A stretch of DNA of 64,000 nt from Enterococcus hulanensis (lineage in GTDB: Bacteria; Bacillota; Bacilli; Lactobacillales; Enterococcaceae). Location of the stretch: assembly GCF_005405485.1 (NCBI RefSeq), contig NZ_BJED01000008.1, positions 62,001 through 126,000 on the forward strand. Direction: 5' to 3'. How positions within the stretch are numbered: position 1 is the stretch's first letter; every line of letters starts with the position of its first letter. This document shows, in pieces, positions 1 through 64,000 of the stretch. Both the position numbers and the translations under genes were made by a program. The notes under the pieces were generated by a model. It saw only the letters and a list, made by a program, of their open reading frames with translations. It searched no databases and was not told the origin of the DNA.

Positions 1-18
1 CTTTTATTTCCAACCGCT

Positions 19-24
19 ATTGTA
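19..24 (-). promoter_or_regulatory. Possible extended -10 promoter element reading off the left edge
   Basis: On the minus strand this reads TACAAT preceded by TGA, an extended -10 pattern, pointing at a gene left of the window. No good -35 box is visible. The same TTGTGATACAAT string occurs in front of dnaJ (43240-43245), which supports reading it as a promoter. The rest of 1-103 holds nothing else that I can support. Confidence 0.35.
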
Positions 25-103
25 TCACAACTATCTTTTTTTGCGATGTCTCGCTTCTATTTTTTATGCAGAATCTGATTTTCTTACTGCTGTTTATGTA
101 CGT

Positions 104-144
104 AAAAACAGTCACAAAAGTTTTTGATCAGGCTTTTGTGACTG
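104..144 (-). terminator. Intrinsic terminator of the C45-family hydrolase gene
   Basis: A 12-bp perfect stem (109-120 with 133-144, CAGTCACAAAAG and its complement) is followed on the minus strand by a run of T. It lies just after the stop codon of the hydrolase gene. Confidence 0.8.
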
Positions 145-158
145 CTCTGCTTTTTAAA

Positions 159-1166
159 TTAGAAAGTAAAACGTGAATCTTCTTTAAATTTTTTTCGTGA
201 TGGATTCCCTTCGCATCGATAAATCTGCTTATTTCTTAAATCATAAATCGAGGACCAAACTGTATCTTTTCCCGTTTTGCGATCATACTGACATAAAAAT
301 CCATAACCGCCGCCTAATAATTTTTGCCCTTCAGATAAGCTCATATTTTGATAGTGCGTCGATAAATACTGTTCCAATGTTTGATAGCGCTCCTCTGCAA
401 ACCAATCGTCATCCACTGTTATTTTTTGGTCCAGCATCTCTGGCAAATGAAAGCTATTTGTTGCACAACAATATCCTTTTTCCGTTAGAGAATGATGAAC
501 CAGCTGATCATTCGTAAACTCAACTACACAAGCTTCTCCAGTAGTATCTGCCAGCACTAGTGTCCCAGCAGTACACCGTGGAATGGTCTCTAGCAGGGCC
601 AAAGCCTCTTCCACACTCCGACATTTTTCTAACAGCATTCGTAAAATCATACCAACGTTCATTCCCGGCTTAATGCTGTCAGGAAAAACGGACGTAAGAG
701 CGATCGCCAATCCCCATTGATTGATCCCATCTTCCATTTCCACAAAAGCTGTTGTATTACCAGAAAAAGAATAGGAATCAGTTTCTTTAAATGTATACAA
801 ACAGTTCATATACAATTTCTCGATAGCCGTTAGAAAGTCGCTATTGCGGCCGAGCAAAAAGGTTTGTTCGTTTTTAACAATAAAACTAGAACAATTCGTT
901 ACTCTGACAAGAGCATACATAGAAAAAAGGACAGGATACAACGAGGCTGGTTCGATTGATTGACCAGCGGCTATCCCTTTGATTTCATCAATAACCTCTG
1001 GGAAAAATTCTTTATAATAGGGGAGACAATTCTCTGAGAATTCTTCCATTTCCTTAGTAATTTCAAACGGAATATTGTCTAGCAAATTTTTATTATTCTT
1101 TTTCAAAAGCTCTCCCCACTTTTTTCCTATTTCATAGTGAGTGCCTTTAAATCTTGCATGATACAT
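159..1166 (-). CDS. C45-family Ntn hydrolase (acyl-CoA:6-APA acyltransferase-like / linear amide C-N hydrolase)
   Basis: The 335-residue protein resembles the peptidase C45 branch of the N-terminal nucleophile hydrolases, which cleave or transfer acyl groups on amides such as penicillins, bile-salt conjugates and acyl amino acids. The likely nucleophile is Cys92 in the string TNCSSF, followed by the typical GRNSDF strand near residues 106-111. In this family the chain is often cut just before the cysteine, so the first ~91 residues would be a pro-segment. No signal peptide is visible, so it probably acts in the cytoplasm. It is a single-gene unit with its own terminator and a ribosome site upstream of ATG 1166. 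The substrate cannot be read from the sequence; a bile salt or N-acyl hydrolase role is possible. Confidence 0.75.
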   Translation of the reverse strand: MYHARFKGTHYEIGKKWGELLKKNNKNLLDNIPFEITKEMEEFSENCLPYYKEFFPEVIDEIKGIAAGQSIEPASLYPVLFSMYALVRVTNCSSFIVKNEQTFLLGRNSDFLTAIEKLYMNCLYTFKETDSYSFSGNTTAFVEMEDGINQWGLAIALTSVFPDSIKPGMNVGMILRMLLEKCRSVEEALALLETIPRCTAGTLVLADTTGEACVVEFTNDQLVHHSLTEKGYCCATNSFHLPEMLDQKITVDDDWFAEERYQTLEQYLSTHYQNMSLSEGQKLLGGGYGFLCQYDRKTGKDTVWSSIYDLRNKQIYRCEGNPSRKKFKEDSRFTF

Positions 1167-1280
1167 ATTTTTATCTCCTTTATATTTGTTAGGAGTCGAC
1201 TTCCTATCTCAAGATTACCCTAATAAAAATTTAACTTCAATTGAATAAAATGAGAACAGTTTTCATTTTTTATTTTGCTC

Positions 1281-1306
1281 AAAAAAAAGATGGAGCAATC
1301 CATCTT
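1281..1306 (-). terminator. Intrinsic terminator of lepB
   Basis: An 8-bp stem AAGATGGA/TCCATCTT with a four-base loop is followed on the minus strand by a long T-run. It directly abuts the lepB stop codon. Confidence 0.8.
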
Positions 1307-1855
1307 TTACGAAATAATTTTAATGTGGGTCAGTGGGTAATATACAGCCTGAGCCTTACCTAAAATATCTTTACTCTGAACCGTGCCGAATGATCGGCTG
1401 TCTTTAGAGATTCGCCGATTATCTCCTAATACGAAATACTCATTTTTCGGCAGTTGTCGTTCACCAAGCAGCTCTTCCAGTTGGAAATCCGTCGTATAGG
1501 GAGAAACTTGATGATCATGATTTCGGTTGTTGGTAAGAAAAGATTCTGAAACTTTCTCGCCGTTAATATAAAGTTGATCCTTGTCATAGCGAACCTCGTC
1601 GCCTGGCAGCCCAATTACACGTTTAATATAGATTGTTCCATCAGGTTGTTGAAAAACGATCACATCAAAACGCTTAACCTTGCTGAATTTTTCCATCAGA
1701 ATCATATCTCCTTGAGTCAGCGTTTGGTCCATTGAATTACCAGTTACAGGAACTGGAATCAATAGAAATCCGCGAACGATCACTCCTACAAAGAGGGAGA
1801 TTATAAAATATTTGACACCTAACCATAAATGGTTTTTCGTAAATAAATCTTTCAA
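1307..1855 (-). CDS. lepB: Signal peptidase I
   Basis: Type I signal peptidase (family S26), which removes signal peptides from exported proteins at the outer face of the membrane. The protein has one N-terminal membrane segment (about residues 13-35), the catalytic Ser41 in the GNSMDQTL box, the catalytic Lys78 in YIKRVIGLPGD, and the conserved GDNRRISKDSR box near residue 145. I chose the TTG at 1855 as start because AGGGAGGGG sits five bases before it and the resulting 182 residues fit the family. An upstream ATG in the same frame (2008) would add 51 residues that overlap the end of the S41 protease gene and look unlike a leader. The gene follows the protease with a 43-base gap and is probably cotranscribed with it. 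Confidence 0.92.
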   Translation of the reverse strand: MKDLFTKNHLWLGVKYFIISLFVGVIVRGFLLIPVPVTGNSMDQTLTQGDMILMEKFSKVKRFDVIVFQQPDGTIYIKRVIGLPGDEVRYDKDQLYINGEKVSESFLTNNRNHDHQVSPYTTDFQLEELLGERQLPKNEYFVLGDNRRISKDSRSFGTVQSKDILGKAQAVYYPLTHIKIIS

Positions 1856-1898
1856 CTCGTCCCCTCCCTGTAACAAAAAGCACCTGAATAAAACTCTG

Positions 1899-3320
1899 TT
1901 ACTTATTTTTGAGCGTTTCAATAGCTTTAGCATAGGCGACATCATTAGATTTGACAAGTTCGAATACTTTTTCTTGCAAAGCATCGATCGTTTTATCATC
2001 CAACGCACCGGTTGCCGATAGGTTGTTTTCGGTTTGAATCTCCGCTACAGCATCTCTTGTAGCTTCATTAAAGGAATCGCCATCGGTGGGATAGCCCAAG
2101 GCCTTTAACATCGTATTGATGTTTTCAATCGCATCGCCAGAATCGCCGATACGCCAATTAGACTGCTTCGAAATCGGTGGAAGCTTTGCGTATTCGGGAT
2201 AATCCGCTTCGATGGTCGGCGCAACACCTTTTCCTTCTACTGAGGTCCCATCCGGCGCAAACCATTTCATGATTGTTAACTGAACATAATTGTCTTTTCC
2301 AATCTGACTGAGACTCTGCACACTGCCTTTGCCAAAGGTATTTACTCCAATAATGGGATAATTTTTACTCTTAACTGCAGCTGCTAGCAGTTCGGCACCA
2401 TAAGAACTTTCTTGATCAACCAAAAAAACAGTTGGTTCTTTGACTTTGAAACCTTGGTCAATCTTTTTTCCCGCTTTATCAATCGAAATGACTTTTTTGT
2501 TATTTGAAAATTGAGCGATGGTGTCCCCGTTTTCGAGAAAATAGCTCGCTACGCGTTCCGCCTCTGCCATTAATCCACCCGAATTTTGCCGTAAATCAAT
2601 AACAAAAGATTTCGCACCTTCTTTACGTAATTGCTCAATAATCGTTCGAAATTCTAATGCTGTGGTTTCGCGAAAATTATCAATTTGAATGGAGCCGATC
2701 GACTTATCGTTTCTATCAAGATTTCCTTTGACTGTGTCTTCTGGTACGACATCTCTTTCAATTGATACTTCAAATTTTTCATCATTCCGTTGGATCAATA
2801 GTTTGACTTGTGTGCCTTTTTTCCCCCGAATCATGCTCGACACTTGATCTAATGACTTATCCTGTGTCTTCTTACCATCTACTTCCAGAATAATATCCTC
2901 AGCCTTCAGCTTCGCCTTTTCAGCGGGAGAATTTTTGACAGGCACACGATCGATCACAGGCAGGCGATTTTCAAGTTGTAGGTTAGCTCCGATTCCTTCA
3001 AAGCTACCAGCTACTTTCGCATTTAATTCTTTCGTTTCCTTTGCTGTTAAAAATTCAGATTCAGGGTCTTGCAAGGATTCGGTCATTCCCTTAAGAGCTC
3101 CTTGAATCAACTGCTCTTTATCAACTTTATCGACATAATTTGTGCTGATCAGATCGTACAGATCTTGGACATCGTCTAGATCATTTCTAGTGATTTTAAC
3201 AACCGAGTCATTGTCCATCGCTTGTTTTTGTTCAATAAAATGAGTTACTACCGCAGTGATAACAATAGTACATACAATCGATATTAAAAAAATCGATACT
3301 GGTAACGTTTTTTTCTGCAA
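1899..3320 (-). CDS. S41-family carboxy-terminal processing protease with PDZ and peptidoglycan-binding domains
   Basis: CtpA/CtpB-type serine protease anchored in the membrane with its domains outside. Counting from the in-frame ATG at 3350 (483 residues): membrane segment about 17-37, PDZ domain about 105-200, S41 core about 210-385, and a C-terminal peptidoglycan-binding domain about 395-470. The catalytic pair is probably Ser316 (DQESSYGAE) and Lys341 (NTFGKGSVQ), spaced 25 apart as in the family. Start choice: ATG 3350 has no ribosome site and lies beside a terminator, while TTG 3320 follows AAAGGAAAA, so I give 3320; the difference is ten residues. The neighbour lepB suggests a role in processing exported proteins. 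The substrate is unknown. Confidence 0.88.
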   Translation of the reverse strand: MQKKTLPVSIFLISIVCTIVITAVVTHFIEQKQAMDNDSVVKITRNDLDDVQDLYDLISTNYVDKVDKEQLIQGALKGMTESLQDPESEFLTAKETKELNAKVAGSFEGIGANLQLENRLPVIDRVPVKNSPAEKAKLKAEDIILEVDGKKTQDKSLDQVSSMIRGKKGTQVKLLIQRNDEKFEVSIERDVVPEDTVKGNLDRNDKSIGSIQIDNFRETTALEFRTIIEQLRKEGAKSFVIDLRQNSGGLMAEAERVASYFLENGDTIAQFSNNKKVISIDKAGKKIDQGFKVKEPTVFLVDQESSYGAELLAAAVKSKNYPIIGVNTFGKGSVQSLSQIGKDNYVQLTIMKWFAPDGTSVEGKGVAPTIEADYPEYAKLPPISKQSNWRIGDSGDAIENINTMLKALGYPTDGDSFNEATRDAVAEIQTENNLSATGALDDKTIDALQEKVFELVKSNDVAYAKAIETLKNK

Positions 3321-3363
3321 GGCGCATTTTCCTTTCACCCTTTTTTTCATGATAGCACGCTAG

Positions 3364-3397
3364 AAAAAAAAGGAAAAGCCTTCCACAACTTTTCCTT
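3364..3397 (-). terminator. Intrinsic terminator after yozE
   Basis: The stem AAGGAAAAG/CTTTTCCTT with a ten-base loop is followed by a T-run on the minus strand. It lies between the yozE stop and the S41 protease start, so it should end or attenuate the upstream yozE-ypmS-lipase transcript. Confidence 0.75.
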
Positions 3398-3402
3398 CTT
3401 AA

Positions 3403-3624
3403 TTATTTATTGTTTTCTTGATATTTATCCCAAACTTGATCAAAAAGATCCATCGAGTCTAAATAATCGACACTTAACTCCAAGTAGTCAGTAATCTCAT
3501 GATAATCCTCCGATTGTTTTGGAAACATGATATCTTTTGCAACTGCTCCGGCAAAAGCTTCGACAGGATCATTGGGTCGATGTCCACGCTGTGTCAAGAT
3601 ATAATGATAAAAGCTTCTTCTCAC
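3403..3624 (-). CDS. yozE: YozE family SAM-like small protein
   Basis: A 73-residue acidic protein of the YozE family (formerly DUF1250), a small helical sterile-alpha-motif-like fold found in Bacilli. The N-terminal MRRSFYHYILTQRG and the central DYLELSVDYLDSMDLFD pattern are typical. No enzymatic residues or membrane segments are visible. It is the last gene of a unit with the SGNH hydrolase and ypmS, 33 bases after ypmS, and ends at a terminator. The function of the family is not established. Confidence 0.8.
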   Translation of the reverse strand: MRRSFYHYILTQRGHRPNDPVEAFAGAVAKDIMFPKQSEDYHEITDYLELSVDYLDSMDLFDQVWDKYQENNK

Positions 3625-3657
3625 TTATTTCACCTCGATGATTACTAATGATTCTGA

Positions 3658-4272
3658 TCAATCGTTCGACTTCTTTTCTTTTGGTAAATACAAACTGAAT
3701 TGAATATCATCACCGACAAGATCAATGTGGTTTGCTTTGATAAACATGCCGTTATTCAATTTGAACTCATTTAATTTCAAAACAATTGTTTGCTCTTCTG
3801 CATCGATAGCTACCCATTTAGGAAATTTGTATCCGCGCTTAACGGTTGCCATCACTTGGCTCACGGGTAAATTCAAAGAACCAATCGACAAATCACGGGC
3901 TTTTAATTGAACATTGCCATTATCCATAACATATGGGTCAAAGTAAAGATAAAAGTCGACTTTTGCACCTAGAATTTTAAATTCACCTTTTAGCATAGCT
4001 TGGTTTTCTAAATAGAATTCGTATTTGACGTCTGATCCCTTTTGCAAATCATTCAAAAAATATTCCATCACAGTATTCAATTTTTTCTTATTTGTATTCA
4101 TCGATAAAACAGGTGAACCTTTGGGTACTGTTGTTTCACTGCTTGGTGGCAGATTTGTTTCTCGTGCGGTAAATATTCTAACCGTTGAGAAAATAATACC
4201 GCCTAAAATGATGCCGATCAAAATCAGAAAAGCAATTTTCCAACCATTGATTTTCTTCTTCGTTTCTTCCAT
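3658..4272 (-). CDS. ypmS: YpmS family membrane-anchored protein (DUF2140)
   Basis: A 204-residue protein with one N-terminal membrane segment (about residues 10-31, rich in Ile, Leu and Gly) and an extracytoplasmic beta-rich domain, as in YpmS/DUF2140 proteins of Bacilli. The ATG at 4272 is preferred over an upstream in-frame ATG at 4296 because AAAGGAG lies at good distance. Its A overlaps the TAA of the preceding SGNH hydrolase gene (TAATG), so the two are translationally coupled. In Bacillus the homologues are also neighbours (ypmR-ypmS). A cell-envelope role is an inference from topology and partner only. Confidence 0.82.
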   Translation of the reverse strand: MEETKKKINGWKIAFLILIGIILGGIIFSTVRIFTARETNLPPSSETTVPKGSPVLSMNTNKKKLNTVMEYFLNDLQKGSDVKYEFYLENQAMLKGEFKILGAKVDFYLYFDPYVMDNGNVQLKARDLSIGSLNLPVSQVMATVKRGYKFPKWVAIDAEEQTIVLKLNEFKLNNGMFIKANHIDLVGDDIQFSLYLPKEKKSND

Positions 4273-5123
4273 TAATTGCTCTCCTTTATTAACCATAAAT
4301 CCTTCGTATCAACTATTTTTTCTCGAATAGCCGTAGCCATCAATTGGTAGCCTAAGTTATTCGGATGGAAATTGTCCTCATCATAAAGTGCATTATTTTT
4401 AACCTCAGAGCTTGAGCTTTCAGTCGTTTCCTCAGTATCTTTGGTTGCGATCCCTTTGTATAATAAATCGTTCACAGGAACAAAAAAGCAATTCGCTGTT
4501 TCCTTTGTCAAACTTTCAGTCTCATCGTTCCAATTGTCTACAACTGTCTGCATCGCCTTGATATCTGGAAAGTTCAAGTAATACGGATTATAAATGCCGA
4601 CTACGTAAATCGGCGCTTTAGGATTTAATTCTCGCATTTCAGTTAAAATATCGCTGACTTGCGTACCATATTTTTTGATTGAACGGTCAAATTGCTTAGC
4701 GGTTTTAGCATTGAGATTCTTTTGAAATGCTTGGAAGAGATCGTTTCCTCCCACCGTCATCGTAATAATGTCCGCACTGGCTAAACTGTTTCGCAAATCA
4801 GAATCTTTTTTTACGCGCTTTAAGATTTGATCACTGCGTTCACCAGAAACGCCATAGTTATCTTTCTCAACAGAAGACAACTCAAAATTTTGTTGTAAAG
4901 CATCCGCTACTAAAGGCACATAGCCTCCACGTTTAGTTTCATCACCGACTCCTTCAGTCAGTGAATCTCCCACTGCAACAAAGTGAACCGATTTTTTATA
5001 GTTCTGGCTTTCATCCTTCACAACATGAATTCGCGAGTCTGCTTTAGGAATTGTCAAGAAAAGGATGAGTAAGGTAGCCACAGCTGCTGCTAATGGAATC
5101 AATATCGTTGAAAATCGTTTCAT
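4272..5123 (-). CDS. SGNH/GDSL-family lipase or esterase, YpmR-like
   Basis: A 283-residue exported SGNH hydrolase. An N-terminal membrane segment or uncleaved signal occupies about residues 7-25. The four family blocks are present: block I AVGDSLTEG with the nucleophilic Ser, the block II Gly in NYGVSG, the block III Asn in VGGNDLF, and block V DNFHPNNLGYQ with the catalytic Asp and His. A run of Thr, Glu and Ser near residues 236-243 is a low-complexity loop. The protein probably cleaves ester bonds on lipids or cell-wall polymers outside the membrane; the true substrate is unknown. It is coupled to ypmS by a TAATG overlap. Confidence 0.88.
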   Translation of the reverse strand: MKRFSTILIPLAAAVATLLILFLTIPKADSRIHVVKDESQNYKKSVHFVAVGDSLTEGVGDETKRGGYVPLVADALQQNFELSSVEKDNYGVSGERSDQILKRVKKDSDLRNSLASADIITMTVGGNDLFQAFQKNLNAKTAKQFDRSIKKYGTQVSDILTEMRELNPKAPIYVVGIYNPYYLNFPDIKAMQTVVDNWNDETESLTKETANCFFVPVNDLLYKGIATKDTEETTESSSSEVKNNALYDEDNFHPNNLGYQLMATAIREKIVDTKDLWLIKESN

Positions 5124-5140
5124 TCATCTACTCCTTTTGT

Positions 5141-5166
5141 AAAAAAACGCCTCTATTGCTAGAGGC
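5141..5166 (-). terminator. Intrinsic terminator of degV
   Basis: The stem GCCTCTA/TAGAGGC with a four-base loop is followed by a T-run on the minus strand, just after the degV stop codon. It separates degV from the SGNH hydrolase unit. Confidence 0.8.
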
Positions 5167-5174
5167 AGGTACAA

Positions 5175-6014
5175 CTAATCTGTGTAATACATGATTGCAA
5201 AGGCCCCAGGTCCCGTATGTGTAGCAACAATTGGGTTGGTATGCAAAACTGGAATGTGCATATCAGGGAACATTTCCTGCAGTGCTTGTTTAGCCTCATC
5301 AATAAAATCCAGTTTACCCGCATAGGATATTCCAATTTGCTTCACATTGACTTTTGCAAGTTCATCCATAAACGATGCAAACCATTTACTAAACGTTTTT
5401 TTACCGCGGCCTTTTGTTATCGGCAGCAGCTCGCCATTTTCAAGTTCCATGACAACACGCATATTAAGTACACTGGAAATGACTCCTGCTACTCGGCTAA
5501 TACGCCCGCCCTTTACAAGGTTATCAAGTGAAGAGATACCGATGAATAACTTGCTATGGTTCTTTACTTGTTCAACGCCTGCTAAAACCTCATCCAGCGT
5601 AGCGCCTGTCTGAGCTAATTTAGCAGCCTCGATTACTTGAAAGGCTTGCGATTGGTCGATAAAGCCACAATCAATGACTGTTACATTGCTGCTGCTTAAA
5701 AATGTAGCTTGTCGCGCAGCTTCAGCGGTACCGCTTAATGTATGAGACATGTGGATGGAAACGATTGAACTGCCATCTTTTCCTAGCTCATCATAGAGTT
5801 CTGCAAAATAGCCAATCGGCGGTTGACTCGTTTTAGGCAGGTTTTTGGCCTGCGCCATCATCTCCATGAATCGCTCCCCAGTCAACTCATCATCATCTGG
5901 ATAAACCACGTCATCAATCATCACTGATAACGGGATTACAGTAATATTTAATTCATCTCGTACAGATTTTTCAATCGTGCAAGAAGAGTCGGTTACAATC
6001 TTAACATTTGGCAT
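5175..6014 (-). CDS. DegV family fatty-acid-binding protein
   Basis: A 279-residue DegV protein. Members bind a fatty acid between two domains, and FakB paralogues present it to the kinase FakA; which group this one belongs to cannot be settled by eye. The N-terminal IVTDSSCTIEKS block and the SHTLSGTAEAAR block (about residues 92-103) are the signature regions. The start at ATG 6014 follows AGAAGGATC at normal spacing; an upstream in-frame start at 6044 would add ten residues without a ribosome site. Monocistronic, with its own terminator. Confidence 0.9.
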   Translation of the reverse strand: MPNVKIVTDSSCTIEKSVRDELNITVIPLSVMIDDVVYPDDDELTGERFMEMMAQAKNLPKTSQPPIGYFAELYDELGKDGSSIVSIHMSHTLSGTAEAARQATFLSSSNVTVIDCGFIDQSQAFQVIEAAKLAQTGATLDEVLAGVEQVKNHSKLFIGISSLDNLVKGGRISRVAGVISSVLNMRVVMELENGELLPITKGRGKKTFSKWFASFMDELAKVNVKQIGISYAGKLDFIDEAKQALQEMFPDMHIPVLHTNPIVATHTGPGAFAIMYYTD

Positions 6015-6124
6015 TATGATCCTTCTTTCCATACCTAGTTTCAAATTAATTTCAGTATATCAAACCTCATGAAATAAATCATTGTTGAAACTATTTCTTT
6101 ACAAATCTTGAAAAAACCGTATCA

Positions 6125-6619
6125 CTAGCTCTCGGCTCTTTCATAAGTTTCAAAATAATAACGATAAGGATTTTTTTCGTCTTTTGGTCCTTGTTTTCGC
6201 TCTGTCAGCTGCCACTTATTCCAAGATACCTCAGGAAAATAGGCATCCCCTTCAAAACAATCTTCGATAAAAGTTCGATAGATTTTTTCACAGTAGGGCA
6301 TAAATTCTGTATAAATAGCAGAACCTCCAGCAATAAAGGTCTTTCCTTTATTCGCTTGATCATAGGCAAGAACTTCGTCTAATGAATGCATCACCATTAC
6401 ATTTTCAGCTTGATAATCCTTATCCCTAGTCAAAACGATCGTTTGACGGTTCGGCAATGGTCGGCCACCCATTCCCTCAAACGTTTTACGGCCCATCACT
6501 AAGGTGTGATTGATCGTGGTTTCTTTAAAAAAGCGTAGATCATTTGGCAGATGCCATGGTAAGCGATTGTTCTTACCAATCAAACCATTTTTATCCTGCG
6601 CCCAAATCGCGATCAGCAT
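6125..6619 (-). CDS. dfrA: Dihydrofolate reductase
   Basis: A 164-residue DHFR that reduces dihydrofolate to tetrahydrofolate with NADPH and is the trimethoprim target. The N-terminal block IAIWAQDKNGLIGKNNRLPW contains the Met20-type loop; LPNDLRFFKETT carries the acidic substrate-binding residue (Asp in NDLRFF); VMGRKTFEG and AGGSAIYTEF are the NADPH-binding blocks. A strong TAGGAGGAATATT site precedes the ATG. The gene follows the ABC-F gene by 51 bases. Thymidylate synthase (thyA), which sits immediately upstream of dfrA in many relatives, is not here. Confidence 0.95.
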   Translation of the reverse strand: MLIAIWAQDKNGLIGKNNRLPWHLPNDLRFFKETTINHTLVMGRKTFEGMGGRPLPNRQTIVLTRDKDYQAENVMVMHSLDEVLAYDQANKGKTFIAGGSAIYTEFMPYCEKIYRTFIEDCFEGDAYFPEVSWNKWQLTERKQGPKDEKNPYRYYFETYERAES

Positions 6620-6670
6620 AATATTCCTCCTATTTATATAGTATTTATTATTGCTCTTTTAATAAACAGA

Positions 6671-8551
6671 TTAATTTTCTTCCACTATTTCACTTAGATA
6701 CTCCCAACGGGCCATCTTTTCTTCTAAGGATTGTTCAGTTTGATCTATTTCTTTTTGAAGATCCTGCAGCTTAGTGAAATCATCGCCTTGATGATTCATG
6801 GTTTCTGTTAGTTCCTCTATTTTATTTTCCAGCAAGGCAATATCGTCCTCTATCGTTTCCCATTCTTTTTGCTCATTATAGGAAAGCTTTTTCTTGCGTT
6901 CTTTGGGTTGCGATTGTGGCTTCATTTTAACAGCTTTTTCTTCCTTATTTGTTGTTTGCTGTTCCAAGTAATCCATAATCGAACCAAAATAAGAAACGAT
7001 TTTGCCGTTGCCTTCAAAGATCAACAGTTTTTCTGCAACTTTATCTAAGAAATAACGATCATGAGAAACTGTAATCACTGCTCCCGAAAAATCGTGCAAG
7101 TAATCTTCCAGAACGGTTAAGGTTGCAATATCTAAATCATTGGTCGGTTCATCTAACAACAAGACATTCGGCTGTTGAATTAATAACTTCAATAAATAGA
7201 GACGTCTTTTCTCACCACCGGATAATTTTCCAATCAACGTGCCATGCATAAAACGAGGAAAAAGAAATCGTTCTAGTATTTCAGCTACACTGATCTGAGA
7301 ACCATCTCGTTGTTTTACCTCTTCGGCTGCTTCCTGTAAATAAGCAATCATCCGCTTATTGGGATCTAATGTTTCATTTTGCTGGGTATAATAGGCCAAA
7401 CGAACTGTCTCACCGACCTCAATTACTCCATTATCTAGTGGGGTTCGCTCAGCTAAAATATTGAGCAAAGTTGATTTTCCAGCTCCATTTTTACCAGTGA
7501 TCCCTAGACGTTCATTTGTTTGAATCAAAAGGTCAAAATGATCCAGAAGCGTTTTTCCTTCAATTGAATAAGAAGCTTCTTTTAATTCTAAAACTTTTTT
7601 GCCTAAACGAGTTGTTGCAATGTTCATTTCAAGCTGACCATCAGTTTTAACTTGATGTAAATTTTCTTTTAAATCTTCAAATCGATTGATCCTTGCTTGT
7701 TGTTTGGTCGTTCGTGCCTTAGCACCCGCTCGCATCCAAGCCAATTCCTGTTTGAATAGTTGCTTTCTTTTGCCCTCTTGTTCAACAGAAATGCGATCAC
7801 GTTCTGCCTTTTCTATTAGGTAAGCTTCGTAATTCCCTTGATACTCATACAGTTTGCCAAAAGACAGCTCAAAAATACGATTCGCTACATGATCTAAAAA
7901 ATAGCGGTCATGAGTGACCATCAAAAGTGAACCAGTATAGTTTTTTAAATAGCTCTCTAACCACTGGATTGCATCGTAATCCAAATGGTTAGTTGGTTCG
8001 TCTAATAATAATAGATCAGGTGCATCAATCAGAACTTGCGCCAATGCCACTCGTTTTATCTGCCCACCGGAAAGTTCGCTGATTTTTTTGTCTAAGGTAT
8101 CGATACCTAACTTATTCAAGATTGCCTTGGCTTCACTATCAGCTGTCTAAGCGTCTTGCTTATTCATCGCTTCTTCTGCTAACGTAAATTTTCGTTGGGT
8201 ATCTGCATTATTATCAACCGATAATTCCAGCAAGACTTTTTCGTATTCACGGACTGTCTGCATTAATGGATTGTTTCCTTGAAAAACAGCATCCAAAACC
8301 AATGTTTCATCAGAAAAATTTTGCTCCTGTGATAAATAGCCGATTCGGTAATCACTGGCCTTTTCAATCGCCGAAACATCGCCGTCGCCGCTATCTTTAC
8401 CAGCTAAAATAGTTAATAGACTGGATTTTCCTGTTCCGTTGACCCCGATCAAACCAATTCGATCCTTTTCATGAATCAAAAAAGAGATGCGGTCAAATAA
8501 TGTTTTATCACCAAAGGTCTTATATAACTCTGTAACTTTTAATTCTTTCAT
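6671..8551 (-). pseudogene. ABC-F family ATPase (Uup/YfmR-like), interrupted by an in-frame TAG
   Basis: One continuous frame of 627 codons encodes a soluble double-ABC protein of the ABC-F group, ribosome-associated ATPases that resolve stalled translation. Both cassettes are complete apart from one stop: Walker A GVNGTGKSSL and GKNGAGKSTL, signatures LSGGQIKR and LSGGEKRR, Walker B LLLLDEPTNHLD and VLLLDEPTNDLD, and a Uup-type C-terminal coiled coil (about residues 545-620). Codon 135 (8147-8149) is TAG where a Trp (TGG) would be expected, in the frame reading NKQDA-stop-TADSEAKAILNKLG. The frame is not shifted and the downstream part is intact, so this is a recent nonsense mutation, a sequencing error, or readthrough. 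Upstream peptide: 8147-8551, 134 residues. Downstream open part: 6671-8146, where a TTG at 8119 could restart translation. The start ATG 8551 is chosen by homology with the family; its ribosome site is weak. Confidence 0.85.
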
Positions 8552-8588
8552 CTCTGAACCATCCTCAAATTTCTCTCCGTTATTGTAA

Positions 8589-8627
8589 CAAAAAAAAGCC
8601 ATAAAGGAAATTTTTCCCTTACAGCTT
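8589..8627 (-). terminator. Intrinsic terminator of the marR-type gene
   Basis: A long imperfect stem beginning AAGC and ending GCTT, with a T-run of eight on the minus strand, lies 39 bases downstream of the MarR gene and just ahead of the ABC-F start. The ABC-F gene therefore depends on readthrough or on a promoter that I could not identify. Confidence 0.7.
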
Positions 8628-8666
8628 TCTTACTATTTAAATTTATAGGCTTTTATTCTTTGCAGC

Positions 8667-9248
8667 TTACCAGTTGAAGCCTTTAAATTCGCCAAAGTGA
8701 TGGGCATGACCTGAACAATTACCATGTGATCCACCAAATCCATGAGGCCCGTGTCCGTGATGAGGTCGTGGACCATCAAAACCCCTTCCGCCGCCAAAAA
8801 ATTCTTCGGAATCATCTTCTCCTAATTGATTTTTTAATGTGTCATTTATTTTTTCAACTAAGCGTGACCATTCTGCTTTTTCTTCTTCACTAAAATCCGC
8901 AAATAATTCTTCACCAAAGTCTGGCGTTTCAGAAATTTTTTCTGCTTCTTCTTTGCCAAGTTCCGTCAGACGAATAATCATGATACGACGATCTTCCTCG
9001 GATGCTTCTCGAGTGATAAATTCTTTGTCTTCAAGTTTTTGTAATAATTCTCCAACAGATTGCGGCCGCATTCCTAAAACAAAAGTTAAATCCTTTTGAC
9101 TGATTTCAGGATTCATTTTTAATAAGGCTAAAACGCGTCCTTGCCCTCGATGTGGTCCAAACCCTTGATTTTTTGCCATTTGACGATGGTAATAGCGACG
9201 TAAATTATGTTGCAGCTTCATAAATTGTTCATTCATTTGATTCTCCAT
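8667..9248 (-). CDS. MarR family transcriptional regulator with a Gly/His-rich C-terminal tail
   Basis: A 193-residue winged-helix regulator. The MarR core covers about residues 8-145: the recognition helix region is ISQKDLTFVLGMRPQSVGELLQKLE and the wing contains EDRRIM. The last ~40 residues are a low-complexity Gly/Pro/His tail (PRPHHGHGPHGF, then CSGHAHHFGEF) with about nine His and one Cys, not part of the usual MarR fold and suggestive of metal binding. AGGAGAGATC precedes ATG 9248. The promoter (9289-9317) carries palindromes in its spacer and just after the -10 box, so autorepression is very likely. It is followed by a terminator; no obvious target gene is next to it. Confidence 0.88.
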   Translation of the reverse strand: MENQMNEQFMKLQHNLRRYYHRQMAKNQGFGPHRGQGRVLALLKMNPEISQKDLTFVLGMRPQSVGELLQKLEDKEFITREASEEDRRIMIIRLTELGKEEAEKISETPDFGEELFADFSEEEKAEWSRLVEKINDTLKNQLGEDDSEEFFGGGRGFDGPRPHHGHGPHGFGGSHGNCSGHAHHFGEFKGFNW

Positions 9249-9270
9249 GATAGATCTCTCCTTTTTTGTT

Positions 9271-9280
9271 CAGGTACCTT
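9271..9280. promoter_or_regulatory. Operator half 1 of the marR promoter (CAGGTACCTT)
   Basis: A near-perfect palindrome lying between the -10 box and the start codon of the MarR gene. It repeats at 9295-9304 and, with one change, at 9337-9346. Confidence 0.65.
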
Positions 9281-9288
9281 ATATTTAT

Positions 9289-9317
9289 ATAATACAGGTA
9301 CCTGAAGATTAATCCAA
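9289..9317 (-). promoter_or_regulatory. Promoter of the marR-type gene
   Basis: On the minus strand TTGGAT (9312-9317) and TATTAT (9289-9294) are separated by exactly 17 bases. The spacer contains the palindrome CAGGTACCTG, so a bound repressor would cover the promoter. Confidence 0.7.
9295..9304. promoter_or_regulatory. Operator 2 of the marR promoter (CAGGTACCTG)
   Basis: A perfect 10-base palindrome inside the -35/-10 spacer, centred 24 bases from operator 1. Placement in the spacer is the classic position for a repressor site. Confidence 0.65.
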
Positions 9318-9336
9318 GTCTTTCACACTAATTATT

Positions 9337-9346
9337 CAGGTGCCTT
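9337..9346. promoter_or_regulatory. Possible third operator (CAGGTGCCTT)
   Basis: One base away from operator 1 and located 20 bases upstream of the -35 box. It may extend repressor binding; it could also be chance. Confidence 0.4.
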
Positions 9347-9426
9347 AACATTTTTTTTAAATTTCATCATCTACGATACTCTCATTGATGATATATCTAT
9401 ACACAATTTTCAACCTCATTGAGGTT

Positions 9427-9464
9427 AAAAAAAGACAAGCACCCATTTAAGCAGGATGCTTGTC
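9427..9464 (-). terminator. Intrinsic terminator of the gene at 9475-9927
   Basis: A GACAAGCA stem with its complement, then a T-run on the minus strand, ten bases after the stop codon. Confidence 0.8.
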
Positions 9465-9474
9465 AATTAATCAA

Positions 9475-9927
9475 TTAAAATTGTTCTCCATAAACGTCAT
9501 CAACATTTTGGTTTGGATCAATGACGATATATAAACTCTTGGTCTTTTCTGAAACTTTTGTCGATTGATAGACATTATCTAAGCCTTCGTTATCTTTGTC
9601 CTTGTAAGGGAAGTAGACTGAATCAGGATGTCCCGCACGGTAAATTATTTCCATGCGTTCGATGTCTTCGAACTTGCGTGCCCGTTCGAACATACCAAGC
9701 TCTAATCCGCCTAAATTGATATCCGTCGTTTGAACATGATCGCCCTCTTGATAAATCTCAATCTTGAAGCCGGCACATGGATGTATTTCTACAAACTCAC
9801 TGCCATGAATTCTTCCAAAACTTGTCGTAATTTGTTTAATCCACAAATCGCCAATGTAACGACGATCGATTGTCCATGTTTCGCCATTACGAAAATAGAA
9901 TTTTAACGCTGTCATTTCTCTTGCCAT
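9475..9927 (-). CDS. Conserved-looking hypothetical protein, 150 residues
   Basis: I do not recognise this family. The protein is soluble, mixed alpha/beta in composition, with no signal peptide, no membrane segment and no cysteine cluster (one Cys near residue 52). The sequence reads as a compact beta-rich domain (repeated patterns such as FYFRNGETWTID and GFKIEIYQEGDHV) with an acidic C-terminus. GAGGAG precedes ATG 9927 at proper spacing. It is a one-gene unit with its own terminator. Codon use and base composition look like the neighbours, so there is no sign of recent transfer. Confidence 0.7.
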   Translation of the reverse strand: MAREMTALKFYFRNGETWTIDRRYIGDLWIKQITTSFGRIHGSEFVEIHPCAGFKIEIYQEGDHVQTTDINLGGLELGMFERARKFEDIERMEIIYRAGHPDSVYFPYKDKDNEGLDNVYQSTKVSEKTKSLYIVIDPNQNVDDVYGEQF

Positions 9928-9999
9928 TCTGCATTCTCCTCACTACTGATCTAAATTCAAGTTTAGCATACCTTGAGTAAACGGTCACATGTTGTGCTC

Positions 10000-10362
10000 T
10001 TACTTCAATTTTTTTAGAAAAGCTGCAGTTTCGACGATCACTCTTTGATGAAAAGCTTCACCAATTAATTGCTCCTTATCAAAGGCTTTGATGGAAAAAG
10101 AAATTTTATTCTTAACCACCTCTTCGATTTGCGCTTCGATTTTTACCTCTGAGCCCACGGCTGTTGGAGCCAAATGCTTCAATTCCATCTTGAAACCAAC
10201 ACTGGTGTGCTCGGCGGAAAGCTCGGGTGCGATTAAAAGTTTCGCACAATTCTCCATCATCGCAACTAATGCTGGTGTAGCCAAAACTTCTAAATCACCA
10301 GATCCCATTTGCAAGGCTGTTTGATTCTCCGTTACTCGATATAGTTTTGTTAATCTTTTCAT
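10000..10362 (-). CDS. Hotdog-fold thioesterase, fluoroacetyl-CoA-thioesterase-like (FlK-type)
   Basis: A 120-residue single hotdog domain. The Thr-Glu-His trio of FlK-type enzymes can be traced: Thr in ATPALVAMMEN, Glu in the same helix, and His in ELKHLAPTAVG. Such proteins hydrolyse acyl-CoA esters or act as binding proteins; the natural substrate here is not known. Its ATG overlaps the stop of cca (ATGA), so it is translated as the last member of a mazG-cca-thioesterase operon. Confidence 0.8.
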   Translation of the reverse strand: MKRLTKLYRVTENQTALQMGSGDLEVLATPALVAMMENCAKLLIAPELSAEHTSVGFKMELKHLAPTAVGSEVKIEAQIEEVVKNKISFSIKAFDKEQLIGEAFHQRVIVETAAFLKKLK

Positions 10363-11576
10363 GACATCTCCTTTTCCAGAAAAATCGCTGCGAAGCTTAA
10401 TAATGCTTGCTTCTCATTTTTCAATTTTCCTTCGACTACTTCTTGTTCTAAAGCATTTAACGTCATACTGATCCATGATCCCCGAGGATAATCAAAATGA
10501 TCCATGACTTCGTTGCCCTTCACTGCCAATTCTTTCAAAGATTTAATCGGTAGATATTGATAAAGCAGCCGGATCTTTGCTAAATTCGGTTCACGATCGA
10601 AATAGTAAAGCAAGTATTCAACTGAAAGTGCTAGCTCTCTGCCCAACTGATATAAAGTCCAGTTATCCCATTCGTATTTAAGGCGAAATTGCAGTGCAGG
10701 CACCATTTCGGTAACTTCGCGAATCAATTGATTCGAACATTTCCACTCCTTCATAAAATGACGAATATTCGTAATATTCATATCCAACATCGTCATTAAT
10801 AACGTCCAGGCCTGTCGTTCAGTAGGAATCGCCGGCCCGCGAAGTTCTGAGAAGTTTAACAACGCTTCACCGTAATTCCTTAAACCAGGGCAATAAACGT
10901 AGCATTCAGATTCCACAAAGGAACACAGCCCTGCCTCACGAAAAGAACCCATCATCAATTTAACAAACTCCACATTGATCCGTTCTACAGAAATTTTTGC
11001 TAATAAAGAATGATATTCTTGGATTGCCTCAAAGGTATCCGGCTCTAAAGTAAAACCTAGATGACTGACAAATCGCAGCGCCCGCATCATCCGTAGGGCA
11101 TCCTCATGAAAACGTTCGTAAGGATTCCCCACCGCTCGCAATACTTTATTTCGCAGATCGTCTAAGCCGTCAAAAAGATCGATCACAGTACCGTCAATCC
11201 CGACCGCTAAAGCATTAATCGTAAAGTCGCGTCGTTTCAAATCCTCTTTAAGGGAGCGGACGAATTCTACATGGTCAGGTCGACGATAGTCTTGATAAGT
11301 CGACTCTGTTCGAAAAGTCGTGACTTCATATGTCGCCTCTTTTGTGATTACCATTACAGTTCCATGATCGATCCCTACATCGATTGTGCGATGGAACAGT
11401 TCCTTCACCTCTGCCGGAAAAGCACTTGTTGCAATATCTACATCGTGAATCGGCTTATTTAAAAGAATATCGCGGACACTGCCGCCAACATAGTAGGCTT
11501 CATAACCCGCGCTCTGTAGTTTGCGTAAGATCGGCATCGCACCTTGAAACTCGAGCGGAAAAGCTTCTAATTTCAT
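10359..11576 (-). CDS. cca: CCA tRNA nucleotidyltransferase
   Basis: A 405-residue class II CCA-adding enzyme that builds or repairs the 3' CCA end of tRNA. The head domain shows GGSVRDILL and the metal-binding DVDIATSA block; RRDFTINALAV and the DPYERFHEDALRMMRALRF-like block (here beginning GNPYERFHED) follow, then the helical body and tail. It overlaps mazG upstream and the thioesterase downstream by four bases each (ATGA both times), so the three genes are translationally coupled. Confidence 0.95.
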   Translation of the reverse strand: MKLEAFPLEFQGAMPILRKLQSAGYEAYYVGGSVRDILLNKPIHDVDIATSAFPAEVKELFHRTIDVGIDHGTVMVITKEATYEVTTFRTESTYQDYRRPDHVEFVRSLKEDLKRRDFTINALAVGIDGTVIDLFDGLDDLRNKVLRAVGNPYERFHEDALRMMRALRFVSHLGFTLEPDTFEAIQEYHSLLAKISVERINVEFVKLMMGSFREAGLCSFVESECYVYCPGLRNYGEALLNFSELRGPAIPTERQAWTLLMTMLDMNITNIRHFMKEWKCSNQLIREVTEMVPALQFRLKYEWDNWTLYQLGRELALSVEYLLYYFDREPNLAKIRLLYQYLPIKSLKELAVKGNEVMDHFDYPRGSWISMTLNALEQEVVEGKLKNEKQALLSFAAIFLEKEMS

Positions 11577-11923
11577 TTAATATCACCTTCTGTCAGACCA
11601 TCTTTACGCTCAAATCGAAAGCGATCACGTTGATTAAACTTCTCCATATTATGGTTAAAGACTTCTGTCAAATCAATTCCTAGTGAATTTGCCATGATAA
11701 TCGTAACAAATAAAACATCTCCCAATTCTTCTTCAACCGAATTTGGTTTTTCTGAAGCTTTTTTTGCTTTTTCACCATAATAATGGTTGACCTCCCGAGC
11801 CAACTCACCGACCTCTTCTGTTAAACGGGCCATTTGTCCTAATGGAGAAAAATAACCAGTTTTGAATTGTTGTATATAATCATCAACTTCTTGTTGCATG
11901 ATTTTCATTGTCTTTTCATTCAT
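11573..11923 (-). CDS. MazG-like nucleotide pyrophosphohydrolase
   Basis: A 116-residue all-alpha NTP pyrophosphatase of the MazG/YpjD kind, which clears non-canonical nucleoside triphosphates. The metal-binding acidic motif is seen as TEEVGELAREVN (about residues 35-46) and EEELGDVLFVTI (about 63-74). It is the first gene of a coupled operon with cca and the thioesterase; B. subtilis also has a MazG-like gene near cca. Confidence 0.88.
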   Translation of the reverse strand: MNEKTMKIMQQEVDDYIQQFKTGYFSPLGQMARLTEEVGELAREVNHYYGEKAKKASEKPNSVEEELGDVLFVTIIMANSLGIDLTEVFNHNMEKFNQRDRFRFERKDGLTEGDIK

Positions 11924-12093
11924 TAAACCACCTCAAACCTATCTTATCAAAAAACAGATTTGTTTCCTATCATGTTGTTGTAAGTAACTGAAATTCATGC
12001 TATGTTGGTTGAGGACTAATTTTTGACTTGATCAATATCAATCCAAATTTTCTATTTTACTCGTTTCATTCAATTAAAATCAGGAGGTGTCGT

Positions 12094-12984
12094 ATGGAAA
12101 CGACTATGTCTACACGGATCAGAGAAATTCTTTTTATTGTGGTAGGTACAGCCATATATGCATTTGGTCTAGTTTATTTGAATATTGCGAATCACTTAGC
12201 AGAGGGCGGCGTTACCGGTATCACTTTGATCATTCGAGCGCTTTTTGGCATCGATCCTGCCTATACAACCTTGATCATTAATATCCCATTGATTTTAATC
12301 GGTGGAAAAATTTTGGGTAAACGATCATTTTATTATACAATTTTGGGTACGGTCTGTTTGTCTGTTTTTTTATGGATCTGGCAGCGGATTCCTTTACAGA
12401 TCAATTTGGATCACGATTTATTCATCGTTTCTATCTTAGCAGGTTTATTTGCAGGGTTCGGCAGCGGACTGGTTTATCGAAATGGTGGGACGACTGGCGG
12501 GGCAGATGTTATCGCGCGGATTTTAGAACAAAAATTCGGCTTCACGATGGGAAAGTCATTACTAGTATTTGACATCATCGTTTTACTTTGCTCACTGACT
12601 TATTTGGATTTGAAACGCATGATGTATACACTGATTGTGTCGTTTGTATTTAGTAAAGTAGTTGACATGCTCTCTTCTGGCGGATATGCTGCCAAAGGTG
12701 TGATGATCATCTCCAATGAAAGTAACGTGATCGCGGAGTTATTGATGGCTCATCTAGAACGCGGCGTTACCTATCTTCATGGGGAAGGCGGCTTCTCCTC
12801 AGATATGAAGCGCATCGTCTATATCGTCGTTTCACAGCAAGAAATCAATGAAGTAAAAAAACTTATTCATTCAGTTGATGAAAAAGCTTTTATTCTAATC
12901 AGCAATGTCCATGACGTAGAAGGTGAAGGCTTTACCTACTTAAAACCGCAGCGACGAAGATTTACTTTAAAACGAAGTAATTAA
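12094..12984 (+). CDS. YitT family integral membrane protein with C-terminal DUF2179 domain
   Basis: A 296-residue membrane protein with five or six membrane spans in residues ~12-205, including the conserved GLVYRNGGTTGGADVIA loop, and a cytoplasmic DUF2179 domain (about 215-285) that in related proteins resembles a small ligand-binding module. Start at ATG 12094 because a perfect AGGAGGT lies before it; the same frame is open further upstream but without a ribosome site. Function of the family is not settled. One of the few plus-strand genes, and it shares a bidirectional terminator with ypiB. Confidence 0.88.
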   Translation: METTMSTRIREILFIVVGTAIYAFGLVYLNIANHLAEGGVTGITLIIRALFGIDPAYTTLIINIPLILIGGKILGKRSFYYTILGTVCLSVFLWIWQRIPLQINLDHDLFIVSILAGLFAGFGSGLVYRNGGTTGGADVIARILEQKFGFTMGKSLLVFDIIVLLCSLTYLDLKRMMYTLIVSFVFSKVVDMLSSGGYAAKGVMIISNESNVIAELLMAHLERGVTYLHGEGGFSSDMKRIVYIVVSQQEINEVKKLIHSVDEKAFILISNVHDVEGEGFTYLKPQRRRFTLKRSN

Positions 12985-13026
12985 AAAAATACCGCAGACA
13001 ATTTTTTGATTGTCTGCGGTATTTTT
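12984..13026. terminator. Bidirectional terminator between yitT-type gene and ypiB/reoY
   Basis: A long stem AATACCGCAGACAAT with its perfect complement and a short T-rich loop, flanked by A-run on the left and T-run on the right, so it serves both converging genes. Confidence 0.88.
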
Positions 13027-13570
13027 ATTCGTGTAAAGATAATTTAAGTCTGTTCAATTCATCTGACAAAATTAGGAAAGCCTCTTTGTCACCATCTTCT
13101 AAGGCCATATCAATCTGCTTCTTCAATAAATCTACTTGCGCTTCCTGTTCCTGAAACTTCAAATAGTTTTCGACCTCTGTCACAATTTCCTCACTGACAT
13201 TATCATTCCATGAAAGCGCGGGATTGTCTTCAAGAACTGATAAATACTGGGCGTTCTGCCAAGAATTGGGAAAAACACATTCCAAGTATAAAGGCTGTTG
13301 CCAATGCAGACGAATCTCATGAAAAATTTGATCACTGTTAGAAAACTGATGGCCTTCAATCGAAAACACCATTGGCTCCTCACGTTGAGTAATATCTCGA
13401 AAAACCAATCCTCGTTTTGTTTCTAGCGCTTGTTCTACGATGTGGACATTTCGCAAGATTGCTTCATGATTAATCAAGTAATTTAAAATCCAAATTACTT
13501 CGCGTCGTTGAAAACTCACATTATTAATCAACCACACGAGAAATTCACGTTTTTCACCTACATCGATCAT
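13025..13570 (-). CDS. reoY: YpiB/ReoY family protein (UPF0302), ClpCP-linked regulator
   Basis: A 181-residue protein matching the YpiB/UPF0302 family, with the typical KREFLVWLINNVSFQRREV start and an acidic C-terminal helix. In Listeria the homologue ReoY helps ClpCP degrade MurA and so tunes peptidoglycan synthesis; the same role here is inferred from the family. ATG 13570 follows AGAGGTG at good spacing, better than GTG 13579. It lies 13 bases after the TPR gene and is the last gene of the aroB-like/ypiA/ypiB unit, the same order as the end of the B. subtilis aro operon (aroE-ypiA-ypiB). Confidence 0.88.
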   Translation of the reverse strand: MIDVGEKREFLVWLINNVSFQRREVIWILNYLINHEAILRNVHIVEQALETKRGLVFRDITQREEPMVFSIEGHQFSNSDQIFHEIRLHWQQPLYLECVFPNSWQNAQYLSVLEDNPALSWNDNVSEEIVTEVENYLKFQEQEAQVDLLKKQIDMALEDGDKEAFLILSDELNRLKLSLHE

Positions 13571-13583
13571 TTCTCTCACCTCT

Positions 13584-14831
13584 CTACTCTTCTAGTAATG
13601 ACTGTACTTCTAAATCACCCGGTTCTAATTGTAAGTAGTTCGTCAAAACAGCTCGTGCCGGTTCTAATTGACCATCTTCTCGTAAAAAGATTCCATATGC
13701 TTTCAAAAAGTCTGGTTCATGAGCCAAGTCTTCGTAAGCCTGCTTGTAATAAGTACGTGCGGCATCGAAGTCTTCCAGTTCATTATAGGCCTGAGCCAGA
13801 TTCCATGCGGCGTAAGGATTATCTTCTTCATCCATCTGACTAATCATTTCGATCGCTTTATCAGGCTGCTCTTCATTGAGATAAAGATTACTTAACGTCA
13901 ACAACGTTTCATCCGTTTTATCTCCTGTTTCTAATGCTTGTAACAACAATTCTTCAGCCTTCTTGCTATCACGTAAACGATACGCGATTTCAGAAGCCAT
14001 ATGCAGTAGTTCCACTTGATAAGGGTTTTCCTTGACGCCCTCTTCAGCAGCAACCAAAGCTTCCTCCAGCAATTCTTCTTCTTTCAAACTATCGGCCAAA
14101 TAGTAATAGCCGCTTTGATATTGCGGATCAATCGTAATCAACTCCTGTAAATAATTGATTGCTTTTTGATGATCGTGCAATTGGTAATACGTAAAGCCTA
14201 ATTGGAACAACCGATCAGATGTATGCTCTTTTTCTAAAGCTCGCTCTAAAAATGGGATCGCTTCTTCAAAACCGCCCATCATACTATAAGCCGATCCAAT
14301 GCGCTCATCAATAGAGATATTCGCGATTTCATCGATCCCTTGTTTCTGAAGCTGACCGTAATCATTAATCGCTTCTCCTAATTGATTAGCAGAAAAATGT
14401 AATTCCGCCAAAGCAAAGGTGATCAACGGTTCTTCTGGCGCAATTGTTTTAGCCTGCAGCAGCTTCGCTTCGCTGACTTCCGGAATGCCTAAAACCTGAT
14501 ATAAGTCAGCTGTCACTAACAAACTTTCTAAGTAATTCTCACTTTCAGGTTTGATTTTTTCTAAGTACTCAAACGCGTCATCAATAAGATCATCTTCGAT
14601 AGCAATCTCGGCTAAAGAAAGATAAAAAACATCCTCTTCAGGAAAATCCTTCAACAATTTTTCTAAAGCACGTTTGGCTTCTTCTATGAAACCTAGCGCC
14701 TGCAGCTCTTCAGCCAAGCTTGCTAAAATCTCTGGATCATCCTTTTTCAATGCCGCTTCAAACAACAAATTTGCTTCTGTTAAATTTTCATCCTTCAATG
14801 CTGCGAGCATTTTTTCACTATAACTTGACAT
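13584..14831 (-). CDS. ypiA: Tetratricopeptide-repeat protein, YpiA-like
   Basis: A 415-residue acidic cytoplasmic protein made almost entirely of about eleven TPR units, recognisable by repeated Ala/Leu/Tyr patterns such as AINYLQELITIDPQYQSGYY and AARTYYKQAYEDL. TPR proteins are interaction scaffolds; no enzymatic part is present. Its ATG directly follows the TAG stop of the aroB-like gene (TAGATG), with the ribosome site inside that gene, so the two are translationally coupled. Position next to reoY is conserved with Bacillus ypiA-ypiB. Confidence 0.88.
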   Translation of the reverse strand: MSSYSEKMLAALKDENLTEANLLFEAALKKDDPEILASLAEELQALGFIEEAKRALEKLLKDFPEEDVFYLSLAEIAIEDDLIDDAFEYLEKIKPESENYLESLLVTADLYQVLGIPEVSEAKLLQAKTIAPEEPLITFALAELHFSANQLGEAINDYGQLQKQGIDEIANISIDERIGSAYSMMGGFEEAIPFLERALEKEHTSDRLFQLGFTYYQLHDHQKAINYLQELITIDPQYQSGYYYLADSLKEEELLEEALVAAEEGVKENPYQVELLHMASEIAYRLRDSKKAEELLLQALETGDKTDETLLTLSNLYLNEEQPDKAIEMISQMDEEDNPYAAWNLAQAYNELEDFDAARTYYKQAYEDLAHEPDFLKAYGIFLREDGQLEPARAVLTNYLQLEPGDLEVQSLLEE

Positions 14832-15884
14832 CTATTCTCCCCTGATCTCTGTAACTATTTTTTGATACGCTTCAAATGTTCGAAGCAATTCTTTTTCAGT
14901 CGGAATTTTGTTCATGCCGACCTCGCCGACTTGGACTAACCCAGCCAATGGTTTCTCCTGCGCTAAAGCAATCACCTGCTGACCATAATCAGCCAAAGAG
15001 ATTCCTTCAGGCATCATGATTGGAAATCCTAATCGCACCAACCATATCATAAAATTTTTGAAATTGAAATGAAGATCGCTTGCTGTCACGTTCCACGCTA
15101 ACTCAAATAACAAGCCAAACATCGTCTTCATACTGTTCGACAACAGTGAACCATTCTCTGTTTGGAAAAAAGCTTTTTCAAAGGTTTTCCCAAACCTGCG
15201 CAGCTGTCGGCTGTTTTCTTGGTAATAATTGATCAAAGTCTCACTAAAAGCCGAAAAAGAATGCTGCAATAGAGCTTCACGCGTTGGAAAGTTCACGTAT
15301 AAACTTTGTAGAAATGGATAGTCACAGACGATCCCACAACGAATCAACGTTAAAAGATCGACCATTTTCCCCGTTTTTTGCTGATCTGCTAAAGTATGAT
15401 CAAACAAGATACTTTTCGGTGCTTCCTCAATCTCCATCACTGTCATTAACGTTTTATCTGAAACAATTTGGTCTACAAAAGATAAGCTTTGCGCAAACGA
15501 TCGCAATGAAACAGGTAAGAAGCACAACTCTGCTTGAAAATTCGCAACATGGTGCGTGAATCCCAGCAGTTCAATGACTCCTTCGTTGCCGATCCCCATA
15601 AAAATAGTTTCGTTCTGTCGACTGAAGCGATCAAGAAAGCTGATCAATTCTTGAAAATTTTCCATCGTGTTGCAATAACGGTTATTCGGCGTGATAAACC
15701 ATTCATGCGTGCTGCTTTTAGGAATAAATTGCCGCAGCTTCTCCGCGTACAAATCATAATAGCGCTGATTGCCGCAAAAAAGTATCTGTTTGTTCTTTAG
15801 ATCTTTTTTACGCATCATTGAAGCGACCGTTTCTCCATAAATAATTAGCGTCTCATTTTGTTTATTTCGATACGTTACTTCCAT
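14832..15884 (-). CDS. 3-dehydroquinate synthase (AroB)-like protein lacking catalytic residues
   Basis: A 350-residue protein that can be aligned by eye with AroB along its whole length (AroB is about 350-360). The segment TIFMGIGNEGVIELLGF sits where AroB has its NAD-binding GGGxxGD strand, SLRSFAQSL where AroB has PTTLLAQVDSS, TLIRCGIVCDYPFL where AroB has EVIKYGLI, and RRFGKTFEKAFF where AroB has LNxGHTFGHAIE. The zinc ligands are gone: the Glu is Thr179, both His of GHTFGH are Lys, and the HGE motif is replaced near residues 247-253. The NAD motif is also changed. So the fold is probably kept but dehydroquinate synthase activity is not expected. It is the first gene of a coupled operon with ypiA and reoY. 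Homology to AroB is my reading from patterns; the loss of activity is inference. Confidence 0.7.
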   Translation of the reverse strand: MEVTYRNKQNETLIIYGETVASMMRKKDLKNKQILFCGNQRYYDLYAEKLRQFIPKSSTHEWFITPNNRYCNTMENFQELISFLDRFSRQNETIFMGIGNEGVIELLGFTHHVANFQAELCFLPVSLRSFAQSLSFVDQIVSDKTLMTVMEIEEAPKSILFDHTLADQQKTGKMVDLLTLIRCGIVCDYPFLQSLYVNFPTREALLQHSFSAFSETLINYYQENSRQLRRFGKTFEKAFFQTENGSLLSNSMKTMFGLLFELAWNVTASDLHFNFKNFMIWLVRLGFPIMMPEGISLADYGQQVIALAQEKPLAGLVQVGEVGMNKIPTEKELLRTFEAYQKIVTEIRGE

Positions 15885-15916
15885 CCGATCACCCCGTTTT
15901 CTTTATTTTATACTAC

Positions 15917-15947
15917 AAAAAAACCTCCCGCAACAAATCTGCGAAAG
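15917..15947 (-). terminator. Intrinsic terminator downstream of the EF-hand protein gene
   Basis: The minus strand reads CCTTTCGCA, a short loop, TGCGGGAGG and seven T. It lies about 100 bases after the EF-hand gene and just ahead of the aroB-like gene. Confidence 0.7.
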
Positions 15948-16047
15948 GCTTTCGGATATTTCAGCTCTATTATTATAAGAATAAAAAAGAATCCGGATTA
16001 TTAGAAATTCTTATTTGTAAATTTCACACTATTTAAAGCTCATATGA

Positions 16048-16767
16048 TCATTGACCCTGTTGTATATTTTGTTGACCCTGAATTGGCGTTCCTTCTTGAT
16101 TTGAAGGAGCCTGCTGAGTATTTGATTGACTTGGCTGTACGCCTTGCTGATTTTCCTGAGGCGTTTGTTGCTGAATATTCTGCTCCTGCTGCGGTGTTTC
16201 CTGCTGCTGATAATTTTGCTCAGGCTGTTGTTGATAGTTTTGCTGCGGCTGTTGGTATTGCTGTTGATTCCCTTGATTTGCCTTTTTTTCTACTTCCGAA
16301 AGTTCTTCAAAGGTCAACAATCCGTCACCATTCAAATCGGATGGTGAATAGCCCTCCTTGATGACCCGTTCACCATTTGTCAGAACACGCAAAACTGTGA
16401 CCTGCTCGCCCCAAGGTGTGGTTAATACTTGCCCAACACTGGATGTATCGACAGTACTCGATGCGTCCGTTGGCATAGTAGAGACCGATGTCGAATCATT
16501 CAAGCTTATTTCTCTTTTTGGAACAATCTCCTCATCAGTAGATCCGTAGAAATACAATCCTACCAACACAAGAATCAACAATAAAGGAACCGATACTAGT
16601 AATATTATAAAGTTGCGACGTTTCCTTTTCTTATCTTCTCGCTCCAGCAGTGCATCCGCCTCTAAAAAAGCTTTTCGCCATTTAGGATCATTTTGTCTTT
16701 GTGCCAGAAAATCATATGAATGCCAAGAATCGTTTTTTTCAACATAAAAAAGTCGTTCCTTTGACAT
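16048..16767 (-). CDS. Single-pass membrane protein with one EF-hand loop and a Gln-rich tail
   Basis: A 239-residue protein in three parts: a charged cytoplasmic N-terminus (residues 1-51, ending in a KKRKRRN stop-transfer cluster), one membrane span (about 52-74), and an outside region. The outside part holds a short domain with a canonical 12-residue calcium loop DLNGDGLLTFEE (144-155), followed by about 80 residues of Gln/Pro/Asn low complexity. GAGGGTG precedes ATG 16767. I do not know a named family for the whole. Calcium binding is a prediction from the loop; a cell-surface or wall-associated role is inference. The Gln tail may vary in length between strains because of its CAA/CAG repeats. 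Confidence 0.75.
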   Translation of the reverse strand: MSKERLFYVEKNDSWHSYDFLAQRQNDPKWRKAFLEADALLEREDKKRKRRNFIILLVSVPLLLILVLVGLYFYGSTDEEIVPKREISLNDSTSVSTMPTDASSTVDTSSVGQVLTTPWGEQVTVLRVLTNGERVIKEGYSPSDLNGDGLLTFEELSEVEKKANQGNQQQYQQPQQNYQQQPEQNYQQQETPQQEQNIQQQTPQENQQGVQPSQSNTQQAPSNQEGTPIQGQQNIQQGQ

Positions 16768-16984
16768 CGCTTCACCCTCTTTCTCCCTTTTCCATTTATT
16801 TCGTCAATAAGCAGTATATCATTTTCTGTAGACTCAGTAAGCTGCTCCAACAAAAAAAGTGAAATTCTCTACTTCATTTTATCCTATGAAAAGCCTTTCG
16901 TAAAATAAAAAATAAGTTACAAATTGGGTGAAATAACGATATCCTGTAGAAATTAGTATCATTTAAATCAAATTTCATTTTAAA

Positions 16985-17020
16985 CAAAAAACCGCTATGA
17001 CTAAAGAGTCATAACGGTTT
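16985..17020 (-). terminator. Intrinsic terminator of hup
   Basis: Stem ACCGYTATGACT with its complement, a four-base loop, and a T-run on the minus strand, 13 bases after the hup stop codon. Confidence 0.85.
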
Positions 17021-17032
17021 TAGCAGCAAAAA

Positions 17033-17308
17033 TTATTTAACTGCGTCTTTTAGCGCTTTACCTGGTTTAAATGCAGGTACTTTGCTTGCTGGAATTTCGA
17101 TTTCTTCACCAGTTTGTGGGTTACGTCCTTTGCGGGCCGCACGTTCACGTACTTCAAAGTTACCGAAGCCGATCAACTGAACTTTTTCACCTTCAGCTAA
17201 TGCGTCTTGGATTGTTGAAAATACAGCATCGACAGCAGCTGTAGCGTCTTTCTTAGTTAAGTCAGTAGCTGCTGCAACTTTTTCGATCAATTCTGCTTTG
17301 TTTGCCAT
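17033..17308 (-). CDS. hup: HU-family DNA-binding protein
   Basis: A 91-residue HU protein, the small basic nucleoid protein that bends DNA as a dimer. All family marks are there: [20 protein letters not shown], the [20 protein letters not shown] arm region, and the C-terminal [14 protein letters not shown]. The start at ATG 17308 follows AGGAGGTGA; the in-frame GTG at 17320 lies inside that ribosome site and is rejected. Gene order hup-der-rpsA-cmk is the usual one. The 5' untranslated region has two inverted repeats (see 17360-17409). Confidence 0.96.
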
Positions 17309-17359
17309 GAATGAATTCACCTCCTGAGAAATGAGTAGTGATGCGTAAACATCGACTGA

Positions 17360-17409
17360 TAACTGAGTGGTCCAGTCATCAGCTAAGAAATATTGATTTG
17401 GTCAATATT
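17360..17409. repeat. Two inverted repeats in the hup leader
   Basis: Repeat A: CTGATAACTG with CAGTCATCAG (17360-17386, seven-base loop). Repeat B: AATATTGA, five bases, TCAATATT (17389-17409, perfect). Both lie between the hup start codon and the likely promoter and could fold in the mRNA or bind a protein. I see no T-run, so neither is a terminator. Confidence 0.55.
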
Positions 17410-17536
17410 CTTTTATAACGATAGCATAAGAACCTTATGTTAGCAAGGTTTTTAGCAATTAATGGGATAAAATTCATGGTTGTTTTATCATTCGGAGAAA
17501 TCTGTTGTCACCAAAATAAAAGTATGATAAAATACC

Positions 17537-18847
17537 TTATTTTCTTCTGCGAGCAATTATTTTTATCGGAGTTCCCTCAAATTCAAATGCTTTTCGAATT
17601 TGATTTTCTAAAAATCGTGCGTATGAGAAATGCATCAGCTCTTCTTCATTAACAAATACTACAAATGTCGGCGGCTTCACCGCAACTTGAGTAGCATAGA
17701 AAATCTTCAATCGCTTTCCTTTATCAGTAGGTGTTGGATTGATCGCTACTGCGTCCATGATAATATCATTCAAAACAGAAGAAGGGATTCTTAAATTTTG
17801 ATTCATGCTGACTTCTTCGATTATTGTTGGAATTTTATTCAATCGTTGTTTCGTCATTGCTGAAACGAATACGATTGGTGCGTAATCCAAATAAGCAAAC
17901 TCATCACGAATTTCCTCTTCAAATTTCTTCATGGTATTGGTATCCTTTTTGACTAGATCCCATTTATTAACCACGATAATCACACCACGACCAGCTTCAT
18001 GCGCATAACCAGCAATTCGCTTGTCTTGTTCACGGATTCCTTCTTCGCCGTTTAAAACCACAAGAACAACATCAGAACGATCGATTGCGCGCATAGCACG
18101 CATCACGGAATACTTTTCTGTGTTTTCGTAAACTTTTCCACGTTTTCGCATTCCAGCCGTATCGATCATTGTAAATTCTTGACCGTTTTCACCAACAAAT
18201 TTCGTATCAATTGCATCTCGAGTAGTGCCTTCAATATCTGATACGATTACTCGATCTTCTCCTAAAATAGCATTGATCAATGAAGATTTCCCAACATTTG
18301 GTCGACCGATCAAGCTAAACTTGATCGATTGGTCCTCATCGTCTTCATTATCATCAGGGAAATGCTTGACCGCCTCATCCAGCACATCACCAAGCCCTAG
18401 TCCATGACTACCGGAAACAGGATAGGGTTCTCCCAAACCTAATGAATAAAATTCATAAATATCATTGCGCATTTCAGGATTATCGACTTTATTTACCATT
18501 AGAATAATTGGTTTTTTGCTACGATACAAAATCTTCGCCACTGCTTCATCAGCATCAGTGACCCCTTCTTTTCCGCTTGCTACAAGCAAAATGACATCTG
18601 CTTCATCAATCGCAATTTGCGCTTGCTGCTTGATTTGCTCCATAAATGGCTCGTCGCCGATATCAATTCCACCAGTATCAATGATTGAAAACTCATGATC
18701 CAGCCATTCGCCTTTTGCATAGATTCGATCCCGAGTAACGCCTGGCGTATCTTCTACGATCGAAATACGTTCACCTGCGATTCGATTAAACAATGTTGAT
18801 TTTCCGACATTCGGACGACCAACGATTGCAATTGTAGGATTTGACAT
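17537..18847 (-). CDS. der: Ribosome biogenesis GTPase Der (EngA)
   Basis: A 436-residue double GTPase needed for 50S ribosome assembly. Two GTP-binding domains are visible: [13 protein letters not shown] at residue ~9, DTPGVTRD and NKVDNPE for domain 1; [13 protein letters not shown] near 182, [10 protein letters not shown] and NKWDLVKK for domain 2; then a KH-like C-terminal domain ending in [22 protein letters not shown] precedes ATG 18847. The gene is preceded by a possible leader RNA with its own terminator (18889-18912). Confidence 0.97.
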
Positions 18848-18888
18848 AAATTTACTCCCCGTTCCTATTAATGAATTAAATTTTTTTC

Positions 18889-18912
18889 AAAAAAAATGAG
18901 CCCGATGCTCAT
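18889..18912 (-). terminator. Intrinsic terminator 41 bases upstream of der
   Basis: The minus strand reads ATGAGC, a five-base loop, GCTCAT, then eight T. Because it lies directly before der and after a promoter-like sequence, it either ends a small RNA or acts as an attenuator of der. Confidence 0.75.
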
Positions 18913-18980
18913 AGTATCTATCCTTTTGGTAACTACGTTCGATATTCATTTGAAAGTAGTAGATCTACTATCACATCCAC
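18889..18980 (-). ncRNA. Candidate small RNA or structured leader ahead of der
   Basis: About 92 bases run from the predicted start to the terminator at 18889-18912. The RNA can close TTGGT with ACCAA, hold an ACTAC/GTAGT helix, and contains the palindrome AGTAGATCTACT; ATAGTA near its 5' end can alternatively pair with TACTAT just before the terminator. I do not recognise a known riboswitch class. Evidence is structural only. Confidence 0.4.
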
Positions 18981-18986
18981 CAAAAA

Positions 18987-19015
18987 CGTATAATAAAAAA
19001 CTAGGGTAATTTCAA
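18987..19015 (-). promoter_or_regulatory. Possible promoter of the der leader RNA
   Basis: TTGAAA (19010-19015) and TATACG (18987-18992) are spaced by 17 bases on the minus strand, pointing at the leader and der. Confidence 0.45.
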
Positions 19016-19079
19016 ATTATTTTAATAAATTTCCACAAAATCTATTTTAGATTCAATTACATACCCTTCTACTAATCTT

Positions 19080-19174
19080 AAAAAAGCAAGAAGTAGAACT
19101 AGCGGCTGCATTCTTTTTTCAAATTCTCCTTAGTTTAACCAAGAAAGCTCCTTCTTGCAAGAGAAGGAGCCGCT
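19080..19174 (-). ncRNA. Candidate structured RNA between rpsA and der with two mutually exclusive folds
   Basis: The gap from 18848 to 19308 has no credible gene. On the minus strand one fold uses a perfect 9-bp hairpin (GCTCCTTCT/AGAAGGAGC, 19147-19170) closed by AGCGGCT (19168-19174) or its distal partner AGCCGCT (19101-19107). A competing fold pairs GCAAGAAG (19151-19158) with CTTCTTGC (19086-19093), which is followed by six T and would be a terminator. The shared AAGAAG bases make the two exclusive, as in an attenuator. A tiny frame (19022-19111) starts inside but its ribosome site is 14 bases away, so I do not call it. Confidence 0.4.
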
Positions 19175-19269
19175 TTCATCTATTAAATAATGATAAAGTT
19201 ACACTTTGTTGTTCCTATTTTACTCAATGCTTCAGTAAAGTACACCATTTTCTCCAACAAATTTAGACG

Positions 19270-19297
19270 AAAAAAAGGCGTGCTTACGCACACCTTT
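19270..19297 (-). terminator. Intrinsic terminator of rpsA
   Basis: Stem AAAGGTGTGC with GCACGCCTTT, four-base loop, then a T-run on the minus strand; 11 bases after the stop codon. Confidence 0.85.
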
Positions 19298-19308
19298 AGA
19301 TGTATTAA

Positions 19309-20529
19309 TTACTCTTTATCCTCTGAGTCATCACTTAAAGCGTCACCTAAAATATCACCCATAGTAAAACCAGTGTTTTCTTCAGGTAATTCATAGGATT
19401 CTTCTTCAACAGGTTCTGCCTTCGCTTCTTCAGGTTTTTCTTCCAAAGCTTTGATTGAAAGAGCCACACGATGATCTTCAGGATGCACTTCCAAAACTTT
19501 CACTTGTACTTGATCACCTTCATGTAAAACTTCATGTGGTGTTGCGATATGTTTATGTGAAATTTGAGAAATGTGAACCAAACCTTCTACTCCAGGGAAA
19601 ATCTCAACAAAAGCTCCGAAGCTAGTCAAGCGTTTCACTGTTCCTTCAAGTACGGAACCTGGTGCCGCTTTTTCTTCAATATCTGTCCAAGGTCCAGGCA
19701 GATTTGCTTTAATTGACAATGAGATACGTTCCTTCTCTGGATCAACAGAAAGTACTTGAACTTCTACTTCATCGCCTACATTCAAAACATCTGCTGGTTT
19801 CGCCACATGACTATGAGAAATCTCTGACACGTGAACCAATCCGTCAATTCCGCCAAGATCAATGAAAGCACCAAAGTCTGTTAAACGAGCAACTTGACCT
19901 TTGATTACTTGACCTTCATATAGATCAGCTAGAATTTCTTTTTTCTTCTCAGCCTTTTCAGCTTCGACAACTGCTTTATGAGATAGAATCAAACGATTCT
20001 CTGAAGGTTCGATTTCAATAATTTTGAATTTTAATGTTTTCCCAGTGTAGACTGAAAAATCATCAACAAAATGATCATCAATCATTGATGCAGGTACAAA
20101 ACCACGTACACCCACGTCAACAACTAAACCACCTTTGACGCTACTAGTTACCGGTGCTTCGATAATTTTCCCATCTTTGAATTCTTTTTCAATATCTTCC
20201 CAAACTTTCTTCGCATCCAAGCGACGTTTAGAAAGGAGATAACTACCATTTTCTTTGTCTTTTCCGATAGAAGAGATAACGACTAAATCAAGAATATCGC
20301 CAACCTTGACTTCTTCATTGATATCTTCAACAGGTAATGTTGAAAGTTCTTTGGCAGGAACTACACCTTCTACTCCTGCACCTTCAATACCAACGATAAC
20401 TTGTTTATCCTCTAAGGCGAGCACCTCACCTTTAACAATATCGCCAACTTGAACTTCATGCACACTTTCCATTGCTGCTTCCATGGAAACATTTTCGTTT
20501 TCCATCGAATTTTGTTCTAATTCTGTCAT
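19309..20529 (-). CDS. rpsA: 30S ribosomal protein S1-like protein with four S1 domains
   Basis: A 406-residue RNA-binding protein of the short Firmicute S1 type (YpfD-like). Four S1 domains begin near residues 28, 115, 200 and 285, recognisable by VGDIVKGEV, KGGLVVDVGVRGFVPAS, FGAFIDLGGIDGLVHVSEIS and FGAFVEIFPGVEGLVHISQIS, followed by an acidic tail rich in Glu. The start at ATG 20529 follows AAGGAGGAC; the upstream frame start at 20553 lacks a site. Whether it works as a true S1 on the ribosome or as an accessory RNA-binding protein cannot be told from sequence. Confidence 0.93.
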   Translation of the reverse strand: MTELEQNSMENENVSMEAAMESVHEVQVGDIVKGEVLALEDKQVIVGIEGAGVEGVVPAKELSTLPVEDINEEVKVGDILDLVVISSIGKDKENGSYLLSKRRLDAKKVWEDIEKEFKDGKIIEAPVTSSVKGGLVVDVGVRGFVPASMIDDHFVDDFSVYTGKTLKFKIIEIEPSENRLILSHKAVVEAEKAEKKKEILADLYEGQVIKGQVARLTDFGAFIDLGGIDGLVHVSEISHSHVAKPADVLNVGDEVEVQVLSVDPEKERISLSIKANLPGPWTDIEEKAAPGSVLEGTVKRLTSFGAFVEIFPGVEGLVHISQISHKHIATPHEVLHEGDQVQVKVLEVHPEDHRVALSIKALEEKPEEAKAEPVEEESYELPEENTGFTMGDILGDALSDDSEDKE

Positions 20530-20601
20530 GTCGTTTGTCCTCCTTACCAACAATTCTGCGTAAAATACACTACATGTTCTATTTTAGAATAATCCACATG
20601 A

Positions 20602-20657
20602 AAAATAAAGCGATTTCTTCTTTTTTTCTAAAAATTTGAAAGAAATTCGCTTTATTT
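20602..20657 (-). terminator. Intrinsic terminator of cmk
   Basis: A 17-base imperfect stem starting AAATAAAGCGA and ending in the complement with T-run, 18 bases after the cmk stop codon. Confidence 0.7.
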
Positions 20658-20675
20658 ATCGATTTTAGCTGAAAT

Positions 20676-21347
20676 TTAGAAACCTTTTGAGTAAATAACC
20701 TCTTTAATCTTCGTTACTACCTGTTCAATCGACATTCCAGTCGTATCGACCAATTCTGCATCAGCAGCTTGAACAAGCGGTGAAACCTCACGATGTGAAT
20801 CCAGATAATCACGTTTTGCGATGGCCTCTTTGATTGCTTCAAAATCCATCTCGATTCCTTTTTCTTGATTTTCTTTGTAGCGACGTTGGGCCCGTTCTTC
20901 GACACTTGCTACCAGAAAGATTTTTACTTGCGCTTTTGGTAAGACAGTTGTACCAATATCTCGTCCATCCATCACGACTCCCCCGGCTTCGGCCAATTGA
21001 CGCTGCGCTTCAACCAGCTCAGCCCGTACTTCCCCATGAGCGGATACTTCCGAAACAGCCGCGGTTACATCTGGCTGTCGAATCGCTTGGGTAATTTCTT
21101 CACCATCTGCAAATACTAATTGTCCACGATCAGATTGCTTGAAGGTAATCGGATATTTTCTTGTCAAATCTACTAAAGCTTTCTCATTCGAAAAAGCTAC
21201 TTGATGCTTGATTGCTAAAAAAGTAATAGCGCGATACATCGCGCCAGTATCGACATAAATAAAATTAAAGTCGCTGGCTAAGATCTTAGCCACTGTACTC
21301 TTTCCTGAAGATGCCGGGCCATCAATTGCAATTGAAATTTTTTCCAT
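20676..21347 (-). CDS. cmk: Cytidylate kinase
   Basis: A 223-residue (d)CMP kinase. The P-loop is [13 protein letters not shown] at residue ~9; TGAMYRAIT and [12 protein letters not shown] are CMP-binding blocks; RRYKE and [13 protein letters not shown] form the lid and adenosine contacts. Position between the LysM surface protein and rpsA matches relatives. Confidence 0.96.
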
Positions 21348-21365
21348 GTTCTGCCTCTTTTCAAT

Positions 21366-21395
21366 AAATAAGCCGTAATCGCTAGCGATTACGGC
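21366..21395 (-). terminator. Terminator-like perfect palindrome after the LysM gene
   Basis: A perfect 24-base palindrome (21372-21395, half GCCGTAATCGCT) followed on the minus strand by TTATTTATT. It lies between the LysM gene and cmk. Confidence 0.75.
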
Positions 21396-21407
21396 AAAGT
21401 ATTCAAA

Positions 21408-22058
21408 TTATTTAATACGCACTTGTTGACCTGGATCAAAATAGAAATTACTTCTATCCATTCCATTAAGTCTTAAGAAATCATCTACACTTAAACCATA
21501 GCGCCCAGCGATTTGTTGTGGACCTTCGCCCGATTGAACCGTACCATATTGTGCGTTTGGATCATTCGTTGTGTCTGAAGAAGGTGTTGTTTGCTGTGCA
21601 GCTGCTGCGGCAGAGCGTGATGCTTCTGCTGCTTGAGATTGTGCGGCAGCTTGAGATTCTGCAGCAGCTTGCTGTGCTTGCTGATCTGCAGCTTGTTGTT
21701 GCTCTTGTTGATTTGCTTCTGAATCTGTTGTAGCGGTACTTTCTTCAGTACTGCTTTCTTCGGTGCTTGATTTTTCTGTTGATGAAACCTTAGATACCTG
21801 AGTCGTACTCTCAGGAGAGGCCGCTGGTTTATCATTTCCACGAGTAATCCAGAAAAAAGCACCAGCTGGAATCAAAATAAGGGCTAACAATAATGCGACT
21901 AGAATCGTCAAGAATTTTGTATTTCCGCCACCTTTGTTACCACCACCACTACGACGAGACTGGCTGCGTGAATAAGTTTCTTCTTCACTATCAGATTCGT
22001 AAATATGTTGATCCCACGGTTCGTTGTTCGTATCGTTATAGCGATCTTTTCTACTCAA
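21408..22058 (-). CDS. LysM-domain surface-associated protein (SAG1386/EF1546 family)
   Basis: A 216-residue membrane-anchored protein: charged N-terminus with a Gly/Asn-rich stretch, one membrane span (about residues 49-71), a long Ser/Thr/Glu then Ala/Gln low-complexity linker (about 80-160), and a C-terminal LysM domain (about 170-216; YGTVQSGEGPQQIAGRYG, LRLNGMD, PGQQVRIK) that should bind peptidoglycan. The start is TTG 22058, since AGGAGGT lies eight bases before it; the ATG at 22088 has no site. It sits next to recQ as ypbE does in Bacillus. Confidence 0.88.
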   Translation of the reverse strand: MSRKDRYNDTNNEPWDQHIYESDSEEETYSRSQSRRSGGGNKGGGNTKFLTILVALLLALILIPAGAFFWITRGNDKPAASPESTTQVSKVSSTEKSSTEESSTEESTATTDSEANQQEQQQAADQQAQQAAAESQAAAQSQAAEASRSAAAAAQQTTPSSDTTNDPNAQYGTVQSGEGPQQIAGRYGLSVDDFLRLNGMDRSNFYFDPGQQVRIK

Positions 22059-22126
22059 TTTCTCTAACCTCCTAAATGCTATCGCCATGTATTATACCAT
22101 AGCTCTAAAAAAATATGCGGCAATTT

Positions 22127-23518
22127 TCAATCTTTCACATCATTTTTAAAAATTTTTTGAAATATCTTTTGCCAATGAAACGATGTTTCAAGCACCAGCT
22201 TTTGACTAGTTTTGACTGCTAAATTAGCACCATCATTATCACAACAGTTTGGATTCTTATCAGAAAGCGTCTCATCAAAATAGGACACTAAAAAATCTCG
22301 ACGACAATCCGTTGTTGAAATATAATCCAGCATTTTTTGTAATTGCAGCTTCTTTGTTGTTCCACGTTGACTTAATAAATCTAGCAAGCGTGATTCTTGA
22401 TTAGGAAAAAACTGCTCCCATTTTTTTATTAACGGATCTTCAAATACCAAATCACTCATTTTTTGTTTGATTTCAAATAATTTTTTTGATTGATTCGTCT
22501 GCTCTTGCAAGAAATGATGGATATACTCATCCCTTTCTTCGTAAAGCAGAATCGCCTGACTAGGTCGGCCGTCTCTGCCCGCACGCCCAACCTCTTGCAG
22601 GTAATTTTCTGGCGAGTCTGGCAGATCATAATGAATGACAAATCGAATATTGTCTTTGTTAATCCCCATTCCAAATGCATTGGTCGCAATTAGCAGCTGC
22701 AAGTCTCCAGCTAAAAACTGCTGCTGCAGCATACGTCTTTCTTGTCCACTGAGCCCTCCGTGATAATAAGCAACAGCATGTTTTTGTTTAAGCGCATGAT
22801 ACAATTCTTCAACTTTTTTTCTTGTAGCACAATAAATAATACCTGACCCGTTTAACGATTCGACCAGCTCTTGTAATTTTTTATTCTTATCCTCCTGATA
22901 AACAAAAAAACTAATATTGGGTCGATCAACAGAATAAACAAACTCTTGTGCTTTATCATCAAATAATAAACGCTGTATATCTTGACGAACCGCTCTAGTG
23001 GCTGTAGCGGTCAACGCTAGAATTAAAGATGCACCCGCATTTTTTATTCCTTCAGCCAGTTTCAAATATTCTGGTCGAAAATCAATTCCCCACTGAGAAA
23101 TGCAATGGGCCTCATCAACCACAACAAAAGATAATTTCATTGCCTGTAATGTTTTTTGAACATTAGGTGTCAAAAACATTTCTGGGCTCATAAAGATAAA
23201 CTTATATTTATGTGCTTCGTTTAGGACCCATTGTTTTTCCCAAGATGAGAGTAAACTGTTTAAGGAAACAGCACGCTTTTCACCTAGACGCTGCAATTGC
23301 GCTACCTGATCTTCCATTAAAGAGATTAATGGTGAAATCACAATTACCGTCCCCTCGAGTAAATATCCCGGCAATTGATAACACAAAGACTTCCCAGTTC
23401 CTGTCGGCAGCATTCCCAGCACCGAATTCCCTTTTAAAAGCGTCTCGATGATTTCCTGTTGCCCAGGACGAAATTGATTATAATTAAATTTTGTTTTTAG
23501 CAACTCTATTAGTTCCAT
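22127..23518 (-). CDS. recQ: RecQ-family ATP-dependent DNA helicase (short, RecS-like)
   Basis: A 463-residue SF2 helicase. Motifs in order: Q-motif region FRPGQQEII (about 17-25), motif I LPTGTGKSLCYQLPG, motif II VVDEAHCISQWG, motif III ALTATATR, motif VI QEVGRAGRDGR. It stops after a short zinc-like tail (one CC pair near residue 425) and has no HRDC domain, like RecS of Bacillus. It overlaps ypbB by ten bases, so they are coupled; this pairing is also conserved with Bacillus (ypbB-recS). Confidence 0.93.
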   Translation of the reverse strand: MELIELLKTKFNYNQFRPGQQEIIETLLKGNSVLGMLPTGTGKSLCYQLPGYLLEGTVIVISPLISLMEDQVAQLQRLGEKRAVSLNSLLSSWEKQWVLNEAHKYKFIFMSPEMFLTPNVQKTLQAMKLSFVVVDEAHCISQWGIDFRPEYLKLAEGIKNAGASLILALTATATRAVRQDIQRLLFDDKAQEFVYSVDRPNISFFVYQEDKNKKLQELVESLNGSGIIYCATRKKVEELYHALKQKHAVAYYHGGLSGQERRMLQQQFLAGDLQLLIATNAFGMGINKDNIRFVIHYDLPDSPENYLQEVGRAGRDGRPSQAILLYEERDEYIHHFLQEQTNQSKKLFEIKQKMSDLVFEDPLIKKWEQFFPNQESRLLDLLSQRGTTKKLQLQKMLDYISTTDCRRDFLVSYFDETLSDKNPNCCDNDGANLAVKTSQKLVLETSFHWQKIFQKIFKNDVKD

Positions 23519-24495
23519 TGATTTTCCCTCAAATAATAGATTTGTGACAAACGGAAATTTAAATAGGATACTTCGTAATCTTGATAATGTGCATTTACTA
23601 CTTTATTTTCATCCAAAGTAGTAAAATCGATTTTCTCAAATTTTTCAAAAGGAAATTTTTCATCCATTAATGCCCATTCAATAAAGTGATCATTAATAGT
23701 ACCTTGTTTTAAATGGCGTAAGGCTAAAATCTCATCGATTGTCTTTCCCGCTAAAAAGAACTCTTTCGTCTTCAACATGCTTTGATTAATGTTTTGCTGA
23801 TCCAAATTCGATAATAATCTTGATAGTTCGCCATCCTGAACACGTGCTAAAAACAAATCAATTACTTTCTGGCGATAAACCAGATTCCACGGGGTTTCTT
23901 GCCATTTCTCAGGAATCAGCTGAAAGGCGGTTTTACCTTGAAAACCAAAGCCAGAAAATTGGTTTGCTAAAAAATCTGCTTCCTCTTGCGCCAACGTTTG
24001 AAAAATAATTACTAATTCTTGTTGAAACTTTTCCAACAGATTAGTTTCTGAGTGTGCCAACCAATTTTTTATTTGCTGCAGATAGTAGGGCCTATTTTCG
24101 ATTGGAAGATAGTTTTTTTCGTTAAAAGATAAATTACTGACAACTTGCACTGCAAATAAGACCAGCTGCCACGAATTCTCTCGCATCCGGCCGTAACGTA
24201 GATTATTTAAGCCAGTTAAGTCAAAAGTCTCCTTCGATAATACTTTTTCCCCTTTTGATGTTAGCTCTCCAAAGCCTTCTTCAACTAAAATCAATTGAAG
24301 ATCAATCAATCGCTGTAGCTCTTTTTGAAACATTTCTTCCTTCAAATTCGGCAACGCTCCTAAAAAAGCCAAATTTTTGTAAAAAAAACCGTGAAGTAAA
24401 ACGGAACTAGTCCTCTTGCCTACTAATAAATGATATAAGGTAGAGGTTCTTAACTTGTAGCCCGTCTGAAATAACGTTAAAATAAAAAATGTCAT
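23509..24495 (-). CDS. YpbB-like helix-turn-helix domain protein partnered with RecQ
   Basis: A 328-residue soluble protein that matches YpbB by position and layout: a long helical N-terminal part and a C-terminal helix-turn-helix (about residues 235-290; GKTIDEILALRHLKQGTINDHF) typical of RecQ-associated HTH_40 domains. ATG 24495 follows AGGAGATTTTACT; a start further upstream would overlap the divergent ferredoxin gene. The gene is divergent from the ferredoxin gene with only 28 bases between start codons. Function unknown, probably linked to RecQ. Confidence 0.8.
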   Translation of the reverse strand: MTFFILTLFQTGYKLRTSTLYHLLVGKRTSSVLLHGFFYKNLAFLGALPNLKEEMFQKELQRLIDLQLILVEEGFGELTSKGEKVLSKETFDLTGLNNLRYGRMRENSWQLVLFAVQVVSNLSFNEKNYLPIENRPYYLQQIKNWLAHSETNLLEKFQQELVIIFQTLAQEEADFLANQFSGFGFQGKTAFQLIPEKWQETPWNLVYRQKVIDLFLARVQDGELSRLLSNLDQQNINQSMLKTKEFFLAGKTIDEILALRHLKQGTINDHFIEWALMDEKFPFEKFEKIDFTTLDENKVVNAHYQDYEVSYLNFRLSQIYYLRENQWN

Positions 24496-24523
24496 AGTAA
24501 AATCTCCTGTGGAAGGTGAAAAA

Positions 24524-24739
24524 ATGAAATGCGAAATCATTCCTGAGCGTTGTATCGCTTGTGGTTTATGCCAAACGATCGCGCCAGAAATTTTTGATTA
24601 TACAGATGATGGCCTCGTACTTTTTGTGGGCGAGCCTGATGCGACACACGAATTTATTCCTGAAGATCAACAAGCAGCAGTTGTTCAATCTGCCAAGCGT
24701 TGTCCTTCTCATGCCATCTTATATCAGAAATCATCATAA
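24524..24739 (+). CDS. fer: 4Fe-4S ferredoxin
   Basis: A 71-residue ferredoxin with the motif CIACGLCQ (three Cys of a CxxCxxC set) and the distant CP pair in AKRCPSHA, giving one 4Fe-4S cluster, as in the Bacillus Fer protein. GGAAGGTG precedes ATG 24524; an in-frame GTG at 24509 is less likely. It is divergent from ypbB, as in Bacillus. The electron partner is not evident here. Confidence 0.93.
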   Translation: MKCEIIPERCIACGLCQTIAPEIFDYTDDGLVLFVGEPDATHEFIPEDQQAAVVQSAKRCPSHAILYQKSS

Positions 24740-24750
24740 CACACATCTGC

Positions 24751-24785
24751 AAAAAAAATCTCAGACGTTTTGTCTGAGATTTTTG
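24751..24785. terminator. Bidirectional terminator between fer and ribU
   Basis: Stem AAAATCTCAGAC with its complement, small loop, A-run on one side and T-run on the other. It can stop both converging transcripts. Confidence 0.85.
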
Positions 24786-24795
24786 ATTTACCAAA

Positions 24796-25389
24796 TTATA
24801 CTGAATGATGCTGTGAAGTCAGTGTCTTTTTTGTTAACCAAGGCAATAATTTTGCATGTAATACTAAAAACACCGAACTGACGACTATTCCTTTAAGTAT
24901 ATTAAACGGAACGATTCCTACTAATATATAGCGGCCTAATCCCATTCCTAACATCTGACCAGCGGAAAGTCCAAAGGCTTTTAAGTAAAGCGGTGTGATC
25001 ACAAAATAATTTGCAATGCTCATAGACAATGTCATCGCTAGAATGCCTAATCCAAGACCCAATACTCTTCTTGAAGTGGTCTTTTTTCTAAACATTAAGA
25101 AAATCGGTAATGTATACAAAGTTGATGCAAAGAAGCTGGCAAAATCGCCAATCATGTTATCAAAGGAAAAACCGCTCATGGTTAAATGGAGCAATGAACG
25201 AATAAATGCAGTTGCAATCCCTGTTAACGGTCCAAAGATAAACATGTTTATTAAGACCGGAATATCGCTAAAATCTAGCTTTAAAAAAGGAAACATTGGG
25301 ACAATCGGAAAAGCGATAAATTGTAAAATCAATCCCATTGCTGCTGCCACTGCTACTGCTGTCATTTTTTGTAACTTTAAGTTCTTCAT
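24796..25389 (-). CDS. ribU: Riboflavin ECF transporter substrate-binding protein RibU
   Basis: A 197-residue membrane protein with five or six spans, the S-component of an energy-coupling-factor transporter that imports riboflavin. Typical features are the N-terminal AAAMGLILQFIAFPI span, the LDFSDIPVLINMFIFGP loop and ALIRSLLH-like helix (here FIRSLLHLTMSGFSF). GGAGG precedes the ATG. Control by FMN is clear from the riboswitch and terminator directly upstream. The shared EcfAAT module is not in this window. Confidence 0.93.
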   Translation of the reverse strand: MKNLKLQKMTAVAVAAAMGLILQFIAFPIVPMFPFLKLDFSDIPVLINMFIFGPLTGIATAFIRSLLHLTMSGFSFDNMIGDFASFFASTLYTLPIFLMFRKKTTSRRVLGLGLGILAMTLSMSIANYFVITPLYLKAFGLSAGQMLGMGLGRYILVGIVPFNILKGIVVSSVFLVLHAKLLPWLTKKTLTSQHHSV

Positions 25390-25446
25390 ATGAAATCCTC
25401 CGTTTCGGAATCATCTTCATCGAACTATTTGAGTGTTGCTTCACCG

Positions 25447-25483
25447 CAAAAAAAACTCTATGCTTCAGAAAAAGCATAGAGTT
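25447..25483 (-). terminator. Riboswitch-controlled terminator ahead of ribU
   Basis: A perfect 12-bp stem AACTCTATGCTT with its complement and a run of eight T, between the FMN aptamer and the ribU start. It is the expression platform of the riboswitch. Confidence 0.85.
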
Positions 25484-25510
25484 ACTTGAATACAGACTCA
25501 CCCAAATAAG

Positions 25511-25630
25511 CTCTATCTTCTTTATCCAGACTGTACTGTCGGTATCGGAATTACACCGATTCGGCTGCTTGCGCAGTTCGCGGACTATTACCGCCGGTCG
25601 GGATTTTCACCCTGCCCCTGAAGACGAACC
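25511..25630 (-). promoter_or_regulatory. FMN riboswitch (RFN element)
   Basis: The minus strand contains the conserved RFN blocks in order: TCAGGGGCAGGGTGAAA, CCCGACCGGCGGTA, AGTCCGCGA, and GATACCGACAGTACAGTC. These are the known signature of the FMN aptamer. With the terminator at 25447-25483 it should shut off ribU when FMN is plentiful. The 308-base gap between ribU and rluB is filled by this element and about 65 AT-rich bases (25631-25697) that likely hold its promoter. Confidence 0.96.
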
Positions 25631-25697
25631 TTAAATATTTTTTATTGTAGATTCACTATAACAATTTTACTATCAAAAAACAAGTAAATGACTTTGA

Positions 25698-26414
25698 CTA
25701 TCTTGATTGGTTTAACAGCGTATTGATTTCTTTTGTATTTAAGCGACGATATTCCCCTGGTCGCAAGCCCTGTAAGGTCAGATCGCCATAGCGTTCCCGC
25801 TTTAATTTTTGAACAGGCAAACCAACTGCTGCCAACATATTTTTAACTTGATGATTTCGACCTTCATGGATTGTTAACTCCACAATACTCGTTTCAGCCT
25901 TCTTATCAGTCGAAAGGATTTCAAACCGGGCAGGTGCTGTCTTTTTTCCTTCGATACGAATCCCCTTTGTTAAAGGTAGAAGATTCCTTTTTTCTGCATA
26001 ACCTTTCACCTTAGCCACATAAACCTTATCAATTTGATGCTTAGGATGAGCTAATCGTTGTGAAAAATCTCCATCATTGGTTAAAAGTAAAATACCAGAT
26101 GTATCATAATCTAATCGTCCGACTGGGTAAATTCTTTCAGGTACAGCCGAAAAATAATCTGTCACGACTTTTCGATTTTTGTCATCAGCCACAGCGGAGA
26201 TAACTCCACGAGGTTTATAAAATAAATAATACACCGGTTCCTCTTGATAAATCGGCACACCATCGACCTCGACAATATCTTTCTTGCCAACCTTTGTTCC
26301 TAACTCCTTAACAACTTCGCCATTTACTTTCACCCGTCCGCCAGTAATATATTCCTCGGCTTTACGACGCGATGCAATCCCTGCATGGGCAATAACCTTT
26401 TGTAATCTTTCCAT
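25698..26414 (-). CDS. rluB: 23S rRNA pseudouridine synthase RluB
   Basis: A 238-residue RluB-type enzyme that makes pseudouridine in 23S rRNA. The N-terminal S4 domain (MERLQKVIAHAGIASRRKAE) and the catalytic block GRLDYDTSGILLLTNDG with the nucleophilic Asp are clear. It overlaps scpB by one base (TAATG), so it is translated with the scpAB pair, a common arrangement. Confidence 0.95.
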   Translation of the reverse strand: MERLQKVIAHAGIASRRKAEEYITGGRVKVNGEVVKELGTKVGKKDIVEVDGVPIYQEEPVYYLFYKPRGVISAVADDKNRKVVTDYFSAVPERIYPVGRLDYDTSGILLLTNDGDFSQRLAHPKHQIDKVYVAKVKGYAEKRNLLPLTKGIRIEGKKTAPARFEILSTDKKAETSIVELTIHEGRNHQVKNMLAAVGLPVQKLKRERYGDLTLQGLRPGEYRRLNTKEINTLLNQSR

Positions 26415-26995
26415 TATTGTTCATCCTCTTCTTTAAAACGGTCATAAAACAAGTCCAAAGGCTCATCCTCATCCGCTAAATCTTCTTCCATCTTTTGGAC
26501 ATCCGGTAGTTCTTCCATGTCTTTCAGCCCAAAATAATCCATGAAGTAATCGCTTGTTCCATACAAAATCGCCCGTCCTGGACCATCCACGCGTCCTTTA
26601 TCCTCAATTAATTGCCGTGCCACCAGCGTTTGCACTGCACCGCTGGATTGAACACCACGAAGCTCATCAATTTCTGATCGCGTCACAGGCTGCTTATAGG
26701 CAATAATTGAGAGTGTCTCCAAAGCTGCCTGACTCAGACGATTAGCCATTGGGGACCGAGCAAATTCTTTTAACAATGGAGCAAATTCTTTTTTTGTACT
26801 TAACACAAAGTGATTGCCCACTTCTAAAAGAGTAAGCGCAGAAGCTTCATTATTCTCATAAGAATCTTTTAGATCAATAATATTCTGATATATTTCCGGC
26901 ATGGGTCTTTTTAAAGTGAAGGCCATTTCCTCTAAACTGATTCCTTCTTCTCCCACCACGAAAAGCATCGCTTCAATTTGACTTAATTGATTCAT
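26414..26995 (-). CDS. scpB: Segregation and condensation protein B
   Basis: A 193-residue ScpB, a winged-helix partner of ScpA and SMC in chromosome condensation. Marks: N-terminal SQIEAMLFVVGEEG, and RLSQAALETLSIIAYKQPVTRSEID in the middle. A 4-base overlap with scpA and 1-base overlap with rluB couple all three. Confidence 0.95.
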   Translation of the reverse strand: MNQLSQIEAMLFVVGEEGISLEEMAFTLKRPMPEIYQNIIDLKDSYENNEASALTLLEVGNHFVLSTKKEFAPLLKEFARSPMANRLSQAALETLSIIAYKQPVTRSEIDELRGVQSSGAVQTLVARQLIEDKGRVDGPGRAILYGTSDYFMDYFGLKDMEELPDVQKMEEDLADEDEPLDLFYDRFKEEDEQ

Positions 26996-27738
26996 ATAAC
27001 GGCTCCTTTAAATATCAAGATTGGTGCATATGTTTCTTCCTGAGTTGCCGAAGCTTGCCCCTTTTTCATTAATTCCAAAAGAGCCATGAAGGTCGTAATC
27101 ATTTCGTCTTTCGTATATTGCACAAAAAAAGACTCTAATGGCAAGCCTTCAGACTCAGATAATTTTGCCAGTCGTTGACCAATTTCATTTACTTTTTGAT
27201 CAACAGTGATTGTCTCAGTAGTAACTGTTGTTTCAATCGGTTTATTTCTTTTTTTACGTTGCAATACGTCATGTAGTGCTAAAAAAAGATCAATCGTATT
27301 TAATTGATTTTTTGGTAATGGCAAAATTTCGTCTTCATATTCAGAAAGGTCCATCGGCGCTTTGGTATAAAACAAGCTTCTTTCTTGTTCTTTCTCAGAT
27401 AAGACAGAAGCCGCATATTTGTACTTGCGATACTCCAAAAGCTGTTGAACCAAGGCTTCCCGAGGGTCTTCACCTTCTTCATCATCACAATCAAATTCTA
27501 GCTCTGGCTTTGGCAACAGCATTTGACTCTTAATTGACATAAGGGTTGCTGCCATAACTAAGTACTCACCAGCCACCTCTAATTCTAAGGTTTTCATGGC
27601 GTGAATAAAATTCATATATTGCTCTGTCACTTCTGCAATTGGGATATCATAAATATCGATTTCCAACTGTTGGATTAAATGCAGCAGAAGATCAAGCGGA
27701 CCCTCAAAAACATCTAATTTTAAACTAATTGTTTCCAT
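26992..27738 (-). CDS. scpA: Segregation and condensation protein A
   Basis: A 248-residue kleisin subunit of the SMC complex. Marks: LDVFEGPLDLLLHLIQQLEIDIYDIPI at the N-terminus and a C-terminal winged helix (about 170-248, with VVTFMALLEL-like KDEMITTFMALLELMK). Overlaps ribT by 14 bases upstream and scpB by 4 bases downstream. Confidence 0.95.
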   Translation of the reverse strand: METISLKLDVFEGPLDLLLHLIQQLEIDIYDIPIAEVTEQYMNFIHAMKTLELEVAGEYLVMAATLMSIKSQMLLPKPELEFDCDDEEGEDPREALVQQLLEYRKYKYAASVLSEKEQERSLFYTKAPMDLSEYEDEILPLPKNQLNTIDLFLALHDVLQRKKRNKPIETTVTTETITVDQKVNEIGQRLAKLSESEGLPLESFFVQYTKDEMITTFMALLELMKKGQASATQEETYAPILIFKGAVI

Positions 27739-28105
27739 CTTGCCCTCGCTTATGTTCTTGCCATTTTGCTAAAAAGGCGGAGGTAGCAGGTGTTCCAATA
27801 ATTTTTTGATTTGGATACATCGCTTGCAACTCATCCATCATAGTAATGCTAATCCCTTCTCCTCGATAAGAAGGGTTCAAACTGATATCGTGAAGTACAA
27901 TTTCCTGATCCTCTAACTGACTCACACCGACTACACCTTGTACGTTGTCAGAATTGTCATCATAATAGCAATACAGTTGGTAACGATCATCGCCTTCATA
28001 TGTATCGATTTCTTTTAGTAAATGTTGTTGATCTTTTAAGCTTTCATGAAAACTTAAAAGCCCCATCGCAATTTTTCGCTGATTTTTTCGATATTGAGTA
28101 AGCAT
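27725..28105 (-). CDS. ribT: RibT-like N-acetyltransferase (GNAT)
   Basis: A 126-residue GNAT-fold protein. The acetyl-CoA-binding signature is NPSYRGEGISITMMDEL (about residues 79-95). In Bacillus ribT lies between the rib operon and scpA, which supports the name. The acceptor substrate is unknown. Coupled to scpA by a 14-base overlap. Confidence 0.82.
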   Translation of the reverse strand: MLTQYRKNQRKIAMGLLSFHESLKDQQHLLKEIDTYEGDDRYQLYCYYDDNSDNVQGVVGVSQLEDQEIVLHDISLNPSYRGEGISITMMDELQAMYPNQKIIGTPATSAFLAKWQEHKRGQDGNN

Positions 28106-28119
28106 TCTTTCTCCTCCTG

Positions 28120-29010
28120 TTAAGCACGCGGAAAAAACTCTTTATACACTTCGGTCATTCGCCGTTTAGTGATATGAGTATAAATCTGTGTTGTAGATAT
28201 ATCAGCATGACCTAGAAGTTCTTGAACCGTTCGCAAATCCGCTCCGTTTTCAAGTAAATGTGTCGCAAAACTATGCCGCAAAGTATGAGGTGTAACATCC
28301 TTCATGATCTCTGCTTTGATAACATATTGTTTCAGATTCTTCCATATACCTTGTCGGCTCAGTCCATGACCATGATTGTTAACGAATAAAAATGTTTCAT
28401 TTGGTGTCTTTTTAGTTAATATGGGCCTAACTTCTGCCAGATAACGTTCTAGCCAATGAATCGCATAATCTCCTAATGGAACGATCCGCTCTTTATCACC
28501 CTTACCGACAGTTTGCAAGAGCCCCATTTCCAAATGGATATCCCCAAGTCTTAGTCCAATAAGTTCACTTACCCTTAGTCCAGTGGCATACATCACTTCC
28601 AAAATTGCACGATCACGAATTCCTAAATCAGTCGTGGTATCTGGCGCAGCAATCAAACGCTCTACTTCTGCTAATGAAAGTGTTTGGGGAAGCTTTTGGG
28701 CCTTCTTTGGACTATCAATATGCTGCATTGGATCGTGGTCCGTGTAACGTTCTTGGCGTAAAAATTGATGAAAACGACGCAAACTAGAAATCATTCGCGT
28801 AATCGTAGTAGATGCTTTACCGGCTTCAGTTAAATTTGTCAAAAAAGACACAACCATATAACGATCAACCGCCTGCCATTCAGATACACCTTGATCAGTC
28901 AAAAAGGACAAGTATTGCTGCAAGTCCCTTTGGTAACTAATACGTGTATTTTCTGAAAGACCACGTTCAATCGATAAGTAATGTAAATATTCCGTTATTT
29001 GTTCATCCAT
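28120..29010 (-). CDS. xerD: Tyrosine recombinase XerD
   Basis: A 296-residue Xer recombinase that resolves chromosome dimers at dif sites. Catalytic residues are visible: Arg in TGLRVSELIGL, Lys in GKGDKERIVPLG, HTLRHSFATHLLENGA with His and Arg, His in LLGHADISTTQIY, and the Tyr nucleophile in IYTHI. Position after fur and before ribT/scpA fits XerD rather than XerC. Confidence 0.93.
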   Translation of the reverse strand: MDEQITEYLHYLSIERGLSENTRISYQRDLQQYLSFLTDQGVSEWQAVDRYMVVSFLTNLTEAGKASTTITRMISSLRRFHQFLRQERYTDHDPMQHIDSPKKAQKLPQTLSLAEVERLIAAPDTTTDLGIRDRAILEVMYATGLRVSELIGLRLGDIHLEMGLLQTVGKGDKERIVPLGDYAIHWLERYLAEVRPILTKKTPNETFLFVNNHGHGLSRQGIWKNLKQYVIKAEIMKDVTPHTLRHSFATHLLENGADLRTVQELLGHADISTTQIYTHITKRRMTEVYKEFFPRA

Positions 29011-29037
29011 GTTTTCACCACTTTCGCTTTATCATAA

Positions 29038-29081
29038 CAAAAAGTCCCTTGAAATGATAGCACGTATCTTTGCAAGGGACT
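29038..29081 (-). terminator. Intrinsic terminator of fur
   Basis: AGTCCCTTG pairs with CAAGGGACT across a 21-base loop, then TTTTTGTT on the minus strand. Confidence 0.7.
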
Positions 29082-29122
29082 ATATAAATTAATTATAACT
29101 TAATCCAATTTAACTAAGAAGT

Positions 29123-29578
29123 TTACGCATCTTTCTTCTCTTGGCAACTCTGACAAATACCATGAAAAGTCAAACGATGGTCTTTTACTAAAAAGTGATA
29201 ACGTGATTCTACTACTCGTTCCACATCGCCTAAAAGATCTTCTTCAATTTCTTCGATATTCCCACATTCTAGGCACAAAAGGTGATGATGAAAATGCTCA
29301 GCACCTTCTTTTCGTAAATCATAACGCGCCAATCCATCATCAAAACTAATCTTATTGACGATATGCAGTTCGGTTAAAATTTCTAAAGTACGATACACAG
29401 TTGCTAAGCCGATTTCAGGGCTTTTCTTTTTCACTAAAAAATAAATTTCTTCGGCCGATAAATGGTCTTTTTCATTTTCCAATAAAACGAGAACGGTTGC
29501 TTCACGCTGGGGCGTCAACTTGAATCCAGAATCATGAAGTTGCTTTTTTGTTTTTTGTAAGGCTAGGATTGCGTTCAA
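29123..29578 (-). CDS. fur: Fur-family metalloregulator, probably Fur
   Basis: A 151-residue Fur-family repressor: DNA-binding winged helix (about residues 16-85, KLTPQREATVLVLLENEKDHLSAEEIY), a metal-binding segment EHFHHHLLCLECGNIEE, and a second CxxC (CQSCQEK) for the structural zinc. The order fur-xerD is shared with Bacillus and points to Fur over PerR or Zur. The start is TTG 29578, six bases after AGGAGGG. The promoter carries an exact PerR-type box, so PerR and possibly Fur itself may control it; in B. subtilis fur is under PerR control. Confidence 0.88.
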   Translation of the reverse strand: MNAILALQKTKKQLHDSGFKLTPQREATVLVLLENEKDHLSAEEIYFLVKKKSPEIGLATVYRTLEILTELHIVNKISFDDGLARYDLRKEGAEHFHHHLLCLECGNIEEIEEDLLGDVERVVESRYHFLVKDHRLTFHGICQSCQEKKDA

Positions 29579-29596
29579 GAGAACCCTCCTCTATCT

Positions 29597-29625
29597 ATTT
29601 TATAATAATTATAAACAAGCAGCAA
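29597..29625 (-). promoter_or_regulatory. fur promoter overlapped by a Per-type box
   Basis: TTGCTG (29620-29625) and TAAAAT (29597-29602) with 17 bases between them. The 15-base palindrome at 29600-29614 covers the spacer and touches the -10 box, ideal for repression. Confidence 0.65.
29600..29614. promoter_or_regulatory. Per box, exact match to TTATAATNATTATAA
   Basis: The plus strand reads TTATAATAATTATAA, identical to the published PerR consensus of Bacillus and differing from the Fur box (TGATAATNATTATCA) at two symmetric positions. A weaker copy with two changes lies at 29643-29657. Confidence 0.75.
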
Positions 29626-29642
29626 GAACTCTACTGTTTTTC

Positions 29643-29657
29643 TTAGAATTATTATAG
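29643..29657. promoter_or_regulatory. Second, imperfect Per/Fur-type box
   Basis: TTAGAATTATTATAG matches the 15-base consensus with two changes, 43 bases from the first box and upstream of the -35. Confidence 0.45.
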
Positions 29658-29691
29658 TTTATCACCTTTATTTATGCAAGGACATTCTCAA

Positions 29692-30549
29692 TTAGCTTTT
29701 TAAACGAATCTCACCTTCAGTTTGTTCAATCAACTTCTCTTTCAATAAGTGACCAATCGCACGCTTAAATTGACCTTTGCTGATGCCGAATGCTTCTTTG
29801 ATTTCTTCAGGAGCAGACTTATCCCAATAAGGTAATTTATGATCCGTATTTCTTTCCAACATTGTTAAAATCATTGCAGCATCATCACTGATCATTTCAT
29901 GACTGCGAGGCTTTAATGACATATTCAAAACACCGTCTGGACGAACTCCGATAACACGAGCCTCTACTACTTCACCCAATCGCGGTTCTAGGTAGCGTTC
30001 AGATGGATGAACAAAGCCGATATAAAAATCTTCAGTAATTAGATAGGACCCCACAACTTTCAATCGATAAATCGTGCCTTTTTTGTTTTCATTCTGCATT
30101 TCTGCATTTCCGGCACGACTTAGAGAGTGGAAGATAGCCTCGTCAGCTAACACACCCCACATCCGGTCTTTTTCATCAACTCGTATACTGACCATTAAGC
30201 GATCACCCTTTTTGGGCCAAAGCTCTTTCATACTTGGCATTTCATCCAATGATACGACCATGTCCTTGTCAGCTAAACCAATATTCACGAATACACCTAA
30301 ATCACGGCGAACGTCTGTTACTTCACCGAAAGCATAATGACCAATTCGAATCTGTGGGATTTTTGTCGTGAAGATAGCCTCTTTCTTTTGATTCACGTAG
30401 CCAAATCCCTCAACCGATTCTCCGACTTCATGAGATTCATCTTCATCCTTCAATAAGTGGAAGGTTACACCATTTTTTTGTACCAGATACATACTTTCAT
30501 TCTCATCGATAATTAATCCGGTAAAAACTTGTCCTAATAGTTCATTCAT
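29692..30549 (-). CDS. cvfB: CvfB-family S1-like RNA-binding protein
   Basis: A 285-residue protein with repeated S1-like domains (about residues 1-60, 65-145, 150-215) and a C-terminal winged helix (about 225-280, APEEIKEAFGISKGQFKRAIGHLLKE). CvfB homologues bind RNA and affect virulence-factor expression in staphylococci; the role here is inferred from family. AAGGAG precedes the ATG. It lies downstream of mapZ, separated by a weak terminator. Confidence 0.88.
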   Translation of the reverse strand: MNELLGQVFTGLIIDENESMYLVQKNGVTFHLLKDEDESHEVGESVEGFGYVNQKKEAIFTTKIPQIRIGHYAFGEVTDVRRDLGVFVNIGLADKDMVVSLDEMPSMKELWPKKGDRLMVSIRVDEKDRMWGVLADEAIFHSLSRAGNAEMQNENKKGTIYRLKVVGSYLITEDFYIGFVHPSERYLEPRLGEVVEARVIGVRPDGVLNMSLKPRSHEMISDDAAMILTMLERNTDHKLPYWDKSAPEEIKEAFGISKGQFKRAIGHLLKEKLIEQTEGEIRLKS

Positions 30550-30584
30550 AATTATTACTCCTTATAAAAATATCTTATATCATT

Positions 30585-30615
30585 ATTAAAGCTGGGAAGA
30601 CAGTATCTCCCCAGC
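30585..30615 (-). terminator. Intrinsic terminator of mapZ
   Basis: GCTGGGAAGA pairs with TCTCCCCAGC around a five-base loop, followed by a short TTTAAT on the minus strand; weaker T-run than the others. Confidence 0.6.
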
Positions 30616-30629
30616 CTCTATGTCCTAAT

Positions 30630-32312
30630 TTAATTTGATCCATCGCCTTTAAACCAACCAGTTTTACAGTTGATTGTTACCAAATACATCGGCAAGTCTG
30701 AGTCTGAATATCCCTTTGTTAAGGATGCTCGATTTGAAGTAGCGTACAAGTTATAGTAGCCTTCACCATTTTCAACTTTCACTGGTTCCAAGCTATAGCC
30801 GCCTTCTACAATATAACCACGAGAAATACAAGTTTGAATAACTTTCTCCTTAACTCCGGGAGCCCAAGCATACGCATCGCTGCTTGTGTCGCCTGCTTGA
30901 TTATTGCTGTCAGTTGATGAAGCTTTATTTTGTGCCTCTTGAGCAGCTTTTTCTTGTTCTTCCTTTTCACGAGCTGCCTTTTCTGCAGCAGCTTTCTCTT
31001 CAGCGGCTTTCTTTTCTTTTTCTTTCAATGTTTGATCAACTTTGCTTAATTCATCTTTTTGCGACTGAACCAACGCTTGATTTGCGACCGCTTTAACAGC
31101 ATTATTTGCTGTATTATACTGATCTCGAGTAACTGATTCGATTACATTACCATCTTTCAATAAACCGTCGGCAGCCTTTTTAGCAGCTTCAAACTTCGAA
31201 TATTGATCCTTCGCATTGTTAATAGCCTGATTCATTAAGTCATCAAACTCTTTGTCACCTGTATTGATTGATAAGTCTATTGGCTCTGCAGCTTTTAATA
31301 GTGGTTTATCAACAATTTTATTTCCATTAATTGCAGCACTTGTAAATAACTGATTGACCGACTGCTCAGCTTTTTGCTTATCGACCAATTCATTATAATT
31401 CTTTTTCAAATCATCGTAACGTTTATTGCTTTTATATCGAGACAATTCTTCGTCAATTTTACTAGTGTTGAGAGTGACTTTATCGCTAGCAAGAAAAATC
31501 TGTTTGTCATCTGTATAATAGCTCGCGATACTGTCTTCAATTGAATCAAGTTCTTTGTTCTCTTTTTTAACAGTCGCAATACGCTGTGCTTCCACTTCTT
31601 TTTCGTGGTGATAATAATAGCCGCCGCCTACTCCTAAAACAGCAATTGCTGCTAAAGTGATGTAAAGTTTTTTACGATTCTTTTTAGGCGGTTCTTCTGA
31701 AAATTGAGGGGTTTCTGGTGGAATATCTTCTTCCCCAGAATCCTCATTTTTTTCCGCTGTGTTTTCAGAGTCGATTGATTCTACCTCGGGAGTTTCTGAT
31801 GAAACTTCTTCTTCAACGAAAGGGATTGGATCAAACTCGGCTGTTCCACCTACTTCAGAAGCTTTTTCATCTGAGAGCTCGTCAGATTCAGCCTCTGAAC
31901 TTTTTACAGATTCGTCAGAACTTTGACCTTCGGCTTCTAAAGTTGAATCCTGTTCTATTTCATCATTGTCAACAGAGTCCGCTTCATTTGCATTCTCAGA
32001 TTCATTCTTTTCTGTTTTGTCCTGATCATCTTTGTGCTCACGAATATATTCTGCCAAAATCGGATTCATTTCAGGAGTTTCTTCATTCGTTTCTTTTGAA
32101 TTTTCTTCTTTCATCTTATCCTCGTTATCCTTAAACATTTTTTGCACAGATTCAATAGGCATGTCAGCTAGCTCTGACCATTCTATCGTGTCATTTTTAT
32201 CATTAATATCTTCAATATGTTCTCGATCGTTCAACTGTAATGAAAAGCCACACTTCGGACAAGTCGTGCATCCTTCGATGGGTTCAAAACCACAGTTAGG
32301 GCATTTTTGCAA
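30630..32312 (-). CDS. mapZ: MapZ-family cell division site-positioning protein with N-terminal zinc ribbon
   Basis: A 560-residue membrane protein. N-terminal zinc ribbon with two CxxC pairs (QKCPNCGF and TTCPKCGFSL, residues 2-23), a long acidic cytoplasmic region (about 30-215), one membrane span (about 218-240, LYITLAAIAVLGVGGGYYY), an outside helical region (about 240-470, Lys/Glu/Ala-rich near its end) and a C-terminal domain (about 480-560; GVKEKVIQTCISRGYI, GYYNLYATSN, VTINCKTGWF) that resembles the MapZ outer domain. MapZ marks future division sites and guides FtsZ in streptococci and enterococci. The start is TTG 32312, nine bases after AAAGGAG; the ATG at 32339 has no ribosome site. 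Confidence 0.8.
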   Translation of the reverse strand: MQKCPNCGFEPIEGCTTCPKCGFSLQLNDREHIEDINDKNDTIEWSELADMPIESVQKMFKDNEDKMKEENSKETNEETPEMNPILAEYIREHKDDQDKTEKNESENANEADSVDNDEIEQDSTLEAEGQSSDESVKSSEAESDELSDEKASEVGGTAEFDPIPFVEEEVSSETPEVESIDSENTAEKNEDSGEEDIPPETPQFSEEPPKKNRKKLYITLAAIAVLGVGGGYYYHHEKEVEAQRIATVKKENKELDSIEDSIASYYTDDKQIFLASDKVTLNTSKIDEELSRYKSNKRYDDLKKNYNELVDKQKAEQSVNQLFTSAAINGNKIVDKPLLKAAEPIDLSINTGDKEFDDLMNQAINNAKDQYSKFEAAKKAADGLLKDGNVIESVTRDQYNTANNAVKAVANQALVQSQKDELSKVDQTLKEKEKKAAEEKAAAEKAAREKEEQEKAAQEAQNKASSTDSNNQAGDTSSDAYAWAPGVKEKVIQTCISRGYIVEGGYSLEPVKVENGEGYYNLYATSNRASLTKGYSDSDLPMYLVTINCKTGWFKGDGSN

Positions 32313-32351
32313 TGAAATCGGCTCCTTTTTTTCAATCATATGCTTTAATCT

Positions 32352-32379
32352 ATCATATGTTTAGGGATGTTCCAAGCAA
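32352..32379 (-). promoter_or_regulatory. Possible mapZ promoter
   Basis: TTGCTT (32374-32379) and TATGAT (32352-32357) with 16 bases between them on the minus strand, about 40 bases before the TTG start. The rest of the gap to rpoD (32380-32536) is AT-rich and holds nothing I can name. Confidence 0.5.
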
Positions 32380-32536
32380 TTTTCGAGTGAATTAACCAAA
32401 AATAATAAAATCCATTTGACTTTTGATGGGTATTATTTCTATTAGAGTTTTATTTTTTTATCGCTAATATATCAATTTTTATTATGCAATTTGTTCGCAA
32501 TTTTATCACGCACTATTCTTCTATTAAATTGATAAA

Positions 32537-32572
32537 TAAAAAAACTCCTCGAGAAGCATCCCGAGGAGAGTA
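32537..32572 (-). terminator. Intrinsic terminator of rpoD
   Basis: ACTCCTCG pairs with CGAGGAGAGT around a short loop; seven T on the minus strand; directly after the stop codon. Confidence 0.85.
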
Positions 32573-32577
32573 AAAAT

Positions 32578-33687
32578 CTATTCTAGAAAGTCTTTCAATT
32601 GTTTTGAACGTGACGGATGACGTAATTTACGCAATGCCTTCGCTTCAATCTGACGAATCCGTTCACGGGTAACCCCAAAGACACGTCCGACTTCTTCCAA
32701 AGTACGGGTTCTGCCATCATCTAAACCGAAACGTAAACGTAACACGTTTTCTTCACGATCAGTCAATGTGTCTAACACGTCTTCTAATTGTTCTTTCAGC
32801 ATTTCTGATGCAGCGTGCTCAGCAGGGCTAGTTGCTTCTTGGTCTTCGATGAAGTCACCCAAATGCGAGTCATCTTCTTCACCAATCGGAGTCTCCAAAG
32901 AAACAGGTTCTTGAGCGATTTTCAAAATCTCACGAACTTTTTCTGTAGGCAAGTCCATTTCAGCACCGATTTCTTCTGGTGTTGGTTCGCGTCCTAAATC
33001 TTGCAATAATTGACGTTGTACACGAATTAATTTATTGATAGTTTCCACCATATGAACTGGAATACGAATCGTGCGTGCTTGGTCAGCGATTGCACGGGTA
33101 ATTGCTTGACGTATCCACCAAGTGGCATAAGTTGAGAATTTGAACCCTTTTCGGTAATCAAATTTTTCAACAGCCTTCATTAATCCCATATTTCCTTCTT
33201 GGATTAAATCTAAAAATTGCATACCACGTCCAACGTAACGTTTTGCAATACTTACAACTAGACGTAAGTTTGCTTCGGCTAGACGTTGTTTGGCTTCTTG
33301 ATCACCTTGTTCGATCAACAGGGCAAGTTCAACTTCTTCTTCAGCGGTCAGTAATGAAACGCGTCCGATTTCTTTTAAATACATACGAACTGGGTCATTG
33401 ATCTTGACACCAGTTGGGGCCGATAAATCTTCTTTTTGTGCGGCTTTCGCAGTTTCTTCATTTTGTTTTAAACTAGCTTTAGAGGGATCCCCGTTTTCAT
33501 CGACAACACTGACACCAGCATCTTCAACTTTTTGGATCAACACATCCATTGCTTCTGCACCTAATTCATAAGGAGTCGCTAAACGATTCGTTAGCTCATC
33601 ATAAACCACTTGTCCCAGTGGTTTCTTTTCCTTGATGAAGGCCGCTACAGCTTTTTCATACTCTTTTTTGTTTTTTACATCTGCCAT
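32578..33687 (-). CDS. rpoD: RNA polymerase primary sigma factor (SigA/RpoD)
   Basis: A 369-residue housekeeping sigma factor. Region 1.2 ([21 protein letters not shown]), region 2 ([28 protein letters not shown] region; core-binding and -10 recognition with [15 protein letters not shown]), region 3, and region 4.2 ([21 protein letters not shown]) for -35 recognition are all present. AAAGGGG precedes the ATG. Downstream of dnaG by 22 bases, the usual dnaG-rpoD pair. Confidence 0.97.
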
Positions 33688-33709
33688 AAAATAAATGCCC
33701 CTTTCACTT

Positions 33710-35530
33710 CTAGGCTTGTTTCAAGCGTTTCGTCAATTCGATAATCTGAACAGTCAATTCTAATTCTCGCTGCTGGTTTCCGCTTTTTCTGGCCTCAAGC
33801 TGCTCTTTTTGTCGTTGTTTTATTTCTTCAGCAATGCCCGATTGGGAAATTACCCGCATCAGATCATAGATTTCTCGTTCATTACTATCTTCTGACATGG
33901 ATATCATAGAGATGTCGATGGCTAACTGCTTCATCTCATTCTCTTTTAAATAGTTCAGGAAGTCCGCTAAAACAAAATTTCCATGAACCATCATATAACT
34001 ATCTAGGTAAAGAAGCAATTCTTGATACTGATCATGAATAAATTGAAAATCCGTTTGAACTAACTGTTCACGTATTGAGCTTTCATTCATACTGCGAAAC
34101 AGCAACATTCGTTCGGCTTTCTCTTCTTTGGTCAACACTTTCTGAACAGGCTGAATCGGCACTTGAGAAACTGGTGCTTGCTGCTGACGTCGTTCAGTAC
34201 GAAGCGTTTGTCGAACCATCTGCAACTGCTGCTTCAAGCTCTCTCTTGTCAAATGAAAATCATTCGCTAGTTGACCTAGATACATATCTTGCTCAACAGG
34301 TGACTGAACTTTTGCCAAATCCTGCATAACGATTTCTAAATAGTTTAACCGATCCGCTTCATTCTCTAAGTTCAATCCTTTTTTACGATACTGCATTTTA
34401 AACGCAAAAGGTGTTTGGCGACCATGCTGCAATAAATTTTGCAATTCGGTCACACCGTATTTCCGCAAATATTCATCTGGATCAAGTTTTTCTGGTACAG
34501 TAACGGTTGCTAGATTTAAACGACTATGTGCATCTAAAATCGTCAGTGCGCGATCCGTCGCTGCTTGTCCTGGATCATCGCCATCATATGCAATCACTAC
34601 CTGCCCTGTTACACGCTCAATCGCTGCGATTTGCTGTTCGGTCAAACTAGTTCCCATCGAAGCTAGCCCAATCTTGATATCAGCCTGCCAAGCAGCTAGC
34701 ACGTCCATGAAGCCTTCAAAAAGAATCGCTTCACCTTGCTTACGGATTTCATTTCGCGCTTTGTCGAAATTGAACAAAACTTGCCGTTTATTAAATAATT
34801 CTGTTTCTGGCGAATTCAAATATTTTGGTTGATCATCGCCAGGATAATCATTTGTTTTTAATAAGCGTCCAGAAAATCCGATTGGTTTTCCGCGAAAATC
34901 ATTTAAGGGAAACATGACTCGATGATAAAAGCGATCACTAAAACTGCCATCATCACGACGGATAAATAATCCACTTCGTTCCATCAAATCAGCATTCACC
35001 TTATCTTGCTGTGCAACTTGGACTAGAAAATCTCTCTGACTGGGAGCAAAGCCAATTTTGAATTCGTCAATCAGCTCATCGCTCAATCCGCGATCATGGA
35101 GATACTCTAATGCAGCCTCGCCCGCTTTCGTATTTATCAATAAATGATGATACAAATCACGCGTTCGCTCATGCAATGCAATCAGTTGTTGCTGTCCGGA
35201 TGACGTTTGACTAGCAGGTTCACTCGAAATCTCGATATCTAAAGGAATTTGCTCTATATCTGCAACTTTTTTAACTGCCTCTGGAAAACTGATTCCTTCC
35301 AGCTCTTGTAAAAAGGTATACACATTGCCGCCCTTACCGCAACCAAAACAATGAAAAATCTGCTTATCTTCAGCAACCGAAAATGATGGAGTCTTCTCTT
35401 CGTGAAATGGACATAATCCTAAATAATTTTTACCAGACTTTTTTAGTTGAACATATTGTCCGATAACTTCTACGATATTTGTTTTTTCACGAACCTCATC
35501 AATAACTTGTTGGGGAATTCTTTGCGCCAA
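33710..35530 (-). CDS. dnaG: DNA primase
   Basis: A 606-residue primase that lays RNA primers at the fork. N-terminal CHC2 zinc finger ([13 protein letters not shown] then [10 protein letters not shown]), RNA polymerase core with Toprim motifs ([21 protein letters not shown]), and a C-terminal helicase-binding part. The start is TTG 35530, nine bases after GGGGTG. Read together with rpoD. Confidence 0.96.
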
Positions 35531-35571
35531 AAAAACTTCACCCCAATTCCTAAAAATATAATAACAGCTTT

Positions 35572-35614
35572 AAAAAATCGCCCTAATTCATCTTTCGATC
35601 AGCGCGATTTTTTT
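35572..35614 (-). terminator. Intrinsic terminator between the lysozyme-like gene and dnaG
   Basis: AAAAAATCGC pairs with GCGATTTTTT across about 23 bases, with T-run on the minus strand. It ends the transcript of the lysozyme-like gene before dnaG. Confidence 0.7.
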
Positions 35615-35679
35615 GACAAACTTATACAAGTATCATTTTAGCATATTTGTTTATTATTACAAGCTTTCTGCTCATTATT

Positions 35680-36315
35680 TTAACTATTTTGAAACCTTTG
35701 GAACAATGTGATGAAGCGTTTGTTCATTTGAACGATTTCAGCATAAAACATATTTCCGCCATTCTGATATAAGTAACCGCCATTGTATAACACTGATTGC
35801 ATCTGCATATAACGGTAAGTATGTTGTTGATCATTCCCATAACCTGGTGATAAAACATCCCGAGAATATTCTTCGGCAAGTTCCACACTGTTCTTTCCGC
35901 CATGATCGTGAACATATTGAATATATTTCGTTCCAAAGTTATATGCCTGAATCGCGGTATTAAGATCGCACCCTTCAGCTTTAGCCTGTTTGTAGCTATC
36001 TGCAAAGTGTTTAACGCCGCTTTCAAGGCTTTCTTGTTGGCTGATAATCTTTCCGCGGCTGCCATAGGCACTTTCAGAACTTTGCATCAAGTCTGTGCCC
36101 TTTCCTTTTGACTCAGTATACATAATGGCTAAAATAACATCGGTGTGTTCTCCAACACCAGCTTGATCCGCTAAATTTTGTACTTCATTGCGATAACTAT
36201 TTACTGTTTGTGTACTTTTATATGTTCGAACTGCAAAAATCCCGCCCACTGCTAAGGTCACTAGGATCGCAAGTGTAATAATTATTTTTAAAAGTTTTCC
36301 AATTAATTTCAACAT
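35680..36315 (-). CDS. Lysozyme-family cell-wall hydrolase (SLT/Pmp23-like fold)
   Basis: A 211-residue exported or membrane-anchored protein: one N-terminal membrane segment (about residues 9-30) and an outside lysozyme-like domain with the catalytic Glu likely in IMYTESKGKG (about residue 68) and the AIQAYNFG block (about 130). Such proteins cleave the glycan strands of peptidoglycan and in pneumococcus (Pmp23) help division. Own terminator. Confidence 0.88.
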   Translation of the reverse strand: MLKLIGKLLKIIITLAILVTLAVGGIFAVRTYKSTQTVNSYRNEVQNLADQAGVGEHTDVILAIMYTESKGKGTDLMQSSESAYGSRGKIISQQESLESGVKHFADSYKQAKAEGCDLNTAIQAYNFGTKYIQYVHDHGGKNSVELAEEYSRDVLSPGYGNDQQHTYRYMQMQSVLYNGGYLYQNGGNMFYAEIVQMNKRFITLFQRFQNS

Positions 36316-36499
36316 AAAATCTGCCCATCTATCTTCTTTTTTTCTTTATCCATACTACAAGAATCTACTAAGCTTTTAAAAGCATAAATTGACAGCTTTA
36401 TATTTAATTAATCATTCTAAAGTTTTCATTTCATTAAACAATTAAATTAATGTGCAAGACTCAAAAAAATCGGTATACTTATCTCTGGTAGGTGATGTT

Positions 36500-37222
36500 G
36501 TGAAAAATGAAAAAAAAATCGCTCAGATGAGTGATGGTTCAGAAATTTATTATGAAAAATATGGACAGGGTCCAGCACTGTTTTTACTTCACGGTAATGG
36601 TGGCAGCGGAAGATACTTCTCGAAGCAGCTAAATAGTTTCAGCAAACATTTCAGCGTTTACGTCGTGGATAGCCGTGGTCATGGACGTTCGACCAATACA
36701 CAAAAGGAAACAAGTTTTCAATTGATGGCGGGAGACCTTGCCGCCATCATGCTGCAGGAAAAGATCGATCATGCTGATCTTCTCGGCTTTAGCGATGGCG
36801 CCAATTTGGCAATGGTTTTTGCGCGACTTTATCCAGATAAAGTCGATCACCTGATTCTAAATGCCGGAAATACAGTACCTAGCGGAGTGCGGACTATCCC
36901 TCACTTTTTGAGCTATGTTCAGTATGCCATTGTTTGGATTGGTGCTTTTGTCGATACAGGGATGAGAAATTTTTTACCGATCTTGCGTTTGCTTTTTCGG
37001 GACATTGGATTAACAACTGAGGATCTTAGCAAGATCCAGGCGCCCACTTTAGTTATTGTGGGAAAACATGATTCTATTAAAACGCAACATTCCATGTACA
37101 TCGCTCGTTCGATTCCGAATGCAAGTTTTGCCATCGTATCGGGGCAAGGTCACATGTTCGCACGAAGAAATCCAAAACGCTTCAACCAAGAGGTATTACA
37201 ATTTTTAATCAATGAGGAGTGA
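36500..37222 (+). CDS. Alpha/beta hydrolase, upstream of mprF
   Basis: A 240-residue alpha/beta hydrolase. Oxyanion block LFLLHGNGGSGRYF, nucleophile elbow GFSDGANLA (Ser), acid in VGKHDSIK and the His in SGQGHMFA complete the triad. I chose GTG 36500 because AGGTGA lies at good distance; the frame runs further up to 36452 but without a site. The stop codon lies four bases before the mprF start and the ribosome site of mprF is inside this gene, so the two form an operon. The substrate may be a membrane or surface ester; that is inference from the partner. Confidence 0.85.
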   Translation: MKNEKKIAQMSDGSEIYYEKYGQGPALFLLHGNGGSGRYFSKQLNSFSKHFSVYVVDSRGHGRSTNTQKETSFQLMAGDLAAIMLQEKIDHADLLGFSDGANLAMVFARLYPDKVDHLILNAGNTVPSGVRTIPHFLSYVQYAIVWIGAFVDTGMRNFLPILRLLFRDIGLTTEDLSKIQAPTLVIVGKHDSIKTQHSMYIARSIPNASFAIVSGQGHMFARRNPKRFNQEVLQFLINEE

Positions 37223-37226
37223 TTTG

Positions 37227-39806
37227 GTGGTTAAATTAGTCGATTGGTTCAAAGCACATTTAAATAAGTTCAAAACAATTTTTTTAATTTCAGTTATCAT
37301 TATTGTCATATTCGAATTATCAAATATCGCAAAAACAATTTCCTTCGATCAGCTGTCAACTATTTTTAGCCAGATCAGCATCTGGAATATTTTGCTGATG
37401 GCGCTGATTGGATTGGTTTCTGTAACCCCCATGATTGGTTACGACTTTACTTTAAATAACATCCTGGAGCAAAAACCGAAAAAGAGATATATTTTTGAAA
37501 CTAGCTGGTTAGTCAATACCTTGAATAACATCGCTGGTTTTGGCGGTTTTGTTAGTGCAGGATTACGTTCAGAATTCTATGGCAAGCAATCTTCTGGAAA
37601 AAAAGTCGTCCAAGCGTTATCCAAGATTTTAGTCTTTACTATGTCCGGCTTATCTATTTATGCGTTGATCTCTTTTTTCTTGGTAATATTTGACGATCAT
37701 AATCAATATTTGCGTCAATATTGGATCTGGCTAATTGGAGGCGGTTTGTATTTTCCAATCGTTTTTTGTCTAAGTCTTTTTGGCAAAGGAGAATACCTCG
37801 GTGATTTAAAAAGTACTCATCGCTTAGAATTGATTGGAACCTCTTTCCTTGAGTGGACCGGTGTATTAGTGAGTTTCATTTCTACCGGGCTTTTAATGGG
37901 AATCAACGTTAGTCTGCGTGACGTTGTACCGTTATTTATTGCAGCTACAGTGATCGGGATCGCCTCAATGATCCCTGGTGAACTTGGCAGCTTTGATCTG
38001 ATGATGATCATCGGTTTATCAGCTCTGGGTACACCTAGAGAAACGGTTGTTGCGTGGCTTCTGCTATTTAGACTTTTTTATTACTTGATTCCATTTGCTA
38101 TCGGTTTGGTTTTATTTTTCAAAAACCTTGGTACAACGATTAATACACGTTATAAAGGCATTCCAGTTGGTCTTTTAAAGGAATTAGCCCATAAACTCGA
38201 GGGTTTTCTGCTTTACTTTACAGGTATCATGCTAGTCTTGTCTGCAACGATTCCTGAAGCCTTTATTCGCCTGCCATTCTTGCAGCGTTTAAATCCGATT
38301 CACTCACGTGTGATCGTTGTATTTCCGGCAATTTTATTAGGGTTTTTATTGATTGTTACTGGCAGAGGGATCTCAGCACGAGTCAAACGAGCTTATGTTC
38401 CAACGATTCTTATTGTAACGCTGACCTTCCTTTATTCACTACTGGCAGGCTTTCGTGTCTCAACTGGTTTTTTCTTAGCACTGCTGTTATTATTTGTTAT
38501 TTTTTCTAAAAATGAATTATACAGAGAGCAACTCGTATATTCTGCAGAATGGATGACAATCGATGGATTTATTATGGGCGGTCTGACAATTTTATACATC
38601 ATTATCGGTGTGTATAATAGTCCGAACATTCATCATCGTCATCGTTTACCGGAATTCTTTTTGTTTCCTAGCGAACGAATATGGGGTGTTGGTTTCATTG
38701 CGATTTTGATCGTAGCCTTCATCATTTTATTAATGATCCGATTCTTGAAAAACAAACGTATTCAAATTGGCGAGGCCGTCGATGAGAAGCGTGTTCAGCA
38801 TATATTAGAGTCTTATGGCGGTAATCCTGATAGTCAATTAGTTTTTCTCAAAGACAAGAAAGTTTTTTATTATAATAATGGCGAGGAAGATACCGTCTTC
38901 TTCCAATTATCAACCTTCAACAACAAGATTTTGATAATGGGTGATCCTTCAGGGAAAACAAGCGATTTCGAAGCAGCTACAGAATCCCTGATCAATGAGG
39001 TCGACCGCTATAATTATTTGCCTGTCTTCTATGAAAATAGTGAAGAGATGGTCATGATTCTCCATGAGTTTGGATATGACTTTATCAAGTTTGGTGAACG
39101 CGCACATGTTCATTTACCTGACTTTACATTAAGCGGCAAAAAAATGAAGGGACAGCGAGCGAGCTTCAACAAAGTTTTAAAGGAAGGGTATCAATTCGAC
39201 GTCATCAAACCGCCTTTCTCAGCTGACACGATGTCAGAGTTACGAGCTATTTCTGATGAATGGTTAAGCGGTCGTAAAGAAAAAGGCTTTTCTTTAGGAT
39301 TCTTCTCAGAAGATTACCTGCAACGTGCGCCAATCGCTGTGATCAAAAATCAAGCTCAAGAGATCGTGGCTTTCGCGAATTTTATGCCAACGTATACGAA
39401 CAACATAGGAACAATTGATTTGATGCGTCATAGTCCTGAAAAAGCTCCAGGCGGAACAATGGATTTTCTATTCATTAATTTGTTTCAATATATGCGTGAC
39501 GAAATGGGAATCGAGTACTTTGATTTAGGTATGGCTCCTTTAGCAAATGTTGGTACTTCCCGCAAAAGTTTTACTCAGGAACGAATCGCATACTTAGTGT
39601 ATAATTTTGGTTCACGCTTCTATTCCTTCGGTGGTTTGAAGGAATACAAAGATAAATACGCAAATGAATGGCTCCCTGAATATGTGTTATACTCTCGCGA
39701 CAGTTGGATCGGATATGTCATGATTGCACTACTTATCACCGACAATGCACCAGTTCAAGGCGAAAAAAAATATCGCGGATTTCGTCGTTTTATTTTCCGA
39801 GATTAG
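37227..39806 (+). CDS. mprF: Phosphatidylglycerol lysyltransferase/flippase MprF
   Basis: An 859-residue protein with an N-terminal flippase part of about 13-14 membrane spans (residues ~10-510) and a C-terminal cytoplasmic synthase domain (DUF2156, about 520-845; PSGKTSDFEAA, GERAHVHLPDFTLSGKKMKGQR, EYFDLGMAPLANVG). It adds an amino acid, usually Lys, from aminoacyl-tRNA to phosphatidylglycerol and flips the lipid, lowering negative surface charge and giving resistance to cationic peptides and daptomycin. I chose GTG 37227, seven bases after GAGGAG; an ATG at 37212 lies inside that site. Ends at an intrinsic terminator. Confidence 0.95.
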   Translation: MVKLVDWFKAHLNKFKTIFLISVIIIVIFELSNIAKTISFDQLSTIFSQISIWNILLMALIGLVSVTPMIGYDFTLNNILEQKPKKRYIFETSWLVNTLNNIAGFGGFVSAGLRSEFYGKQSSGKKVVQALSKILVFTMSGLSIYALISFFLVIFDDHNQYLRQYWIWLIGGGLYFPIVFCLSLFGKGEYLGDLKSTHRLELIGTSFLEWTGVLVSFISTGLLMGINVSLRDVVPLFIAATVIGIASMIPGELGSFDLMMIIGLSALGTPRETVVAWLLLFRLFYYLIPFAIGLVLFFKNLGTTINTRYKGIPVGLLKELAHKLEGFLLYFTGIMLVLSATIPEAFIRLPFLQRLNPIHSRVIVVFPAILLGFLLIVTGRGISARVKRAYVPTILIVTLTFLYSLLAGFRVSTGFFLALLLLFVIFSKNELYREQLVYSAEWMTIDGFIMGGLTILYIIIGVYNSPNIHHRHRLPEFFLFPSERIWGVGFIAILIVAFIILLMIRFLKNKRIQIGEAVDEKRVQHILESYGGNPDSQLVFLKDKKVFYYNNGEEDTVFFQLSTFNNKILIMGDPSGKTSDFEAATESLINEVDRYNYLPVFYENSEEMVMILHEFGYDFIKFGERAHVHLPDFTLSGKKMKGQRASFNKVLKEGYQFDVIKPPFSADTMSELRAISDEWLSGRKEKGFSLGFFSEDYLQRAPIAVIKNQAQEIVAFANFMPTYTNNIGTIDLMRHSPEKAPGGTMDFLFINLFQYMRDEMGIEYFDLGMAPLANVGTSRKSFTQERIAYLVYNFGSRFYSFGGLKEYKDKYANEWLPEYVLYSRDSWIGYVMIALLITDNAPVQGEKKYRGFRRFIFRD

Positions 39807-39833
39807 CAACTCCAAATACGAAGTTGCTTTTTT
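39806..39833 (+). terminator. Intrinsic terminator of mprF
   Basis: GCAACT pairs with AGTTGC around a ten-base loop, followed by six T on the plus strand; starts at the mprF stop codon. Confidence 0.8.
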
Positions 39834-39836
39834 GTA

Positions 39837-39865
39837 TTGACAAGTCCAAGCAATCCGTCTAAAAT
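39837..39865 (+). promoter_or_regulatory. Strong promoter of the attenuated aroB-like gene
   Basis: TTGACA (39837-39842), 17 bases, TAAAAT (39860-39865): near consensus. It fires into the leader peptide gene at 39905. Confidence 0.85.
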
Positions 39866-39904
39866 GAACCACAATATAAAACTAATCAGTTTGGAGCGTT
39901 TATT

Positions 39905-39961
39905 ATGACTCAATTAATCTCTGTACAACTGAATAATTTTTACTTTAGCTATTTTAGATAA
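39905..39961 (+). CDS. Aromatic leader peptide of an attenuator, 18 residues
   Basis: An open frame with sequence MTQLISVQLNNFYFSYFR and stop TAA. Five of the last seven residues are Phe or Tyr, a typical stall sequence for a Phe/Tyr attenuator. TTTGGAGCG lies eight bases before the ATG, and a near-consensus promoter is 40 bases upstream. The stop codon directly touches segment 1 of the attenuator, so ribosome position can choose the fold. Its short length and extreme content make a function as a normal protein unlikely. Confidence 0.75.
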   Translation: MTQLISVQLNNFYFSYFR

Positions 39962-40040
39962 GTTTGTATTCATGATTCATGGATGCAAACACTTAAGTTT
40001 GTATCTATGATGGCTAAGGCTTTTAACGCTGACTTGTCCG

Positions 40041-40072
40041 GCCACATAGATGAAAATCTATTGTGGCTTTTT
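40041..40072 (+). terminator. Attenuator terminator 1
   Basis: GCCACATAGAT, GAAA loop, ATCTATTGTGGC (one bulge), then TTTTTATTTT. Confidence 0.8.
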
Positions 40073-40085
40073 ATTTTGTTTTAGA

Positions 40086-40125
40086 AGGCTCATTGTAGAT
40101 TTTCGAATCTATGATGAGCTTTTTT
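40086..40125 (+). terminator. Attenuator terminator 2
   Basis: A 14-bp stem (40088-40101 with 40106-40119) around a TTCG tetraloop, followed by six T. Its arms repeat the ATCTATGATG string of attenuator segment 3. Confidence 0.8.
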
Positions 40126-40166
40126 CTATGGCGGTTCTAAGCAAATAAAAAAATGGAGGAATTAAT

Positions 40167-40901
40167 ATGAACACTGTACCGAAAATTATGATTAAACCAG
40201 ACGCCCTTGCAGCAATCGGCAGTTACGCAGCTTCACTTTGGTCAAAGAAAAAAATTGTCTTAATCAGTGACAATGAGACTTTCGACCTTTATGGAACACT
40301 AATCCTCCAATACCTGACAATTTTTGATTTTGAAGTGCATACTTTGATTTTAAACGAAGTTCACTATACAACAACTACCGCAAGTCTAGTCTATGATTTC
40401 TTAACTAATCAAGGAATCACTCAAGCAGACGGAATTATTGGTTTAGGGAATGAAGCAGTTTGCCAATTAAGCGGATATGTCTCAGCAACTTACTGCGGCG
40501 GTCTTTCATTAATTCAGATACCCACTACTTTGCTAGGCCAACTTACGCTTCCAAAACAAAAACATGCCTGCTTATTTAATAGTGAGGCGAGATATTTACA
40601 ATCAGTAGTTTCAAAACCGGACGGGATTTTAATCGACACGAATATTGGCAATGACGCTTCTGTTGAAGAAGTGAATTCCGTACAAACTTTTCTGCTCAAA
40701 TTAGGGCTTTCGCAAGATCACGCGTCTCGCCGTGAGTTGAGAAAGAAAACTCGGATCTGCGGTCACCAATTGGACTACAAGAAAATACTTGATGCATTAC
40801 CTTCTAACCTGCCACTTTCTAAACAAATACGGCTGCTTTCGAGTTCGCAGTATCTTGATATTCGGTCTATCTTACTGTTTGGAATCCCTTCAAGTTTCTA
40901 A
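40167..40901 (+). CDS. Truncated 3-dehydroquinate synthase (AroB)-like protein
   Basis: A 244-residue protein that resembles the first two-thirds of AroB: VLISDNETFDLYG, DGIIGLGNEAVCQLSGYVSA (AroB: GGGxxGDLAGF), LIQIPTTLLGQL, and GILIDTNI...TFLLKLGLSQD where AroB has EVIKYGLI. The Glu zinc ligand position is Phe, the DSSVGGK block is changed to TLPKQKH, and the C-terminal domain with GHTFGH and HGE is missing, so activity is not expected. GGAGG precedes ATG 40167. It is expressed from an attenuated promoter that appears to sense Phe/Tyr. It could be a decayed remnant of an aro operon or a recruited binding protein. Confidence 0.65.
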   Translation: MNTVPKIMIKPDALAAIGSYAASLWSKKKIVLISDNETFDLYGTLILQYLTIFDFEVHTLILNEVHYTTTTASLVYDFLTNQGITQADGIIGLGNEAVCQLSGYVSATYCGGLSLIQIPTTLLGQLTLPKQKHACLFNSEARYLQSVVSKPDGILIDTNIGNDASVEEVNSVQTFLLKLGLSQDHASRRELRKKTRICGHQLDYKKILDALPSNLPLSKQIRLLSSSQYLDIRSILLFGIPSSF

Positions 40902-40937
40902 AAAATAAAGAGTCTAGGAAGGAACATCCTAGACTCT
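40898..40937 (-). terminator. Intrinsic terminator of the pRiA4b ORF-3-like gene
   Basis: A perfect 11-bp stem (AGAGTCTAGGA and its complement) with T-rich sequence (TTTATTTTTT) on the minus strand. It may also slow the converging plus-strand transcript. Confidence 0.75.
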
Positions 40938-40971
40938 CAGATAAAACGTATTAAGGTTAATCGATCACGAT

Positions 40972-41955
40972 TCATTCATAATCCAATTTCATATTTATTT
41001 CAGCTATGTCAAATGGTTTCCATATCTCTTCACCACGAGAATCCTCAAGCGGTGTATCACCTTTTCCTTTCACACAAACAGCAGATTCAGGTTGTATCGG
41101 ATCATCCAAGACTGCTTTTTCAACAACGATCTGATGTGTCCAATCACAACCAAAATCGTAGATGTATTCGATTTTCCCACCTTCTTGAAAGTCCTCATCG
41201 ATCAGTCGCTTTTTCTCATCAAATTGCGGCATCTCTAAATCATTCGGCCCAATCATTTTCGTGCGATCCACAAAGAAACTGTGGAGATGGCTATCCTCCC
41301 AATCAAAAGCAGCTTGCAAAATACGATGCAAACGTTCGTAAGAGATACCAGCGGGAATCAGAAGTCTTCGCCAAATTGGCGGTTTGAATCCCTTCAAGTC
41401 TACTCGAACAAAATAACTCGTTACTTTATTTTCATCTTGATACTGTCTAGGAAATTTTAAAATATTATCTGGAAGATTTTTCTTTGGCGGCTCTTCAAGA
41501 TCGTAATGTTCAATATTATATGGATCTTCGACTTCGAAATTTCCTTCACGCCACTCATCCATAATCGCTAATTTAGTTTTCGACCAATAATTAGGATTGC
41601 TCATCCGAGTCAAAAAAGCGGTCTTATTTAGGTAAAGAAAATACTGCATGTTTTTGCATTCTTCTTCAGTAATAATTTTTTCATGAAACAGCGCGCTATA
41701 TAAATCTAATAAAATTTGATAGGCATAAAAGCTTTCGTCGATAAATAGCGGCATATGTTTTGGCATATGATGAATCAAGGCATCTTCGACAATCTCTTCA
41801 TCCAACAGTTTATCACTAAGCTTTCCTTTATCAATAAAACTCAAAAAGAATTCCACTGTGCGAATAAGTCCATCCGGTTCTGCAAGTCCTCCAGCGATAA
41901 AATAATACGTCATATCTCTTGTCATTCGATCCAACAATTTGTCAAGCTTATCCAT
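40972..41955 (-). CDS. Plasmid pRiA4b ORF-3-like family protein
   Basis: A 327-residue soluble protein. The C-terminal half (about 160-320) carries the pRiA4b ORF-3 family marks VDLKGFKPPIWRRLLIPAG, SYERLHRILQAAFDWEDSHLHSF and YIYDFGCDWTHQIVVEK. The N-terminal half is helical and unassigned. The family is widespread, often on mobile DNA, and without a known function. ATG 41955 follows GGAGG. Base composition resembles the surroundings, so there is no direct sign of recent arrival. Confidence 0.8.
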   Translation of the reverse strand: MDKLDKLLDRMTRDMTYYFIAGGLAEPDGLIRTVEFFLSFIDKGKLSDKLLDEEIVEDALIHHMPKHMPLFIDESFYAYQILLDLYSALFHEKIITEEECKNMQYFLYLNKTAFLTRMSNPNYWSKTKLAIMDEWREGNFEVEDPYNIEHYDLEEPPKKNLPDNILKFPRQYQDENKVTSYFVRVDLKGFKPPIWRRLLIPAGISYERLHRILQAAFDWEDSHLHSFFVDRTKMIGPNDLEMPQFDEKKRLIDEDFQEGGKIEYIYDFGCDWTHQIVVEKAVLDDPIQPESAVCVKGKGDTPLEDSRGEEIWKPFDIAEINMKLDYE

Positions 41956-42000
41956 ACGAACCTCCTTCAACACTTATTCTCCTCTTACTAATAGTAAAAG

Positions 42001-42040
42001 AAAAAAGAGGTTCAATCAATACTGAATCGACTGAACCTCT
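42001..42040 (-). terminator. Intrinsic terminator of dnaJ
   Basis: AGAGGTTCA with its complement in a long imperfect stem, T-run on the minus strand, after the dnaJ stop. Confidence 0.8.
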
Positions 42041-42044
42041 AAGT

Positions 42045-43205
42045 TTATTTCTTTCCGCCAAAGGCATCCTTTACTTTACCAAAGAAACCCTCTTCTTTTT
42101 GTTCGCTAACAGTTTGACCGCCAGCTTCCGCAAACGCACGTAAAGCCTCACGCTGCTTATCATTCAAGTTTTTAGGCGTAATGATTTTTACCGTAACTTG
42201 TTGATCTCCATTCGTGTTACCGCGAAGTCTTGGTGCACCTTTGCCGCGGAGTCTGAATTTCGCTCCTGTTTGTGTTCCGGCAGGCACTTTTAGCTTCACA
42301 TCGCCATGAACAGTTGGCACATTTATCTCATCACCTAAAGCGGCTTGTACAAAGCTCAAAGGCAACGTGTAATAAATTTCCGCACCATCACGGTCAAAGA
42401 TATCGCTTTGTTTCACCTTGAAGACCACATAAAGATCACCATAAGGCCCACCGTTGATTCCAGCTTCACCTTGATCTGCTAAACGCATTTGTTGGCCATC
42501 TTCTACACCAGCAGGTACCTTCACCTTAACTGTATGAGGACGTTTTTCATGGCCAGATCCATGACAAGTTGGACATGGGTCTTTGATTTCTTTCCCTGTA
42601 CCGTGACAAACATCACACGTTTGGCGACTCATCACACGACCAAGCGGTGTTTGGTGTTCTACATTAATTGAGCCTGAACCGTGACACTTATGACAAACTT
42701 CTGGTTGTGTTCCAGGTTTTGCGCCATTTCCGTTGCAAGTATGACAAGTTTCTTCACGATTATACTTAATATCTTTTTCCACACCAAAAATAGCTTCTTC
42801 AAATTCCAAGTTGATCGAATATTGTAAATCCGAACCTTGTCTAGGAGCTTTAGGATCCGCTTGTCGCGAACCGCCACCACCAAAGAACGACTCAAAGATA
42901 TCTTCAAATCCAAATCCGCCTGCTCCGCCAAAGCCACCAGCGCCACCGAAACCGCCAGCGCCTCCAGCACCGAAATTCGGATCAGTACCAGCATGCCCAT
43001 ATTGATCATAAGCAGCTCGTTTTTGTGGATCACTTAAAATTTCATACGCCTCAGAAATTTCTTTGAACTTCTCTTCAGCATCAGCTTCTTTATTAATATC
43101 CGGATGGTACTGCTTGGAAAGCTTGCGGTATGCCTTTTTTATTTCATCATCCGAAGCACCTTTTTGCACCCCAAGGACTTCGTAATAATCCCGTTTTGTA
43201 GCCAT
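42045..43205 (-). CDS. dnaJ: Chaperone protein DnaJ
   Basis: A 386-residue Hsp40 that loads substrates on DnaK. J-domain with the HPD motif ([15 protein letters not shown]), Gly/Phe-rich linker (about 70-115), zinc domain with four CxxCxGxG repeats ([32 protein letters not shown]), and C-terminal substrate domain. It follows dnaK but has its own likely promoter and a terminator between the two. Confidence 0.97.
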
Positions 43206-43237
43206 TGGCTTCCCTCCATAATTTCATAGAATCGTTA

Positions 43238-43269
43238 GTATTGTATCACAATCAAATTCGATACGATAC
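43238..43269. promoter_or_regulatory. Inverted repeat at the dnaJ promoter
   Basis: GTATTGTATC and GATACGATAC, 12 bases apart, match in nine of ten positions. The left arm overlaps a minus-strand extended -10 box (TGATACAAT, 43240-43245). It may be an operator; no matching regulator is known to me. Confidence 0.45.
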
Positions 43270-43310
43270 TTTTCTTAGATTTTTTCTACAGGAATGGCTA
43301 ATCTTGAAAG

Positions 43311-43342
43311 AAAAAAGGCCAAAGCGATGACTTTGGCCTTTT
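43311..43342. terminator. Terminator between dnaK and dnaJ
   Basis: AAGGCCAAAG with CTTTGGCCTT and a six-base loop, T-run on the minus strand after the dnaK stop codon. Confidence 0.8.
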
Positions 43343-43355
43343 ATCAACGAATCAA

Positions 43356-45206
<1,851 letters not shown>

Positions 45207-45235
45207 TTATATGTTTAATTTAGTAGTTTATATAT

Positions 45236-45793
45236 TTATTGAGCTACGATCACCATTGCTGGACGCAACACGCGATCATGCAGCTGATACCCTTTTTGCA
45301 AGACATTGACGATCGTTTCAGGTTTTGTCTCGCCCTCTGCTGGGACAGTTTGCACTGCTTGATGCAGATTCGGATCAAAAATTTTACCTTCAGCTTCGAT
45401 CTCTGTAATGCCTTCTTCTTTTAATGCAACTGTTAAGCTCTCAAGTACCATTTCTACACCTTTTTTCAGGCTGGTACCGTGATCATCAGTAACCTCTGTT
45501 GCTAAGGCTCTTTCTAAATTGTCGATCGCCGGCAATAGTTTCTTACCAAGATCTTGTGAACGATAACGAACTAATTGTTCGCGTTCATTTTTGTTACGGT
45601 TAGACATATTCGCGATCTCAGCGCGAGCTCGCAAGAATTTATCTTCCATTTCATTAAACTTATTGGTCAATTCCTCAACCTCAGAAATTTCTGGAATGTC
45701 AATGTCTTCCGCTTCTTTTTCAATCGAGTCATTTTCAGTTTCTTCGACTTCTTCAATTTCCTCGTCAACTTCTTGTTTCTTTTCTTTTGCCAC
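45236..45793 (-). CDS. grpE: Nucleotide exchange factor GrpE
   Basis: A 185-residue GrpE that releases ADP from DnaK. Acidic N-terminus (Glu-rich, about 1-40), long coiled coil (about 40-95) and the beta domain ending [21 protein letters not shown]. Between hrcA and dnaK. Confidence 0.95.
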
Positions 45794-45827
45794 TACGCAT
45801 ACTTCCTTTCTTTTTAGGAATCATTTC

Positions 45828-46868
45828 TTAGTGATATAAATCTAAAGAACGATAATAATCGTCTAATGCATTTGTCAACTCGTATCGGAAAACTTCCAAT
45901 AAACCAAAGATTTTTGAATACGGCATTGCTGTTGGACCCAATAGTGCAATCGTTCCTCGACCATGCCCGCGAATCTCATAATTTGCTTGAATCATACTTA
46001 ATTGATCAAACAAATCATTCCCCATCTCTGTTCCGATTCGAACGTGGATATTGTTATCAGATGGCAACAATAATTGCGTTAATTCGTCGGAATTTTGCAT
46101 CAATGAATACATGGACTTAACATGGTTAACATCTTGATCAGGATTGAAATTCAAAATATTCATTCGGCCGCTTACAAACACTTTATCCTCAAAGGCATCA
46201 TTTAAAATAATGTCAAATAAATGACTGATTCCTTCGGTGGTTTGGAAATAGCGATGTAAGATCATAGGAATCTCGGTTCTTAATTTTTGATAGACACTCA
46301 CTAAAGGCTGCCCTACCAAACGGTCATTGATGATACGAACCATTTTTTCCAAATCTTGACTGTCGACATTTTCAGGTATGCGAAAAACTTGGCTTTCAAC
46401 ATTCCCTTTGTCCGTAACGATAATCGCCAAAATCTGCCGGTCATTCAACGGAACGATCCGAAAGCCGGTTAATGTCCGATCTTTCATTTCAGGACCTAGT
46501 GAAAACGCCGTGTAGCTGGTAACTTGTGAAAGTATTTTTGCAGATTGCTGAATGATATCATCAATTTCGTGAATATCATTTTTTAGCGATCTGCGAATCT
46601 GATCTACTTCTTGATTACTCACCTTTGCTGGCGTCAATAAATGATCCACATAATAACGATAACCTAAAGCGGAAGGTATTCTCCCGGACGAAGAATGAGT
46701 TTTTTCTAACAGACCCAATTCTTCTAAGGCTTTCATGTCATTGCGAATAGTCGCGGAACTTGCTTTTACGCCTTCTTCCATCAAACTTTTCGACCCAACC
46801 GGCTGTCCCGTATTGGTAAAGTCTTGGATGATTAAGCTGAGAATCAGTTTTTGTCTTTCCGTTAACAT
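45828..46868 (-). CDS. hrcA: Heat-inducible transcription repressor HrcA
   Basis: A 346-residue repressor that binds CIRCE. N-terminal winged helix (LTERQKLILSLIIQDF, GSKSLMEEGVKASSATIRND, LLEKTHSSSGRIPSALGYRYYV), then the inserted and GAF-like domain. ATG 46868 follows AAAGGATG; the ATG at 46877 lies in that site. First gene of the heat-shock operon; its promoter is flanked by two CIRCE elements, so autoregulated. Confidence 0.96.
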   Translation of the reverse strand: MLTERQKLILSLIIQDFTNTGQPVGSKSLMEEGVKASSATIRNDMKALEELGLLEKTHSSSGRIPSALGYRYYVDHLLTPAKVSNQEVDQIRRSLKNDIHEIDDIIQQSAKILSQVTSYTAFSLGPEMKDRTLTGFRIVPLNDRQILAIIVTDKGNVESQVFRIPENVDSQDLEKMVRIINDRLVGQPLVSVYQKLRTEIPMILHRYFQTTEGISHLFDIILNDAFEDKVFVSGRMNILNFNPDQDVNHVKSMYSLMQNSDELTQLLLPSDNNIHVRIGTEMGNDLFDQLSMIQANYEIRGHGRGTIALLGPTAMPYSKIFGLLEVFRYELTNALDDYYRSLDLYH

Positions 46869-46884
46869 TCTTCTCATCCTTTAG

Positions 46885-46911
46885 TTAGCACTCTTTCTTT
46901 TTAAGTGCTAA
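46885..46911. promoter_or_regulatory. CIRCE element 1, in the hrcA leader
   Basis: TTAGCACTC, nine bases, AAGTGCTAA: one mismatch to the CIRCE consensus. It lies just after the -10 box and before the hrcA start codon, and is the HrcA binding site. Confidence 0.95.
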
Positions 46912-46921
46912 CTCGATTATT

Positions 46922-46949
46922 AATATACCACATCTGTTTTATAAGTCAA
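46922..46949 (-). promoter_or_regulatory. hrcA operon promoter
   Basis: TTGACT (46944-46949) and TATATT (46922-46927) with 16 bases between, on the minus strand, located between the two CIRCE elements. Confidence 0.7.
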
Positions 46950-46960
46950 GGAAAAAATAT

Positions 46961-46993
46961 AAAAAATTAGCACTCTCGTAACGAGAGTGCTAA
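46961..46993 (-). terminator. hemW terminator coinciding with CIRCE 2
   Basis: The perfect stem of CIRCE 2 (46967-46993) is followed on the minus strand by ATTTTTTATATTTTTT. The hemW stop codon (46990-46992) lies inside its right arm, so the same DNA would act as hemW terminator. Confidence 0.7.
46967..46993. promoter_or_regulatory. CIRCE element 2, perfect palindrome upstream of hrcA promoter
   Basis: TTAGCACTC, nine bases, GAGTGCTAA: exact consensus; even the spacer TCGTAACGA is largely self-complementary. Two CIRCE copies before hrcA are known in related bacteria. It lies 18 bases upstream of the -35 box. Confidence 0.93.
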
Positions 46994-48138
46994 TTCGATT
47001 TGTTCAATAAAAATTTCTCAAAAACATCATTCCCTCGAAACAGTCCATACTTTGTCAAAAATACCCGTGAATCTGTCTCTGTTAACAGGTTTTGCTCTTT
47101 CAACTCATTAATGACCATGCTGTAGACATCGGTCATGCTTCGCCCGAAGCGAGCTGCAAATTTCGCTTTGTCTACTCCTAAAATTTTTCTTAAGCCTAAA
47201 AACATCTCTTCTTCAATCTGCTCTTCTTGGGATAAATATTCTTCTTCAAGCACTGGCAAATGTTCGTCATTCAAAGCTTTCAAATAATGTTGTATAGGTC
47301 CACGATTTTTATAACGTCGATTACCAAGGTACCCACTAGCCCCTGCACCAAGTCCAAAATAATTTTGATTGTTCCAATATACGAGATTATGCTGACTTTC
47401 AAAACCTGGTTTCGCAAAATTACTAATTTCATATTGCTTGCGCCCTGCTTTTTCCATTGCTTCAATCGTTTCTGAATACATTTGAGCTTCTAACTCTTGC
47501 TCTGGCAAATGCATTTTTCCGCGACGAACCCAATTCATAAACATCGTTTGGTTTTCCAAAATCAACGAATATAACGCATAGTGAGGTAAATCCAGAGCTA
47601 AGGCACGAGCAACAGTATCGTGAAAACTTTCTAAACTTTGTCCTGGCAATGCATAGATCAAATCAATCGTTACATTCCGAAAATCTTTTTCTTCTAATAA
47701 ACGAATCGTATCGTACACATCCTGTGCAGTATGTTTACGTCCAATTTTTTTCAATAATCGATCATCAAAGGTTTGCACACCCATCGATAAACGATTGACT
47801 CCGTAATTTTTCATAACATCCAATTTGTCACCTGAAAGATCACCAGGATTCGCCTCAACCGTAAATTCCCCATCCTTGTATGGCAAAACTTCACGTAAGC
47901 CGCTTAATAACCGATCTAATTGTGTCGCATTCAACGATGTCGGCGTACCTCCTCCGACATAGAGCGTCTCCATTTTGCCAACTGGATTTTGCGCTAGCGA
48001 GAGACGCGCTTCCTTCAGCAATGCTTCAATATATTCATCTACTGGTTGTCCTTCAAGAAAAACCTTGTTGAAATCGCAGTAGTAACAGATATGCTCACAA
48101 AAAGGAATATGGATGTAAGCAGAAGTTGATTGTGTCAT
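46990..48138 (-). CDS. hemW: Radical SAM heme chaperone HemW
   Basis: A 382-residue radical SAM protein. The cluster motif is CEHICYYCDF (Cys14, Cys18, Cys21), which has no fourth Cys as in true coproporphyrinogen oxidase HemN, so HemW is the better name. LYVGGGTPTSL and VEANPGDL are SAM-binding strands; the HemN C-terminal domain follows (about 300-370). HemW proteins bind heme and deliver it to respiratory enzymes. Direct upstream neighbour of hrcA, as in many Firmicutes. Its stop codon sits in CIRCE 2. Confidence 0.92.
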   Translation of the reverse strand: MTQSTSAYIHIPFCEHICYYCDFNKVFLEGQPVDEYIEALLKEARLSLAQNPVGKMETLYVGGGTPTSLNATQLDRLLSGLREVLPYKDGEFTVEANPGDLSGDKLDVMKNYGVNRLSMGVQTFDDRLLKKIGRKHTAQDVYDTIRLLEEKDFRNVTIDLIYALPGQSLESFHDTVARALALDLPHYALYSLILENQTMFMNWVRRGKMHLPEQELEAQMYSETIEAMEKAGRKQYEISNFAKPGFESQHNLVYWNNQNYFGLGAGASGYLGNRRYKNRGPIQHYLKALNDEHLPVLEEEYLSQEEQIEEEMFLGLRKILGVDKAKFAARFGRSMTDVYSMVINELKEQNLLTETDSRVFLTKYGLFRGNDVFEKFLLNKSN

Positions 48139-48384
48139 TGTGTTCCTCTTTCTTCTATATAAATAGTAACAACAGGTATTCTATCATAATTCTTCTTACT
48201 ATCAGCAAATAGTAGATTGAATAAAAAAATATATTAAAAAATAAACGAAGAACCATTCCCAATACTCAAATTATCTAAACCTTTTTATCTGGAACTTCTT
48301 TCTATTGAAGCCCGATTATTTATTTTGAATATTTTGGTTTAATGGTCTCACATTTTTATAGAAAAATGAAACTCCATAAAATCT
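48139..48384. other. Gene-free AT-rich gap between hemW and the cobalamin operon
   Basis: I found no open frame with a ribosome site, no hairpin of note and no clear promoter pair here, apart from the ribosome site of hemW (AGAGGAAC) at its left edge. A weak -10-like TAGAAT on the minus strand near 48178 may belong to hemW. Confidence 0.5.
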
Positions 48385-48413
48385 AAAAAAAAGACCGTTC
48401 ATCAGAAACGGTC
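48385..48413 (-). terminator. Terminator of the cobalamin operon
   Basis: GACCGTT pairs with AACGGTC around a seven-base loop, followed by eight T on the minus strand. It is the first terminator found after more than 15 kb of tightly packed genes. Confidence 0.85.
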
Positions 48414-48454
48414 AGCAATTATCTATAGTAAATTATTTAACCTTACGACAAGTT

Positions 48455-49027
48455 TTACGTATTCCATTCAATAATCTTGAACATCGAATTTTCTGCTTCA
48501 ATTATTGTGTAATTTCCCTGTTCTAAAACGATTCCCCAAAAATCAAGCTCAGGAAAACATTTTTTTAAAATTGTTCGCAAACCACCTAAGTGGCCGACGA
48601 TCACAAAATCTTCTTTCTTTTGGAGCAGCTTTTCAAAACAGTCCAGTATCCGGTATTGAAAGTCTGAAAATCTTTCAGCATTTTTAGGTGTATACTCAAA
48701 TGGTGACAAAAGCCACTGCTCCCATTCCACTGGAAAGTCGCTGTTGATTTGATCTGCGTTCATTCCCTCCCATGCCCCAAAATCCTTTTCATCCAAAGCT
48801 TCTAAAGAAATGGTTGTTTGATTCGGAAAGATTCGCTTCGCCGTTTCGATCGTACGCTGTAGTGAACTCGTATAGACAATAGCATCAATATTCAACTTTT
48901 CAAATTTTTCTGCCAGCAAATATGCTTGCTCGATGCCCGTTTGATTTAATGAGACGTCCGTCTTTCCGTAAAACAGATGACGCCGATTATATTCTGTTTC
49001 ACCATGACGAATCAAATATATTTTCAT
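48455..49027 (-). CDS. cobC: Alpha-ribazole phosphatase (histidine phosphatase family)
   Basis: A 190-residue phosphoglycerate-mutase-like phosphatase. The catalytic block YLIRHGETEYNRR is at the N-terminus and the second His is in IVGHLGGLR. In a cobalamin operon this is CobC, which removes the phosphate from alpha-ribazole phosphate or cobalamin phosphate. ATG 49027 overlaps the cobS stop (ATGA). Last gene of the operon. Confidence 0.88.
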   Translation of the reverse strand: MKIYLIRHGETEYNRRHLFYGKTDVSLNQTGIEQAYLLAEKFEKLNIDAIVYTSSLQRTIETAKRIFPNQTTISLEALDEKDFGAWEGMNADQINSDFPVEWEQWLLSPFEYTPKNAERFSDFQYRILDCFEKLLQKKEDFVIVGHLGGLRTILKKCFPELDFWGIVLEQGNYTIIEAENSMFKIIEWNT

Positions 49028-49785
49028 AAGAAACCTCGCATAAGAACCAACGTCAGTAAAAAAACTGCTTGCGAAATTGGTGAACAAGCACCTAATGTAT
49101 CTCCATTAAAACCGCCCACTTTTTTTAAGACCATGCTCCGATAGAGAATCGTAATAAGAAGGTTGGTAATAAAACAGATAAGACCGGTCCTTCCTAAAAA
49201 AAGGAATAGCACTAAAAAAGAAATTAATTGACAAAAAAATACATCCTGAACTTTCACATTCAAAAAAGTTGTACCAAGCCCCTCAGCATTGCTTCCAGCA
49301 TATTCCATTTGATAAAACAGAAGACTGATTCCGTTTTTTCCAATAAGATTTAACAACAATACGATAATGGCTTGTAACTTAATACTTGTTTGCGGGAGTA
49401 ATGAAAAAAAACTGAAGGTTAAAAATAGATAATAAAAAACGATAACTATTACACCATTACTGCCCACTCGGCTATCTTTCATGATTTCCAGCATCCGCTC
49501 TTTTTTTCGTGATGAAAAAAGCCCATCTGCCATATCAGATAAAGCGTCTAAATGAAATCCGCCCGTAAGCAGGACATCGAAAAACAAAATAAATATCCAT
49601 GCGATACTAGCTCCGAACAAATACTGCAAAGGCCAATATACGACAGCCTCAATAAAGCCAATCATCAAACCGAACAGCGAAAAGAAACGAACACCCGAAC
49701 GCATTTTTTCTTCTGCATCATCGATTGCTACAGGAATCGGTATTCGTGTAAAAAATTGAAAATACAAAATTATACTATCAATCAT
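49024..49785 (-). CDS. cobS: Adenosylcobinamide-GDP ribazoletransferase (cobalamin synthase)
   Basis: A 253-residue membrane enzyme with six or seven spans that joins adenosylcobinamide-GDP to alpha-ribazole (phosphate). Marks: FFTRIPIPV at the N-terminus and the acidic loop GGFHLDALSDMADGLFSS (about 75-92), plus DSRVGSNGV. Coupled to cobU by a 4-base overlap and to cobC likewise. Confidence 0.93.
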   Translation of the reverse strand: MIDSIILYFQFFTRIPIPVAIDDAEEKMRSGVRFFSLFGLMIGFIEAVVYWPLQYLFGASIAWIFILFFDVLLTGGFHLDALSDMADGLFSSRKKERMLEIMKDSRVGSNGVIVIVFYYLFLTFSFFSLLPQTSIKLQAIIVLLLNLIGKNGISLLFYQMEYAGSNAEGLGTTFLNVKVQDVFFCQLISFLVLFLFLGRTGLICFITNLLITILYRSMVLKKVGGFNGDTLGACSPISQAVFLLTLVLMRGFL

Positions 49786-50369
49786 TTTATTTTCATAGGA
49801 ATACCAGCTATCACTAAAAATGCGGCATCCGCTTCCTTCCCTAAAGATTGATTTACGTGTCCTAACACATCTCGAAACCAGCGAGAAAAAGAATTTTTCG
49901 GAACGATCCCTAATCCAACTTCATTCGATACCACTATCAGTTGTGAAGAACTTTTTCTCGCTGCCATTAGAATTTTATGCCATTCGGTCAGAATCTCAGC
50001 TTCGATATCTGCTTTTGCGCTTTCAGATAATTTTGCAATCTCCTCATCAATTACTTTAAAATCTTCACCGAATCGTTCTTTCATTAAATGGAAGAAAAAA
50101 TTTGTCGTTAACATGGTGGCACAATCTAGTAAATGCGCGGATACTTGCTTTTGCTGGAATAAATCAGCGATATCCAAAAAAGTTTCAGTCGTTTGCCAAT
50201 TTTTAGAGCGTCTCTTTTGATGAAGCAGCACACGATTTTTCATTTCCTCGTCCTGTGCTGTACAATTCGTAGCAATATAATTGATTTTTGCTTCTGTATC
50301 AAGCAAACTCTCTGCAAATGCAGATTTCCCACTACGCGCACCGCCAGTAATCAATGTGATCTCTCCCAA
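49782..50369 (-). CDS. cobU: Adenosylcobinamide kinase / guanylyltransferase
   Basis: A 195-residue bifunctional enzyme that phosphorylates adenosylcobinamide and attaches GMP. P-loop ITGGARSGKSAFAE at residue ~6; the guanylylated His is probably in LLHQKRRSKNW (about 50); VSNEVGLGIVP is conserved. Six bases separate it from the PurM-like gene upstream. Confidence 0.94.
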   Translation of the reverse strand: MGEITLITGGARSGKSAFAESLLDTEAKINYIATNCTAQDEEMKNRVLLHQKRRSKNWQTTETFLDIADLFQQKQVSAHLLDCATMLTTNFFFHLMKERFGEDFKVIDEEIAKLSESAKADIEAEILTEWHKILMAARKSSSQLIVVSNEVGLGIVPKNSFSRWFRDVLGHVNQSLGKEADAAFLVIAGIPMKIK

Positions 50370-50375
50370 AGTTAA

Positions 50376-51113
50376 TCACTCCTTCGTGAACTCGCCAATT
50401 TTTTTTAGTTCAGGATAGCGAGTTAAAATATCTTCTTCATGAGCCTTTTTTACTGCCAATAAAATGACGGACGCAGGGCCGGCGGAGCAATCGATTTCTT
50501 TCTCTTCAAGAAATTCCACTTGATATTCAGAGCCTTCAGCCATCACCTGTGCTTCGTAACGAATCCCTTTTGACCCCACAGGAAGCATATCTAATACTCC
50601 CGACTCTTTTTTTAAGGCCTTTACTATAGAGTAGGAAAAAATTTTATGCTGATTTCTCACGACTGTTTCCCCGACATAAGGTTGGCCTAATTGCAAAAGA
50701 CTGCAAGCTTCCTTCATTTTAAAATTTTCTTTTTCTGTTGAAGTCTCGGCAATCACCGTTACTCCAAGACTAGTTGTTTTTGTGAGCATGTTTTCTTCTG
50801 TACTGCCATTTAATGGCAAATGAGATAGACCCGCCTTAGCTAACTCAGTTTTTATTCCCTCCAACATCCGTTTCCCAGTTGGGAGGTACTCATTTCCAAC
50901 CAGATCAATAACGGCGATTGGCTCTGCCCCATAACAAAACAGTTCCATTAAGGGAACACGTAAACAAAAAGCGGCTGTCACTGTCGGATCAATCGGAACA
51001 ACATCTTGTTCCTTTTCACCGATTCCGGCACTAGAGTCACAGGCAATCACCAGCCGTTTGTCGTTCGAAATAGGCAAAATGGAAAGATCACGATACTCGG
51101 TTGTCATAGACAC
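50376..51113 (-). CDS. PurM-like ATP-binding protein, candidate alpha-ribazole kinase (CblS-like)
   Basis: A 245-residue protein with an AIR synthase/PurM-type pattern: ACDSSAGIGEKEQD near the N-terminus, AAFCLRVPLMELFCYGAEPIAV with the typical helix, and Gly-rich turns (KGIRYEAQ). Its place next to cobU and cobS, and the absence of cobT in the visible operon, fit the CblS alpha-ribazole kinase of Listeria and Geobacillus, which makes alpha-ribazole phosphate from salvaged alpha-ribazole. That name is inference from context and fold. The start is uncertain: GTG 51113 is ten bases from GAGGAG, ATG 51107 is sixteen; the longer frame to 51197 overlaps hemD and is rejected. Confidence 0.6.
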   Translation of the reverse strand: MSMTTEYRDLSILPISNDKRLVIACDSSAGIGEKEQDVVPIDPTVTAAFCLRVPLMELFCYGAEPIAVIDLVGNEYLPTGKRMLEGIKTELAKAGLSHLPLNGSTEENMLTKTTSLGVTVIAETSTEKENFKMKEACSLLQLGQPYVGETVVRNQHKIFSYSIVKALKKESGVLDMLPVGSKGIRYEAQVMAEGSEYQVEFLEEKEIDCSAGPASVILLAVKKAHEEDILTRYPELKKIGEFTKE

Positions 51114-51120
51114 AGCGTTC

Positions 51121-51867
51121 TCACTCCTCATGTTCGATTTCTTGCAGCAGACATTCATAAAGATGCGGCATATCATAAATCTTTGGCTGAACTGCAACTG
51201 GATGCTCTTTTTCGATCACCTTTGCTGTGACAGGTCCAATGGCGGCTATTTTCAAGCGTAACCAAAAATCAGCAGGCAACTGTAACATTGTTTCCGTTAC
51301 TTTGGAAAAAGAGGTCCACGCAGAAGGACTGGCGAAAAGTACATAATCCAAAGCTTCATTAAGCAATAGTCTTCGCAAGCGATCTTGATCTTCAGGATAG
51401 AACTCATTTCTATAAATCACCTTTTCTAAGACCACATGCCCTCGGCTGGTCAACACATTATATATTACACGTCGGGCTTGAAATGAATGCGGCCAAAAAA
51501 CTCGTTGTTTTCCATTTACAAAACTCAGCCACTCCTTCACTAAACCTTCAGAAAAAGCTTCTTTAGGTTGAAAATCAACATCGTAACCTAAGTCTTGCAA
51601 TGTTTTAACCGTTTGATTGCCGATAGCGAGTATCTGAGCATGGCTGTTCAATTGAGTAAAATCAAAATATCTTACCGCGTTGCTGCTGGTAAAAAAAATC
51701 CAGTCATAATCGCGTTCCAAGTATTCATACGGTTGAAGTACTGTTCGATTTAAAGGGATTGTAATGACTTCAACATCTTTTTTCGCAAAGGCTTGATGAA
51801 TGCTATCAGGCATAACAGCTTCTCTAGTGTATAAAAGTTTCTTTTTGATCGTTTTTACACTCCTCAA
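51121..51867 (-). CDS. hemD: Uroporphyrinogen-III synthase
   Basis: A protein of about 248 residues with the two-domain HemD pattern: LLYTREAV at the N-terminus, DWIFFTSSNAVRYF (about 75-88), FWPHSFQARR, YVLFASPSAWTSFSKV and AAIGPVTAKVI. It closes hydroxymethylbilane to uroporphyrinogen III. The start is unclear: TTG 51867 is the only usual start codon in frame, but the good site GAGGAG lies after it and is followed by ACG ATC AAA AAG. So translation may begin at TTG 51867, or at an unusual codon about ten bases after GAGGAG. The gene overlaps the hemC end by 44 bases. Confidence 0.85.
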   Translation of the reverse strand: MRSVKTIKKKLLYTREAVMPDSIHQAFAKKDVEVITIPLNRTVLQPYEYLERDYDWIFFTSSNAVRYFDFTQLNSHAQILAIGNQTVKTLQDLGYDVDFQPKEAFSEGLVKEWLSFVNGKQRVFWPHSFQARRVIYNVLTSRGHVVLEKVIYRNEFYPEDQDRLRRLLLNEALDYVLFASPSAWTSFSKVTETMLQLPADFWLRLKIAAIGPVTAKVIEKEHPVAVQPKIYDMPHLYECLLQEIEHEE

Positions 51868-52768
51868 TCAACGTAATCGCACCTTGCTGCACCATTTTAG
51901 CGGCCACAGCTTTTCCTAAAATTACCGGATCATCACCCTGCATTGTTTCTTTCAAAATGATTTTTCCATTTTCACTGCCAATCATTCCTGTTAATTCATA
52001 AGTATCACCTTTGGGAAAGCTATACGCCCCCACCGGAAAAGTACAACTGCCATCCATACTATTTAAAAAGGCCCGTTCGGCGGAAACAGCAATTGCTGTT
52101 TCCGGATGCTCCATTTTTTTAAGCATTTGCAGTACTTCTTTATTATCTTTCCGACATTCCAAAGCTAGAGCACCTTGTCCTATAGCTGGCAGCATGATTT
52201 CTGGAGAAAGCTCTTGGTGATACACCGTTTGATCCAGACCTAATCGCTCTAATCCTGCTAAAGCCAAAACAATCGCATCATATTGACCTTCACTCATTTT
52301 TCTAATTCTAGTATCGATATTCCCTCGGATCGGCTGAATATCGAAATCCGGACGGACATGCAAGAGCTGTGCTTTTCTGCGAAGACTGCTGGTACCCACG
52401 ACAGCATTTTTCGGCAAGGTTTCCAAACTTACCCCAGCATCTCTAATAATCAGAGCATCCGTTGGCGAATGCCGCTTCATGACACACGCAAGCGTCAAGT
52501 CTTCATGAATAGTAGTGGGGATGTCCTTCAAGCTGTGTATGGCAAAATCAATATTGCCTGCACGAAGCTGATATTCTAATTCCCTTACAAAACAGCCTTG
52601 ACCACCAATCGCCTGCAAATTATGAGTTGCCAAATGGTCGCCTTTCGTTTTGATCTTAACGAGTTCAACTTCCACATCTGGAAAATGGCTTTGAAAAACT
52701 GCTAAAGCTTGCTTTGTTTGTGTCGTGGCTAGTTTACTGCCGCGTGTCCCTACCTTCAGTTTTTTCAT
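51824..52768 (-). CDS. hemC: Hydroxymethylbilane synthase (porphobilinogen deaminase)
   Basis: A 314-residue enzyme that links four porphobilinogens. Marks: VGTRGSKLATTQTKQAL, HSLKDIPTT, GTSSLRRKAQL, RGNIDTRIRKM, and MDGSCTFPVGAY whose Cys carries the dipyrromethane cofactor. Being inside the cobalamin operon, it should feed corrin synthesis. hemA, hemB and hemL are not in the window. Confidence 0.95.
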   Translation of the reverse strand: MKKLKVGTRGSKLATTQTKQALAVFQSHFPDVEVELVKIKTKGDHLATHNLQAIGGQGCFVRELEYQLRAGNIDFAIHSLKDIPTTIHEDLTLACVMKRHSPTDALIIRDAGVSLETLPKNAVVGTSSLRRKAQLLHVRPDFDIQPIRGNIDTRIRKMSEGQYDAIVLALAGLERLGLDQTVYHQELSPEIMLPAIGQGALALECRKDNKEVLQMLKKMEHPETAIAVSAERAFLNSMDGSCTFPVGAYSFPKGDTYELTGMIGSENGKIILKETMQGDDPVILGKAVAAKMVQQGAITLIEECKNDQKETFIH

Positions 52769-52801
52769 TTTCTTCCTTCTTTCGTTCGGATAGCTCCATT
52801 T

Positions 52802-53371
52802 TTATTTCTTCCTATTAAAAACTGAAACACTATTTTCATAAAAAACCTCAGATTGTCCGGCTTGTCCATTGACCCAACGAGCCAAAACAAAAAAATAATC
52901 TGATAAGCGATTTAAAAATTTCAAGGCTTCTTTATTGATAGCTTCTTGTTGTTCCAATAGACTCACAGCATTTCGTTCAGCTTCGCGGGTAAAGCATCGA
53001 CACAAATGCAGATTTGCAGCACTGACCGTTCCGCCCGGTATAATGAAACGATCGATTTTTGGTGATGCAGCCCAATAAAAGTCAATCTTTTCTTCAAGCC
53101 ACTCAATCATTTGCGGATCAATTTTATATGGACGTTTTTCTTCTGGAGTAGCGAAGTCGCTCCCACAATCAAAGATCCATTGCTGAACTTGGACTAATTC
53201 AGCATATAAAGAATGCTCTTGTGCATCTAATGAAGCCACGGTTAATCCTACTTGTGCGTTTAATGTATCGATAGAGCCGTACGCCTTAACGCGGGGAGCG
53301 TTCTTTTTGGCTCTTCCTCCACCGACTAATTTAGTGTAACCGCGGTCTCCATAACGCGTATAGATGCTCAT
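52802..53371 (-). CDS. PduO-type cob(I)alamin adenosyltransferase
   Basis: A 189-residue ATP:corrinoid adenosyltransferase of the PduO/EutT-unrelated trimeric type. Marks: YTRYGDRGYTKLVGGGRAKK, VKAYGSIDTLNAQVG and the C-terminal FLNRLSDYFFVLARW with conserved Arg and Asp. It adds the adenosyl group to reduced corrinoid. Overlaps cbiP by 4 bases. Confidence 0.93.
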   Translation of the reverse strand: MSIYTRYGDRGYTKLVGGGRAKKNAPRVKAYGSIDTLNAQVGLTVASLDAQEHSLYAELVQVQQWIFDCGSDFATPEEKRPYKIDPQMIEWLEEKIDFYWAASPKIDRFIIPGGTVSAANLHLCRCFTREAERNAVSLLEQQEAINKEALKFLNRLSDYFFVLARWVNGQAGQSEVFYENSVSVFNRKK

Positions 53372-54879
53372 GCGTTTACCTCCTCTTGATTCATGATTTG
53401 ATAAATTTTATCTAAGTCAATATTTTCACGAATCAAATCCGCCAACTTATTATACTGTTGATTTTTATATTCGTTATATGGCATGGCAGCTTCGTTAATT
53501 GGAGACAGGCCTTTTGCTTCTCGTACCTGATTTAATAATTTTCGTCTCCAAATACTATTATCAAAAACGCCATGAAGATAGGTTCCGATAACCAATTTAT
53601 CAGAACTGACAGCACCATCATTTCTTGAGATCGTTTTACCGTTAGCAGAAATAAGATGAGCAAAATGGTGCCGCTCATGATTTTCCGTTCTTCCCATATG
53701 AATTTCATAGCCGCTGATTATTTCTTTTCCAATTTCTGCTTCCACTCTAGTGGTTGTTTTCTCTGCTTCGAAATAAGTTTCTGTTTCCAGTAGCCCTAAT
53801 CCCTCTAGGCTGCCGTGGACAGATTCGACTTGATTTGGATCGTGCAGCATTTTGCCTAGTAACTGAAAGCCGCCGCAAATTCCAAAAATCATTTTACCCT
53901 CATCACGAACACGCTGGATTTCTTTTGCCAAGCCTGTTTTTTTTAAATATAGACAATCCTCTAAAGTGTTTTTGCTTCCAGGTAAAATAAGAATATCCGG
54001 ACTGCCTAACTGATCATTTGGAAAAACATATCGAACAGATACATCCGGTTCACTTTCCAAACTTTTAAAATCAGTAAAATTCGACATTTTAGATAACCCG
54101 ATCACTGCAATATCCAAATCTTTTTGTGTATTATACAAACGGTTAACCTTCGATAGTGCCACACTATCTTCATCTTCAATATTTAATTGAGCATAGGGTA
54201 TTACTCCTACCACTGGGACATCTGTTAAATCCTCAATCATTTTCAACCCTGGGTCCAATAATGCGATATCTCCACGAAATTTATTGATGATGATTCCTTT
54301 GATTCGTGCTCTTTCCTCTGGCTCCAACAAATGAACAGTTCCGTAAATTGAGGCAAACACACCGCCTTTATCAATATCAGCTACTAAAATTACCGGTGCA
54401 TCAGCGATTTTAGCCATTCCCATATTGGCGATATCTCGACTGTTTAGATTGATCTCGGCTGGGCTGCCCGCTCCTTCGAGTACAATCACATCATTTTCTT
54501 GAAGCAGTTCTTGATATAAGGTAGATATCTTCTCGATCAGTTGCGGTTTGAATTCATGGTATTCTACTGCATCCATGTCACAAAGGACTTTTCCATTAAA
54601 TATTACTTGTGATTTTCTATCAGAAGTCGGCTTTAATAAAACAGGATTCATACGTGCATCCGGCTCGATCCCAGCTGCTTCGGCTTGAAAAACTTGAGCA
54701 CGGCCCATTTCCTTTCCATCCATAGTGATATAAGAATTGAGCGCCATATTTTGTGACTTAAAGGGCATTACCTTCAAACCATCTTGCTGAAAAATTCTAC
54801 ATAATCCAGCAACCAGAATACTTTTGCCTGAATCCGATGCAGTCCCTTGAATCATCAAACTTTTACCCAATATACTCAC
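53368..54879 (-). CDS. cbiP: Cobyric acid synthase
   Basis: A 503-residue glutamine amidotransferase that amidates four side chains of adenosylcobyrinic acid a,c-diamide. The N-terminal dethiobiotin-synthetase-like ATPase domain has GTASDSGKSILVAGL and FKSQNMALNSYIT; EGAGSPAEINL is conserved; the class I-like amidotransferase domain has Cys in FGICGGFQLLG and His in GTYLHGVFDN. Overlaps of 4 bases on both sides. Confidence 0.95.
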   Translation of the reverse strand: MSILGKSLMIQGTASDSGKSILVAGLCRIFQQDGLKVMPFKSQNMALNSYITMDGKEMGRAQVFQAEAAGIEPDARMNPVLLKPTSDRKSQVIFNGKVLCDMDAVEYHEFKPQLIEKISTLYQELLQENDVIVLEGAGSPAEINLNSRDIANMGMAKIADAPVILVADIDKGGVFASIYGTVHLLEPEERARIKGIIINKFRGDIALLDPGLKMIEDLTDVPVVGVIPYAQLNIEDEDSVALSKVNRLYNTQKDLDIAVIGLSKMSNFTDFKSLESEPDVSVRYVFPNDQLGSPDILILPGSKNTLEDCLYLKKTGLAKEIQRVRDEGKMIFGICGGFQLLGKMLHDPNQVESVHGSLEGLGLLETETYFEAEKTTTRVEAEIGKEIISGYEIHMGRTENHERHHFAHLISANGKTISRNDGAVSSDKLVIGTYLHGVFDNSIWRRKLLNQVREAKGLSPINEAAMPYNEYKNQQYNKLADLIRENIDLDKIYQIMNQEEVNA

Positions 54880-55679
54880 CTCGCCTTCATCTTTGTTCGC
54901 ATAAATTCCTGTTGGTTTTTAACAAGCGGAAAACCTAATTGCTGATGCACCTTGACTAACCATGGCTGTTCTAAGCCAGCAGTCTTTAGTACTTCTTCAT
55001 CTAAAAAAACTTGATCTGATTTGCCTTCTTTAATGATTGTCCCCTTATCAATTACATACAGATAATCACAAATCTCGTACATCAAATCCATATCATGACT
55101 CGATAAAATGATTTTAGTTCCTTGTTGTAAGAGTTGAGAAATGATCTCTATCATCTGTTGCTTTCCAGCGGGGTCTAAGCCAGATGTTGGTTCATCTAGC
55201 AGCAGCCACTTTGTTTTAAGCATCAAAACACTTGCGATAGCGACTTTCTTTTTTTGTCCATAGCTCAGGTACTGTACCGGTTTCTTTTTTAAATGTTCGA
55301 TTTTAAGTAAAGAAAATACCTCATCCATCCTAATTCGAATCTGTGCAGGGGCAATCCCTAAATTTTTTAAAGCAAACGCGACATCATCTTCAACGATCGA
55401 ATAAAAAATCTGATGATCCGGTTCCTGAAAAACGATTCCCACTTCTTGTCGATACTGATAAAGTGCTGACTTTTTATAATCTAATGGTCGATCTTCGTAG
55501 ATAATCTCACCTCGAGTAGGGCGCAACAATCCAACGATTGCCGCAAACAAGGTGGACTTTCCAGAACCATTCGCTCCTAAAATGCCTACCGCCTTATGAT
55601 TACTAAAATCCAAAGAAAGATGATGCAGTACATCTGCTTGATTCTCGTAACTGATGCATAAATCTGTTACTTTAAACAT
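54876..55679 (-). CDS. cbiO: Cobalt ECF transporter ATPase CbiO
   Basis: A 267-residue ABC ATPase: Walker A GANGSGKSTLFAA, Q-loop FQEPDHQIF, signature LSYGQKKKVAIA (Y in place of G, usual for ECF ATPases), Walker B WLLLDEPTSGLDP. It drives cobalt uptake with CbiMNQ. ATG 55679 follows AAGGAGG; the longer frame to 55727 reaches into cbiQ. Confidence 0.94.
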   Translation of the reverse strand: MFKVTDLCISYENQADVLHHLSLDFSNHKAVGILGANGSGKSTLFAAIVGLLRPTRGEIIYEDRPLDYKKSALYQYRQEVGIVFQEPDHQIFYSIVEDDVAFALKNLGIAPAQIRIRMDEVFSLLKIEHLKKKPVQYLSYGQKKKVAIASVLMLKTKWLLLDEPTSGLDPAGKQQMIEIISQLLQQGTKIILSSHDMDLMYEICDYLYVIDKGTIIKEGKSDQVFLDEEVLKTAGLEQPWLVKVHQQLGFPLVKNQQEFMRTKMKAR

Positions 55680-55704
55680 TTTGCCTCCTTCTTTCATTCG
55701 ATTA

Positions 55705-56382
55705 TTACAGCGGAAAATCTCCGTCAAAAAATTTCATTTCAAGAGAAAGAATCATTTTATTGAAGCGATCAAATGTTTGAAAAAATAAAATCTTGATCAA
55801 TGCTCCTAATGATTGATAACTATTCTTTAGCCCCCGATACCCAAAACGCATGTCTTGCGCTCGCTTGATGATCAGAAACTCATCAGCAAAAATGAAAATA
55901 AAACGATACATCAGCATTGTCAGTTCTATTAATAGTGTGGGGAAATGTGCTCGCTTCATCACCAACAGTATTTGATTAAACGGTACAGTCAGGATAAAGA
56001 AATACGTGCAGATTAAACAGCTAAAGGAACGGAAAAACAGCCTAGTTCCTGTAGTTAATGAAGCTCTTGTTATCCCTAAAAAATGATTGAATAAGGAAAT
56101 CTCGAAAATGAACCCTCCTGAACGCGGACTGATTGAAAATAGGATAGTTAAAATGCTTATCACTAGAAAAGGTGCGGGAACTAGTAACCATTTGAAATAT
56201 CGCCTAACCTTTACTCTGGTGACATAAATTGTCGTAATCCCGACAATTAAACTGATCGAGCCTTGGATTATGGGAGGCGTTAAAAAGCAAATCATCAATA
56301 AAACGAGATACAGAATACTTTTAAGCCCAGGTGAAAGCTCGATTAATCGGTTCTCATAGGCTATCTTATCAATTAACAGCAT
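55705..56382 (-). CDS. cbiQ: Cobalt ECF transporter T component CbiQ
   Basis: A 225-residue membrane protein with five spans. The ECF T-component coupling motif appears as AQDMRFGYRGL (about 174-184; family ARG-type motif). It ties CbiM/N to the ATPase CbiO. Overlaps cbiN by 14 bases. Confidence 0.9.
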   Translation of the reverse strand: MLLIDKIAYENRLIELSPGLKSILYLVLLMICFLTPPIIQGSISLIVGITTIYVTRVKVRRYFKWLLVPAPFLVISILTILFSISPRSGGFIFEISLFNHFLGITRASLTTGTRLFFRSFSCLICTYFFILTVPFNQILLVMKRAHFPTLLIELTMLMYRFIFIFADEFLIIKRAQDMRFGYRGLKNSYQSLGALIKILFFQTFDRFNKMILSLEMKFFDGDFPL

Positions 56383-56668
56383 TTTTCTTCTTTCCTTTGT
56401 AATAGCCTAAGATATAAGTAATGATCCCAACTCCTAGACTTCCTTGAAGAGTAAACAGCAAGCTTTCAATTTCTCCACTTTTAGGTTCCAACAATGAATC
56501 GAACCAAGGTTTATAATTCGGGTTAATTTCGGTAATAACTGTCTCCGCTTCACCATCAGATCCGCCAAATTCGCCAGTTTGATTAATTAGCAACGCTCCA
56601 ACCATTAGCACTACTACTGCCAACAAGAGAATAATGTTCAAACTAGTTTTTGATTTATTTTTTTCCAT
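56369..56668 (-). CDS. cbiN: Cobalt transporter accessory subunit CbiN
   Basis: A 99-residue membrane protein with two spans (about 9-28 and 70-88) and an outside loop with acidic residues and [19 protein letters not shown], the CbiN mark. It is needed for metal entry through CbiM. Overlaps its neighbours on both sides by 14 bases. Confidence 0.92.
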
Positions 56669-57404
56669 TGTTTAAAATGCCTCCTTCTTGAAAAGGAAAA
56701 TTCGCAGAAATCAGATTATAAGCAACAACTGTCAGCAAGCCTTCCGCAATAGCAATCGGAATCTGCGTTAACATGAAAACTCCGACAAATTTCATGATCG
56801 CACCAAAAACGCCAGTTGAAGGATCTGGAAAAACCACTCCCAGTTGAAGCGAGGTCATAAAATATGTTGCGAGATCCGCAATAAAAGCACATAGGAATAA
56901 ACATACGGAATTTGAAGCATTAAACTTTTTCAAAAGAAGATACACTCCATAACCGACAAAGGGACCAACTACCGCCATTGAAAAGGCATTAGCTCCTAAG
57001 GTTGTTATCCCTCCATGTGCAAGCAGCAAAGCCTGAAATAGCAAACAAATCGTTCCTAAAACACTGATAACACCCGGCCCGAATAATGCAGTTCCGATTC
57101 CGACACCTGTTGGATGAGATGTGGAGCCGGTAACTGATGGAATTTTCAAAGCTGACAAAATAAAGATGAATGCACCGCTGAAAGCTAACAAAACCTTATT
57201 CTGCGGATTATCAGCAACTGCCTTTTTGATGCTGATCAAACCATAAATAAAGAAAGGAATAAACGCTGCATACCAAAACAAACACCAGCCTAACGGTAAA
57301 AAGCCTTCCATAATATGCATAGCATGAGCCTTTTGCGGTGTAATTAGAATCAAAAGCAACAGTGCAAGAAGAATTTTTCGAATCGTTTTCACTTTAGGAT
57401 TCAT
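56655..57404 (-). CDS. cbiM: Cobalt ECF transporter substrate-specific subunit CbiM
   Basis: A 249-residue protein with a signal peptide ending AHA before MHIMEGFLP. Cleavage there would leave Met-His at the N-terminus, the known metal-binding start of CbiM/NikM. Seven spans follow, with [15 protein letters not shown] as the second metal site. It selects Co2+ for corrin synthesis. Confidence 0.95.
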
Positions 57405-58122
57405 CTTTTTTACTCCCTTTCAACTTTCTATTTTTGTAGACGATCATGGTACTAAAATACGATAGCTGATCTTGTTCACTTAAGTCATTTAATCCAATCA
57501 TTATTTTTTCTGATTCCATTGAAGAATCGCTGACTAGTATCGTTTGTTCCAATAAATCTAAGTCTGTTAAAATTTTAAGAATCTTGGGCAATGCGATTGA
57601 AACTTTCATTAATATTACTGTTGAAATTTGTTCTAAAGCTGTACGTATTATTTTTTCGTCAGCAGTAGCCGGCAGAACAGCATAACTTTCTTCATCAATC
57701 ACCAATGGAATTTGCAAATTGTTGGAAATCTGACAGAAAGAGGATATGCCCGGGACTGTCTCTGTTTCGATCTTATCGGTCATTCGCTCCAACAAGTAAC
57801 TATATGTGCTATAAACCATCGGATCTCCCAATGTGATAAAAGCCACGTTCAAACCTTTTTTAACATCAACAATAATTTCCTCAGCGATCTCGTTCCAAGC
57901 ACTTCTTTTCTCATCCCAATTGTTCACCATCGGAAAATGACGTTGTTTGATTGTCAGGCCTTCACTTAAATAAGGATCAACAATTTGTAAAGCTAGACTT
58001 TTCCCACCTTTTTTAGATTCAGGTGTATAAAGACAATCCACCATTTCTATGATTTCTTTTCCACGAACCGTTAATAAATCTGATGCGCCTGGACCAGTAC
58101 CAACTCCATAAAATTTAGCCAT
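57394..58122 (-). CDS. cbiL: Cobalt-precorrin-2 C20-methyltransferase
   Basis: A 242-residue SAM-dependent methylase of the tetrapyrrole family. Marks: [21 protein letters not shown] and [16 protein letters not shown], then VPGISSFCQ. It adds the C20 methyl group to cobalt-precorrin-2. Overlaps cbiK by 8 bases and cbiM by 11. Confidence 0.92.
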
Positions 58123-58897
58123 TTGTCTTTCCTTCCATCATCGCACCGGCATGCTCGACAAACATCTGTTGTATTTCCGGCGCTTCCCCCATACCTTTAA
58201 GAAATGCTTCAACAGAAAAACCAGCCTGCTCCAGCTGAGATTTCCAAGAGTCTTCTTCATCAGATGCCATATCATTTGTGGCATGATCACCTGCTACCAA
58301 CATTAAGGGATACAATTTGATTTTTTTATAATGACTGTATTGAAGGCGATTAATCAGTAAAGAAATTTCCGGATAACTTTCAACTGCGCAAACAAAAATC
58401 GCCTTGTCCATTAGCATATGGTCTAAGCAAGCATAAACCGTAAAGGCTGAATGCTGGCTACCATGCCCCATTAGCACCAGACATTCATCATCGTCTAGAT
58501 TTTTTGCTAACACTTCTAACCAAGCCACAATTTTTTGATAATCCGCTATACTGCTTAATAATGGCTTACCAACTTTTATCAGTTTTAATTGATTTTTATA
58601 GCTCAACGCTTGATGGAGTGCTTTGGAGTATTCACTACCGGGAATAATGTGTAACGGCTGAACATAAATTTCATCATAACCGTCAGCAATCAGATCTTTC
58701 ATTTGCTGATCGACCGTCAAAATTGTCGTGTTCTCCTGCTCTTTAATTTTTTTTATCACTTTATTAGAAGTAAAAGCACGAAATACATCAAACTCTGGGT
58801 ATGCTTCAGCTAGTTTTCTCTCTACAGCTTCAATCGTTTTTTTCCTTGTTTCTGGATAACTTGTACCAAAACTGACGGCTATTAAAGCAGGTTTCAT
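58115..58897 (-). CDS. cbiK: Sirohydrochlorin cobaltochelatase
   Basis: A 260-residue chelatase of the CbiK group that inserts cobalt into sirohydrochlorin, which makes this the early-cobalt (anaerobic) pathway. Marks: VSFGTSYPETRKKTIEAVE, LVLMGHGSQHSAFTVY with the metal-site His, and PLMLVAGDHATNDMA with the second His. No signal peptide, so cytoplasmic. Confidence 0.93.
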   Translation of the reverse strand: MKPALIAVSFGTSYPETRKKTIEAVERKLAEAYPEFDVFRAFTSNKVIKKIKEQENTTILTVDQQMKDLIADGYDEIYVQPLHIIPGSEYSKALHQALSYKNQLKLIKVGKPLLSSIADYQKIVAWLEVLAKNLDDDECLVLMGHGSQHSAFTVYACLDHMLMDKAIFVCAVESYPEISLLINRLQYSHYKKIKLYPLMLVAGDHATNDMASDEEDSWKSQLEQAGFSVEAFLKGMGEAPEIQQMFVEHAGAMMEGKTNG

Positions 58898-60324
58898 CGC
58901 TCCATCTCCTCTTTTAGTTTTTCTATAACGCTTTGATAACTTGGTTCGTTTGTTTGAATCACAGGAATTTGATAAGCCTCGAAGACCTCTTTTGTTTTTT
59001 GACCCATGACGACAATTTTTTTCTGTCTGGCAAATGCCAACTCTTGATTAGTTAGAGCTCTTAAAAATAATCGGGCAGATTTTGAATTTGGGAAATACAT
59101 CAAATCTGTCTTCTGCCATAATTCCGGAATCGCTACAGTTATTTTCTCTTCATGACTAATCAGTCTATCTCCTAGAATCTTTTGATCATTCAAGCAGTCA
59201 ATTGTTAATGCATCACCTAAGAACAAGGTCTCTGGAGTAACCTTCAACTCCTGTAAACAAATACTCAAGTCTAAATAGTTTTGATCTGGTTGAATACCAT
59301 TTTTTTCTAACGCTGCACCAGTATGGTGTCCTACAGTAATAAATTGCCAGCCAGCTAAATTTCGCCAATCAATTTTATTCTGTTTCATTGCTCGAATAAA
59401 CATCTCAATGCTATGCTGATCCGTAAAAACAACCTGTTTCGAGTTAATAAAAGGAACTGCTTCATTAAAAATTTGTGTGGTACTCGGTGGTAGTTCTATG
59501 ATCTCCGCACCTAGATCCGTCAGACGACTAGCCATTTTTTTCTTTTTTGTAAATGGGATCGCGATACTCATTGAAAACAACGGACGCTCTTCAAAAAAGT
59601 TTAGTTTTTTTCTGCGCTCGACAACTTGTCCAATCACAATCAAGCTAGGTGGTTGCAGTTCAGCTGACTTGGCTTGTTCGAAAATGGTTTCCAGTGTTCC
59701 TACGACTGTTTTTTGCTGTTGGCGACTTGCCCATTGGATGACCGCAGCAGGAGTATTTTTATCCTTACCATGATTTCTCAGTTGTTTCGTAATTTCCTGT
59801 AATCCTGACATCCCCATCAAAAAAACTAAAGTACCTTCTGCTTTAGCTGCAGTTGACCAATCAACAGCCTGCTCCGAATTATTCAAATGACCAGTGTAAA
59901 CATGAAAACTTGCGGCCAGGTCCCTGTGCGTAATTGGAATCCCTGCATAAGCTAATCCGCCGATTGAGGAAGTAATTCCAGGTATGACTTCAAAATTAAT
60001 TCCTTCCTTTTTTAGAGCCGCGCCTTCCTCTCCGCCTCGACCAAAAACATAAGGGTCTCCACTTTTAAGACGAACAATATTGAATCCTTGTCGCGCCTTT
60101 TCTATCATGATTTCTTCGATTTTATCTTGAGGAACCGGATGATAATTAGGTTTCTTTCCTACATAAATCTTCTCGCAGTCTGCTTTACACGCGTTTAAAA
60201 TCGCTGGGTTAATCAGTCGGTCATAAACAATTACATCCGCCTGTTCAATTTTTCGCAATCCTTTAACAGTTAATAATTCTGGATCTCCCAGTCCTGCACC
60301 AACTAAAGCGATTTGTCCAATCAT
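58894..60324 (-). CDS. cobA: Uroporphyrinogen-III C-methyltransferase fused to a HemD-like domain
   Basis: A 476-residue fusion. The N-terminal ~245 residues are CobA/SumT: LVGAGLGDPELLTVKGLRKI, VVYDRLINPAIL-type strand, RLKSGDPYVFGRGGEE, VIPGITSSIGGLAYAGIPITHR. The C-terminal ~225 residues look like uroporphyrinogen-III synthase (SIAIPFTKKKKMASRLTDLG, QVVFTDQHSIEMFIRA, FITVGHHTGAALEKNG, LMYFPNSKSARLFL) but more diverged than the separate HemD at 51121. It makes precorrin-2. Such fusions are known in Lactobacillales and clostridia. Confidence 0.92.
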   Translation of the reverse strand: MIGQIALVGAGLGDPELLTVKGLRKIEQADVIVYDRLINPAILNACKADCEKIYVGKKPNYHPVPQDKIEEIMIEKARQGFNIVRLKSGDPYVFGRGGEEGAALKKEGINFEVIPGITSSIGGLAYAGIPITHRDLAASFHVYTGHLNNSEQAVDWSTAAKAEGTLVFLMGMSGLQEITKQLRNHGKDKNTPAAVIQWASRQQQKTVVGTLETIFEQAKSAELQPPSLIVIGQVVERRKKLNFFEERPLFSMSIAIPFTKKKKMASRLTDLGAEIIELPPSTTQIFNEAVPFINSKQVVFTDQHSIEMFIRAMKQNKIDWRNLAGWQFITVGHHTGAALEKNGIQPDQNYLDLSICLQELKVTPETLFLGDALTIDCLNDQKILGDRLISHEEKITVAIPELWQKTDLMYFPNSKSARLFLRALTNQELAFARQKKIVVMGQKTKEVFEAYQIPVIQTNEPSYQSVIEKLKEEMER

Positions 60325-60325
60325 T

Positions 60326-61069
60326 TTATCCCCCCTTTACTCGATCAATAAGCTCTTCAATAGAAGAAAACTTATTCGGATATTCTATTTGTTCACGTTT
60401 CAGTACAATACAAGGAATATTCAACTCATTACAGGCTTGAACTTTTTCTGGAAAGCCTCCCGCTTGTCCACTTTCCTTTGTAATCATTACTCCGGCCTGA
60501 TTATGGATTAATAGTTCTCGGTTTAATGATTTAGAAAACGGTCCTTTTATTGCTTCAATTTGGCTAGTTGAAAGCCCAAGTTTTTCAATTGCCATCAATA
60601 CTTCAATTGTCGGTAATACTCTGACGATGATTCGTTCCTTGGGTAAGTATTTTAGAAACTCTCCTAATGTCTTGCTGCCTGTAGTCAGATAAATCGTTCC
60701 TGAATATTCGAGTGCCTTTTGACAAGCAGTTTTTATCGAAACAGCTGAAATCATCTCATCGGTAAGATATGAAGTCCTTTCAAAACGAAAATAGTTGACG
60801 CCTGTTCCGTTACAAGCGGAAATGGCATTTTTTGATACCTCGATTGCATAAGGGTGTGTTGCATCAACTACTTTAGTAATTTGATGTTTCTGAATAAATG
60901 CGATCATCTCGGATTCAGTCAATCGTCCCTTAATGATATGTTCCGCTGCAGAGCTTGCTAAATTCTCTCCGTAGTCTGAAACTACTGACAAATAAAAACT
61001 TTGATCGCATTCATTAAATGCTTCAGCGATTTTCAAGCTTTCAGAGGTCCCTCCCAGTAGTAAAATCAT
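60326..61069 (-). CDS. cbiJ: Cobalt-precorrin-6A reductase
   Basis: A 247-residue NADPH-dependent reductase. Marks: ILLLGGTSESLKIAEAF, VVDATHPYAIEVSKNA, YLTTGSKTLGEF and MITKESGQAGGFPEK. It reduces the corrin ring at C18-C19. One base separates it from the cobA fusion; it overlaps cbiH by 4. Confidence 0.93.
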   Translation of the reverse strand: MILLLGGTSESLKIAEAFNECDQSFYLSVVSDYGENLASSAAEHIIKGRLTESEMIAFIQKHQITKVVDATHPYAIEVSKNAISACNGTGVNYFRFERTSYLTDEMISAVSIKTACQKALEYSGTIYLTTGSKTLGEFLKYLPKERIIVRVLPTIEVLMAIEKLGLSTSQIEAIKGPFSKSLNRELLIHNQAGVMITKESGQAGGFPEKVQACNELNIPCIVLKREQIEYPNKFSSIEELIDRVKGG

Positions 61070-61791
61070 AGTTGATAACCTCGTGGTGTAATCATCCGAT
61101 TATCTGAAATATAGGTTTCTTTGTTGCCAACTAAAACAACTGTAGTCATGTCTACTTTTGTTTCATCTAATTCCGCTATCGAAGTGAGGATTGCCTCTTC
61201 CTCTTTTCTGCCAACATCTTTCGCTAATCCAATGATGGTATCTTTTGATTTGTATTGTTGAATAATTTCTAATGCTTTAGCTAAGTGATTGGGTCTGCCT
61301 TTACTTCTTGGATTGTAGAGACAGATTACAAAGTCTGCACTGGCAGCTGCATGGAGACGCTTTTCAATCATTTCCCACGGAGTCATCAGATCGCTCAAGC
61401 TGATATGGCAAAAGTCGTTCATTAGAGGGGCTCCCAATAAAGCCGCTCCTGCGATGCTGGCGGTGATACCTGGGACAACTTTGACTGCAATCTCCTCATC
61501 CATTTGACTCGTGAGCTCTAAAATCAGTCCTGCCATACCGTATACTCCAGCATCCCCGCTGGATATAACCGCTACATCCTTCCCTTCTCTTGCTATTTCA
61601 ATTGCCTTTTTGCACCGGTCAATCTCTTGTTTCATTCCTGTACTGACCAACTCTTTTTCATCGATCAATTCTTTGATCAAACGAATATAAGTCGTATAAC
61701 CGACAATCACATCAACTTTTTTAATGACTTCAATGGCTTCAAGCGACATCTTTCTCTTTTCGCCCGGTCCTAATCCCACAACATACAACAT
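61066..61791 (-). CDS. cbiH: Cobalt-precorrin-3B C17-methyltransferase
   Basis: A 241-residue methylase: [69 protein letters not shown]. It methylates C17 and contracts the ring. Overlaps cbiG by 22 bases. Confidence 0.95.
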   Translation of the reverse strand: MLYVVGLGPGEKRKMSLEAIEVIKKVDVIVGYTTYIRLIKELIDEKELVSTGMKQEIDRCKKAIEIAREGKDVAVISSGDAGVYGMAGLILELTSQMDEEIAVKVVPGITASIAGAALLGAPLMNDFCHISLSDLMTPWEMIEKRLHAAASADFVICLYNPRSKGRPNHLAKALEIIQQYKSKDTIIGLAKDVGRKEEEAILTSIAELDETKVDMTTVVLVGNKETYISDNRMITPRGYQL

Positions 61792-62828
61792 GTGTCGTCT
61801 TCATCCTTTCCCAACGCAAATGTGACTCCATGATTTGCGTAACGTTCTGTCACCACTTGTCCATTACTTGCTAAATCAGCAGCAGCCAAACTTACACTAC
61901 CGACACCAGTTACCTGCTTTACAAAGGAGGATTGTGGATATTTCTCCGAGACGGCAGTCAATTGTTCTGCTGAAAAGGTTTCAAAAGGAACATCAAGCCA
62001 TTTCGACAATTGGATAATCCCAGGTTCTTCCTTTTTTAACTCTATACTGACGATTTTTTTTATACTCCGATAATGGACATTCACTGATTGGCAAAAATTT
62101 AAATATTCTTTCTTAACAACAGAAAAATCGCAGCCTTTTTTAGCTCCAATCCCCAATACATATCTTCTTGGGACGACTTGTATGATTTTTTCAGTTAGAT
62201 TTTCCTCGTTTTTATCTGAGATAAGTAAAACAGCAGCAAAGGAATCAATGGGATCATTTTTTTTAATTACCGTTAATCCTCTAGTATCCTTAACCCATTC
62301 TTCACGTTGAATCAGTCCGACCTTTTGATGATTGGCTAAAAGGCGATTAACATTCTTAGTCGTTTCTTTAAAATCAGCATACCAAGCATTAATTTCCTTA
62401 CTTAGTACATCGAGCGCCGTTACTTCCTGAACATCCGTGGCAGTGGTAATCACTGGACAGCTGTTCAATTTTGCCGCAATCTCTAGTGTTAACTGATTTG
62501 CTCCGCCGATGTGTCCAGATAAAAGACTGATTGTATGTCTTCCCTTTTCATCAAGTACAATAACCGCTGGATCATTTTGCTTATCTTCTAATACTTCTGC
62601 AATGCTGCGAACGACGATTCCAGTTGCCATAATACAAACCAATGCATCGTATTGTTTAAAAAGCAGCTGAATGCCTGTTGTAAATCTTCCGGTAGGAAAT
62701 ACTGTTAAACCATTTTCTAGTTTGTCTTCAGATACAAAAATTGGGATATTATTATTCCAATTTTCCCGGAGCTCTTTAGCAAGTTTTATTCCTGCCGAGG
62801 TCAAAGCTAAAATCGCAACCTTATTCAT
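61770..62828 (-). CDS. cbiG: Cobalt-precorrin-5A hydrolase
   Basis: A 352-residue CbiG that opens the delta-lactone and releases acetaldehyde. N-terminal domain: [46 protein letters not shown]-terminal domain: [30 protein letters not shown]. Its presence confirms the anaerobic route. Confidence 0.94.
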
Positions 62829-63588
62829 TGCTCTTCACATCTCGATATTCATGTTTAAAGGAGGCATCATAAAGCTTGGAATAATAAAATTCATCACCCA
62901 AAAATTCACCGACCATAATCAGCGCTGTTTTAGTGATATCTGCTTCTTCAATTTGTTCTGCAATCTTTTCTAATGTACTAACAATTTTCTTTTCCTCTGG
63001 CCAAGTTGCCTTATAGATGACTGCTGCGGGGGTAGTCGGTTGATAACCTCCAGCGATCAACTCCTCAACCACTTGAGCTATTCCCTGAATCGAAAGAAAA
63101 ATCACCATTGAAGTTTGATGCTGAGCAAAAGAGCGTAAACTTTCTTTTTCTGGTACCGGTGTTCTTCCTGCCATCCGCGTGATAATCACACTTTGAGATA
63201 TCTCAGGAACTGTATATTCCACTCCTAAACTAGAGGCCGCACCCAAAAAGGAGCTGACACCTGGTGTACAAGTAAATTCAATTTCACGTTTTTTTAATTC
63301 TTCAATTTGTTCGCGAATGGAACCGTAGATCGAGAAATCACCTGTTTGCAACCTGACGACCTCACTGTTTGATCGAACACCGTGCTCCATTTCATCAATG
63401 ATCTCCGTTAGATTCATTGAGGCACTGTTGAAAATCTTACAGTCCTTCGAACAATATTTCAGAAGCTCAGGATTTACGAGTGATCCTGCATAAATAACGA
63501 TATCGGCCGAACTTAGAAGCTGATATCCTTTATACGTGATAAGCTCGGGATCGCCCGGACCTGCACCAACAAAATGTACCTTTGCCAT
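62821..63588 (-). CDS. cbiF: Cobalt-precorrin-4 C11-methyltransferase
   Basis: A 255-residue methylase: [71 protein letters not shown] 63588 follows AGAGGAA; the frame runs to 63615 without a better site. Overlaps cbiG by 8 bases. Confidence 0.94.
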
Positions 63589-63592
63589 ACAA

Positions 63593-64000
63593 CTATTCCT
63601 CTTTTCTCGTTTCAATAATGATTACTGGATTTTGCGGCTTAAAATAATGACCTTGACCTAATTTTGTATACTGACCAACTTGCAACTGAATCACTTGAAA
63701 AGGATAAAGTTCATCCTCCAGCCATCTAATAGCTTCAAGCGCATTTTCTATTAGAATAAAATTCAGTACTAAGCGTCCGCCTGGTTTTAAGCTTTGAAAG
63801 CCCCAAGCTAATATTTCTGAAAGACTTCCGCCTGTTCCGCCTATAAAAATAGCGTCAAAAGTATCGTTCAACTCAACTGGTGCCTTTGCCAAAATGCTTT
63901 TTATATTGGTTAACTGAAACTTGTTTTGATTCAGCTTTAAGACATCGAGTGCAGCCTGCTTCGAGTCAATCGTTGTGACCATTAGTTTTGGATACATATA
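63593..64000 (-). CDS. cbiT: Cobalt-precorrin-6B C15-methyltransferase, 3' part only
   Basis: About 135 residues are visible; the gene runs off the right edge, where the frame is still open. The segment [19 protein letters not shown] and [20 protein letters not shown] are the CbiT marks. The missing N-terminal ~50-60 residues should carry the SAM-binding GxGxG strand. An ATG at 63997 is internal, not the start. cbiT methylates C15 and decarboxylates the acetate at C12. Confidence 0.88.

Follow-up and report, generated by a model that had tools for sequence, protein, structure and literature searches.

A conserved Phe/Tyr leader peptide element of Lactobacillales is likely a ribosome-mediated attenuator with relay-coupled terminators

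An RNA leader upstream of an AroB-derived gene in Enterococcus hulanensis appears to be a ribosome-mediated transcription attenuator, in which stalling at Phe or Tyr codons of a short leader peptide would lead to readthrough of two terminators coupled by a relay helix. Comparative sequence analysis and RNA folding lead us to give this reading a probability of roughly five in six. The related copies described below point to what is likely a Phe/Tyr leader-peptide attenuator conserved across the order, whose relay design is unusual.

The window analysed here is the whole stretch of 64,000 nucleotides (contig NZ_BJED01000008.1, positions 62,001 to 126,000 of the forward strand). Within it the leader element, about 290 bases long, sits between the terminator of the upstream gene mprF (NCBIfam NF033480) and a 244-codon open reading frame. 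Its parts are listed below in window coordinates, with RNA segments numbered 0 to 7 and helices named after the two segments that they join.

39806..39833 (+), intrinsic terminator of the upstream mprF: hairpin GCAACT...AGTTGC plus a T run, just 5' of the leader promoter
39837..39865 (+), sigma-70-type promoter TTGACA-17-TAAAAT, 11 of 12 consensus bases
39893..39896 (+), Shine-Dalgarno sequence GGAG of the leader, from sequence; an SD-like site is present in 179 of 185 distinct copies
39905..39961 (+), leader peptide ORF, MTQLISVQLNNFYFSYFR and stop, 18 aa, ending FYFSYFR; ATG at 39905, stop at 39959-39961
39925..39934 (+), nucleotide motif ACAAYTRAAT within the leader ORF, from its conservation in copies
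39938..39955 (+), control codons Phe-Tyr-Phe-Ser-Tyr-Phe; aromatic positions kept across copies
39943..39960 (+), segment 0, overlapping the last Phe/Tyr codons and the stop; partner segment 3 (fold, pair counts)
39962..39974 (+), segment 1; partner segment 2 (fold, pair counts)
39977..39990 (+), segment 2; partner segment 1 or 3 (pair counts)
39997..40019 (+), segment 3; partner segment 0, 2 or 4 (pair counts)
40041..40051 (+), segment 4; forms either the antiterminator with segment 3 or, as 5' arm, the putative terminator 1 (pair counts)
40056..40078 (+), segment 5 (40056-40067) and U tract; forms either the relay helix with segment 6 or, as 3' arm, the putative terminator 1
40088..40100 (+), segment 6; forms either the relay helix with segment 5 or, as 5' arm, the putative terminator 2 (pair counts)
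40108..40125 (+), segment 7 and U tract; putative 3' arm of terminator 2 (pair counts, U-tract count)
40167..40901 (+), gene behind the leader, encoding an AroB-derived protein of 244 aa in which the C-terminal portion of dehydroquinate synthase is missing

A first-pass annotation, made from the sequence alone, had proposed a consensus promoter, an 18-residue leader with FYFSYF near its end, four mutually exclusive pairings (1:2, 2:3, 3:4 and 4:5) and tandem terminators, and all of these are present in the window. The four helices consist entirely of standard pairs (13/13, 14/14, 11/11 and 11/11, respectively), with one bulged base skipped in each of 3:4 and 4:5. The annotation had drawn five segments; these exist, and the series extends from 0 to 7, with further helices 0:3 (17/18 pairs), 5:6 (10/11) and 6:7 (12/12), of which 0:3 and 5:6 had been overlooked. 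The leader region (281 nt) has a folding energy of -83.3 kcal/mol, compared with -52.5 +/- 4.9 for its shuffles (z = -6.3), none of 200 shuffles folding as well. Two hairpins carry trailing U runs (40041-40078 and 40088-40125). A simple terminator scan of the window lists neither of them, only the 1:2 hairpin; we read this as reflecting the bulge in 4:5 and the ability of the 6:7 stem to extend into its own U run. Both terminators rest on sequence, fold and conservation. A scan for promoter-like sites found two in 1001 bases, a number that shuffled sequence also yields, and the promoter call therefore rests on conservation.

To place the element among known RNA families, the leader region was compared with Rfam. 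It matches RF02863 ("Enterococcus sRNA 2410") at 74.6 bits (gathering score 61), and no other family reached its gathering score there, the phe, trp and his leaders included. A T-box (RF00230) was considered and set aside, as the window has no match at gathering score, whereas the leader of pheS in this genome does have one. Elsewhere in the window an FMN riboswitch lies at 25511-25629 on the minus strand (99.3 bits). The RF02863 consensus starts inside the last Phe/Tyr codons and lacks the start of the ORF. Its structure as displayed (22 positions are undisplayed) comprises 0:3, 1:2 and 4:5, a small hairpin in the linker and a further helix that encloses 4:5, and contains neither 2:3 nor 3:4; the enclosing helix is present in the E. 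faecium-type copy and absent from the window. The best-scoring copy (L004, E. faecium-type, 212.5 bits) precedes a TrpX-type gene. There the RF02863 match ends at 1695 and the core of segment 6, CCATTTGG, starts at 1697. In that copy the linker between segments 3 and 4 (1581-1590) can form 10 pairs with 1638-1647, past segment 5; this linker helix belongs to the Rfam structure and is absent from the window.

RF02863 was searched for in the genomes of a family, an order and a class, which we take to be Enterococcaceae, Lactobacillales and Bacilli. At E <= 0.001, 101 of the 105 family genomes have matches (95 above cut-off), as do 215 of 395 genomes and 52 of 80 genera of the order (99 genomes above cut-off) and 35 of 398 genomes of the class (10 above cut-off). 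For this group, the order-level count does not support the earlier description of the design as uncommon. Five of the class matches lie outside the order (G437, G548, G575, G584 and G594; E 2e-8 to 8e-4, below gathering) and may be either distant relatives or chance.

Among the matches listed, we assembled a working set of 188 copies (148 from Enterococcaceae and 40 from other families), of which 185 are distinct. A match at a contig edge (G053:C6) was excluded from the 148, and 17-19-bit hits in L109, L113, L143 and L144, a duplicate (L148) and the N-containing L051 were dropped before counting. Because the RF02863 model omits the ATG, the Shine-Dalgarno sequence and the promoter, evidence for the leader ORF is independent of the copy search. 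An in-frame ATG leader is present in all 185 distinct copies, and an in-frame ATG with a Shine-Dalgarno-like site and no intervening stop in 179, compared with 39 of 3700 shuffled upstream sequences; the other 6 leaders have no SD-like site by our rule. A promoter scoring at least 10/12 precedes 180 of the 188 copies, versus 6.3% of shuffled sequences, with a median of 34 nt separating the -10 box from the leader ATG. The control positions are strongly constrained. Counting codons back from the stop position in all 185 leaders (one codon table omitted 28 of 145 by a motif rule), the share of aromatic residues is 100% at -2, 98.4% at -3, 99.5% at -5, 100% at -6 and 81% at -7, and Tyr and Phe exchange for one another while the positions remain aromatic.

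To examine the helices, plain MAFFT alignments, non-redundant at 93% identity, were made of 61 copies upstream of aro genes (aro-type) and 67 upstream of transporter genes (transporter-type). Five copies whose downstream gene was left unclassified by the text rule were not aligned (L096, L159, L175, L179 and L188); by hand, L130 was reassigned from the transporter group to the aro group, and L117, L137, L138, L143 and L144 were added. In the aro-type alignment, paired cells make up 94.2% of 0:3, 97.5% of 1:2, 97.5% of 2:3, 98.1% of 3:4, 96.4% of 4:5, 95.1% of 5:6 and 95.4/90.9% of 6:7. The transporter-type values are 99.3/87.0% for 0:3, 94.3% for 1:2, 89.5% for 2:3, 97.4% for 3:4, 87.3% for 4:5, 95.5% for 5:6 and 97.8% for 6:7. 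Control structures slid along the alignments pair in 24-50% of cells. The percentages for 0:3, 1:2 and 4:5 lean upward because the model used to search for copies contains those helices; 2:3, 3:4, 5:6 and 6:7 lie outside what the search looked for.

Covariation was evaluated against shuffled alignments, a kind of test that kinship inflates: none of 500 shuffles reached the observed score for any aro-type helix, nor for any transporter-type helix except 2:3, whose covariation in the 67 transporter-type rows is not above shuffles. Changes on both sides of a pair occur in 6:7 (8 of 12 pairs in each alignment) and in 5:6 (5 of 11 aro-type, 3 of 9 transporter-type), and are rare in 3:4 (1 of 11 and 1 of 10), so that helix 3:4 is backed by pairing across the aligned sequences and hardly by covariation. 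The first-pass annotation had named loss of the leader frame, or a lack of compensatory changes in the stems, as findings that would speak against it; the frame is kept across copies and compensatory changes appear in both alignments. Recurrence of the leader in 185 distinct copies, and of the helices in 128 aligned ones, goes beyond chance.

These patterns bear on an earlier interpretation of what is very likely the same element. In Streptococcus agalactiae a 270-nt leader of gbs2033 was described as a new riboswitch, conserved in Lactobacillales before ABC transporters and before aroFBC-tyrA of E. faecium, and RNA-seq revealed two transcripts, one short and one long, with premature termination (Rosinski-Chupin et al. 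2015, PMC4448216, in the portion of that article available). We equate the two from their shared position and hosts. There the leader was read as binding a ligand, and no leader peptide is proposed in the main text, from which the word "peptide" is absent. A metabolite-binding riboswitch, in which the RNA would bind an aromatic amino acid and thereby shift the balance between terminator and antiterminator, would agree with those transcripts and with the strong conservation of the RNA. The most conserved stretch, on the other hand, is an open frame with a Shine-Dalgarno sequence and an ATG, largely explained by codons and pairing, while the loops are variable and no aptamer-like unpaired core was seen save ACAAYTRAAT, which lies inside the ORF. 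We regard a riboswitch as improbable.

A leader-peptide attenuator should respond to the position of the ribosome. We folded the window RNA at successive lengths while holding a footprint from -17 to +13 of the A site single-stranded; the footprint size and a transcription start at 39872 are assumptions. This check, which the first-pass annotation had suggested, predicts three states (3:4, 2:3 and 0:3) that depend on ribosome position. With segment 4 just made and no ribosome, helix 0:3 is predicted at 0.85. With the A site on Phe12, Tyr13, Phe14, Ser15 or Tyr16, 3:4 reaches 0.96-0.98 and 1:2 0.80-0.99; with it on Phe17, Arg18 or the stop, 2:3 reaches 0.91-0.99. In masked folding the Tyr at codon -3 is intermediate and the last Phe codon resembles the stop.

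The same procedure was applied to the aligned copies, the stop being assumed to coincide with the 3' end of segment 0 throughout, also in rows whose frame stops later. Without a ribosome, 0:3 exceeds 0.5 in 39/61 aro-type and 52/67 transporter-type copies. Placing the A site at codon -5 brings 3:4 above 0.5 in 49/61 and 55/67, respectively; at codon -3 it is favoured in only 43/61 and 34/67. With the A site at the stop, 2:3 exceeds 0.5 in 61/61 and 58/67. Copies that do not favour 3:4 at codons -5 or -3 depart from the model in these predictions, and 3:4 is favoured even without a ribosome in 10/61 aro-type and 8/67 transporter-type copies.

The predicted choice of helix appears when segment 4 has just been made, and not in longer transcripts at equilibrium. 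When the window RNA extends to terminator 1 or 2, the equilibrium fold combines 2:3 or 0:3 with the terminators wherever the ribosome is placed and also in its absence (4:5 at 0.95, 6:7 at 1.0). Because the terminators win at equilibrium regardless of the ribosome, the switch would have to be co-transcriptional, that is, kinetic.

On this basis we propose the following mechanism. A ribosome on the early Phe/Tyr codons would cover segment 0 and largely spare segment 1, so that 1:2 stays and segment 3 pairs with segment 4. Helix 3:4 would free segment 5 to pair with segment 6, and neither terminator (4:5, 6:7) would form. A ribosome at the last Phe, Arg or stop codon would also hinder segment 1, leading to 2:3 and hence to termination at 4:5 and 6:7; without a ribosome, 0:3 and 1:2 would form and both terminators with them. 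A shortage of charged tRNA-Phe or tRNA-Tyr would thus be expected to cause readthrough, with folding during transcription deciding the outcome. The first-pass annotation had likewise expected starvation to favour readthrough, and masked folding predicts this sign; the chain of 1:2, 2:3, 3:4 and 4:5 by which it was to come about would alone give termination, since a ribosome blocking segment 1 leads to 2:3 and then to 4:5. It is the pairing of the Phe/Tyr codons (segment 0) with segment 3 that turns the sign to readthrough.

The stop-codon state would also suit a nascent-peptide arrest mechanism, with free Phe/Tyr stalling the ribosome at the stop so that 2:3 forms and transcription terminates when the amino acid is in excess. 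Such a stop-codon stall is known from TnaC. The end of the peptide, QLNxxYFSYFR, is strikingly constant, and placing the ribosome at the stop in the folding leads to 2:3. The conservation of QLN nevertheless appears to be that of nucleotides, wobble bases included: an in-frame rule slightly wider than ACAAYTRAAT describes 142 of 145 distinct Enterococcaceae copies, and within these AAT is never AAC (142/142), the wobble bases are nearly fixed and the base preceding AAT is A in 138, though the amino acid of that codon varies. Outside Enterococcaceae just 18 of 40 copies conform to the motif rule. A search for a pairing partner of ACAAYTRAAT found no region with complementarity clearly longer than in shuffles. 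In addition, three leaders (L096, L108 and L146) end in YYVSYY and stop one codon early, losing the last Arg while the RNA around the usual Arg-stop is retained, which indicates that the RNA and frame constraints can be separated. Arrest is accordingly a doubtful explanation, given little weight beside attenuation by stalling at the control codons. Eight further copies, all outside Enterococcaceae (L151, L158, L176, L177, L180, L181, L185 and L187), stop three codons later (FRxCL or similar), inside segment 1, and in these the stop-codon state may differ.

Returning to the attenuator reading, the two terminators differ in their distribution. By a rule of at least five U in the eight bases after the helix, a U tract follows 6:7 in 60/61 aro-type copies and in all 64 transporter-type copies with enough sequence (3/67 being too short). 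A U tract follows 4:5 in 49/61 aro-type copies, that of the window included, and in 1/67 transporter-type copies; 12/61 aro-type copies lack it. As judged from these sequences, 6:7 is the putative terminator common to both types, and 4:5 is apparently a mere relay hairpin in transporter-type copies and also a terminator in most aro-type copies. The tandem terminators had been drawn correctly in the first-pass annotation, apart from the coupling of the second one through 5:6. This coupling is predicted by folding: with 3:4 held, the probability of 5:6 exceeds 0.5 in 59/61 aro-type and 66/67 transporter-type copies, and it does so in no copy with 4:5 held or with the downstream part shuffled. 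In the window, with segment 6 just made and a stalled ribosome, 5:6 reaches just 0.24-0.40 at equilibrium.

Segments 3, 5 and 7 resemble one another, as do 0, 4 and 6, and this makes cross-pairing partly automatic. The element could therefore be an attenuator without a relay, in which termination depends on 6:7 alone, joined by 4:5 in copies with a U tract there, and 5:6 is a by-product of similar arms. The comparable helix 3:6, which would make segment 3 a direct antiterminator of 6:7, offers a test of this idea: in transporter-type copies it pairs in 64.2% of cells, no better than shuffles and with no covariation, against 95.5% for 5:6. The changes on both sides of 5:6 noted above also count against a by-product, and transporter-type copies keep 4:5 (87.3% paired) though 66/67 lack a U tract after it, for which there is otherwise no obvious reason. 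An attenuator without a relay is thus unlikely, albeit the strongest competitor to the relay-coupled form that we favour.

The genes behind the element point to aromatic metabolism. Downstream genes were grouped by BLAST, with NCBIfam names for the members in the host genome only and the others assigned by reading. The first ORF after the 148 Enterococcaceae copies is TrpX-type in 76, aroE in 49, a DAHP synthase gene in 9, AroB-derived in 5, aroC in 4 and aroK in 1. The other four first ORFs are transposase-like in L076 and short antisense ORFs in L100, L104 and L141; L076 is assigned to Tetragenococcus halophilus, and its transposase-like ORF looks by eye to be of IS200 type. By the text rule, the 40 copies from other families precede 26 TrpX-type genes, 9 aroE, 1 pheA and 4 unclassified genes. 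In each of five genomes with a split aro operon that we examined, the parts inspected have their own leader copies: before aroE or DAHP synthase and again before aroC in E. pallens, G002, G006 and G011, and before DAHP synthase and before aroK in E. florum.

The host genome contains three RF02863 copies, namely that of the window, L001 before a TrpX-type ABC transporter gene, and L003/L148 before a full aro operon (aroE-DAHP synthase-aroB-aroC-tyrA-aroA-aroK-pheA). Neither the genome search, which finds these three copies only, nor inspection of the sequence itself places a second leader between aroA and aroK. Two copies of a further sequence, GTTTAGnnnGATnnTATACGGCnTGA, lie in the gap between these genes (L148, reverse strand, at about 10075 and about 10226 counted from its start) and a third lies between leader and trpX (L001, 1768-1793); the sequence is possibly a dispersed intergenic repeat.

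This genomic arrangement is relevant to the annotation of RF02863, which belongs to the same sequence family as the window element but is filed as an sRNA gene (Rfam type Gene; sRNA). In E. faecium, sRNA_2410 was reported as a 195-nt species with two transcripts on a Northern blot (Sinel et al. 2017, PMC5593968, in the portion available), and the terminated leader might on that account be a functional product acting in trans. Most copies, though, lie directly 5' of an aromatic gene and have their own promoter, ORF and alternative helices, and two bands would also be expected from attenuation combined with processing or two ends. We consider a dedicated trans-acting sRNA very improbable, the least credible of the explanations weighed here; a secondary role in trans may exist beside attenuation.

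In the window, the element would control a conserved, AroB-derived and probably non-catalytic protein. The ORF matches AroB over residues 6-125 only (TIGR01357, 58.5 bits; cut-off 305) and shares 34% identity over 192 residues with the AroB of the same genome, which is complete (388 bits) and lies within the aro operon. The metal ligands and several catalytic residues of AroB lie in the C-terminal part that the ORF lacks, and because they fall in the missing part the protein is probably not an enzyme. It is a candidate pseudoenzyme with its own Phe/Tyr leader. Across five genomes, dN/dS is 0.13-0.26 in the six pairs with finite dS (dS 1.0-2.6, near saturation), dS being saturated in the remaining 4 of 10; the ORF is apparently under purifying selection, and on these ratios a dying pseudogene was rejected. 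A search of 5.8 billion proteins with this protein returned 12 hits, of which 11 are short relatives with lengths of 205-265 aa. All relatives with a name are from Enterococcus, in the E. avium group, and the conserved form has 244-250 aa.

The attenuators of E. coli trp and pheA combine a short translated leader, control codons for the amino acid product and segments 1 to 4. The element described here resembles them in its control-codon leader, in its mutually exclusive antiterminator and terminator and in termination as the predicted default without translation. It differs in that the control codons themselves pair (0:3), in having segments 0 to 7 rather than 1 to 4, in its two coupled terminators and in a separate stop-codon state, 2:3. 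Among Firmicutes, T-boxes serve the same purpose (the host genome has 25 matches, 18 above cut-off, one of them before pheS), but sensing here would be by the ribosome and not by tRNA binding. In the available text of one report, trpX of S. suis is placed under a T-box (PMC9382623). Classical leader-peptide attenuation in Firmicutes is represented by the His leaders of the Bacillus cereus group and others (PMC9413887, PMC2965389, as far as the accessible text goes), which respond to histidine and were found in 17 genomes (PMC9413887), against most sampled genera of an order here. A candidate Phe uORF, the uORFC-13-1 motif, lies 5' of aroF in Acholeplasma, with 24 representatives; like the present element it precedes a DAHP synthase gene, but it is confined to one genus and environmental sequences, and the accessible text describes no tandem terminators or relay (PMC8632094). 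In the accessible open-licence literature we found no description of a Phe/Tyr leader peptide for Lactobacillales.

Looking at the copies together, we lean, with some reserve, towards a broader proposal, namely that the aromatic amino acid regulon of Lactobacillales is run by a domino relay within a repeat-built RNA of single ancestral origin. Whether 0:3 or 3:4 forms would depend on a ribosome at the Phe/Tyr codons, and the choice would be passed via 4:5 and 5:6 to the remote 6:7. Through most of the aro lineage the relay hairpin may have acquired a U tract and so become a second terminator, and the cassette would have been copied along with splits of the aro operon and onto the new AroB-derived protein.

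If the attenuator reading is true, a single mechanism, with matches in over half of the sampled Lactobacillales genomes, would replace both the riboswitch hypothesis and the sRNA annotation, and the level scored as sRNA_2410 is predicted to report Phe/Tyr sufficiency. The element would also show how attenuators can lengthen into a relay and gain a second terminator.
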